A stretch of 36,918 bases of DNA from Bryobacteraceae bacterium. GTDB taxonomy: Bacteria > Acidobacteriota > Terriglobia > Bryobacterales > Bryobacteraceae. The position numbers and the translations under genes were made by a program. The stretch is from assembly GCA_025980435.1 (NCBI GenBank), contig JAICXK010000015.1, positions 1 to 36,918 of the forward strand, given 5' to 3'. Below are positions 1 through 36,918 of this stretch, one piece after another. Each line of letters begins with the position of its first letter. Positions within the stretch are counted from its first letter, which is position 1. The notes under the pieces are model-generated. The model saw only the letters and a program-made list of their open reading frames with translations. It did not search any database and was not told the DNA's origin.

Positions 1-714
1 CCGGAATTCCGGGTGAGGTTTTCACGTCAGGCGCGCGGAGCGGCCCTCAGGTCGGACCTGATTGTGGCTGTCTCGGAATTCACGGCGAAACAGGTCAGCG
101 GCCTGCTCGGTGTCCCACGGGCGCGCATCCGCGTTATTCCGCACGGAGTGAGAATGCCGGCCGATCTGGAGGCTAAGGACCGTGAGCGTCTAATCCTTTG
201 CGTGGGAGCACTGCAAGTTCGTAAAAATATGATTCGCCTGGTAGAGGCATTTGAGAAGATGCCCTCCGATTGGCGGCTAATTCTTGCCGGTGCGGCATCG
301 GGATTCGGAGCCGCGAAGATAATTCAGAGAATCGAATCGAGCCGCTGCCGCGATCGCATTCAGGTGACCGGCTACGTGACCCAGGCTGAACTGCTCGGTC
401 TTTATGCGCGCGCGTCTATTTTCTCGTTCCCGTCCCTTGACGAAGGGTTCGGGATTCCGGTGCTCGAAGCAATGGCATATGGAGTGCCGGTAGTCACGTC
501 CAATAGCTCGGCGCTTGTGGAGGTCGCCGGCACGGCGGCGCTGCTGGTCGATCCGCGCCAAACCGGCGAAATCGAGGCCGCGATGAAGTCACTGATCGAA
601 TCGTCCGAACTGCGCCGCCATTTCGGCGATCTCGGCCGTAAGAGAGCGGCCCTTTTTCCGTGGGAACGTGCGATTCAGGAAACGTATGCGGTGTACAAAG
701 AACTGCTGAGCTGA
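1..714 (+). CDS. Glycosyltransferase family 4 (group 1), 5'-truncated by window edge
   Basis: ORF is open to base 1 (PEFR-VRFSRQAR...); GT4 features: IAVSEFTAKQV, RIRVIPHGV, FSFPSLDEGFGIPVLEAMAYGVPVVTSNSSALVEVAG. Confidence 0.9.
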   Translation, partial: PEFRVRFSRQARGAALRSDLIVAVSEFTAKQVSGLLGVPRARIRVIPHGVRMPADLEAKDRERLILCVGALQVRKNMIRLVEAFEKMPSDWRLILAGAASGFGAAKIIQRIESSRCRDRIQVTGYVTQAELLGLYARASIFSFPSLDEGFGIPVLEAMAYGVPVVTSNSSALVEVAGTAALLVDPRQTGEIEAAMKSLIESSELRRHFGDLGRKRAALFPWERAIQETYAVYKELLS

Positions 715-722
715 AAGGCAGG

Positions 723-1049
723 CTACTTCTGATCTTCTTCGACGGAAATCTTCAAGGCACGAAGAAATTTTTGATCTTGTGAGGTTAAGCGAATCTTTCC
801 GGTCGATTCGAATTTTCTGGGCTGAGCTTCGGTTGCAACCCCGTCCTCCGAGTCTTCGTGTGCTTCGTCTCGCTTGTTGAAACCGATGGTCGCTTCGAGG
901 ACCAGGAACACATCGTAACCAGCGCGTTTTATTTCGCCGATTGCGCCCGCTATCCGGTCCGAGTCGGAAAGGGATTCGTTAATTGCATTTCCCAGCTCCG
1001 TCATCAGTTCCTTGAGTCTGTCGTCCAAGTCTTCCCCTTTCTCGGGCAC
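723..1049 (-). CDS. Hypothetical protein (108 aa)
   Basis: Intact ORF between neighbours on both sides; charged sequence, no recognised domain. Confidence 0.55.
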   Translation of the reverse strand: MPEKGEDLDDRLKELMTELGNAINESLSDSDRIAGAIGEIKRAGYDVFLVLEATIGFNKRDEAHEDSEDGVATEAQPRKFESTGKIRLTSQDQKFLRALKISVEEDQK

Positions 1050-1217
1050 CTTCAGGTTATCACCGATTCCGCGTTGATAACCCTAGTCGATGAAGCGGCT
1101 TACACATTCTCAGTAGTAGTGCCGAGACCCGTCATTTTATTTGACGCACAAACGGCTAGGATTTGCTCGTTGCATCAGGGCCGCACTAGGATAATGACCG
1201 CAACTCGACGGCCGAGC

Positions 1218-3179
1218 TTAGGTTTCAGAGTTCTTCTGCTCGTAAGGTTTCGTGGAATAACGGGCTGCTTCTTCCTGCGCTCCGGCCGTGTTGTCGTGCG
1301 TACGGATGGCCTGCTTGTATTCGTTGACCGCCCGATCGCGCTGCCCCGTAACATCGAAGATCTTTCCAAGGTTCACGTGCGACCAGACTTCGGTCCACTT
1401 CGGCACAAGATCTCCGTTGATCGCCGCCCGGAACTCATTTGCGGCGGATTGAAAATTATTCTGTTTGAAAAATAACTCTCCCACCCGGAAGTGAGCGAGC
1501 GAACTGTTGCGATTGACTTCGAGCGCTTTCTGGTATTCCTTGAGAGCGTTGGCGAAATCATTGATTTCGACAAACTGCTCGCCGCGCCGGATGGCGACCG
1601 CAACCTCAATAGAAGGATCGAGGCGAAGCAGGATGTGATTCGGATCCAGCGTTAGCTTTCGCGGTTTACCGAACGTATCGACGCTGAACTCGGAAGAAGT
1701 GCCGGTGACCTCAATCTTTTTGTCCTCGGGATTTCCCTCCGTGTCAATTCTCAGGTCGACGGGCATGCGAAAGGTATCGAGGTCCTGGGTAACCTTGCCG
1801 ACGACCCTGAAGCCCTGCTGTGTCCGGAAAACAGTGTACTGCAGTTTGAACTCGGGCGAACCTGACGATTCGAGCCACTGGATAAAAAAGTACCGGAGGT
1901 CCTGGCTCGAAACCTGTTCCATTACTTTCCTAAAGTCCTCGCTGGTGGCGGACTTCCAACTGTACTTATCCATGAAGGCGTGCATGCCTTTTTTGAAATT
2001 TGCATCGCCGATGACATTGTGCAGCATGTTCAGGACGGCTGCGCCCTTGGCGGCTGTAAGCGCCCAGTACTCGGGCGAATAATCGTCCAGGCGGGCGGCC
2101 TGCAGAACGGGAGGATCTTTTACCGTGAGCGCTTCTATATAGGTGTTGTGCATCTCGGTTTCCATCGCTCCGGGTCCGCCGAGATGTTCCTGGTAAAGCA
2201 GTTCCGAATACCGGGCGGGACCGTTTTCAAGCCAGAGGTAATTGCGATTGGAGGGAGACACCAAAATTCCCCACCACTGCCGGGAAAGCTGGTTTGCCAG
2301 CACCCGCGTATTGACCGGGTTGGAGATGGACCCGGGTGAAAGGAAAATGATTCCCGGCGCGGCATATCCGCTGACGGCGCCTGCTTCCGTTTCGACAACG
2401 GTCAGGTTCGCCTGCGGAGCAAGGCCGTATTGGGAGGTAAGAAAGGTCATGATCTTTCCGGTCTCGTCACCATAGCTCTGGGCGGCGGCCGCCTGCTGAT
2501 CGCGAAAGTACACCTGGGTCATGATGCCTTGCGAGCTGACGCGGACCGGGTCGCCCTTCACAATCGCGATACTTCCGGGGAAGCTGGCGTTCTCGTAATG
2601 GAAGGAATAGATAGTTCCACCGTCGCCGGCGCGATCGGTTTTGAGATCGCCGCTGGCAATTACCCGATAATCGGCCGGGGTTGTGATATGCATGTCCGCG
2701 GCAAAGCGGTTGGTGGTGTAGCCGCTGACGGGAAACCAACGGGCGGGGTAAAGCAAATATCCAAAATCAGGATGCAGGGCCGCGAACTTAATGCCGGAGA
2801 CCGGCCCATCCTCAGTTCCGGTGAGTTTTCCGGCGTAAGTAAGACAGATCTCGCCTGTTTGACTCTTTTGGATGGGAGCGGGCAGTTCCACCTTGACGCT
2901 GGAATCCTGGGAATCGCGCGAGGCCTCCAGAGTATGGCCCTGCCCATCCACGGCTTTCGAAACCGCCAGCGCATTATTCAACTCGAAGCTGGCTTCGCTG
3001 ACATTATCGAGCGAAGTGAAATCGATTTTGGCCGTCGCCGTGATCGCTTGAGTGCGAGGATTGATTGCGGCATCGATCGTGTACTTCTGAACCTGAATGT
3101 TATGAGGATGCCTGTCCTGTGCCCAGACACTCGCCGCGAGAGTAAGGAGGAGGAGGAGTGTCCATTTGAAACCGCGCAT
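1218..3179 (-). CDS. M1-aminopeptidase-like protein with C-terminal TPR repeats, signal peptide, degenerate active site
   Basis: Signal peptide MRGFKWTLLLLLTLAASVWA; M1-like beta-domain and LANQLSRQWWG / WLENGPARY at the expected HExxH / WLNEGFA positions; TPR-like C-terminus (NDFANALKEYQKALEVNRNSSLAHFRVGELFF...). Confidence 0.85.
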   Translation of the reverse strand: MRGFKWTLLLLLTLAASVWAQDRHPHNIQVQKYTIDAAINPRTQAITATAKIDFTSLDNVSEASFELNNALAVSKAVDGQGHTLEASRDSQDSSVKVELPAPIQKSQTGEICLTYAGKLTGTEDGPVSGIKFAALHPDFGYLLYPARWFPVSGYTTNRFAADMHITTPADYRVIASGDLKTDRAGDGGTIYSFHYENASFPGSIAIVKGDPVRVSSQGIMTQVYFRDQQAAAAQSYGDETGKIMTFLTSQYGLAPQANLTVVETEAGAVSGYAAPGIIFLSPGSISNPVNTRVLANQLSRQWWGILVSPSNRNYLWLENGPARYSELLYQEHLGGPGAMETEMHNTYIEALTVKDPPVLQAARLDDYSPEYWALTAAKGAAVLNMLHNVIGDANFKKGMHAFMDKYSWKSATSEDFRKVMEQVSSQDLRYFFIQWLESSGSPEFKLQYTVFRTQQGFRVVGKVTQDLDTFRMPVDLRIDTEGNPEDKKIEVTGTSSEFSVDTFGKPRKLTLDPNHILLRLDPSIEVAVAIRRGEQFVEINDFANALKEYQKALEVNRNSSLAHFRVGELFFKQNNFQSAANEFRAAINGDLVPKWTEVWSHVNLGKIFDVTGQRDRAVNEYKQAIRTHDNTAGAQEEAARYSTKPYEQKNSET

Positions 3180-3205
3180 ATCTAATTCATTCTCTCCCGA
3201 ATACG

Positions 3206-4366
3206 TTAGGCCGGAGTGGTTGTTGCGAGCGTGATGCCGCAGGATTCCGCGATGAGGGTTGCGGCGCGGCGGAGAGGATCCTCTTCCGGCATGAGAGCGG
3301 CCCGGACGCCGGCCAAGTCGGCACGCATGCGCTCCGACTTGGCAGTTCCTGGCAGCAGTTCTTCCGCCTCCGCGGCAATCTTGCCGGGCGCCATCTCGTG
3401 TTGGATCAGCTCAGGAACGACCTGCCGTCCGGCGATCAAATTTACCATCGACAAAAAAGGCACCTTCACCAGGCGGCGCCCGGCCCACCAGCTCAATGGG
3501 TTGACCTTATAAAAGGTCACCATCGGGGTGCCCAGCACCGCCGCCTCAATCGTGACGGTACCGCTGGCGGCAAGCGCAAGATCGGCATGGCTGATGCAGT
3601 CCCAGGTCTGGTTTTCAATTATTTGGATGGATAGCGCGGAAACGCGTTCCCGAAATTCTGTAAAGATGCCGCGGGCCGCGAAGCCTTCGGGCGTGGCCAG
3701 GATGATGGAGAGCGGAAATCGCCGTTTCAGAATGGAGACGGCATCCAGCAGAACGGGCAGGTGCCGCCGCGCTTCCCCGGCTCGGCTGCCGGGAAGCAGG
3801 ACAAGGACCGGAGCGTCTCCCGAAAGAGAGTGAGTTTCGAAGAACTGCTCGCGCGAGTGCTGTGGGCGCGCCATCGTGGCCAGCGGATGCCCTATATAGG
3901 TTGCATCCACTCCATGCCCACGAAACCATTCCTCTTCAAAAGGAAAAAGGCAAAAGAGCTTGTCTACAAGCTTCCGGATGGTCTTCACGCGGCCCTGACG
4001 CCAGGCCCAGACCTGCGGAGCAACCAGGTAATAAACCGGAACGCAAAATTCTTTTAACCGGCTAGCGACGCGCAGGTTGAAATCGGGGCTGTCTGTCAGA
4101 AGGGCGGCAGCGGGCCGATTCCGGCGAGCAAAATCGACCAGTTTCCGATAATCGCCATAGATCCGCGGGAGATGAGAAACTACTTCGGCCAGACCGACTA
4201 CCGAGAGACGGGAGGAATCGATGACAGGCTGAACCCCGAGGGCTTGCAGGCGAGAACCGGCACAACCGTAAAAGCGGGGTTCCGGCAGCATACCGGTTAA
4301 GTGCCGGACAACACCAGCGGCATACATATCGCCAGAGGCTTCGCCTGCGGAAACCAGAAACTGCAC
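3206..4366 (-). CDS. lpxB: Lipid-A-disaccharide synthase
   Basis: SAGEASGDMYAA N-terminus, VAPQVWAWRQGRVKTI, LLPGSRAGEARRHLP, AASGTVTIEAAVLGTPMVTFYKV. Confidence 0.95.
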   Translation of the reverse strand: MQFLVSAGEASGDMYAAGVVRHLTGMLPEPRFYGCAGSRLQALGVQPVIDSSRLSVVGLAEVVSHLPRIYGDYRKLVDFARRNRPAAALLTDSPDFNLRVASRLKEFCVPVYYLVAPQVWAWRQGRVKTIRKLVDKLFCLFPFEEEWFRGHGVDATYIGHPLATMARPQHSREQFFETHSLSGDAPVLVLLPGSRAGEARRHLPVLLDAVSILKRRFPLSIILATPEGFAARGIFTEFRERVSALSIQIIENQTWDCISHADLALAASGTVTIEAAVLGTPMVTFYKVNPLSWWAGRRLVKVPFLSMVNLIAGRQVVPELIQHEMAPGKIAAEAEELLPGTAKSERMRADLAGVRAALMPEEDPLRRAATLIAESCGITLATTTPA

Positions 4367-4450
4367 TGCGTTCCACTCAAGTGTAGCAGCGGATTCGTTG
4401 TTTCCGGCGCTTTGGATACCGGCTTGCTAGAATCGAGATCGAAAACCCAG

Positions 4451-5290
4451 ATGTCCAGTCCACTCGAGCCGACACCAGCCAATCCGGCTCAATCAGGTGT
4501 CTTTCGGATCAGTGTGGGTCAATTCGCCGAACGGTTTCGGGGCGAAGTGATCCCGTTGAGCAACACCTTCGGGTACTTCTGCGCCTCGATTCCGATGACG
4601 GAAGAGCTTGTGAAGGAATATCTGGAGGAGCCGATTGCAGCCCTGCCTCCAACCATCGCCGCGATGCTTCCGCGCGTTTCCATATTGCTGGTTCCATATC
4701 TTGAACGAACCAGGGAACGGGGGCGCGTCAAGGTCCCCAGGACGAAACGGATCGCTCTGGAGAAAGTAGGGGATTTCGTTGTAGCGGAGCGGCCCGCGGA
4801 CGGGCAACAATCCTGGGCATCGCAAGTCAGCTTTGCAAATGAAACCGTGCTGGTATTTGCCCTGAAAGAACAGGATGTAGCCGAATACCACTATCGCCTT
4901 TACCGCAGGCTGGCGGGGTTGGTTGCCGAAAAATGGTCAGCGGATGCTTCGGCAGGCTACAAAACAATGCTTCGCGAAGAATTGATGTCCAGTGTTCATG
5001 GCGAAGTCGATGACGAGAGCTGGCAGGCGAAGCAGATTCTGCTGCGCCGCCAAAGCAATGTGAAACGCGACAGCCCGTTGTTCGCCACCTACATCAAACA
5101 ATCTTTCGTGGATAGCCTGACGCTTTATCTTCACGGCATCTGCTGCGACATCGACGTGGAAACCGGTCCACGGCAGCTCCCCAGCCGGTATTTGCGGAAG
5201 CGCCTGAATCTGCTGAGGACGCTATACCCGCCGCCGTCCGGCTACACTGTGTTTCCGGAAGATGGCGAGCAGAAGAGCGGGCAAGCTTAG
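4451..5290 (+). CDS. Conserved-looking hypothetical protein (about 279 aa)
   Basis: Track ORF starts at 4301, but that runs antisense into lpxB; ATG at 4451 (MSSPLEPTPANPAQ) is a more plausible start. Confidence 0.6.
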   Translation: MSSPLEPTPANPAQSGVFRISVGQFAERFRGEVIPLSNTFGYFCASIPMTEELVKEYLEEPIAALPPTIAAMLPRVSILLVPYLERTRERGRVKVPRTKRIALEKVGDFVVAERPADGQQSWASQVSFANETVLVFALKEQDVAEYHYRLYRRLAGLVAEKWSADASAGYKTMLREELMSSVHGEVDDESWQAKQILLRRQSNVKRDSPLFATYIKQSFVDSLTLYLHGICCDIDVETGPRQLPSRYLRKRLNLLRTLYPPPSGYTVFPEDGEQKSGQA

Positions 5291-5328
5291 AAGCTGTAAA
5301 AGAAAACGACCACGCCCATCGCTCACGC

Positions 5329-7683
5329 TCAAGGCTCAGGTTCAAGTACTTTTCCTAAAATCCTGATGACACCCTGCCTGCCGCGCGGGCCGATTTCGTT
5401 GTGAGGCCCTACACAGCCTGGACACCCGGTCTCGCACGAGCATCCGGCGGCAAGATCGAGCGCGGCCCGGAGCAGTTCATCACGGCGGCGGAATAAGGGC
5501 TCGCTCTGACCAATTCCCCCGGGGTAGTTATCGTAGAGAACCACGTCGGGTTCGAAGGCTGTTTGGGCCTGGGCGGATTCATCGAGAACCGCGACAGCAA
5601 GATCGCGCGGATCGCTCAGTAGGAGAACTGTTGCGACGGTCTGGAGCACGTTTCCCAAACCATGCAAGGCGTCCTGAAGATCGGCGCGAGAGAAACCGTC
5701 GAAATCGTCAAAGAACCCGGTTGAGAAATGCAGCCAGAAAGCAGTGGTGTGCATTTCCTGCTCCGGTAGAGACAAATTGCCTGCCCCGAGATTTTCAAGT
5801 GTGTAGAACTTTATCTTTTTGAATCCGACCACCTGCCGCTTGATGCGTACCTCTCCCTGTGCAGCGCACGCGCAAGGATGCGCGGCGGCATTCTCGAACT
5901 GAGCCAGTTCACTGACCTGGTTGTACACGACCGCGTCGGTGAAGTAATCCGAATCGACCTGACGGACGAACGCCTTTCGTCCATCGAAATCGAGCTTCTC
6001 TACCTGATACTGACGGGCGTCGTGCAGGTAAATAGCCTTTTCATGCAGGGTGGTGAGCGCGGATGGAAAATCGACCTCACCGATGACGCGGTGATCGCCT
6101 GTGATGTTCACCACAAGAAAGTTATCGCTGGTAACCGCGCGCAAACTGACGGAATCGGCCGGATAGCTGTCGCTCACCCAATGCCAGCAATCGCCGGAAT
6201 GATGCAAGAGGCGGAGCTCTTCAGCAAGAAAGCGGCAGAGCCTGCCCACATCGTGCTTTCCGAACTGCTCGCCGTCGCGAATGGGCAGCTCAAAGGCGGC
6301 GCACTTCAGGTGGCTCAGGAAGATCTCAAGATTGTCGGCATTGATGTGCGCCTGTTCGGGCGACGATCCGAAGAAGTAGTCGGGATGCTCGATAATGTAC
6401 TGATCGAGCGGAGCGCTGGAGGCGACCAGCACGGCAATGGAGGAAGATTGCCTACGGCCTGCGCGGCCCGCTCGCTGCCAGGTGGAAGCGATATTTCCTG
6501 GATAGCCCGCGAGCACAATGCTATCGAGCGAACCGATATCGACACCTAGCTCTAACGCGTTGGTGGCAACGACGGCGCGGATCTCTCCGGAACGGAGGCC
6601 CTGTTCAATATGACGGCGTTCCTTCGGCAAATAGCCGCCCCGGTATCCGCGAATAGCCTCATTCGAAAACGGCAGATGCGAGCAAGCGTCCTTTAAGTAA
6701 GTTGTAAGGACCTCGGCCGCCAGGCGGTTGTTCGTGAATACGAGAGTCTGCTGGCGCTGGCGAATCAATTCGAGAGCGATCCGTCGGGATTCGTGCAGAT
6801 AGGTGCGGCGGATGCCAAGCTGGCGATTGACAACCGGAGGATTATAGAAGACGAAATAACTATCGCCAGACGGCGCTCCGTTCTCGGCAACGATTTCGAA
6901 TGGCTGCCCGGTAATCGATTCAGCGAGCTGCTTCGGATTCGCGATGGTAGCCGAACAGCAAATGAATTGGGGCTGCGACCCGTAGAACTCACAAATACGC
7001 TTCAATCGCCGGAGGATGTTGGCGAGATGGCTACCATAAACGCCGCGATAGTAGTGCAGCTCGTCAACCACGATGTAGCGAAGGTTCTCAAAGAGCTTCG
7101 CCCATTTCGTGTGGTGAGGGAGAACACCGGCATGCAGCATGTCCGGATTGGTCAGGACAATATTGGCTTTACTGCGGATGGCGCGCCGGGCATCCTGCGG
7201 CGTATCGCCATCGTAGGTATGGCACGAGAGCGGCGCACCAATGGCGTCGTTCAGGCGCTGCAGTTCGAGGCGCTGATCCTCGGCGAGAGCCTTGGTAGGA
7301 AAAAGAAAAATAGCGCGTCCCGCGGAGTCCGCAAGCAGGGAATGGACGACGGGGAGGTTGTAGCACAGCGTTTTACCGCTGGCGGTAGGCGTCACGACGA
7401 CCGTGTTCTTGCCGGCAAGGGAATGCTCGACAGCGGCAGCCTGGTGTGTATAGAGCTTTTCGATACCGCGGCCGGCGAGCGCAGCCCCCAGCTGCGGATT
7501 CAACCGTTCCGGAAAGGGCGCAAACCGCGCAGGTTTGGCCGGCTGGTAACGAACGGCGCGAACGGACGACCCGTCCTGCTGCATTAACTGCTGAAAGTGG
7601 GCGGCCAGAGCCTGCACCGGCGACAGGGGCGCGACCGCGCTGGTTTGTTCGGCAGCTTCGGGAAACTTGAGAGCGAGATTCAT
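5329..7683 (-). CDS. DEAD/DEAH-box helicase with C-terminal Cys cluster (YprA/MrfA-like, DUF1998-type)
   Basis: TPTASGKTLCYNLP (Walker A), VVDELHYYRG (DExH), CCSATIANP, QRAGRAGRR; C-terminal CSCETGCPGCVGP; Shine-Dalgarno-like GAGGAGG upstream. Confidence 0.9.
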   Translation of the reverse strand: MNLALKFPEAAEQTSAVAPLSPVQALAAHFQQLMQQDGSSVRAVRYQPAKPARFAPFPERLNPQLGAALAGRGIEKLYTHQAAAVEHSLAGKNTVVVTPTASGKTLCYNLPVVHSLLADSAGRAIFLFPTKALAEDQRLELQRLNDAIGAPLSCHTYDGDTPQDARRAIRSKANIVLTNPDMLHAGVLPHHTKWAKLFENLRYIVVDELHYYRGVYGSHLANILRRLKRICEFYGSQPQFICCSATIANPKQLAESITGQPFEIVAENGAPSGDSYFVFYNPPVVNRQLGIRRTYLHESRRIALELIRQRQQTLVFTNNRLAAEVLTTYLKDACSHLPFSNEAIRGYRGGYLPKERRHIEQGLRSGEIRAVVATNALELGVDIGSLDSIVLAGYPGNIASTWQRAGRAGRRQSSSIAVLVASSAPLDQYIIEHPDYFFGSSPEQAHINADNLEIFLSHLKCAAFELPIRDGEQFGKHDVGRLCRFLAEELRLLHHSGDCWHWVSDSYPADSVSLRAVTSDNFLVVNITGDHRVIGEVDFPSALTTLHEKAIYLHDARQYQVEKLDFDGRKAFVRQVDSDYFTDAVVYNQVSELAQFENAAAHPCACAAQGEVRIKRQVVGFKKIKFYTLENLGAGNLSLPEQEMHTTAFWLHFSTGFFDDFDGFSRADLQDALHGLGNVLQTVATVLLLSDPRDLAVAVLDESAQAQTAFEPDVVLYDNYPGGIGQSEPLFRRRDELLRAALDLAAGCSCETGCPGCVGPHNEIGPRGRQGVIRILGKVLEPEP

Positions 7684-7737
7684 GTGTTCGCCTCCTCTAC
7701 CGTAACCGAGATCAGGGTGGGGAACAAGAGGCGAATA

Positions 7738-9267
7738 TCACAGGATGCCGGCGAGTTCCTGGACGGTTTGGAAAGTATCTGCTTCCTGGGCCGATTTGTC
7801 GGGACGATAGCGCTTGACGCGGGCGAATCGCAGGGCGAGACCGCTTTCGTAGCGCGGGCTCGCTTGAATCTCATTGAAGACGATCTCGGCCACCAGCTTG
7901 GGTTCCACATAGACCGTGTAGCTGTCTCGGGCCACTTCGAGCTTCAGGAGTTCCTGCGTCTGCCAGGCAAGCATTTCATCCGTGAGTCCTTTAAAGGTTT
8001 TGCCGAGCATAGCGAAGCCGCCCTTCACGGTGTCGCGGGCGCCCAAATGTAAGTTACTCAGCCAGCCGCGCCGCCGGCCATTGCCCCATTCGGCGGCGAG
8101 AATCACGAGGTCCAGAGTGCGGGCCTGCTTAATTTTGAGCCAGCTCTGCCCGCGCGCACCCGCCGCGTAGGCGGCATTGCGAGCTTTCGCCATGAGGCCT
8201 TCGTGGCCCTGCCGCAGAGCCTGGCCCAGGAAATTCGCGGCTTCGGACGAGTTTGCGGTTACGATGTGGGGAACAATGTTGTCCGGCGGAACAATAGCAT
8301 TTAAGGCGGCGAATCGTTTCACCTGGGGCTCATCAAGAATCGGCGCGCTGTCGAGGTAGAGAGCGTCAAACCAGAACGGCACCATGGGGAGTTCGTCGAG
8401 CAGGCGGTCCACGTCGAGTCTGCGGCCAAAGCGCCGCATGGAAACCTGAAAGGGCCGGGGGCGGCCCTGGGCATCCAGGCTGAGCACTTCGCCATCGAGA
8501 ATCACATCCTTCGCGGGTAAGGATCGCACTGCCTGAACCACTTCGGGAATGGCAGCGGATACGTCGTTCGATCCGCGCGAGAAAATTTTGACTTCGTCAC
8601 CCGACTTGTGGGCCTGAACTCGCGCGCCATCGAACTTATATTCCAGCGCGGCTTCTCCGAGCGCCCCCAAAGCCTCGGTGACATCTTCGGCGGTTTGCGC
8701 AAGCATCGGCTGCACCGGGCGGAACAGTTGAATATCGAATTGAGAGAGGCCCGGTTCTCCATTTTCGAGAGCCGGCCGGGCAATCGCCCGGATGCTGCCC
8801 GCCAGCATGGCAGCTCGGCGAATTCTGGCAGCCGAAATTCCGGCCGCTTGCGCGAGAGCATCCAGCATGATGCCTTCGAGCGCGCCCTGGCGCAGCTCGC
8901 CGCCCAGGAGAGCAACCAAAAACTGCTGCTCCGAAGAAGTAGCGCGCATAAAGAGTCTGTTGAGCAGTTCGCGCTTCCTCTGCTCAGAACCGGAACCTTT
9001 CACTTCGGCAAGCCGGTCGAGGACGCGATCCACTTCCAGCAACTCGATGCCCGGGGTTTCCGCGGGGGGTGCTCCGGCGTTGCGAAGCGTAGCAAAACCG
9101 ATACCGATGCGGCCCTGACGGGTGGCTCCGGACAAAAACGCGACCGCGGGTTCTACTTCATCAGGCTGGAGGCGTTTGAGGAGAGCAGCAAGAAGGCTGG
9201 TTTTCTCGAGCCGCTTGCTGGTAGCGGTAATGCGGCGTGAAGTGTCGACCAGGTCAGCGAGAAGCAC
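7738..9267 (-). CDS. lig: ATP-dependent DNA ligase (stand-alone, about 509 aa)
   Basis: Adenylation motif EYKFDGARVQAH (KxDG), ILDGEVLSLD, GLMAKARNAAYAAGARGQSWLKIK; N-terminal DNA-binding domain typical of LigB/archaeal-type ligases. Confidence 0.93.
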   Translation of the reverse strand: MLLADLVDTSRRITATSKRLEKTSLLAALLKRLQPDEVEPAVAFLSGATRQGRIGIGFATLRNAGAPPAETPGIELLEVDRVLDRLAEVKGSGSEQRKRELLNRLFMRATSSEQQFLVALLGGELRQGALEGIMLDALAQAAGISAARIRRAAMLAGSIRAIARPALENGEPGLSQFDIQLFRPVQPMLAQTAEDVTEALGALGEAALEYKFDGARVQAHKSGDEVKIFSRGSNDVSAAIPEVVQAVRSLPAKDVILDGEVLSLDAQGRPRPFQVSMRRFGRRLDVDRLLDELPMVPFWFDALYLDSAPILDEPQVKRFAALNAIVPPDNIVPHIVTANSSEAANFLGQALRQGHEGLMAKARNAAYAAGARGQSWLKIKQARTLDLVILAAEWGNGRRRGWLSNLHLGARDTVKGGFAMLGKTFKGLTDEMLAWQTQELLKLEVARDSYTVYVEPKLVAEIVFNEIQASPRYESGLALRFARVKRYRPDKSAQEADTFQTVQELAGIL

Positions 9268-9269
9268 AG

Positions 9270-10055
9270 TTATGTTTCGTCGGAACGGACGCGAGCGAAG
9301 ACGTAGCGGGCCGCTGGATTGGCAGAGCGAAGGGCTTCTTCCACGGCCTCGCCGAGAATGCGGCCGTCCCCAACCGAAAGGCGCGCCGGGACGACAATAT
9401 CCACGGCTAGCAAAAAGTCGGAACGCAGACGAGCAATGAAGCAGTCGGAGACGCCGAGCACTCCGGGCACGCCTTCGGCGACTCTGCGAGCCTGGTCCTC
9501 CAGTTCATCGGTGGATAGCTCATTGCGACGCTCGCCGGCGGCGCGGAGTTGGAACAGGTACACCGGCAGTTTGCGAAGCGGCACGCTGCGTCCGGGCAGC
9601 ATGTTGTACCAGAGGAAGGGCGCGCTGAATCCTTTGGGAGCGGCAAAACCGTGCGCTCCGTAGCGGCTGATAATCTCGCGGACCTCCTCCAATGGATCGC
9701 CAGGCCGCGAGGAATCGTCGAGGCCGGTGCGCTGCGCGAATTTCAGAGCGGCGTCCGGCTCCGCGTCCTCTACTTCGAGAATTTTCACTTCATCGTAGCC
9801 GGGCCGTTCAGGACCCTGGCTGGACATGGCCTTGATGAGTTCTGGGAGGGTGAGGCACTTTTCCTGCCAGGCGCTGCGAGCGCGAGCAGGCACCGGGTCG
9901 TGACGCCATTCTGAGCCGCCACAGTAGTAACAATAGAACCGCCCGAGGCGATCGACCTGTTCGAAAGCCCAGGCAACATCTCCCAGGCGCGCGGGAGTAT
10001 AGGGGGCGGCAGTCCACCGGACGAAGACGAAGGCTCTGCCGCTTCTGCGAGACAT
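9270..10055 (-). CDS. Uncharacterised protein with N-terminal CYYCGG motif and C-terminal region resembling a cation-efflux cytoplasmic (ZT-dimer-like) fold
   Basis: Intact ORF 2 bp upstream of the ligase; CYYCGG; C-terminal VAEGVPGVLGVSDCFIARLRSDFLLAVDIVVPARLSVGDGRILGEAVEEALRSANPAARYVFARVRSDE. Confidence 0.7.
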   Translation of the reverse strand: MSRRSGRAFVFVRWTAAPYTPARLGDVAWAFEQVDRLGRFYCYYCGGSEWRHDPVPARARSAWQEKCLTLPELIKAMSSQGPERPGYDEVKILEVEDAEPDAALKFAQRTGLDDSSRPGDPLEEVREIISRYGAHGFAAPKGFSAPFLWYNMLPGRSVPLRKLPVYLFQLRAAGERRNELSTDELEDQARRVAEGVPGVLGVSDCFIARLRSDFLLAVDIVVPARLSVGDGRILGEAVEEALRSANPAARYVFARVRSDET

Positions 10056-10125
10056 AGGTATATTGTCGCCGGGACAATGAACTCAAGTTCGCCGCAGTGC
10101 AGTGAAGACCTGCGCCGCGAGAGGA

Positions 10126-10521
10126 TCAGTGGGGAAATTTGAACTGCTGGTCGACTTCGACCTGATAGCCGGCAGCGAGGGCGTTTGTTTCGTTTGCCAT
10201 GCCCACGACGGCCATCAGTTCGCCTAGCATTTGATCGGTCATGCCCTTTTTGCGCGCGGACGCCGAATGCGAGGCCATGCAGTATTGGCACTGGTTGGTG
10301 GCGCTGACGGCGAGATAGATCAATTCCTTAGTGAGCGGATCCAATGCGCCGGGGGCCATGATCTGTTTGATACTTTGCCAGGTCCGGCGGAGCGTTGCAG
10401 GGTCGTTGGCGAGCGCCTTCCAGAAATTGTTGATCCAATCGGTATGCCGGCTGGCCATGATGTCGTCGTAGACTTCAAGGACCTCCGGACTGGCGTCGGT
10501 GTATTCAATTAGGCTGGGCAT
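10126..10521 (-). CDS. AhpD-like / carboxymuconolactone decarboxylase family protein
   Basis: CQYCMASHSASA (CxxCxxxH AhpD-type motif); likely start MPSLIEYTDASPEV at 10521 rather than the track start at 10542. Confidence 0.88.
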   Translation of the reverse strand: MPSLIEYTDASPEVLEVYDDIMASRHTDWINNFWKALANDPATLRRTWQSIKQIMAPGALDPLTKELIYLAVSATNQCQYCMASHSASARKKGMTDQMLGELMAVVGMANETNALAAGYQVEVDQQFKFPH

Positions 10522-10556
10522 GATTAAGGATGGGCGAGGCACGGCTCGCCCCTACA

Positions 10557-11516
10557 TTATGAATTTCCGATGAGGATGCCCGCGATGAAGACGAGCACAC
10601 CGCCCAACACGACTTGCAGGGCGGCGCGCACGAGCGGGGTTTCCATGTAGTGCTGGCGAATCCAGCTAATGACGGCCAATTCAACAGCCACCACGCAGAC
10701 GGCAACGGCCGTGGCGATCTGAAAGTTGGAAATCAAATAGGGCAAGGTATGACCGATGCCACCGGCGGTGGTCATCACGCCGGTGACAACACCCCGAATG
10801 AGGGGGCGGCCGCGGCCGGTCAGCGATCCATCATCGGAAAGCCCCTCGGCGAAGGCCATTGAGATGCCGGCTCCGACAGAAGCGGCGAGGCCGACAACGA
10901 AGGCATCGTGAGTGTTCTGGGTCGCGAAAGCGGCGGCGAAGAGCGGCGCGAGAGTCGAGACGGAACCATCCATCAAGCCGGCCAGGCCGGGCTGGACAAA
11001 CTGCAGCACGAAGATGCGGCGCGAGGCTTCTTTCTCTTTCCCTCTAACCTCCGGAGTGATGTGCAGCCTTTCAATGGATTCGGCGGCGGCGGTGTGCTTC
11101 GCTTCCGCTTCAGCGAGATCGCCGAGCAGTTTTCGGATGGAAGCGTCGGTCGTCCGCTGGACGGCAAGCTGATAGAAGCGCCGCGTCTCGGATTCCATCG
11201 ACTCAATGGCGCGGCGGACGGCGTTCGGACCGATGGGTCTGATCAGCCAGACAGCCGGGCGAGACACGAACCCCTTAACGTCCTGGCGGCGGATGAGCGG
11301 GATATGCTCGCCGAAGCGAGACCGGTACAGTTCGATCAGGCTGGTGCGATGGTCGGATTCCTCAGCCTGCATCTCTTCGAGCATTCTGGCGGTGGCGGGG
11401 TAGTTTTCACGGAGACCTTCCGCGAACTCGCCATAAATGCGGCCATCCTCTTCTTCCAGGGAGATGGCGAGGGCGAGAATTTCGCGTTCGGACAGGTCGG
11501 TGAAGTTTTTCGCCAT
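10557..11516 (-). CDS. mbfA: Ferritin-like domain fused to VIT1/CCC1-type membrane domain (membrane-bound ferritin, MbfA-like)
   Basis: N-terminal LAISLEEEDGRIYGEFAE...EEMQAEESDHRTSL (ferritin-like E/ExxH); C-terminal GLMDGSVSTLAPLFAAAFA...SVGAGISMAFAEGLSDDG. Confidence 0.88.
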   Translation of the reverse strand: MAKNFTDLSEREILALAISLEEEDGRIYGEFAEGLRENYPATARMLEEMQAEESDHRTSLIELYRSRFGEHIPLIRRQDVKGFVSRPAVWLIRPIGPNAVRRAIESMESETRRFYQLAVQRTTDASIRKLLGDLAEAEAKHTAAAESIERLHITPEVRGKEKEASRRIFVLQFVQPGLAGLMDGSVSTLAPLFAAAFATQNTHDAFVVGLAASVGAGISMAFAEGLSDDGSLTGRGRPLIRGVVTGVMTTAGGIGHTLPYLISNFQIATAVAVCVVAVELAVISWIRQHYMETPLVRAALQVVLGGVLVFIAGILIGNS

Positions 11517-11613
11517 GAGCTGCGCTTCAGATGCTGGTCAGGCCAGGGAAGCTATTAGGGTAACGCGGGCAAGTTAGTGATACGATCCAGGACGCCGGAG
11601 CACGACAGAGTGT

Positions 11614-12123
11614 ATGAGTTTGCGGGACATTAGCAATCAATTTGTTTTCAAGAAGCGATGGCGTCAAGGAAGCTTCGAATACGAGGAGATCTCGGGCGAG
11701 CTGGGGGAGCCTGGGACGGTGGTTACCCACCGGTCGATCACTCCGCAGCGTACTATGTCCCGCGGAACCGGTGAGCATGCGGGGCATCGCATCGGAATTC
11801 AGTATGGAGCTCCGGGAGACGTGCGGAATCTCAGTCTCCAGAACCCAAACTCGAACACATTCGCGCCGAAAGTTCTCCAGGAAGCTTTTCGAGGACCGGG
11901 CGGCAGCTATCACAACCTGGAGTCGCACTGGACATTGAAGCTACACCAGGGATATCGGATCAAAGTAACCGTGCGCGACAAGTATCGAATCGGCGAGCAA
12001 CGGCCGATTTCACGCGCGGTGGAGTGGACTGAAATCGATCCTCAGGGGCGGATCGCACCACGGCACCGGCTGGATTTCGGAAACTTCAGCTCGCCGCAGC
12101 AAAGGGCGGCAGAAAAGAAATAA
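11614..12123 (+). CDS. Putative small DNA/RNA non-specific endonuclease-like protein (polymorphic-toxin NS-type)
   Basis: GEHAGHRIGIQYGAPGDVRNLSLQNPNSN...ESHWTLKLHQGYRIKVTVRDKYRIGEQRPISRAVEW resembles the aGHliG-rfGGpgd-NLvpqn-N core of NS-type nucleases. Confidence 0.5.
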   Translation: MSLRDISNQFVFKKRWRQGSFEYEEISGELGEPGTVVTHRSITPQRTMSRGTGEHAGHRIGIQYGAPGDVRNLSLQNPNSNTFAPKVLQEAFRGPGGSYHNLESHWTLKLHQGYRIKVTVRDKYRIGEQRPISRAVEWTEIDPQGRIAPRHRLDFGNFSSPQQRAAEKK

Positions 12124-12144
12124 ATGACTGAATAGCGGCAGGCA

Positions 12145-13167
12145 TCAGGCCATGTAGACAAACTCCCGCGCGGGAAGCTGCCGGCCTAAAACGAAAAGCG
12201 TCACGTCGTCCATTTTGCGGGCATGGGCGCGGAAGGCGGTCAGGTCGTCGCGGCAGGCCGCAACCAGCGCAGGGGCGTTCACCGGTCCATGGCCGCGGAT
12301 AAGATCCTGCAGCCTGTCGGTCGAATATTCGACGCCGTCCGGGTCCATCGCTTCGGACACACCATCGGAATAAATAACCAGTCCGTCGCCTGGCTCGAAG
12401 CGCAGCTCGCTAACAGAGAATTCTTCGGATGCGAAGAGCCCAACCGGGAGGTCCGATTGCTCGAGACAGGTGATGTTCCCTCGCGAAACGAGCAGCGGCG
12501 GAGGGTGCCCGGCATTGCAGATCTCAACGACGCCGTCCGGCTTGGCGCGCCCGCAGACCAAAGTGGCGTATTGCGAGGGCAAGGTGCTCTCGGAAAACAC
12601 CCGGCTGGCGTGCTTGAGCATCTCGGCCAGCGGGAGCCGTACCGAGATCAGAGTGCGAAACATAGCGTGTAAATGCGCCATCAGCATGGAACCGGCCATG
12701 CCTTTGCCCGAAACGTCGCCCACCGTGAAGTACAACCCCGCTTCTCCTGCATCAATCACGTCGCAATAATCACCGCTGACCAGGCCGGCGGGTTCGTAGT
12801 GATAGCAGATATGCCAACCATCGCGCTCCAAGCCCTGGCGCGGCAATAAGCCTCGCTGAACTTCGGCGGCGAGTTGCAGGTCACGCTCCAATGCGTCGCG
12901 CTCCTGCCCGGTGAGGTGATCGAGGCAGATGCGGACGAGCGGGTCGCACATAAGGCGGTCCGGTTCTATCGATTCGTGACAGGATTCGCAAATGCCAAAG
13001 GAACCGTCTTCCATACGCGCGAGCGCACCATCGACCTCCTTAAGAAGGGAGTGGAGATGCGAGTGCGCATCGCTATGGCCGGCAGCATGTTCGAGCCGAT
13101 GACGGCGATCGAGCAATTGCTGCCGCATAAAGGTGTTGAGAGTGGCCTCCATTTTGACCTCCAGCAA
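12145..13167 (-). CDS. PP2C-type SpoIIE/RsbU phosphatase with N-terminal DksA/TraR-like zinc finger
   Basis: ALARMEDGSFGICESCHESIEPDRLMCDPLVRICLDHL (DksA/TraR-like) then LQLAAEVQRGLLPRQ, SGDYCDVI, VGDVSGKGMAGSMLMAHLHAMFR, CNAGHPPPLL, IYSDGVSEA, DDVTLFVL. Confidence 0.92.
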   Translation of the reverse strand: MLEVKMEATLNTFMRQQLLDRRHRLEHAAGHSDAHSHLHSLLKEVDGALARMEDGSFGICESCHESIEPDRLMCDPLVRICLDHLTGQERDALERDLQLAAEVQRGLLPRQGLERDGWHICYHYEPAGLVSGDYCDVIDAGEAGLYFTVGDVSGKGMAGSMLMAHLHAMFRTLISVRLPLAEMLKHASRVFSESTLPSQYATLVCGRAKPDGVVEICNAGHPPPLLVSRGNITCLEQSDLPVGLFASEEFSVSELRFEPGDGLVIYSDGVSEAMDPDGVEYSTDRLQDLIRGHGPVNAPALVAACRDDLTAFRAHARKMDDVTLFVLGRQLPAREFVYMA

Positions 13168-13290
13168 GCCAAATCGGGCTGCCCTTTTTGATGTCGGGAG
13201 GACTAGCGAAGTTGCCGCTTCCTATCTCCAGACCTGCCATTCACAATATTCCCAACCTGCCTGTAGTGTCATTCTGAGTGGGTAGAAGCC

Positions 13291-14337
13291 ATGGCCTTGA
13301 CCAGACGCGAATTACTCACCGGATTCACCGCATATCCGTTGTTGCAGGCACGTGCCGGGGAGGGGCCGTCCTTCGACCGGGTCGATACGCACATCCACCT
13401 GAATCGCCGCGCTCCGGACATCGTCCGCGGCTTCAGGCAGACACGTTGGCGGGCCTTGACCATCTGCGATTCACGAGCAATCGGCGATGAGCCGCCCGAT
13501 CTGCCCGAGCAGGTGCGGGGCGCGATTGAATTGCATCGGAAAAGCAATGGCCTAATCGCATGGGCGACATCCTTCGATGCGCGGCCGTTCGAACAACCCC
13601 GTTTCGCTGAGAGCGCGATCGCCGGCCTGGACGACTGCTTCAGACAAGGCGCAATCGCGGTCAAGATCTGGAAAAACGTCGGCATGGCAATCCGGTCAAA
13701 ATCGGGCGCTTATTTAATGCCGGACGATTCCGCCTTGCTTCCGATTTATCAGGCGATTCAGAATCGGGACAAGACCCTGGTGGCGCATCTGGCCGAGCCA
13801 GACGGGGCCTGGCTGCCGCTCAATTCACAAAATCCCGAACTTCGCTATTACAGCGCCCACCGTGAGTGGTATCAGTATGGCCGCGCGGGTGCACCCGCCA
13901 AAGAGGCGATTCTGCGCGCTCGCGACCGGGTGCTTGCGCGTTTCCCGAAGCTACGCGTTGTCGGCGCACACCTCGGTAGTAACGAAAGCGATTTACGAGC
14001 GTTGGGGAAACGCCTGGACACTTATCCGAATTTTGCGGTGGACATGGCGGCGCGCGTGCGTTATCTGGCCGCGGGCGACCGCGGTACCGTTCAAGAGTTC
14101 CTGAACCGCTACCAGGACCGGATCACGTACGGCACGGATTTCGTGTGGCGTTCGCAAACCGAGCAGCGGGCTTGGGACATCATTGCAACAGCCCACGACC
14201 ACGATTGGAAATTCTTTTCAGGCAACGGCGAGATGAACTACGGCAGCCACCGTACGCGGGCTTTGGCGCTACCCGAAGGTGTGCTTCGCAAAATCTTTTA
14301 TCAGAATCCCGTACGCTGGTTTCCGGGAATCGCGTGA
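13291..14337 (+). CDS. Amidohydrolase (amidohydrolase_2-like), possible exported protein
   Basis: VDTHIHLNRR metal-binding motif, LVAHLAEPDG, VVGAHLGS, ITYGTDFVW; N-terminal TRRELLTG. Confidence 0.85.
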   Translation: MALTRRELLTGFTAYPLLQARAGEGPSFDRVDTHIHLNRRAPDIVRGFRQTRWRALTICDSRAIGDEPPDLPEQVRGAIELHRKSNGLIAWATSFDARPFEQPRFAESAIAGLDDCFRQGAIAVKIWKNVGMAIRSKSGAYLMPDDSALLPIYQAIQNRDKTLVAHLAEPDGAWLPLNSQNPELRYYSAHREWYQYGRAGAPAKEAILRARDRVLARFPKLRVVGAHLGSNESDLRALGKRLDTYPNFAVDMAARVRYLAAGDRGTVQEFLNRYQDRITYGTDFVWRSQTEQRAWDIIATAHDHDWKFFSGNGEMNYGSHRTRALALPEGVLRKIFYQNPVRWFPGIA

Positions 14338-14340
14338 TTG

Positions 14341-15717
14341 TTATTCGAAGGGCGCGTCGTCGTCCCCGGTATCGGCGGACAGGTTCTCGAATTTCGTATA
14401 CCGGTTTAGAAAAGCCATCTTAATCCGCCCAGTCGGTCCGTTGCGCTGCTTCGCCAGGATCAGTTCGGCCAGGCCCTTGAGGCTCTCTTTATCCGGCCGG
14501 TAGACTTCTTCGCGGAAGATGAAGCCCACCATGTCGGCATCCTGCTCAATGGAACCCGACTCTCTCAAATCGCTAAGCATCGGGCGGTGGTCGCCGGTTC
14601 TTGTTTCGGGCGCACGGCTCAACTGTGAGAGCACGAGAAAGGGCACTCGCAGCTCCTTTGACATCAGCTTCATGCCTCGTGAAAGAGAGCTGATCTCCTG
14701 CACTCGATTCTCGAACCTACCGCGGCCCTGCATCAACTGCAAATAGTCGATGATTACCAGCCCCAGGTCCTGCTCGGCTTGCAACCTCCGCAGCTTCGAA
14801 TGAACATCCATCAGGTTCGTGCCCGCCGTGTCATCCAGGTAGAGGGGAGCTTCAACAATGCGGTAGAGGGACTCCTGCAAAGCGTGACGCTCCTCCTGGT
14901 TCAGATATCCGGCGCGAAAACGCTGCTGATCCACGCGGGCGGAAGCGCAGATCATGCGCGTGAGCAGCGATTCCTTCGACATTTCGAGCGAAAAGACCGC
15001 CACTGCCTTGGGATTCTTGGGATTTGTCGCAACATGCTGCGCCACGTTGAGCGCCCAGGCGGTTTTCCCCATCGCCGGCCGCGCGGCCAGAATGATCAGC
15101 TCGCCTTCACGCAGACCGCCCGTCATCTCATCGAACTTGAGAAAACCGGTGCTTATCCCCTTAATCCGCTTGCTCGCATCCAGGAATGCATTGATGCCGC
15201 CTTCGTACTCGGTGATGATTTGCGCGGGACTTGCCAGGGCGTTTTTCGACTGAACGTCGCCCAGCTTGATGAGGGCGTCTTCAGCCGCTCCCAGAATCTG
15301 CTGCGGATCCTCCTCCAAGCTGTAGCAGCGCGTCATGATGTCCTGGGAAACCCGGATGATCCGGCGCAGCAGGGCCTTCTCTTTGACGATCCCGACGTAG
15401 CTGTCCAGGTTATGCAGTTGCGGTAGGCCATCGTCGAGCGATACCAGATAGCTAAGGCCGTCCACAGACTGCAACTGGCCAAGCTTCATCAGCTCGTTAG
15501 CGAGCGTGACGCGATCGATTTTCTCCCCGCGCTCGTGGATTTCACCCATGCGCAGGAAAATACGCTTGTGCTTTTCCAGGCTGAAATCGTCCGCCGATAA
15601 GGTTCCTGCCACCTGGAGGTACGCGCCCTCGCTGCTCATGATTGCGCCCAGAACGAAGCGCTCCGCGTCCAGGTTATCGGGAAGCGGCTGATCGAGAGTG
15701 ATATCGCGTGCGGCCAT
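14341..15717 (-). CDS. dnaB: Replicative DNA helicase
   Basis: PLPDNLDAERFVLGAIM, LIILAARPAMGKTAWALNVAQHVA, VAVFSLEMSKESLLTRM, VIIDYLQLMQG, FIFREEVY; no intein. Confidence 0.96.
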   Translation of the reverse strand: MAARDITLDQPLPDNLDAERFVLGAIMSSEGAYLQVAGTLSADDFSLEKHKRIFLRMGEIHERGEKIDRVTLANELMKLGQLQSVDGLSYLVSLDDGLPQLHNLDSYVGIVKEKALLRRIIRVSQDIMTRCYSLEEDPQQILGAAEDALIKLGDVQSKNALASPAQIITEYEGGINAFLDASKRIKGISTGFLKFDEMTGGLREGELIILAARPAMGKTAWALNVAQHVATNPKNPKAVAVFSLEMSKESLLTRMICASARVDQQRFRAGYLNQEERHALQESLYRIVEAPLYLDDTAGTNLMDVHSKLRRLQAEQDLGLVIIDYLQLMQGRGRFENRVQEISSLSRGMKLMSKELRVPFLVLSQLSRAPETRTGDHRPMLSDLRESGSIEQDADMVGFIFREEVYRPDKESLKGLAELILAKQRNGPTGRIKMAFLNRYTKFENLSADTGDDDAPFE

Positions 15718-15920
15718 GAAAAATAGGGGACCCGCTTACCTTAACCGAGCCGGCAGCGCTTCTCAAGCGCAAATCCGTAGGAAATTTGCGATTCACAAGC
15801 GAGCCGCCGTTTTACGCCAATCCGCAATCCACTAAACTCGATTTCCACAAACTTTCCTCATTACATTTTCGCTCAAAATTGTTTCAATTCAAGGCCGGAT
15901 ATGGATGCCGGCAATCGCTC

Positions 15921-15949
15921 TTGACAATGAAAACTGAACTGTTTAGTAT
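15921..15949 (+). promoter_or_regulatory. Sigma70-like promoter TTGACA-N17-TAGTAT upstream of the ABC exporter operon
   Basis: Perfect -35 at 15921-15926, 17-nt spacer, TAGTAT at 15944-15949; GTG start at 15976. Confidence 0.75.
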
Positions 15950-15953
15950 AGTT
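15932..15953. promoter_or_regulatory. Candidate TetR-family operator (hyphenated palindrome AACTgaACTgtttAGTatAGTT) overlapping the -10
   Basis: AACT-n2-ACT-n4-AGT-n2-AGTT symmetry read directly; operon ends with a TetR gene. Confidence 0.6.
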
Positions 15954-15975
15954 ATCGGTTCGGAAGGGTTTACTC

Positions 15976-16770
15976 GTGATTAAGGTAACCAATCTTGTAA
16001 AAACATTCGGGGACTTCACCGCCGTAAACAACGTCTCGTTCGAGGTGCGGAGGGGCGAAATTTTCGCGTTCCTCGGGCCCAATGGCGCAGGCAAAACCAC
16101 CACGATCAAAATGCTCACCACGCTGCTGAAACCGAGCAGCGGCCGGATCGAACTGGACGGTCTGGATCCGGCGGTAAAGCAGAACGAAGCCCGCCAAAGG
16201 TTTGGGATCGTCTTTCAGGACCCCAGCCTGGACAGTGAATTAACGGCGTACGAAAACATGGACGTTCATGCGGTTCTCTATCACGTGCCGCGCAAGGTCC
16301 GGGCAGAGCGAATCGAATTCCTGCTGAACACTTTCGAACTCTGGCCTCGCCGCAAGGACCTGGTGAAGACATTCTCGGGCGGCATGCGGAGGCGCCTGGA
16401 GATTGCGCGCGGATTTCTGCACACGCCAAAAATTCTGTTTCTGGATGAGCCCACCCTGGGACTCGACCCGCAGAGCAGAAACCAGCTTTGGACTGAAGTG
16501 AAGAATTTGAATCAGAGCGAAGGCGTCACCGTGTTTCTCACGACTCACTACATGGACGAAGCGGACCGTATTGCGGAGCAGATTGCCATCATCGATCACG
16601 GCCGGATTGTTGCTCAAGGTTCGTCGCGAAAATTGAAGGAGGAGACCGGCACGGATTCCCTGGAGAACGCATTCCTGGCTCTCACCGGCTCTTCACTTCG
16701 CGATGAGAAGGCAAGTTCCGCGGATCAATTGCGCCAGATGGCGCGCATGTGGAGCAACAAACGACAATGA
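15976..16770 (+). CDS. ABC transporter ATP-binding protein (DrrA-like)
   Basis: GPNGAGKTTTIKML, FSGGMRRRLEIARGFLHTPKILFLDEPTLGLDPQSR. Confidence 0.95.
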   Translation: MIKVTNLVKTFGDFTAVNNVSFEVRRGEIFAFLGPNGAGKTTTIKMLTTLLKPSSGRIELDGLDPAVKQNEARQRFGIVFQDPSLDSELTAYENMDVHAVLYHVPRKVRAERIEFLLNTFELWPRRKDLVKTFSGGMRRRLEIARGFLHTPKILFLDEPTLGLDPQSRNQLWTEVKNLNQSEGVTVFLTTHYMDEADRIAEQIAIIDHGRIVAQGSSRKLKEETGTDSLENAFLALTGSSLRDEKASSADQLRQMARMWSNKRQ

Positions 16771-17513
16771 CGGCTATTTACATCCTGTGGCTGCGCGAAT
16801 TGAAACGCTACTTTCGTTCGAGAGCCCAGATTGTCGCTTCGCTCGGCCAACCGGTGCTGTATCTGCTGGCGCTCGGCTTCGGCCTTGAACCAGTTTTTCG
16901 AAAAGCCGGGAACGGGAGTTACATGCAGTTTGTCGCGCCCGGAGTCATCGGCATGACGGTACTTTTCAGCTCGGTGTTCTCGGGAATTGGACTGTTGTGG
17001 GACCGCCAATTCGGATTCCTGAAAGAAACGCTGGTTGCTCCCGTCCCGCGCATCCGGATTATGACTGGCAAGGCACTCGGAGGAGCCACAGTAGCAATCT
17101 TGCAAGGCTTGCTGGTGGTGGCTGCGTGTCTGCTGGTTGGCTTCCGCCCGAGGAGCCTGGCGGCGATTCCGATTGCGCTTCTATTCATGGCTCTGATTGC
17201 GACGGTATTTGCATCTCTCGGTATAGCGATCGGATCGAAGCTCGAGAATATGCAGGGCTTTCAGTTGATCATGAATTTCCTGGTGATGCCGATTTTCTTT
17301 CTTTCCGGAGCGTTGTTCCCGTTGACGAATCTCCCCAAGGCTCTGGCCGCGATTACGAGGCTCGATCCGCTCTCCTATGGGATCGATGGTTTGCGCGCGG
17401 CGCTGACCGGTGTTTCGCAGTTCGGGGTTGCTACTGATCTTGCGGTTCTGTGCGGAGTAGCGATTGTGCTGATGGCGCTGGGAAGCTATTTCTTCTCGAA
17501 GATCCAGCTCTGA
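16749..17513 (+). CDS. ABC-2 type transporter permease
   Basis: Hydrophobic ABC-2 membrane protein; overlaps ATPase gene; alternative start ATG 16767 (MTAIYILWLRELKRYFRSR). Confidence 0.92.
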   Translation: MEQQTTMTAIYILWLRELKRYFRSRAQIVASLGQPVLYLLALGFGLEPVFRKAGNGSYMQFVAPGVIGMTVLFSSVFSGIGLLWDRQFGFLKETLVAPVPRIRIMTGKALGGATVAILQGLLVVAACLLVGFRPRSLAAIPIALLFMALIATVFASLGIAIGSKLENMQGFQLIMNFLVMPIFFLSGALFPLTNLPKALAAITRLDPLSYGIDGLRAALTGVSQFGVATDLAVLCGVAIVLMALGSYFFSKIQL

Positions 17514-17515
17514 TT

Positions 17516-18106
17516 ATGGCGCGCCGCCGGAGTACGCAAGCCCACCACCAGGTTCTGGACGCGGCGCTGGAGCTGTTTGCCGAACGAGGCATCTACGCCA
17601 CCAGCATGGATGCCATCAGCGAAGCCTCCGGCGTCAGCAAAGCAACCATCTACAAACATTGGGCCGACAAGGACGCTCTTTGCCTTGAAGTATTGGGATG
17701 TTTGAGCCAGGATCTGCCGGTATTCGATTCCGGCGACCCGCGCACGGACCTGATTGCGCTTCTGGGGTATCGTCCACCGGAAAGCCAGTCGCAAATGCAG
17801 AGCCGGATGGTGCCGCATTTCATGGCTTATGCATCTCGCAATCCCGCATTCGGCGAGGCCTGGCGGGCACGTGTAATGGAACCGCCTCGCACTCGCGTAG
17901 CGCAGATCCTGAAGCGCGCCATTGCCGGAGGTGAACTATCTCCGGACCTGGACTTGGGACTTGCGGTGGCTTTGCTGATCGGGCCCATGATGTACCGGCA
18001 CGTGCTCCTGCTCAGCAAGGCCAAGCTGCCGGACGATATGCCCCGGCGAGTCGTCGATGCGTTTTGGAAAGCGCACGCGCGCAAGAAGGGACGCGGCCGG
18101 TTGTGA
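17516..18106 (+). CDS. TetR/AcrR family transcriptional regulator
   Basis: MARRRSTQAHHQVLDAALELFAERGIYATSMDAISEASGVSKATIYKHWADKDALCLEVL; ATG at 17516 directly after permease stop. Confidence 0.95.
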   Translation: MARRRSTQAHHQVLDAALELFAERGIYATSMDAISEASGVSKATIYKHWADKDALCLEVLGCLSQDLPVFDSGDPRTDLIALLGYRPPESQSQMQSRMVPHFMAYASRNPAFGEAWRARVMEPPRTRVAQILKRAIAGGELSPDLDLGLAVALLIGPMMYRHVLLLSKAKLPDDMPRRVVDAFWKAHARKKGRGRL

Positions 18107-18164
18107 TACATCTACCGGCGAAGCCCCTTCCTCACGTTGGGTCGCGGCTCGAAAAGCGCGCCGG

Positions 18165-19118
18165 TTATTCTTCTACGATCAGGATTCCGGTTGCGCCCTT
18201 TTGTCCATGCCCGAAGCCGTGATTCACAAAAGGGAACTCACCGGGCAGGTCGGCGATGAATTCGAAGATCATGCCGCCGCCCGGTGGGATGCTGAAGGTC
18301 TGTACGCCGTGGATGGCATTTTCAGGCGGCGCGCCAAGGTAGATCGTTTCAAACTGCTGGCCGACAACGTGGAAATGGGAGGGATGGGTCGGTCCGGCCG
18401 AAACAACATAGAACCGCACGCGGTCACCGCGCCGGACGCGCAAAGGCGCTTGATGGTACTGACCCGGACGGCCGTTGAAAGCGACGATGTCAGGCGATGC
18501 CGCGAGCATTTTGGCGTAACTTGGCGAAGAAACGCCATCGTGGGGCTCGTTCAGATAGTACTCGTTTTGCACGAGCACGAACTCTTTCGCCGGACGAAGC
18601 GGCACGGTAGGATCGACAACGATCGCCCCGAACATGCCTGCGCCGATGTGCATAAGGATGGGTGGCGTGCCGCAGTGATAAAGATAGGCGCCCGCGACTC
18701 GGGGCGTGAAGTTGAACGAAACCGACTGCCCCGGCTTGATGTCGCGGAACGCAGTTTTCGGATTCACGGCTGCGCAGTGAAAGTCCATGGAGTGGGGCAT
18801 CCTTCCGCGGTTCGTCAGTGAAAACTCAATGGTGTCGCCCTGGCGCACGTGAAGCACCGGACCCGGGATATCGCCATCGAAGGTCCACCCGGAAACGACA
18901 GTGCCGGGCTTGATGCATACAGGCACTTCCTGCGAAGTCATCTGGATGCGCCTCACAGTGCCGCGTGAAAGCGGAGGCAGTGCAGGATCAAATGGATGGA
19001 AGGGCGTGTTCGCAGCCGCCGGCTCTTGATCCTGATCAGTATGGGACTTGTGCTCCTGCGCAATGGCGATGCCAATGGAGGGAGCCACAGAAAGGAAGGC
19101 GCGCCGGTTCGGTGTCAT
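18165..19118 (-). CDS. Two-domain multicopper protein, NirK (copper nitrite reductase)-like, RR-signal-like N-terminus
   Basis: PHSMDFH, YLYHCGTPPILMHIGAGMFG (type-1 Cu H/C/H/M plus type-2 His), FNGRPGQYHQ, SHFHVVGQQFETIYLG, VNHGFGHGQKGATGILIVEE; likely start MTPNRRAFLS at 19118 (track start 19151). Confidence 0.75.
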   Translation of the reverse strand: MTPNRRAFLSVAPSIGIAIAQEHKSHTDQDQEPAAANTPFHPFDPALPPLSRGTVRRIQMTSQEVPVCIKPGTVVSGWTFDGDIPGPVLHVRQGDTIEFSLTNRGRMPHSMDFHCAAVNPKTAFRDIKPGQSVSFNFTPRVAGAYLYHCGTPPILMHIGAGMFGAIVVDPTVPLRPAKEFVLVQNEYYLNEPHDGVSSPSYAKMLAASPDIVAFNGRPGQYHQAPLRVRRGDRVRFYVVSAGPTHPSHFHVVGQQFETIYLGAPPENAIHGVQTFSIPPGGGMIFEFIADLPGEFPFVNHGFGHGQKGATGILIVEE

Positions 19119-19160
19119 GGGCTTTGCTCTCACGATAGTAGGGCCGAGCATTTCAAGCCA

Positions 19161-19174
19161 GTGACTTTGGTCAC
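19161..19174. promoter_or_regulatory. Candidate CRP/FNR-family binding site GTGA-CTTTGG-TCAC
   Basis: Perfect inverted repeat GTGAC-TTTG-GTCAC between the Crp/Fnr-type gene stop and the NirK-like gene start. Confidence 0.6.
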
Positions 19175-19190
19175 CGGAGCCGGAAATGTG

Positions 19191-19913
19191 CTAGAGGGCG
19201 GAAGCCAGATCGGACTCCAACCCTTCGCGATCCAAAATGGTGATTTCCCGCCCTTGCGCGCGAATGAGCCCCTGGCTCTGAAGGCGGGCCATGTTGCGCG
19301 AAACCAGCTCGCGGACCGTTCCGATGTGGGCTGCCAGTTCCTGATGGCTGATGCCAAGCTCAAACACGGTTCCTTCCGGAGTTGCACGGCCGTGCGCTTG
19401 CGCTTCGCGCAACAGCCAGGCAATGAGGCGGTGCCTCAAGGTTGTGAAGGATAGCTCCTCGATGATCCCCACCAGGCGCCGCAGCCGCACGCCAACAACC
19501 TGCAGCACCTTCAATGCGACTTCCGGATGCTCCAAACAGCAGGCTCGGAAATCACTTCGCGACACAAACAGCAACTGCGCTTCATCGACCGCGGCAGCCG
19601 ATGCCGGATACGCCCCTCCATCGAAGACGGGGAGTTCCGCAATGGAACTGCCAGGCCCTTCGATGGTGAGAACCTGCTCCCTTCCGGCGGGCGATGTTTT
19701 GAAGATGCGGACGCGGCCGGCGGCTACAACGTACAGGCCGGCACAGGGCTCGCCTTCAGAAAACAGTAATTCTCCGGGAGAGAACCGCCGGACGACGGCA
19801 CGGCCGGCAAAGGCAGAAAGCTCGGGGTTGTCCAAGGCGGAAAAGAGCTGGGTCGCCTTCAGGGTGGCGATAGCCGCCGGAAGCGCTGCGGAACTGGTGC
19901 TCACTCCGGCCAC
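19191..19913 (-). CDS. Crp/Fnr family transcriptional regulator
   Basis: cNMP-binding-like domain (FSPGELLFSEGEPCAGLYVVAAGRVRIFKTSPAGREQVL) plus Crp HTH (ISHQELAAHIGTVRELVSRNMARLQSQGLI). Confidence 0.93.
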   Translation of the reverse strand: MAGVSTSSAALPAAIATLKATQLFSALDNPELSAFAGRAVVRRFSPGELLFSEGEPCAGLYVVAAGRVRIFKTSPAGREQVLTIEGPGSSIAELPVFDGGAYPASAAAVDEAQLLFVSRSDFRACCLEHPEVALKVLQVVGVRLRRLVGIIEELSFTTLRHRLIAWLLREAQAHGRATPEGTVFELGISHQELAAHIGTVRELVSRNMARLQSQGLIRAQGREITILDREGLESDLASAL

Positions 19914-21292
19914 GGGCTCCAGGTTCCATCCACGGTCCGCTTATCCTTCTCTTCCTGTTTCTCCTTCTCGCGCTGCGCCTGAGTCTTGCCGCCCTTAAAG
20001 TAGAGATGGACCGTCACGTTATGCGTGGAGGCATCGGCCGTATAGTCGGAATGCGTATCGCCCAGATTGTCAAAAATCCCCTCCTGCCGCACGCGCTTCA
20101 AAAAGAAATCCGGGTAGTCGGGGTTGAACGGATGACCGGCCTTCTCGCCCCACAATCGGGCGATGGCGGGCTGCGCCGTAATATCCAATCCGTTGATATC
20201 CAAGGTCTCAAAATTGTAGACTTCACCCGGAATGACATTGTAGGTGATGTTCACGGCTCGCTTGCTGTCGTCGGTTTGGGCTTGGGTCGTCACGCTTGCG
20301 TCCAGCAGACCACGGCGTCGCATCCGATGCTGCAAGTCTACACGGAACTTGTCAACCTGATCGCTGCTAAAAGTCTGCCCGGGCTTGAACGGAATCGTGT
20401 CACGGATCTCATCTTCATCCAGGCCGCTTCCGTGAAAGCGAATCAAGCCGAATTTGAAGAGCGGTCCTTCCTTGATGTCGACTTTCACGACGACGCCCAG
20501 ATTGCTCTTCGATGGCTCGGTTTCGACCTTTGGGAACGTGACCGCTGCATAGCCCTTGGCGGCATATAAGGGTTTGATGGTGCCGTCCAAAATCAACTTC
20601 AGCCGCGTGTCGGATAACGGTACACCGACCGCAACCTGATTCACGGCCCGCAGAATCGTGCCGGTGTCGATCGCCTGATTTCCCGTCACGGTCACTTGTG
20701 CAATGGTGGGGGCGGGGGTATCCGGGGTGAAGAGAACCGTAAGCTGCTGCGGATCGTCGTTGGAAATTGCCGCTTTTACCTTGACGTTCCGATTCGCCTG
20801 GGTGAGGAATTGCTCGACCGCCTGCGAATAGCGATGCAAGACGCCATCGGTTCCGGGAATACGGTCGGAATACAGATCGACGTGGGTCTGAAGATACTGT
20901 TTGAGGGCGTCAGGCGAGACTCCCAAGCGCTCAAAACGCATGGGGAAAATCTGCTGGATCTCAGTAACTTCGAAGGTCAGGCTGTACTCGGGAGGAACTG
21001 AGCCGCTGAAGCGGTATTCGTCCGTAACATTGGAAAATAGCTCGGTACCAAGCAATTTCTTGCGGGCCTGTTCGATGATCCGCGGATCCACCCGTTGTCC
21101 GAGGTGAAGACCCAATTCTTTTTGAATGCCGGCCGACGAGTAGAGTTGGTTTCCCCTGACATTCAGGGCGTGCAACGTGCCCGGCGGCGGATCTTTTTTT
21201 GCTGTTTTCGGAGCGGGCGTCTCGCTGCGCGATTGCGCCGCAACCGCGAAGGCACAGGAAAAGAAGAGGGCGGCGCAAGCAAGCGAACGCAT
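19901..21292 (-). CDS. Outer-membrane-assembly-like protein with several POTRA domains, no beta-barrel
   Basis: Signal peptide (MRSLACAALFFSCAFAVAAQ); repeated POTRA-type units (LHALNVRGNQLYSSAGIQKELGLHLGQRVD; IAQVTVTGNQAIDTGTILRAV; FKFGLIRFHGSGLDEDEIRDTIPFKPGQTFSSDQVDKFRVDLQ; NFETLDINGLD). Confidence 0.8.
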   Translation of the reverse strand: MRSLACAALFFSCAFAVAAQSRSETPAPKTAKKDPPPGTLHALNVRGNQLYSSAGIQKELGLHLGQRVDPRIIEQARKKLLGTELFSNVTDEYRFSGSVPPEYSLTFEVTEIQQIFPMRFERLGVSPDALKQYLQTHVDLYSDRIPGTDGVLHRYSQAVEQFLTQANRNVKVKAAISNDDPQQLTVLFTPDTPAPTIAQVTVTGNQAIDTGTILRAVNQVAVGVPLSDTRLKLILDGTIKPLYAAKGYAAVTFPKVETEPSKSNLGVVVKVDIKEGPLFKFGLIRFHGSGLDEDEIRDTIPFKPGQTFSSDQVDKFRVDLQHRMRRRGLLDASVTTQAQTDDSKRAVNITYNVIPGEVYNFETLDINGLDITAQPAIARLWGEKAGHPFNPDYPDFFLKRVRQEGIFDNLGDTHSDYTADASTHNVTVHLYFKGGKTQAQREKEKQEEKDKRTVDGTWSPWPE

Positions 21293-21387
21293 AGCTCTAA
21301 TTCAATGATACGTAGCAGCGAGACGGCCCGTTGCGGCCTTGCTGAAACCTTTGAAAAATAAGGCCGACTGCTAAAATCAAAACGAAA

Positions 21388-22782
21388 ATGGCATACGATG
21401 TAGTGGTTGTCGGCAGCGGTCCGGGCGGCTATTCGGCAGCGGTTCGGGCCGGCCAGTTCGGCTTGAAGACTGCGCTGATTGAGCGCCAGCCCCGGTTGGG
21501 AGGTACTTGTCTGCTGGTAGGCTGTATTCCAACCAAAGCGCTGCTTCATACAGCCGATGTGTGGGACTACTTTAAGGACCCGGAGCCGCAAGGGATCGGG
21601 TGCAAAGATCCACAACTGAACTATCCACGGGTTCTCGATCGCAAGAACAAGATCGTCACCAAGCATTCCAAAGGCATCGAGTTTCTGATGCGCAAGAACA
21701 AGGTGGATGTGATCAAGGGCCATGCCCGCCTGCTGGGCGGCGGGCGCATCGAGGTCACCGGCGAGAAGGGCGCGCAAACCGTGGAGACCCGAAACATTAT
21801 CCTGGCTACCGGCTCGGAAGCCCGGATGCTACCCGGTTTGCAAGCCGATCCCAACCTGATTCTGACGAACATCGAGATTCTCGATTTACCGACCGTGCCG
21901 AAGACGATCGGGATCATCGGGGCAGGAGCTGTGGGTGTTGAGTTCGCGTCCATTTTCAATCGCTTCGGCTCAAGAGTAACCATCCTGGAGATGTTGCCCC
22001 GGCTGGTTCCGGTTGAGGATGAAGAGATTTCAAAAGAGCTGGAGAAGCATTTCAAGAAAGCGGGCATACGCACTGAAGCCGGCGCAAAGGCGGAGAACAT
22101 CCGCAAGAATGCCTCGAGCGTCAGCCTGAGTGCGACGCTTGCAAACGGCAACCGTGAAGAGATGGAATTCGACAAGCTGCTGGTTGCGGTAGGCCGGAGG
22201 CCGAACACCGACAATGCCGGATTGGAAAATACGAAGGTGCAACTCGATCGCGGTTTCGTCAAGGTGGATGGCAACCAGCTCACGAGTGAACCGGGCGTGT
22301 ACGCAATCGGCGATATCGTCGCGGGGACGCCGCAACTGGCGCACGTCGCTACGGCCGAGGGTATGGTTGCGGTGGCCCACATTGCCGGGAAGCCCGCCCG
22401 GCCCATCAATCGCAACCGCATTCCGGGCGCGACGTATACAGATCCGGGCATTGGCAGTGTAGGGCTTACGGAAGCCCAGGCGCGCGCACAGGGATTCAAA
22501 GTGAAAGTGGGCAAGTTTCCGTTCGCCGCCAACAGTAAAGCGACCATCCTGGATAAACACGAAGGCTTTGTGAAAGTGATCGCGGAAGAGACTTACGGTG
22601 AAATTCTCGGTGTGCATATCATCGGCCCGGAAGCATTCGAATTGCTAGGGGAAGCGGTTACGGCGATGGAAGCGGAAGCGACAGTAGAAAGCATGATGGC
22701 GACCATCCACGCCCATCCGACCATTTACGAAGCAATCGGCGAGGCATTCAACAATGTGTACGGCCTGGCGATCAATATCTGA
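21388..22782 (+). CDS. lpdA: Dihydrolipoyl dehydrogenase (E3)
   Basis: VVVGSGPGGYSAAVRAGQFG, GGTCLLVGCIPTKALLH, GAGAVGVEFASIFNRFGSRVTI, YAIGDIVAGTPQLAHVA, HAHPTIYEAIGEA. Confidence 0.96.
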   Translation: MAYDVVVVGSGPGGYSAAVRAGQFGLKTALIERQPRLGGTCLLVGCIPTKALLHTADVWDYFKDPEPQGIGCKDPQLNYPRVLDRKNKIVTKHSKGIEFLMRKNKVDVIKGHARLLGGGRIEVTGEKGAQTVETRNIILATGSEARMLPGLQADPNLILTNIEILDLPTVPKTIGIIGAGAVGVEFASIFNRFGSRVTILEMLPRLVPVEDEEISKELEKHFKKAGIRTEAGAKAENIRKNASSVSLSATLANGNREEMEFDKLLVAVGRRPNTDNAGLENTKVQLDRGFVKVDGNQLTSEPGVYAIGDIVAGTPQLAHVATAEGMVAVAHIAGKPARPINRNRIPGATYTDPGIGSVGLTEAQARAQGFKVKVGKFPFAANSKATILDKHEGFVKVIAEETYGEILGVHIIGPEAFELLGEAVTAMEAEATVESMMATIHAHPTIYEAIGEAFNNVYGLAINI

Positions 22783-22805
22783 CCGCTGAGGCTGATGGCT
22801 AACAT

Positions 22806-23480
22806 ATGAGGCCGCTTGAGGTAGTCGATCTCGGATACACCCGCTATGCGGCTGCGCTCGAGATTCAGCAAAAGCTAGTCAAGGCCCGGCAGCAGGGCGA
22901 GGGTGTCGATACGCTGCTGTTTGTCGAACACCCGCATGTCGTGACCCTGGGCCGCAACGGCAAATTGCAGCACGTACTGGCGAGCGAGGAGATTCTGGCG
23001 CGCAGCGGAATTGAATATTATGAAACGGATCGCGGCGGGGATGTGACATATCATGGTCCGGGCCAGGTTGTGGGCTATCCCATCCTTGATTTGCGAGAAT
23101 GGAGGCGCGACGTTCACGCGTACTTCAGCGGGGTGGAGCAAGCGCTGATAGATGCACTGGCTGTGTTTGGGATCAGGGCCGAGCGGATTGCGGAGCGCGG
23201 GTACGAGGGCGTTTGGGTCAACGGCGCGAAGATTGGCGCGATTGGCATCCACATCAGCCGCTGGGTCACTTCGCACGGATTTGCGCTGAACGTAAATACC
23301 GATCTGAGCTATTTCAAGTACATTGTTCCGTGCGGCCTTACTAAACCTGTTTGCTCAGTACTCAGCCTGGGCTACGGGGCGAGCCGCGGAGAAGTCATGC
23401 GCGCCATTGCCGCTTCCTTCGCGAATGTGTTTGATTATGAACTGGCGGTGGCACACGAAGAACTGCAGGAGATCCGATGA
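22806..23480 (+). CDS. lipB: Lipoyl(octanoyl) transferase
   Basis: EHPHVVTLGRNG, DRGGDVTYHGPGQVVGYPILDL, VWVNGAKIGAIGIHISRWVTSHGFALNV, PCGLTKPVCSV. Confidence 0.96.
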   Translation: MRPLEVVDLGYTRYAAALEIQQKLVKARQQGEGVDTLLFVEHPHVVTLGRNGKLQHVLASEEILARSGIEYYETDRGGDVTYHGPGQVVGYPILDLREWRRDVHAYFSGVEQALIDALAVFGIRAERIAERGYEGVWVNGAKIGAIGIHISRWVTSHGFALNVNTDLSYFKYIVPCGLTKPVCSVLSLGYGASRGEVMRAIAASFANVFDYELAVAHEELQEIR

Positions 23481-24880
23481 TTGACGTGGTCATGCCCCAG
23501 ATGGGGGAAAGCATCGTAGAAGGCACTCTGACGCGGTGGTTGAAGCATCCCGGCGACAAAGTGGAACGCGACGAGCCGTTGTTCGAAATCTCAACGGACA
23601 AAGTAGACACTGAGATTCCATCGCCGGCGGCTGGCGTTTTGAGTGAAGTGCTGGTGGAAGAGGGCACAACGGTTGCGATTAACGCGGTGGTTGCGCGCAT
23701 CGGGGACGGGGCAGCGCCCGCGGAGGCTGCCGCGCCGGCCGCCGCTCCGCAACACCAGGAAGCGAAGCCCACTGTTTCTACTCCACCCAGCACAGGAGTT
23801 GGGCCGTCGGCCGCGGCGCCGGAAGCGCGCACACCAGCGCCACCCGCACCGGCTCCCCCTCCTCCGGAACCAGTAGCATCTTCCGCGGGGCCTTATGCTT
23901 TCGAGCCGCCAGCCCCGGCGGCGCAACCTTCTGCGGGCCAGGAGGACCAGGGCCCGCTCTCTCCGCTGGTGCGAAAAATGGCGCGCGATTACAACATCGA
24001 CCTTTCGCAGGTGCGGGGGACCGGAGCGGGCGGCCGTATTACCAAGCAGGATGTGGAAGCGTATATGTCGTCGCAAGCAGCGCGGACTTATGCGGCGCCG
24101 GCGCAATCGGCCCCTTCGCAAGCACCCGCCGCTCCCGCCCAACAGGCAGCCCCGGCCGCCGCCCCGATGCCGCTGGCCGAAACCGCGAAGGTCCGGACCG
24201 AGGCGATGAGCACCATGCGCCAGAAGATTGCCGAGCACATGGTGATGAGCAAGCGGACTTCGGCGCACGTCACGACCGTTCACCGCGTCGATATGAGCAA
24301 AATTGCGAAGCTGCGGGATAAATCGAAAGCGGAGTTCAGCGCGCGCAATGGCTTCTCATTGACCTTCCTGCCTTTTCTGACGGCCGCCACTGCGGAAGCG
24401 CTGCGCGCCTTCCCGATCTTCAACGCGTCGATTGACGGCAAGAACATCGTCTATTACCGCGATATCAACATCGGCATCGCGGTGGCGCTCGAATCCGGGC
24501 TGATCGTTCCGGTAATCCGTAACGCGGACGAGAAGAACGTGGCCGGTTTGCAGCGAGCGATTGTCGATCTGGCAACTCGCGCGCGTTCGCGCCAGCTCAA
24601 GCCGGATGAAGTGCAGGGCGGCACGTTTTCGATCACAAACTTCGGCAGCTTTGGCAGCATCTTCGCGACGCCGGTAATCAACCAGCCGCAAGTGGCCATT
24701 CTAGGCATGGGCATGGTTGAAAAGATGCCCGCCGTGGTCGACGGCGATGCAATCGCGATCCGGTCGCAAGCCTATTTGGCGCTGACGTTCGATCACCGCC
24801 TGATCGATGGGGCTCTCGCGGATCAATTTTGCCAAAAAGTAAAGTCGATCCTGGAGAACTGGTCGGCTAATATCCTGTAA
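23477..24880 (+). CDS. 2-oxo acid dehydrogenase E2 (dihydrolipoamide acyltransferase)
   Basis: Lipoyl motif FEISTDKVDTEIPSPAAG, Ala/Pro linker, E3-binding domain VRKMARDYNIDLSQVRGTGAGGRITKQDVEAY, catalytic LTFDHRLIDGALADQF. Confidence 0.96.
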   Translation: MIDVVMPQMGESIVEGTLTRWLKHPGDKVERDEPLFEISTDKVDTEIPSPAAGVLSEVLVEEGTTVAINAVVARIGDGAAPAEAAAPAAAPQHQEAKPTVSTPPSTGVGPSAAAPEARTPAPPAPAPPPPEPVASSAGPYAFEPPAPAAQPSAGQEDQGPLSPLVRKMARDYNIDLSQVRGTGAGGRITKQDVEAYMSSQAARTYAAPAQSAPSQAPAAPAQQAAPAAAPMPLAETAKVRTEAMSTMRQKIAEHMVMSKRTSAHVTTVHRVDMSKIAKLRDKSKAEFSARNGFSLTFLPFLTAATAEALRAFPIFNASIDGKNIVYYRDINIGIAVALESGLIVPVIRNADEKNVAGLQRAIVDLATRARSRQLKPDEVQGGTFSITNFGSFGSIFATPVINQPQVAILGMGMVEKMPAVVDGDAIAIRSQAYLALTFDHRLIDGALADQFCQKVKSILENWSANIL

Positions 24881-25060
24881 GCGGCGAATTTAGCCAAAAT
24901 TCCGATTCGGGTTCGCATCCGCGGGCCCGTTTCTGTTTTTGAGCGGCCTTCAAGCACCACCCGGCTGCGGTGGCTGGGAACAAGATGGCCCTACTATTCA
25001 CGGACTTACGGCTTTTTCACTATACACTACCCATTCAGGTGTGTACGCTCTCTTTTTTGC

Positions 25061-25089
25061 TTGACGAAAATTTAATGTGGGTTTAATAT
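25061..25089 (+). promoter_or_regulatory. Sigma70-like promoter TTGACG-N17-TAATAT upstream of carD
   Basis: -35 TTGACG 25061-25066, -10 TAATAT 25084-25089, 17-nt spacer. Confidence 0.7.
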
Positions 25090-25144
25090 TCCTTTGGGCT
25101 GTTTAGACTCCAACTGATCATAGATCGAGGAAAGAGGTCCGTGA

Positions 25145-25654
25145 ATGACCTTCCAGGTCGGCGAAAAAGTGGTCTACCCGAATCATGGCGTAGGCACGAT
25201 TGAGAACATCAGTTCCCGTTCCTTCGGTACCCAACAGGAGCGATTTTATTTGCTTCGACTCGCGCCTACAAGCATGACGGTGATGGTGCCCTTCTCGCAC
25301 GTGGGCGACGTAGGACTTCGGAAAGTCACCAAGTGCAGCGAGATCAATCGCGTTTTGACCTATCTGGCGGCCGGACGACCGTGCTGCGCGGCGGACTGGA
25401 AGGACCGATTCAAAGAGAACTCCGACAAGATGAAGGGCGGCAGCCTGCTGGAGATCGCCGAGGTATTCAAGGCGCTGCTGATCATTCAATCGGCCAAACC
25501 GCTTTCGTTTCGCGAAAAGAAGATGTTGGAGCGCGCTCGCAGCATGCTGATCCTGGAGACGTCGGTAGCGAAAGCCGTGACCGAGCCGGGCGCCATCGCG
25601 CTAATTGGCAAGGCGCTGGCAAAGTGCGGGCTTTCGATGCCGGCAGCGTTGTAG
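25145..25654 (+). CDS. carD: CarD family transcriptional regulator
   Basis: MTFQVGEKVVYPNHGVGTIENISSRSFGTQQERFYLLRLAPTSMTVMVPFSHVGDVGLRKV (CarD/TRCF RID-like domain). Confidence 0.93.
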   Translation: MTFQVGEKVVYPNHGVGTIENISSRSFGTQQERFYLLRLAPTSMTVMVPFSHVGDVGLRKVTKCSEINRVLTYLAAGRPCCAADWKDRFKENSDKMKGGSLLEIAEVFKALLIIQSAKPLSFREKKMLERARSMLILETSVAKAVTEPGAIALIGKALAKCGLSMPAAL

Positions 25655-25754
25655 TCCGCGGCTATTTTCGAATTTCGATTCACGCGCGCAGACTCGCTAT
25701 ACTTGTAGTGTCGCGCGCTTTCTTTGGACCCACAGGCGGCGCATTCACGTATAT

Positions 25755-25829
25755 GGCGCTATCGTCTAACGGTTAGGACGGAGCCCTCTCAAGGCTTAAA
25801 TACGGGTTCGATTCCCGTTAGCGCTACCA
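25755..25829 (+). tRNA. tRNA-Glu (anticodon CTC), CCA encoded
   Basis: Acceptor GGCGCTA/TAGCGCT, D-arm TCTAACGGTTAGGA, anticodon arm GAGCC-CTCTCAA-GGCTT, T-arm CGGGTTCGATTCCCG, 3' CCA. Confidence 0.95.
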
Positions 25830-25901
25830 ATAAAAACCAACAACTTAGAGCGTTTCCGTTTCCGCCGGCACTTATCCACATATCTTAAGGAATTTGGCTC
25901 C

Positions 25902-25954
25902 GCGCTTCCAGAATGCTGGGCTTCCGACTAAACCCGCCCAACATTCTGAAGCGC
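25902..25954. repeat. Imperfect inverted repeat, about 20-nt arms, 14-nt loop
   Basis: GCGCTTCCAGAATGCTGGGC - ttccgactaaaccc - GCCCAACATTCTGAAGCGC; one mismatch and one 1-nt bulge. Confidence 0.85.
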
Positions 25955-26013
25955 CTCCCAAACAAACTGCTCATGGACCAAATTGCAGCTGAGGGAGTCG
26001 CGAATAAACATCC

Positions 26014-26490
26014 TCAGGCCGAAAAAGCGGCGTGAACCTCTTGGTCCAATGGCAAGCACGCGCGGAGAACCACGAGAGAATGCTCAACTAAGAGCTGGTC
26101 GCGCCCGGGATCATCTCCAGCCTCGGCTGGAAGGAATTTCCCGCCGTGGAACAGGTTATTTCGGACCCGCCTGACCATCACCAGGACCTGTTGCGCACGA
26201 GGTACATTATTATCATGGCCTGTCTCTTCCCACTCTAGTTTTCCCGCGCGAAACACTTGCTTCTTCGGAGGTCGGGAGAGCAGATAATCAACAGCGGCCG
26301 TCAGCTCGGCATTCTTAAGCTGTGAGAAGGCTTTATCGATGCCTTTCGCGTACTCATCCCAGCCGGCCTTCGCTTCACCGCCGTTCGCAGGTTTCGCGGC
26401 CTTCAATGCGAACTCATAGCGTGCAAACAGCGCTAGGAAATCGCATGCGAGTTTGGGATCGAGATTGAGCTGGTCGAACGGTGAATTCAT
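26014..26490 (-). CDS. HEPN-like domain protein
   Basis: FLALFARYEFALKAAKP ... VMVRRVRNNLFHGGKFLP contains RNNLFH (R-x4-H, HEPN ribonuclease-type motif); internal Met (MNSPF) at 26490. Confidence 0.65.
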   Translation of the reverse strand: MNSPFDQLNLDPKLACDFLALFARYEFALKAAKPANGGEAKAGWDEYAKGIDKAFSQLKNAELTAAVDYLLSRPPKKQVFRAGKLEWEETGHDNNVPRAQQVLVMVRRVRNNLFHGGKFLPAEAGDDPGRDQLLVEHSLVVLRACLPLDQEVHAAFSA

Positions 26491-26583
26491 GGTCAACCTC
26501 TAGCTTAAGGCGTGTTGCGGTCGGATGATTTTGCGGAGCTTCGGGTGAAGCAGGGCGATCTGCCGAACTGGTAGGCTTTGTGG

Positions 26584-27180
26584 GTGACCACCGAATCGAG
26601 CTCTTCCAACGCGCTATCACCTGAAGCGATTGCCCGGTTGGTTGGCGGACACCGGGAATTCCTGACGTTCCTCGAACGACGCGTTGAATCGAGATCTGCT
26701 GCCGAAGATATCCTGCAAGCCGCGTTTGTACGCGGATTGGAGCACGGGGTGGGAGTGCCGGATGAGAAGGTGGTTGCCTGGTTTTACCGGGTTCTTCGTA
26801 ACTCCGTAATCGATCACTACCGCCACCGGTCCACTTCTGCACGATTTTTGGAAACCTGGGGCAGAGAGTTCACCGAGAGCCAAGAGCCCGATACGGCGCT
26901 GCGGCAGGAAATCTGCCAATGTGTTTCCGGCTTACTCGCGGATCTAAAGCCGGAATACCGCGATGCACTGCGGGTGGTGGATCTGGAGGACGGAACACTC
27001 AGCGACCTGGCGGATCAATCGAGAATTACTGCGGAGAATGCCGCCGTGCGCATACATCGAGCCAGGAAGGCTTTGCGCCGTAAGGTGGAGCAGGCTTGCG
27101 GTACTTGTGCGGAGCATGGGTGCTTCGATTGCCGCTGTCAGACCGCAGGCGGCTCGCATTGCGCCGCCCCTTCAGCCTGA
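26584..27180 (+). CDS. ECF-type RNA polymerase sigma factor with Cys-rich C-terminal tail
   Basis: Region 2 (AEDILQAAFVRGLEH...VVAWFYRVLRNSVIDHYRHR), region 4 (LKPEYRDALRVVDLEDGTLSDLADQSRITAENAAVRIHRARKALRRKV), tail CGTCAEHGCFDCRCQTAGGSHC; track uses TTG 26578, GTG 26584 also possible. Confidence 0.9.
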   Translation: MTTESSSSNALSPEAIARLVGGHREFLTFLERRVESRSAAEDILQAAFVRGLEHGVGVPDEKVVAWFYRVLRNSVIDHYRHRSTSARFLETWGREFTESQEPDTALRQEICQCVSGLLADLKPEYRDALRVVDLEDGTLSDLADQSRITAENAAVRIHRARKALRRKVEQACGTCAEHGCFDCRCQTAGGSHCAAPSA

Positions 27181-27192
27181 ATGCACGGGCAC

Positions 27193-27218
27193 TGTAAGAT
27201 TTCGAGTGGACGCACGTC
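27193..27218 (+). promoter_or_regulatory. Candidate ECF-type promoter TGTAAG-N16-CGTC
   Basis: TGTAAG 27193-27198 and CGTC 27215-27218 separated by 16 nt, about 50 nt upstream of the Cys-rich small ORF. Confidence 0.5.
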
Positions 27219-27268
27219 TGCCCCTTTGAAAGCGCATAGGGCGCTTAACAAAATACAGGAGAAACCAA

Positions 27269-27430
27269 ATGACAAACCGAAAGAACGTACCTGACCAGAG
27301 TGCGGCTACCACCACCTGCTGCGGCGCCTGTGACTGCGCTAGCTGTTCCTGCGGATGCCCTGAAGGCGCATGCCGATGCCAATCGACGAACTGCAAATGC
27401 GGCTGCCGCACACCTGGCAATAGCCGGTAG
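27269..27430 (+). CDS. Metallothionein-like Cys-rich small protein (53 aa, 12 Cys); absent from supplied ORF track
   Basis: ATG preceded by AGGAGA; translation MTNRKNVPDQSAATTTCCGACDCASCSCGCPEGACRCQSTNCKCGCRTPGNSR, stop TAG. Confidence 0.8.
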   Translation: MTNRKNVPDQSAATTTCCGACDCASCSCGCPEGACRCQSTNCKCGCRTPGNSR

Positions 27431-27523
27431 CCCGGATCCGGCCCCGGTCGCCAGACGGCTCGCCGGGGCCACACAGGCGAAACTAGATCGCCGACGCAAC
27501 GCGCCCGCTTAAAATGAACGTTT

Positions 27524-29617
27524 ATGCGAATTGCCGCTCTGTGCGCGTTGATTGCCGGGCTCATTTGCACCGCGGCGGCGGCGAAAGCTCCGTTCACGTT
27601 CGAAGCGATGATGCGGCTCGCGCGTATCGACGGTCCGCAGCTTTCGCCTGACGGAAAACTGGTCGCCTTCACCGCGCAGATAGTCGATCTGCCCAATAAC
27701 ACAAAAGCTACGCAGATCTATGTTGTTCCGATCGATGGAGGCACACCGCAGCGGCTTACAAACGACGGCACTGTGAATACGGGGCCGCGATGGTCTCCCG
27801 ATTCCAAACGGATTTATTTTATTTCAAATCGCAGCAACGGTTCGCAGGTATGGTCGATGAATGCCGACGGAACGGGCGCACTCGCCATCACGAATGTACC
27901 TACGGGAGCCGAAGGCGTGACCGTCTCACCCGACGGGAAGCTCATCCTATTTACGAGCGATGTGTATCCGTCGTGCCAGTCGGTAAATGCCAACCCGGGC
28001 GTTGCTTATGACGCGAGTTGCAACAAAGCGAGATTAGAGGAGGATGCCGCGGGAAAGATGCACGCGCGCGTGTATACGGAACTGTTGTACCGGCATTGGA
28101 CCGAATACCAAGGGAAGCGCCGCAAGCACATCCTGATTCAATCCTCGGACCTCACCGGCGGACAACCGCGCGACCTCACACCCGGAAACGTGAACACGCC
28201 GCCGTTTTCCCTGGGGGGCCCGGAGCCGTATGCTTTCTCTCCCGACAGCATCGACGTCACTTATGTCGCAAACACCGATGCCGATCCGGCGAGCAGCACC
28301 AATTCGGATCTGTTCAGCGTCGCTGCAGCGGGCGGACGGGCGCGGCGGATCACCACAAATCCCGGCGCGGACGAAGGTCCGGTCTATTCGCCCGACGGCA
28401 AGTACCTTGCTTATCGCACACAAGTTCGCGGAGGGTATGAGAGCGATCAGTGGCGGCTGGCCGTTCTCGACCTGCAGGCGGGGACGATGAGCACCTTGAC
28501 GGATTCACTTGACCGTTGGGTAGAGTCTTACACTTGGTCTCCCGATTCGCAGCGTATCTTTTTCACAATTGACGACCGCGGCACGACGCCACTGCTGATG
28601 ATTCCAGTCGGCGGGGGGCCGATTCGGACGATTGCGCAGGGTCCGACCAGCGTTGGCTCGGTGCAGTTTACAAAAGATGACAAGGCCATGATCTACACGG
28701 AGCAGAGTGGATCGAAGCCGGTCGAAATCAATAAGGCGACCTCGAAGGGTGGAAGCGGCATTCCGCTGACGCATCTGAACGATGCCGTTCTCAATGACTG
28801 CCAGCTCACGCCGCTGGAAAAGATTTCGGTTGATGGCGCCGATGGAGCCAAGGTCGAGAGTTTCATCGTCAAGCCGCCCGGCTTCGACCCCGCGAATCAA
28901 TATCCAGTGCTGTTTGCGATCCACGGTGGTCCTCAGGGTGACTGGGGCGAATCCTGGAGTTACCGCTGGAACGCGCAAGTTCTGGCGGCGGCCGGGTATG
29001 TCGTTGTAATGCCGAATCCGCATGGCTCGATTGGCTACGGCCAGAGCTTCACGGACGCGGTGAATGGCGACTGGGGAGGACGAGCGTACAACGACATTAT
29101 GGCGACGGTCGATTATGTCAGCAATCTCCCGTATATCGATAAAGACCGGATGGTGGCGGCGGGAGCTTCCTATGGCGGTTACATGATCGACTGGATTCTG
29201 GGGCATACGGACCGGTTTAAGGCTCTCGTGAGCCACGCGGGAGTATTCGATCTGCGGAGTGAAGCGCTGACGACTGAGGAGCTTTGGTTCCCCAAGTGGG
29301 AGTTCCAGGGAATGCCCTGGGAAAATCCGGCTCTTTACGAAAAGTGGTCGCCAAGCTCTTACATCAAGAACTTCAAGACGCCGACGCTGGTCACGCACGG
29401 CGAGCTGGACTACCGCGTGCCGATCGGGCAAGGACAGCAGCTTTTCACTGCATTGCAGGGTATGAAGGTGCCTTCTAAACTGATCCAATTTCCCGATGAA
29501 GGACACTGGATATTGAAACCGCAGAACAGCCAGTACTGGTATGCGACCGTGATCGCCTGGCTGAACCAGTACACCCGGCCGCTAGGTGGTGACGGAAAGC
29601 GCGCGCCGGGAAAGTAG
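27524..29617 (+). CDS. S9 family serine peptidase (prolyl oligopeptidase/acylaminoacyl peptidase-like) with WD40-like repeats, exported
   Basis: Signal peptide; LSPDGKLVAF, WSPDSKRIYF repeats; HGGPQGDWGESWSYRWNAQVLAAAGYVV, AAGASYGGYM nucleophile, HGELDYRVP, FPDEGHWI. Confidence 0.95.
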   Translation: MRIAALCALIAGLICTAAAAKAPFTFEAMMRLARIDGPQLSPDGKLVAFTAQIVDLPNNTKATQIYVVPIDGGTPQRLTNDGTVNTGPRWSPDSKRIYFISNRSNGSQVWSMNADGTGALAITNVPTGAEGVTVSPDGKLILFTSDVYPSCQSVNANPGVAYDASCNKARLEEDAAGKMHARVYTELLYRHWTEYQGKRRKHILIQSSDLTGGQPRDLTPGNVNTPPFSLGGPEPYAFSPDSIDVTYVANTDADPASSTNSDLFSVAAAGGRARRITTNPGADEGPVYSPDGKYLAYRTQVRGGYESDQWRLAVLDLQAGTMSTLTDSLDRWVESYTWSPDSQRIFFTIDDRGTTPLLMIPVGGGPIRTIAQGPTSVGSVQFTKDDKAMIYTEQSGSKPVEINKATSKGGSGIPLTHLNDAVLNDCQLTPLEKISVDGADGAKVESFIVKPPGFDPANQYPVLFAIHGGPQGDWGESWSYRWNAQVLAAAGYVVVMPNPHGSIGYGQSFTDAVNGDWGGRAYNDIMATVDYVSNLPYIDKDRMVAAGASYGGYMIDWILGHTDRFKALVSHAGVFDLRSEALTTEELWFPKWEFQGMPWENPALYEKWSPSSYIKNFKTPTLVTHGELDYRVPIGQGQQLFTALQGMKVPSKLIQFPDEGHWILKPQNSQYWYATVIAWLNQYTRPLGGDGKRAPGK

Positions 29618-29635
29618 CTGCCTCCGATTCTATTC

Positions 29636-30490
29636 ATGCCGCCACGCTCACCCTTCCCGCGATTGCTTCGATCCGCGGGTGCTTTGCGCCTGTGCCTGGT
29701 CGCGATCACCGCGCTGCTGGGCGTTCAACTCGCAGCCAGGGCGGTTGACATTGACAAGCTGCCGAAGCCGACCGGATATGTCAGCGATCTGGCCCATGTG
29801 GTCGATCCACAGGCGAAAAGCGAACTGGAGACATTTTGTACCAGCGTCGAGCAGCAGCTCGGAGTGCAGTTCGCGCTTGTGACGATCGACACCATCGGCG
29901 ACGAACCGATCAGGGATTTTGCGTTGGAACTGGGACGCAAATGGGGTGTCGGTCCCAAGAAGGACAACCAGGGAGTATTGCTGCTACTGGTTATCAAAGA
30001 CCGTAAAAGCGATATTGAGACCGGCCGCGGAATCGAGCCATATATCACGGATGGGTTCGCGGGCGGCACGCTGCGGGCCATGAGACCCGATCTGCGCGCG
30101 AGTAATTACGGAGCTGCTCTGATGACGGGCGCCCAATCGATGGCGGCGCATATCGCGCAAGGGAAAGGAATCGCATTTACCGGCGGGGTCGCACAACCGG
30201 AGCGGCGGCAAACCCGGTCAGAGCGCGGCGGCGGAATACCGATACCACTGCTGATCCTGGGCATTTTCGTGCTGATATGGCTGCTAGGCGCCGGCGCGCG
30301 CAGAGGCGGGGGCAGCGGCTGCTTAACCGGCTTCCTGCTGGGCAGCCTGTTCGGCGGCGGCCGCCGAGGAGGTTGGGGCGGGGGTGGCTGGGGCGGCGGC
30401 GGATTCGGAGGAGGTTCCGGGGGTGGTGGAGGATTCGGCGGATTCGGCGGCGGCGGATTCGGCGGCGGCGGCGCGAGCAGCAACTGGTAA
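29636..30490 (+). CDS. TPM domain protein (YgcG-like), signal peptide, TM and Gly-rich C-terminus
   Basis: GYVSDLAHVVDPQAKSELETFCTSVEQQLGVQFALVTIDTIGDEPIRDFALELGRKWGVG...NQGVLLLLVIKDRKSDIETGRGIEPYITDG; GGGGFGGFGGGGFGGGGASSNW end. Confidence 0.92.
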   Translation: MPPRSPFPRLLRSAGALRLCLVAITALLGVQLAARAVDIDKLPKPTGYVSDLAHVVDPQAKSELETFCTSVEQQLGVQFALVTIDTIGDEPIRDFALELGRKWGVGPKKDNQGVLLLLVIKDRKSDIETGRGIEPYITDGFAGGTLRAMRPDLRASNYGAALMTGAQSMAAHIAQGKGIAFTGGVAQPERRQTRSERGGGIPIPLLILGIFVLIWLLGAGARRGGGSGCLTGFLLGSLFGGGRRGGWGGGGWGGGGFGGGSGGGGGFGGFGGGGFGGGGASSNW

Positions 30491-30514
30491 GGCATTGCAA
30501 GGCGAGGAACGGCA

Positions 30515-31225
30515 TTGGAACAGAAACTTTCGAAGCTCTTGGAACGGCTGAAGGGGGCATTTGGAGACCGCCTGGTTTCAGTAATTCTGTACGGCTCAGC
30601 GGCGATGGACGATTGGCATGAACGAAGTTCGGATTTGAACGTATTGTGTGTTATGGACCGGTTGTCGCCTCAGGAACTCACCCAATCCGAACCGGTTTTC
30701 CGGTGGTGGCGCCAACAGGGCAACCCTCCACCTCTTCTTCTTACGGCGGAAGAGGTTCGCACCGCAACAGATTGCTTTCCGATGGAATTTCACGATATGC
30801 AGGAGCACCGGAGAGTTCTTTACGGCAGCGACGAAATCAAGGATCTGGCGATTGATGAGTCGTTCTACCGGGCGCAGGTGGAGCACGAATTGCGCGCAAA
30901 ACAGATCCGGCTGCGGCAACAGGCCGCGGAGGTAATGGGCAATTCCGGCCGGCTAATCCGGTTAATGACGGATTCCATCTCGACATTTTGCGTGCTGGGG
31001 CGGCACGCGCTGGTGCTGAGCGGCAATGCCCCGCGCTGGAAGAAGCGAGAGGTAGTGGCGGCGTTGGAGAGCGCGATGGGGCAGCCGCTGAAGGCCGCAA
31101 ATGAGATACTGGCGATTCGCGGCGCCGGTAAGGCCAGTGGCGAAACGGAGCCGGTTCAACTGCTGGGGCAATATCTCGCGGAGACAGACGCGCTGGTGCT
31201 TTTCGTCGATCGACTGGAGCGATAG
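30515..31225 (+). CDS. Nucleotidyltransferase-fold protein (atypical DxN motif)
   Basis: VILYGSAAMDDWHERSSDLNVLCVM resembles the NTase GS...DxD core; TTG start. Confidence 0.7.
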   Translation: MEQKLSKLLERLKGAFGDRLVSVILYGSAAMDDWHERSSDLNVLCVMDRLSPQELTQSEPVFRWWRQQGNPPPLLLTAEEVRTATDCFPMEFHDMQEHRRVLYGSDEIKDLAIDESFYRAQVEHELRAKQIRLRQQAAEVMGNSGRLIRLMTDSISTFCVLGRHALVLSGNAPRWKKREVVAALESAMGQPLKAANEILAIRGAGKASGETEPVQLLGQYLAETDALVLFVDRLER

Positions 31226-31258
31226 CGCAATTCGCTATTTCGAGGAGGCAAAACGGTT

Positions 31259-31825
31259 ATGAAAGGCGCAATTATCGTTCTGATTGTGATTGTGGTGGTG
31301 GTCCTGATTTTTGGAGGCCAACTCATGAGCCAGCGGAACCAGCTTGTCGCGCAGCGCAACGAGATTGATGCCCGATGGGCGCAAGTCGACAATGACATGA
31401 AGCGGCGGGCGGACCTGATTCCGAATCTGGTTGAAACCGTTAAGGGCTTCGCGAAACAGGAGCAAACGGTGATCGGTGAAGTGACGAGCGCCCGGGCCGC
31501 GCTGCTGGGTGCGCGCAGCAAGCAGGATGAAATCTCAGCAAACAATCAGTTAAGCGGCGCTATTGGACGCCTGTTGATGCTGACGGAAAATTATCCGCAG
31601 TTGAAATCGAACGAGAATTTCCTGCGCCTGCAGGACGAACTGGCAGGAACAGAGAACCGAATAGCGGTCGATCGCCGCGATTATAACGAAGCAATCAAGA
31701 ACTACAACATCAGCGTGGAGCAGTTCCCGAAGAACATCGCGGCCTCGATCTTTGGGTTCCACCGCGACGATGCGTATTTCAAGACCACGGAAGAGGAGCG
31801 GAAAGTTCCGCAAGTGAAGTTTTAG
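31259..31825 (+). CDS. lemA: LemA family protein
   Basis: N-terminal TM; QRNEIDARWAQVDNDMKRRADLIPNLVETVKGFAKQEQ, LMLTENYPQLKSNENFLRLQDELAGTENRIAVDRRDYNEAIKNYN. Confidence 0.95.
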   Translation: MKGAIIVLIVIVVVVLIFGGQLMSQRNQLVAQRNEIDARWAQVDNDMKRRADLIPNLVETVKGFAKQEQTVIGEVTSARAALLGARSKQDEISANNQLSGAIGRLLMLTENYPQLKSNENFLRLQDELAGTENRIAVDRRDYNEAIKNYNISVEQFPKNIAASIFGFHRDDAYFKTTEEERKVPQVKF

Positions 31826-32349
31826 ATTTCGGCGCCCTCATCCCAGCCGTCGGCCCGTTGAGAATAACGCTTCAAGACACGGAGCGATGCGGCGCTGGAA
31901 AACCCGGCGACTCGAAGCCGGCGGTAAGTTGACGCCAGGTTCTTTTCTTCCTGTAAGAATTTCTTGAGGTCCTTTCCGCGGTACTTGCGATCGAGAAAGT
32001 TCTGGATGAGCTGCAGCTCGTCGGTTCCATCAAATGCTTTCTCGACGGCCTTGGCGGCGATGGCCGGCGAAATCCGTTTGGAGCGAAGCTCATGCAAGAT
32101 CCGCATCCGGCCAAAGCCCTGGTTTTGCAGGCGTGACCCGGCAAAGGCCTCCGAAAACTTCCGATCGTCGGCAAAGCCGTACTGGCGCAACTTCTCAAGC
32201 GTTGTGTCGATATCGGGGCGGGATTCCGCTCGCGCAGCCAGCTTCTGTTTGAGTTCGCCGATGGAATGCGCACGCCGCCCCAGAATGCGCAGAGCGTAGT
32301 CCCAGAGCTCTGTTTCATTCAACTTTTTGGGAACCCGGCGGCCGGCCAT
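31822..32349 (-). CDS. recX: Regulatory protein RecX
   Basis: ALRILGRRAHSIGELKQKLAAR, LRQYGFADDRKFSEAFAGSR, GFGRMRILHELRSKRIS. Confidence 0.88.
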   Translation of the reverse strand: MAGRRVPKKLNETELWDYALRILGRRAHSIGELKQKLAARAESRPDIDTTLEKLRQYGFADDRKFSEAFAGSRLQNQGFGRMRILHELRSKRISPAIAAKAVEKAFDGTDELQLIQNFLDRKYRGKDLKKFLQEEKNLASTYRRLRVAGFSSAASLRVLKRYSQRADGWDEGAEI

Positions 32350-32443
32350 GCACTGAAACCTTTGCTACTTTAGCATCCTCTACAAGATGTAAACTGCAAA
32401 TGGGTAGAAGTGTTTGCAATGATCACAATTGTAAGGAGATGAT

Positions 32444-32827
32444 ATGGAGGAAAAAGGCGGCTTTGGTTATTTTCTGCTCGGACTCGGGATTGGCGTAGCA
32501 GCCGGAATTCTGTGGGCACCAAGAACGGGTGAAGAAACCCGTCAGTTGCTCGCGGATAAGGCTGGTGAAGGGGCAGATTACATCAAAAATCGCGCACAGG
32601 AAGGAACCGATTACGTTCGCCAACGCACTGGCGACCTGAAGCAATCGGCTTCCGACCTTTATGAGCAGGGCAGGTCAACCGTATCACGCCAAAAGAACAC
32701 GCTCAATCAGGCAGTGGAAGCCGGCAAGCAAGCCTATCGCGACGCGGTTGGCGATGTGAAGGCGGCCGCGGCGGGTTCGGGAACGGGCGGCACAACGACG
32801 GGCGGCAAGACTGCGGAAACAATTTAG
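32444..32827 (+). CDS. YtxH domain-containing protein
   Basis: GFGYFLLGLGIGVAAGILWAPRTGEETRQLLADKAGEGADYIKNRAQEG. Confidence 0.88.
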   Translation: MEEKGGFGYFLLGLGIGVAAGILWAPRTGEETRQLLADKAGEGADYIKNRAQEGTDYVRQRTGDLKQSASDLYEQGRSTVSRQKNTLNQAVEAGKQAYRDAVGDVKAAAAGSGTGGTTTGGKTAETI

Positions 32828-32857
32828 CGTATCGAGTCATTCACATCGAGCGCAGAC

Positions 32858-33364
32858 ATGAACGAGAACACGCTTCTCATACTTCTCATCATTTTTGTTG
32901 CGATCTCAGCAGCGGCACTGCTTATCCAAGCGGTGTCGCTACTCGGTTTGTTTATGGTCGCAAAGGATATCCGGACCAAGCTTTTGGCCGTCTGGCCGGA
33001 GGTCCAGGAAATTATCGGGGTTTCGCGCCGAGGGGTTGAGCGGGTTGAGAAACACATCGACAAGATCGGCTCAGCGAGCGTTCAGATCGTCGACACGACG
33101 AAACAGCAGGTTGCCAAAATAGATGAGCTGTTAAATGACGCTAACACCCGCGCCAAAGTTCAGATGGAGCGGGCGGAAATGGTGCTGGACGATACAATGA
33201 CCCGGGTGCAGGAGACCGTGTCGATCGTACAAAGAAGCGTTCTCCGTCCGATGCGCGAGGTATACGGATTCTGGAGCGGAGTTCGAACGGCGCTGCAATA
33301 TTTGGGCCGCGGTACGAGACCGACGGTCGACCACGCCACGTCCGACGAAGAGATGTTTATCTAG
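32858..33364 (+). CDS. Hypothetical membrane protein (coiled-coil, DUF948-like)
   Basis: N-terminal TM helix then long amphipathic helix; 30 bp after YtxH gene, probable operon. Confidence 0.65.
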   Translation: MNENTLLILLIIFVAISAAALLIQAVSLLGLFMVAKDIRTKLLAVWPEVQEIIGVSRRGVERVEKHIDKIGSASVQIVDTTKQQVAKIDELLNDANTRAKVQMERAEMVLDDTMTRVQETVSIVQRSVLRPMREVYGFWSGVRTALQYLGRGTRPTVDHATSDEEMFI

Positions 33365-34678
33365 CTATTGCGAAATTCGCAGCACTTCGGAAGCGATGGA
33401 GTTGAAGGCGGCTGCGAGTTGGCTTGCATTCCCCGCGTAGGCATACATCCCGGCCGGTTGTGACGATTGGTAGGAAGCGCCGGTTGGATCGTTGGCAATC
33501 CTCTTCAGAAGGGCGTTGTCGAGTCCGCCGTTTCCATCCAAACCGATCGTATAGACGAAGATGCCATCCTGGCGGATCTTCAGGGCGGCATAATCCGCGG
33601 CGTTGGCGGAAGCGGCATCGCTGTTCCCCGTGGTGAACGTGATGTGGTTCTGGGCGTTTCTCGTTAGGCCCTTATAGCCGGTCGACGAGGCCGAGTTGCC
33701 GTATACGTCGGCATCCGGCACGTACTGGAAGTTGTTCGCCAGATACGACATGCTTCCCGAGCAGGCGGTCGCGGGGATGCTTGTGACGTTAATCGCGACG
33801 GGGGTCAGCTTGAAGAGCCCGCCTTGATCGGCCATGAAACCGGCAAGGGGTTGTCCCCCATTGCACGGGCTGGCGCTTTTTACCGGGAAGGTCGCGGAGT
33901 AGCCGTTGGGCACACCGTCGGTGAAGAACACGATGACGTTGAACGCGCCTGGTTCGGCAACGCTGGTGATCTGGGTATGTGCCAGCGATAGAGCCGCTGC
34001 CGACCCGGTGTTTCCTCCACACTTTAATGTTCCCAGGGTAGAGCTGAGGCTCGGCGTCTGCGAAGCAAAGTAGAGAGTGGATGCGTAATCTGTGTTGGCA
34101 TTGCCCATGAAGGTGATGAGACCCATAGTGTCGCGGCCATTGGTGAACTTAGACACGAAGCTTTGCGCGGCCGCTTTCATAGTGCCGCAAACCCCGCTCA
34201 TGGAACCGGAACGATCGAGGGTCAGCACCACGTTGACGTCGCGGCGCGAGGTCTGGCCCGATGCGGCAATATGCACCGTAGGGTGACCGAGGAGGCCAAG
34301 AAAGTACATCGAAACGTCTGCCCCGGCGGTAACGGCAACGGTGCGCGTATGAGTACCAGTCTCTTCCGGATCAGCATTGAAGCTTATGTTCTTGCTGTTT
34401 AAATATCCAGCCGGATAATTTGCATTGAAATACTGTTGAGCTATCGATTTAGCATTCGCGCTCTGAGATGTGAAATCCATCCCGACATTGAGAGATCGAG
34501 CTCCGGCGAGCGCCGCCGCATCCGCCGCGGCAACAAGTCTCGCGTGAGCCATATAGGCCACGCCGCCATCGATGGCGAGCCCAATCATCGGGAGCACGAC
34601 CAGCAGCAGCAGGATAGAGAACAAGACCAGGGCTGCGCCGCGCTCGCCGCCGCGCTGTTCAGAAGATTGATCGCGCAT
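33365..34678 (-). CDS. TadG-like pilus assembly protein with VWA domain
   Basis: N-terminal GAALVLFSILLLLVVLPMIGLAIDGGVAYMAHARLVAAADAAALAGAR; VWA MIDAS VVLTLDRSGSMSG. Confidence 0.9.
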   Translation of the reverse strand: MRDQSSEQRGGERGAALVLFSILLLLVVLPMIGLAIDGGVAYMAHARLVAAADAAALAGARSLNVGMDFTSQSANAKSIAQQYFNANYPAGYLNSKNISFNADPEETGTHTRTVAVTAGADVSMYFLGLLGHPTVHIAASGQTSRRDVNVVLTLDRSGSMSGVCGTMKAAAQSFVSKFTNGRDTMGLITFMGNANTDYASTLYFASQTPSLSSTLGTLKCGGNTGSAAALSLAHTQITSVAEPGAFNVIVFFTDGVPNGYSATFPVKSASPCNGGQPLAGFMADQGGLFKLTPVAINVTSIPATACSGSMSYLANNFQYVPDADVYGNSASSTGYKGLTRNAQNHITFTTGNSDAASANAADYAALKIRQDGIFVYTIGLDGNGGLDNALLKRIANDPTGASYQSSQPAGMYAYAGNASQLAAAFNSIASEVLRISQ

Positions 34679-35288
34679 AGGATCCTGTATTGCTGAATTG
34701 AGCCCATTGGATGGGCTGCGAGTGCAGAGTTACCTCGGAGATATAGGCATACTGACCCGGCTGGTTCGCAACGAACGATATCCCAAGACCGGAAAACTTA
34801 GTCGCCACCAGAGAAGGATCGTTTAGCTCGTTAGAAGTCTGGATGCTACCCGGCTGAAAATATTTGGCGTTTGGAGCGCCCAGAGAGGTCTGAACGTCGC
34901 CCGTTTGGTTTCCAAACACGACTAAATTGGTAAACACGTACTTATCCTGATTGGGGCAGGACCCGGATTGTCCGGCCGCGGCGCAGTCGGCGCTGGTTAT
35001 CAGAGTGACCTTGGAAAAGACGATGTACCCATCGCCGCTATTCTGCTGAATATTAACTTTCATGTTAGCGGCCATAGTCTGTAAGAGCGTTGCGTTTTGC
35101 GATTGCGAAAAATCGACTCCATACGCATACATATGGCCGGAATCGCGGCACAACTGGCTGACTTGAAATGCGTTTAAAAGATTGAATCCAAATACGATGG
35201 TTCCAAGCAGCAGCGGCACCCAGACCATCGATAGCAAGGCAAACTCCACCAGTGAACTGCCTCGCTGTGGGTCACGGGTGTTTCGCAT
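34659..35288 (-). CDS. TadE-like pilus assembly protein
   Basis: RGSSLVEFALLSMVWVPLLLGTIVFGFNLLNAFQVSQLCRDSGHMYAYG. Confidence 0.85.
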   Translation of the reverse strand: MRNTRDPQRGSSLVEFALLSMVWVPLLLGTIVFGFNLLNAFQVSQLCRDSGHMYAYGVDFSQSQNATLLQTMAANMKVNIQQNSGDGYIVFSKVTLITSADCAAAGQSGSCPNQDKYVFTNLVVFGNQTGDVQTSLGAPNAKYFQPGSIQTSNELNDPSLVATKFSGLGISFVANQPGQYAYISEVTLHSQPIQWAQFSNTGSYARSIF

Positions 35289-35297
35289 AGCTGCAAC

Positions 35298-35804
35298 CTA
35301 GCGCGCCGGCGGCGTGCCGCCCGGGGAACTCTCCATCACGTCTGTAGAGCTTGCGGACAGGGAAATGGCCGTTGGACCACCGGTCCAGACAAAGCCAAGC
35401 GGATTCACCTGAACGCCCTGAACCGCAACCTGGACGATATTGCCGCCCGAGTTGCTGCCGGCTCCCGTGAGCACGGTTGACGGAGCGGAAGGGCTGTAAT
35501 AGTTGACGGTGATCTTATTGAGTCCGTCCTGACCGGCGAGAAACCCCATGGCGTTCTGCTGGACGATGGACTTAATAGAAGCATCCTGCCCCATAGGCTG
35601 CCCCTGAGCGTTTTTCATGACGTTACTCGTAATCGCATATCGGACACCGGCGCCGGCAGCAAATTGCAAGCTGGCCTTGGCGAAGAATATCCATGAAATA
35701 TCCAGGATGAGAAACATAACGATAAGCAGCGGGAGAAGAACGAGGGCGAACTCCACGAGTTCGGCGCCCGTATCCTCTCCCGACTGCTTTCTAATGCCTC
35801 TCAT
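35298..35804 (-). CDS. TadE-like pilus assembly protein
   Basis: GAELVEFALVLLPLLIVMFLILDISWIFFAKASLQFAAGAGVRYAI. Confidence 0.88.
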   Translation of the reverse strand: MRGIRKQSGEDTGAELVEFALVLLPLLIVMFLILDISWIFFAKASLQFAAGAGVRYAITSNVMKNAQGQPMGQDASIKSIVQQNAMGFLAGQDGLNKITVNYYSPSAPSTVLTGAGSNSGGNIVQVAVQGVQVNPLGFVWTGGPTAISLSASSTDVMESSPGGTPPAR

Positions 35805-35822
35805 ATGAACGGCGATAGCAAT

Positions 35823-35921
35823 TTACTGCATCGATTTACGATTGCGCCGGCGCTTAAAGTACAGCAGCAGAACAGCTCCTGCAGCGACCCAAAGCCCTGC
35901 TTGTAACACTGTATGTTCCAT
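35823..35921 (-). CDS. 32-aa single-TM microprotein; absent from supplied ORF track
   Basis: MEHTVLQAGLWVAAGAVLLLYFKRRRNRKSMQ, ATG preceded by GAAAGGAGAATAC. Confidence 0.6.
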   Translation of the reverse strand: MEHTVLQAGLWVAAGAVLLLYFKRRRNRKSMQ

Positions 35922-36003
35922 GTATTCTCCTTTCCTGATTCGGAATAAAAACGTTTGGACTTATAAAGTAAAGTGCGTCATAGATCCGGAAGTTCGCGCC
36001 AGC

Positions 36004-36918
36004 TCAATGCATACCTGCCAGCGCCGGTAAAGCTTTAAAGAGCTGCAGAAAGCCGGGTCCCGCGACAACAATGGTCAGCGCCGGCATACAGAAGAAGAAG
36101 ATAGGGAAGACCAGCTTGACACCTACTTTGCCGGCCCGTTCCTCGGCCTCCTGCCTGCGCCGGACGCGGAGAAATTCTGATTGCGTCCGAAGGGCCTCGG
36201 CAATGCTTGTACCAAAGCGATCTGTCTGGATAAGAATCGCGACCAGTTTCTTTAGCTCTTCTTCACCGGCTCTGGCAGCGAAATTTCTCAAGGCATCTAT
36301 GCGGCTTCCACCAGCCAGCATCTCCATGTTCACCATGGAGAGCTCCTCACTGATAGCCGGATGAAACGTTTTGAACTCGCGGCTTACGTTCAGGATGGCC
36401 TTATCGAGCGCGCATCCCGCTTCGGTCGAGATCACCAGCAGGTCCAGCACATCGGGAAGCGCCAACCGGATTTGCAAGCGCCGCCGCTTTACCAGACGGC
36501 CGAGAACAAAGCCCGGACCCAAATAGCCGGCTACCCCGCCGATGACAGGAAACAGCAGCCGGTTCAGGGGGTTGCTCGTAAGCTGACTCCGGAAAAGGAA
36601 GAGCGAGAGCGCCAGAGTTGCGCACGCGATGAGCTGGATGCCCAGGAGAATATGGACAGCGTGAGGCGATCGAAAACCAGCCGCTACAAGCTCGCGCTTC
36701 TTGATGTTCAAATCCTGCGGTGAATTGGGAAGCAGTTGCCCTAGTGAACCGAGCCACTTCGCGGCACCCTCAGCGGGCTTTGCCTCAAAGCTGGTGTCCG
36801 GCCTGCGTATTACCTCCGCGGTGGAACTTGCGAGCCGGTCCAACATACTGGCCGGCTTCACGAAGCGGATATACCCAAAGACGACAATTAGGCCGGCGAT
36901 GATCAGAAAGAGTAGAAC
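36004..36918 (-). CDS. TadC-like type II secretion system F family protein, 5'-truncated by window edge
   Basis: RLQIRLALPDVLDLLVISTEAGCALDKAILNVSREF...LVAILIQTDRFGTSIAEALRTQSEFLRVRRRQEAEERAGKVGVKLVFPIFFFCMPALTIVVAGP; frame stays open to 36918. Confidence 0.9.
   Translation of the reverse strand, partial: VLLFLIIAGLIVVFGYIRFVKPASMLDRLASSTAEVIRRPDTSFEAKPAEGAAKWLGSLGQLLPNSPQDLNIKKRELVAAGFRSPHAVHILLGIQLIACATLALSLFLFRSQLTSNPLNRLLFPVIGGVAGYLGPGFVLGRLVKRRRLQIRLALPDVLDLLVISTEAGCALDKAILNVSREFKTFHPAISEELSMVNMEMLAGGSRIDALRNFAARAGEEELKKLVAILIQTDRFGTSIAEALRTQSEFLRVRRRQEAEERAGKVGVKLVFPIFFFCMPALTIVVAGPGFLQLFKALPALAGMH

Follow-up and report, generated by a model that had tools for sequence, protein, structure and literature searches.

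A CorE-type ECF sigma factor and a Cys-rich peptide gene recur together in Acidobacteriota and Nitrospira, suggesting a compact copper-responsive circuit

Introduction

The closest described relative of the sigma factor analysed here is CorE of Myxococcus xanthus, a Cu(II)-activated factor of group ECF44 (now ECF238) with a sigma2-sigma4 architecture, no anti-sigma factor, a CXC motif in the linker, a CxxCx4CxxCxC tail and copper genes as targets (PMC3107203). The Cys residues of its regulatory tail are at positions 181, 184, 189, 192, 194 and 206, of which C206 is of little importance (PMC3107203). The linker CXC motif is essential in, and defining for, CorE-like factors (PMC8999054). Experiments in M. 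xanthus indicate that copper activates CorE through the tail, and loss of the tail abolishes activity. To our knowledge, CorE-type sigma factors have been studied experimentally in this one organism only, where the targets known are pumps, oxidases and an HMA protein.

A second M. xanthus factor of the same class, CorE2, also has a Cys-rich tail and a CXC linker; it is activated by Cd and Zn, and its tail pattern is CC-x3-C-x2-C-x-C, with Cys174 conferring specificity (PMC9023288). In OrbS of Burkholderia cenocepacia, likewise an ECF sigma factor, the metal sensor is an on-board Cys cluster, but OrbS is inhibited by Fe(II), with a Cys spacing different from that of the factor described below (PMC9023288). 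At the level of description, the RicR-MymT pair of Mycobacterium tuberculosis is also similar, as a small copper metallothionein is induced there by a cytosolic copper sensor (PMC10141476). RicR, however, belongs to the CsoR type and regulates five operons, whereas the regulator here is a sigma factor.

The present analysis concerns a 36,918-nucleotide stretch, referred to as the window, from a Bryobacteraceae genome (5.1 Mb, 93% complete, 416 contigs); the nearest named relatives at the locus are Bryobacteraceae/Bryobacterales, Acidobacteriota. An initial annotation had paired a sigma factor in this window with a downstream Cys-rich peptide and knew of no description of the pairing. In agreement with this, no account of a CorE-type sigma factor coupled to a Cys-rich peptide, or of the promoter that appears to connect them, was found in the literature searched; an earlier mention may exist in the ECF reclassification of 2021 or in the CorE2 work of 2016.

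Results

A CorE-like sigma factor with a Cys-rich tail

26584-27180, plus strand: CorE-type ECF sigma factor gene (198 aa, GTG start), from Pfam profiles and homologs
26914-26922, plus strand: CXC motif (C111 and C113) in the sigma2-sigma4 linker, invariant in 37 aligned sigma factors
27097-27162, plus strand: Cys-rich tail, putative copper sensor (C172-x2-C175-x2-H178-x-C180-x2-C183-x-C185-x7-C193)

The sigma ORF, for which a TTG codon at 26578 is an alternative start, scored above the Pfam cut-offs for both domains expected of an ECF factor, Sigma70_r2 (PF04542) and Sigma70_r4_2 (PF08281). In NCBIfam, the nearest specific family was SigZ (TIGR02959), which at 95 bits fell under the cut-off of 168.65. 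Homologs of the protein range from 87% to 35% identity, with the Cys set invariant. An alignment of 37 sigma factors from Bryobacterales, Nitrospira, Planctomycetota and one Manganitrophus plasmid revealed that C172, C175, H178, C180, C183 and C185 are invariant, together with C111 and C113 of the linker, while C193 is variable. The tail CGTCAEHGCFDCRCQTAGGSHC contains the six Cys residues initially reported, but the sixth does not belong to the conserved set.

The spacing of C172, C175, C180, C183 and C185 is identical to that of C181, C184, C189, C192 and C194 in CorE. The sixth Cys follows after 11 residues in CorE and after 7, unconserved, in the present protein, and all sequences aligned here have H178. 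The position of the CorE2 specificity residue Cys174 is occupied by Ala, Ser or Thr. Candidatus Nitrospira defluvii NIDE1902 was already present in the original 2011 list of CorE-like factors, and the sigma factor from the same genome (L013) is 73% identical to that of the window. The shared Cys spacing, the CXC motif of the linker, and this listing and identity assign the window protein, by sequence, to the CorE-like class (former ECF44 / ECF238), known since 2011. In an AlphaFold model, sigma2 and sigma4 were well predicted and the tail had low confidence, as expected without metal, so that the model provides no structural support for the tail.

Upstream of the sigma gene are tRNA-Glu (25755-25829) and an unrelated minus-strand ORF, and downstream of the pair is an S9 peptidase gene. 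These neighbours include no anti-sigma gene, which agrees with the original observation that an adjacent membrane anti-sigma gene is absent.

The downstream peptide is metallothionein-like

27257-27261, plus strand: Shine-Dalgarno sequence AGGAG of the peptide gene; a GGAG-type site precedes nearly all homologs
27269-27430, plus strand: Cys-rich, metallothionein-like peptide (53 aa, 12 Cys, 0 His)

The peptide has no aromatic residues, and in its size (<100 aa), Cys content and CxC/CC motifs it has the features of a metallothionein. Searches of Pfam, NCBIfam and PDB sequences gave zero matches to any family, including the known bacterial metallothioneins, and the peptide is thus metallothionein-like rather than a member of a known family. 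Like SmtA and BmtA it is small, Cys-rich and CxC-dense, but it differs from both in this lack of matches and in being essentially free of His. An Rfam scan of the locus returned the tRNA alone, plus one sub-threshold chance match.

Among 37 homologs or analogs, the peptides are 23-53 aa long with 7-12 Cys, and all but one are without His. Their length and sequence vary widely, and the CxC repeats alone are kept. For the gene pairs compared, from Bryobacteraceae and Nitrospira, the Ka/Ks ratio was 0.07-0.44, which indicates purifying selection and translation of the ORF. By this measure the peptide ORF is a real gene. The analysis exposes a set of candidate mini-metallothioneins that lack annotation and escape profile libraries.

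The sigma-peptide pairing recurs in two phyla

Conservation of the linkage had been set beforehand as a check on the pairing. A peptide gene was counted as linked when an ORF of 18-75 aa with a Shine-Dalgarno-like site, at least 6 Cys and at least 14% Cys was present at most 900 bp from the sigma gene. Among the first 21 relatives, almost every Nitrospira and several Bryobacterales had such a peptide gene beside the sigma gene, usually in divergent orientation. With the full rule, a Cys-rich ORF was found near the sigma gene at 19/20 Nitrospira loci, 14/30 loci of the order and 12/28 loci phylum-wide; about half of the non-Nitrospira loci have no peptide beside the sigma gene. The controls were nearly empty, with 0/7 for the other ECF loci of the same genome and 1/28 for arbitrary loci, the single match not being CxC-rich. 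No Cys-rich ORF was found at 10 loci of a Nitrospira paralog of ~40% identity, at 5 Planctomycetota loci or at 4 plasmid loci. The linkage thus holds in both Nitrospira and Bryobacteraceae and extends, with a shorter peptide, to Acidobacteriota more broadly: beyond the order the peptide is mostly 21-51 aa long and is encoded just upstream of the sigma gene on the same strand. The sigma-then-peptide layout first described is real in the window, but the two genes are usually divergent, or on one strand with the peptide gene first, and the tandem appears to be derived (see below).

The purifying selection on the peptide, and its recurrence in many genomes against near-empty controls, indicate that the pairing is beyond chance. 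Its presence across soil Acidobacteriota and nitrifying Nitrospira suggests, from sequence comparison, a compact and apparently undescribed copper-mopping circuit.

The ~40% identical paralog (L156-L165) is a second, commoner CorE-like sigma factor of Nitrospiraceae, with a CXC linker and a CGxCxxHGCLNCTC tail but neither motif nor peptide; the tail alone therefore does not define the circuit. CorE-like sigma factors were also found on plasmids of Roseovarius, Croceicoccus, Manganitrophus and others. At the four plasmid loci examined, those of Croceicoccus and Manganitrophus are near a Cu/heavy-metal P-type ATPase gene, and that of Dinoroseobacter is near a gene for a copper-binding protein.

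A conserved, predicted promoter connects the sigma factor to the peptide

27193-27218, plus strand: predicted ECF promoter, -35 TGTAAGATTT and -10 CGTC, 26 nt overall; the same layout precedes the peptide in relatives
27230-27246, plus strand: hairpin AAGCGC-ATAGG-GCGCTT in the 5'-UTR, just 3' of the predicted transcription start

What is new here is a conserved, predicted ECF promoter, TGTAAG-N16-CGTC, that ties the sigma factor to the peptide. The sigma-peptide pairs have in common the sequence CTGTAAGGTTT-N12-CGTCAGC, with the start codon ~50 nt further in most, which is the layout of an ECF promoter; the length from TGTAAG to CGTC is fixed at 26 nt. The strict motif has one exact match in its own genome, in front of the peptide. 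The one-mismatch copies inspected in this genome (L031, L032, L034) are mostly coding-like and are followed by no convincing gene start, and were therefore rejected as signs of a wider regulon.

The motif is present in 21 of 250 genomes of the order, the sigma factor in 27 and both in 19 (p=2.9e-20, Fisher), and a reversed-pattern control gave 2 matches; in Nitrospiraceae it is present in 19 of 147 genomes, all 19 with a close sigma ortholog (p=5.4e-23, Fisher). Both p-values ignore shared ancestry, and the counts include one genome (G125) whose contig C367 is probably misbinned. The twentieth Nitrospiraceae genome with a close ortholog has a one-mismatch copy, and the 45 genomes with the distant paralog alone have no motif. 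In one genome (G008), the sigma gene has no peptide neighbour, and the only motif copy is on another contig, before a Cys-rich peptide gene. This arrangement indicates that promoter and sigma factor co-occur even without physical linkage. The promoter provides a handle on on-board metal sensing in the nitrifier Nitrospira.

The 5'-UTR hairpin is paired in 86% of the cells of the alignment, with a covariation of 0.267 that was reached by 0/500 shuffles. Its stem shows compensatory changes between lineages, and the hairpin also precedes some cupredoxin targets. Our guess is that it protects the short mRNA.

The sigma start codon is ~7 nt past a -10-like box (GGTAAGCT / GATAGG) in Nitrospira (L013, 3960-4001) and in L009/L010 (3960-4001), which suggests a leaderless sigma mRNA. 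In Nitrospira, the -35 element of this putative promoter and the divergent ECF -35 box may overlap, in which case use of one promoter may preclude use of the other.

Genes behind the promoter point to copper

The gene behind the motif is mostly that of a Cys-rich peptide, and otherwise that of a cupredoxin, a copper ATPase or the sigma factor itself; Pfam assignment was made for one representative of each kind. Cupredoxin_1-type genes stand directly behind the motif in four genomes (G140, G228, G109, G074), a YHS/HMBD P-type ATPase gene in one (G206) and the sigma gene in two (G090, G221). Outside the order, similar ATPase genes (G550 and others) stand behind exact or relaxed copies. In one sister genome (L009), genes for a DJ-1/PfpI protein and a multicopper oxidase are between sigma factor and peptide, and three Planctomycetota sigma genes (L025, L026, L028) stand after HMA-domain ATPase genes. 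CorE is known to act on genes for a multicopper oxidase, P1B ATPases and an HMA protein, whereas the main and often only strict target of the window-type factor is a Cys-rich mini-peptide.

The CorE-type Cys spacing and the copper genes behind the same promoter are the grounds for proposing copper, and the evidence points to copper rather than a general metal or redox signal. Of the circuit originally envisaged, in which a tail-sensing sigma factor switches on a metal/thiol-buffer peptide, the linkage and the sigma-associated promoter have thus found support, and the breadth of the signal appears to be narrower than was supposed.

Two further kinds of gene were observed near these loci. A protein of ~440 aa, His-rich at its N-terminus and unmatched in Pfam, is encoded behind a relaxed motif near the sigma gene (L115, L116, L109) and is possibly a copper-related envelope protein. 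A DUF4177-like secreted protein (L083, L069), whose gene follows the motif in G084 and the peptide gene in G091, is a possible further regulon member.

A proposed copper switch and its alternatives

The most probable reading, in which good confidence seems justified, is a self-contained copper-stress switch, in which a sigma factor with a copper-sensing tail turns on a peptide that chelates copper and so reduces the signal. The sequences support it through the sigma class, the Cys pattern, the conservation of the promoter and its co-occurrence with the sigma factor, the peptide gene and the copper genes behind the promoter. Copper as the ligand, activation on binding, metal binding by the peptide and the feedback are what we infer. 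The sigma factor would be synthesised inactive. Rising cytosolic copper would be bound by the Cys/His cluster of the tail, probably together with the linker CXC, and binding would allow the sigma factor to engage RNA polymerase and fire TGTAAG-N16-CGTC. The only strict copy of this promoter in the window's own genome would then give the 53-aa, 12-Cys, His-free peptide, which would hold copper(I) as a thiolate cluster. By depriving both the cell and the sensor tail of copper, the peptide would close the loop without an anti-sigma factor. Such a two-part switch, with a defined 26-bp promoter, would make a compact biosensor part. A broader proposal is put forward tentatively, its chances falling slightly short of even: that circuits of this kind are widespread in Acidobacteriota and Nitrospirota, with a tail-sensing sigma factor largely dedicated to one transcript for a Cys-rich micro-peptide of 22-53 aa, and with the peptide replacing an anti-sigma factor by stripping metal from the tail.

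The same circuit could respond to zinc or cadmium, as CorE2 does, with a Zn/Cd metallothionein as its product. CorE2 is of the same class, CorE itself is weakly responsive to both metals, and Cys-rich peptides bind several soft metals. The window tail, however, lacks the CorE2-specific Cys174 and has the x4 spacing of CorE instead, and the promoter is shared with copper genes (cupredoxin, YHS/HMBD ATPase), with a multicopper oxidase in the cluster. Known bacterial Zn-metallothioneins also differ from these near-His-free peptides, of which 36 of 37 contain no His. A zinc or cadmium signal is therefore considered unlikely.

No better placed is the proposal that the peptide acts mainly as a direct regulator of the sigma factor, as a metallochaperone that loads the tail or as a small anti-sigma factor that binds it. 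It would account for the position of the peptide gene in other Acidobacteriota, just upstream of the sigma gene on the same strand and often overlapping it or within ~50 bp. Against it, the G008 peptide is encoded behind the promoter of the sigma factor yet is unlinked from the sigma gene, and variation from 23 to 53 aa with only the CxC repeats kept is easier to reconcile with metal chelation than with a protein-protein interface.

Ligand sets made up of Cys alone can respond to redox state, and the tail could in principle sense oxidants through disulfides, with the peptide as a thiol buffer, an alternative that the initial annotation allowed for. This is very improbable, since the CorE target cuoB is not induced by H2O2 or diamide, and the motif targets found relate to copper and include no genes of thioredoxin or peroxidase type. 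Least probable of all is that the two genes are chance neighbours, the sigma factor controlling other genes and the Cys-rich ORF being unrelated or unexpressed; several genomes do have the promoter before other genes and no peptide near the sigma gene, but the linkage data largely refute this, and the purifying selection, the conserved promoter, Shine-Dalgarno sequence and 5'-UTR hairpin, and the recurrence in two phyla and three gene orders speak against it.

Origin of the arrangement in the window

26556-27481, plus strand: extent of homology with sister genomes, comprising a sigma block (26556-27191) and a promoter-peptide block (27189-27481)

In blastn comparisons with sister genomes (L009, L010, L079), the window matched as two blocks that are separate in the relatives, where the order is sigma gene, promoter copy, other genes, second promoter copy and peptide gene. 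The junction of the two blocks in the window is exactly on the TGTAAG box, and is most simply explained by recombination between the promoter copies with loss of the intervening genes. Read in this way, the sigma-then-peptide tandem is a derived form. The sigma gene is present in only 2/15 genomes of the same genus, which together with the ends of homology at 26556 and 27481 indicates that the module is accessory. A search for an empty site by way of the flanking S9 peptidase gene in the same genus gave no clean site, as upstream synteny was lost within ~1.5 kb.

The sigma tree places the Nitrospira orthologs, as a supported group, within Bryobacteraceae and beside the window group (support 92-94%, not starred), and this nesting hints at transfer of the module between phyla.

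Two minor observations concern the surroundings of these loci. The locus L014, from a MAG named Bryobacterales SJ717 (contig C367 of G125), matches Nitrospira over ~4 kb at 76-84% and is probably on a misbinned Nitrospira contig. In the window, the minus strand at 26014-26496 has an ORF of 160 aa with no Pfam match, and the RNNLFH (R-x4-H) that it contains recalls HEPN-type RNases or toxins.

Follow-up and report, generated by a model that had tools for sequence, protein, structure and literature searches.

A predicted module of a CorE-like sigma factor and a metallothionein-like micropeptide for copper buffering in Bryobacteraceae and other Terriglobia

Genes and signals at the locus

The window, which is the entire stretch of 36,918 nucleotides of Bryobacteraceae DNA that was analyzed, contains a gene for an ECF sigma factor followed on the same strand by a small gene for a cysteine-rich peptide. 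The 88-base gap between both genes harbors a predicted promoter, a hairpin and a ribosome-binding-like site.

26584..27180, + strand, CorE-like ECF sigma factor of 198 aa, GTG start codon at 26584, identified by Pfam domains and homologues
27193..27218, + strand, predicted sigma-factor promoter, TGTAAGATTT (−35), N12, CGTC (−10), conserved upstream of homologous peptide genes
27232..27248, + strand, leader hairpin AAGCGC-ATAGG-GCGCTT, identified by its fold, 3' of the predicted transcription start
27258..27263, + strand, AGGAGA, ribosome-binding-like, with a GGAG-type site at the equivalent position in most relatives
27269..27430, + strand, metallothionein-like peptide gene, 53 aa with 12 Cys, ATG at 27269 and stop codon at 27428-27430, identified by translation, homologues with invariant Cys residues and dN/dS

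The cysteine-rich peptide and its selection

A first-pass annotation of this DNA had proposed the 53-residue, 12-Cys reading frame, a ribosome-binding-like AGGAGA in front of it, and two decoy open reading frames that overlap it (27300..27512, + strand, and 27245..27499, − strand). Translation of 27269-27430 on the + strand yielded the identical residues followed by the stop codon, AGGAGA is located immediately 5' of the ATG, and both overlapping frames were found again, each with a lower conservation than the peptide frame. Cysteine accounts for 22.6% of the 53 residues and occurs in CC and CxC motifs, while histidine and aromatic residues are absent, so that the peptide displays the hallmarks of metallothioneins: small size, richness in Cys, CC/CxC clusters and no aromatics. 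A signal peptide was not evident in the 53-aa sequence. Among the reading frames of the window with 20 to 80 aa, at least 9 Cys and at least 15% Cys, the peptide gene was the only one (n = 1), and 100 dinucleotide-preserving shuffles of the window gave a mean of 0.02 such frames and a largest value of 1.

The dN/dS ratio of the frame, proposed as a check by the first-pass annotation, was between 0.11 and 0.31 among the three nearest homologues, and 0.24 and 0.11 for two near pairs that include the window. Third codon positions took 11 of the 16 and 11 of the 20 substitutions that separate the window from its two nearest homologues, and the Cys codons in near pairs showed only changes between TGC and TGT. 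The third-position substitutions together with the dN/dS values indicate that the peptide frame is under purifying selection. Frameshifts or stop codons with loss of the Cys pattern, which would have spoken against a gene, did not occur in the close relatives. As judged from this conservation, 27269-27430 is a real gene, and it is one that gene-finders overlook in soil Acidobacteria.

All 12 Cys residues were kept in the homologues from other Bryobacteraceae, which included one in a genome of the same genus (L006 = L011; 83% identity), one in a second MAG (L012 = G471; 91% identity) and one in another Bryobacteraceae genus (L007/L014; 53% identity). Further members with 9 to 12 Cys came from a profile search that covered 399 genomes of the class. 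Outside the close relatives, a core of CxCxC...CxC...CxC was preserved and the remainder was variable, and the micropeptide family as a whole ranges from 23 to 53 aa with 6 to 12 Cys. Only 2 of the 17 sampled genomes of the host genus contained a clear copy, which indicates that the peptide is accessory. The remote locus L013:1000-1143 (= L021) carries a degraded-looking copy that has lost the CxCxC core and has neither the −10 element nor the leader upstream; it has probably decayed or diverged. Two variants are very short, MNCNCPCGPCPCPEPCPCDQPAD at L125:4733-4758 with 23 aa and MICNLTCGCPCEPGAPCPCPPGSPCC at L126 with 26 aa, and the sigma factors next to them have a shortened Cys-rich end. 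Most matches of the class search with E values between 0.001 and 0.01 (L023-L033) were discarded as chance, as were weak matches within the own genome, since neither a sigma factor nor the Cys pattern accompanied them. A plasmid search with the peptide or the surrounding DNA returned no matches.

Pfam and NCBIfam contained no family for the window peptide at E ≤ 1, and the sole relative with a family match hit Metallothio_2 below the threshold (E = 0.041). The sequence search in PDB also assigned no family and gave one chance match to a defensin only. The peptide did not fit the family profile of SmtA/BmtA, and it lacks His residues that could serve as metal ligands of the SmtA/BmtA type. The suggestion that this may be a new class of bacterial metallothioneins gains support from these results: the peptide is conserved and Cys-rich, no Pfam or NCBIfam model covers it, and the sequence carries signs of a metal-responsive control of its gene.

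The sigma factor and its pairing with the peptide

The upstream protein scored above the curated cutoffs for Sigma70_r2 (31.8 bits) and Sigma70_r4_2 (26.7 bits) in Pfam; its GTG start at 26584 was inferred by alignment with the ATG of the L007 sigma factor. CorE-like sigma factors are characterized by a CxC motif in the linker and a C-terminal Cys-rich domain (CRD) (PMC8999054). The linker of the window protein contains EICQCV, a CxC kept in most relatives, and its CRD, CGTCAEHGCFDCRC, fits the C-x2-C-x4-C-x2-C-x-C spacing of copper-activated CorE (residues 181/184/189/192/194; PMC3107203, PMC9023288). The copper-dependent activation of CorE requires the CRD (PMC3107203). CorE2 from Myxococcus xanthus responds to Cd and Zn (PMC8999054) and has a CC-x3-C spacing in its CRD (PMC9023288), which is absent from the CRD of the window protein. 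The relation between spacing and metal is only a guide because this rule comes from very few characterized proteins. Among that part of the neighboring reading frames that was looked at, no anti-sigma gene was seen, and no copper transporter is located beside the window copy.

No more than 1.5 kb separated the sigma gene from the peptide gene in about 20 loci, where their orientation was either tandem or divergent. Besides the Bryobacteraceae, at least two further families are represented among these loci. Both genes share one contig with a distance of about 5 kb in L012/G471, and the peptide loci L034/G354 and L102/G328 are on short contigs without a sigma gene. When 39 sigma factors were arranged in a tree, the label "peptide nearby" changed 4 times compared to a mean of 12.9 after shuffling, which is a strong clustering, some of which is expected anyway from the relatedness of the rows. 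One clade of 11 sigma factors had no peptide nearby; two of its loci, read over a longer stretch, showed the promoter in front of a cupredoxin gene. The sigma-peptide pair of G178 from another family (f7) grouped with those of the Bryobacteraceae on a short branch, and this hints at horizontal transfer. A membrane protein of about 134 to 145 aa (MEYxIGVxLA...; weak similarity to DUF6010 or YbjO) recurs beside the module (L011:4477-4878, L012 about 2132-2535, L013:543-977, L105:1848-2249 and L106:7650-8066), but no such protein is encoded next to the window copy.

Homologues of the sigma factor on plasmids comprised 31 records, all with less than 60% identity. Six of them were read: all had a Cys-rich C terminus and some were near copper genes, and no convincing adjacent peptide was present, so that these candidates were dismissed. 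A CRD sigma factor, CRSCATHGCLDCTC, is also encoded on the Candidatus Manganitrophus plasmid CP114563.1 (L041:2501-3300). Two TGTAACC...CGTC sites are located 3' of this sigma gene and precede a hypothetical gene, and the plasmid carries metal-resistance genes.

The predicted promoter and the leader hairpin

Comparison of the upstream regions defined a promoter, TGTAAGGTTT-N12-CGTC, which nearly all loci of the upstream alignment carry about 15 to 65 bases 5' of the start codon; it was absent upstream of the peptide genes at L126 and at the degraded L013. A pattern search with TGTAAGRTTT-N12-CGTC gave a single match in the own 5.1-Mb genome, before the peptide gene, with 0.01 matches expected by chance in the window. 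The motif was then searched class-wide in the 399 genomes with spacers of 11 to 13 bases, and all 22 places with TGTAAGGTTT and a spacer of 12 were read with one script. A CRD sigma factor was encoded in the fetched stretch at 16 of these 22 places, and a Cys-rich micro-ORF followed within 110 bases at 12; a hand count of both criteria gave 14 of the 22 places, the differences concerning short contigs only. The wrong spacers of 11 or 13 bases occurred at 14 places, and the 12 that were read contained neither a CRD sigma factor nor a micro-ORF; the stretches were 2.7 to 12 kb long for spacer 12 and about 5 kb for these controls, which affects the sigma count and not the count of micro-ORFs within 110 bases. 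Starting from the promoter alone also revealed further unannotated Cys-rich micropeptides of 24 to 53 aa in other genomes. Some had been missed by every similarity search, for example MTTYICPCGADCPCGSDCACPSSN (L112) and MLDQKLCTCGPVCPCGDNCGCPASN (L111), each adjoining a CRD sigma factor. A stricter motif, TGTAAKGTTT-N12-CGTCAGC, was found phylum-wide in one genome, which belongs to the same class; because the copy in the window does not conform to this motif, the absence outside of the class is only suggestive. These associations indicate that the window sigma factor may use the TGTAAGRTTT-N12-CGTC promoter. The shared promoter was also present before two unrelated, apparently exported proteins of 147 and 194 aa (L105:1198-1752 and L100:4330-4975) near CRD sigma factors, which may possibly be further stress effectors.

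Between the promoter and the Shine-Dalgarno site, a hairpin was usual. Its stem sequences differed between groups (AAGCGC/GCGCTT, AACGCG/CGCGTT, TGTCCG/CGGACA, CCGGGC/GCCCGG, GTCGGAC/GTCCGGC and AAGGC/GCCTT). The summed folding energy of 21 leaders (the window and 20 relatives) was −171.9 kcal/mol compared to −105.0 ± 9.0 for shuffled leaders, and 0 of 1,000 shuffles reached a value as low. Protection of the mRNA would be the simplest guess for the role of this hairpin.

Interpretation of the module and weighing of alternatives

Genes sharing the promoter in relatives are informative with respect to the metal. In L113, the promoter precedes a gene for a CopA-type (copper) P-ATPase. In L107:1240-4928, it is followed by genes for a cupredoxin, a CopA-type ATPase and a CRD sigma factor without a metallothionein, and L108:2298-5980, read for these three elements, contains the promoter, the cupredoxin and the sigma factor as in L107. 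The CRD spacing, these copper genes and, weakly, the absence of His favor copper, which may be the metal signal; the peptide is predicted to bind metal and to be copper-specific.

Judged from the sequence, it is quite probable that the sigma factor is CorE-like and activated by metal, and that it is dedicated to a metallothionein-like peptide that buffers copper. Against this speak the absence of a copper transporter beside the window copy, the accessory nature of the peptide within the host genus and the few characterized proteins behind the spacing rule. The peptide would act in the cytosol as a small metallothionein, with Cu(I) as its most likely metal, and would be the dedicated target of the adjoining sigma factor. 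Rising metal may bind to the Cys-rich CRD, as in CorE, and the metal-bound sigma factor would direct RNA polymerase to the TGTAAGRTTT-N12-CGTC promoter, yielding a short mRNA that carries a hairpin near its 5' end. The 12-Cys peptide, like metallothioneins in general, could bind the metal in a thiolate cluster, thereby protecting the cell, and the falling level of free metal would switch the sigma factor off in a feedback loop.

The same module may respond to Zn or Cd in the manner of CorE2, with the peptide as a Zn/Cd metallothionein. Metallothioneins often bind several metals, and CRD sigma factors can respond to Cd and Zn, as CorE2 does (PMC8999054). This alternative is nevertheless rather unlikely: the CRD has the spacing of CorE without the CC-x3-C of CorE2 (PMC9023288), the neighbors that share the promoter encode CopA and cupredoxins, and the peptide has no His, which is common in bacterial metallothioneins of the zinc type (PMC10612145).

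CorE-like proteins lack an anti-sigma factor. The peptide could be mainly a regulator that replaces such a factor by tuning the sigma factor as a thiolate competitor or metal donor, with detoxification being secondary, and the tight genetic pairing, the occurrence of the promoter motif in the own genome only before the peptide gene, and the absence of an anti-sigma gene among the neighbors looked at would agree with this. It is improbable because CorE from M. xanthus is not described as needing a partner (PMC3107203), and the sister clade of 11 sigma factors does without a nearby peptide; in two loci of this clade, the shared promoter stands before copper genes, as would be expected if the effectors were exchangeable. 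Even less probable is that the peptide gives rise to a modified or exported product that binds copper, similar to bufferins, methanobactins or RiPPs: the short length and the great divergence of the family would suit such a product, but there is no evident signal peptide, no modification enzyme or exporter recurs among the listed neighbors, and these neighbors vary between loci. Finally, the reading frame is short and a dipeptidyl-peptidase-like gene begins 93 bases 3' of its stop codon, so that it might be spurious or encode a leader peptide for the gene that follows. The probability of this is close to negligible in view of the purifying selection, the invariant Cys residues and the linkage to promoter and sigma factor, and the leader-peptide idea was dropped because the downstream gene is not conserved.

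Returning to the sigma factor with a dedicated copper-buffering peptide, the balance of the comparisons favors a whole family behind it: unannotated copper-metallothionein micropeptides of 23 to 53 aa with 6 to 12 Cys in Terriglobia, defined by their promoter, each of which would serve one CorE-like, metal-sensing sigma factor as its dedicated effector, with a rapidly changing sequence but a fixed promoter and leader hairpin. They would be the first sigma-activated metallothioneins in bacteria, and no report of a CorE-like sigma factor linked to a metallothionein was found in the open-licence literature that was searched. Few types of bacterial metallothioneins are known, such as the SmtA-like zinc types and the mycobacterial MymT, and the module would add a family. 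Similarity searches miss these micropeptides because they are tiny and diverge fast; the 26-base promoter beside a CorE-like sigma factor provides a handle to find more of them. Through the module, a likely target also emerges for the acidobacterial CRD sigma factors, which had already been listed in 2011 without a target being named in the text consulted (PMC3107203). It suggests a so far unreported bacterial way to mop up toxic copper, by a compact sensor-promoter-chelator unit.

Comparison with known systems

CorE and CorE2 of Myxococcus xanthus are CorE-like ECF sigma factors of the groups ECF44/ECF238. The window sigma factor resembles CorE in its sigma regions 2 and 4, the CxC linker and a CRD with the CorE spacing, and in the copper genes that share its promoter in relatives. 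It differs in its predicted target: the genes known to be controlled by CorE encode a multicopper oxidase, an efflux protein and ATPases, whereas the window sigma factor adjoins a gene for a metallothionein-like micropeptide. MymT from Mycobacterium tuberculosis is likewise a small, Cys-rich, copper-linked metallothionein that was an unannotated reading frame when it was found (PMC7558416). As described, MymT is set apart by its control by the repressor RicR (PMC10141476), compared to the likely control by an activating sigma factor here. SmtA, which is repressed by SmtB, BmtA and PflQ2MT are also small bacterial Cys-rich proteins that buffer metals. These proteins possess a GATA-type zinc-finger fold and often His (PMC10612145), whereas the window peptide is free of His and aromatic residues and has no match in Pfam or NCBIfam.
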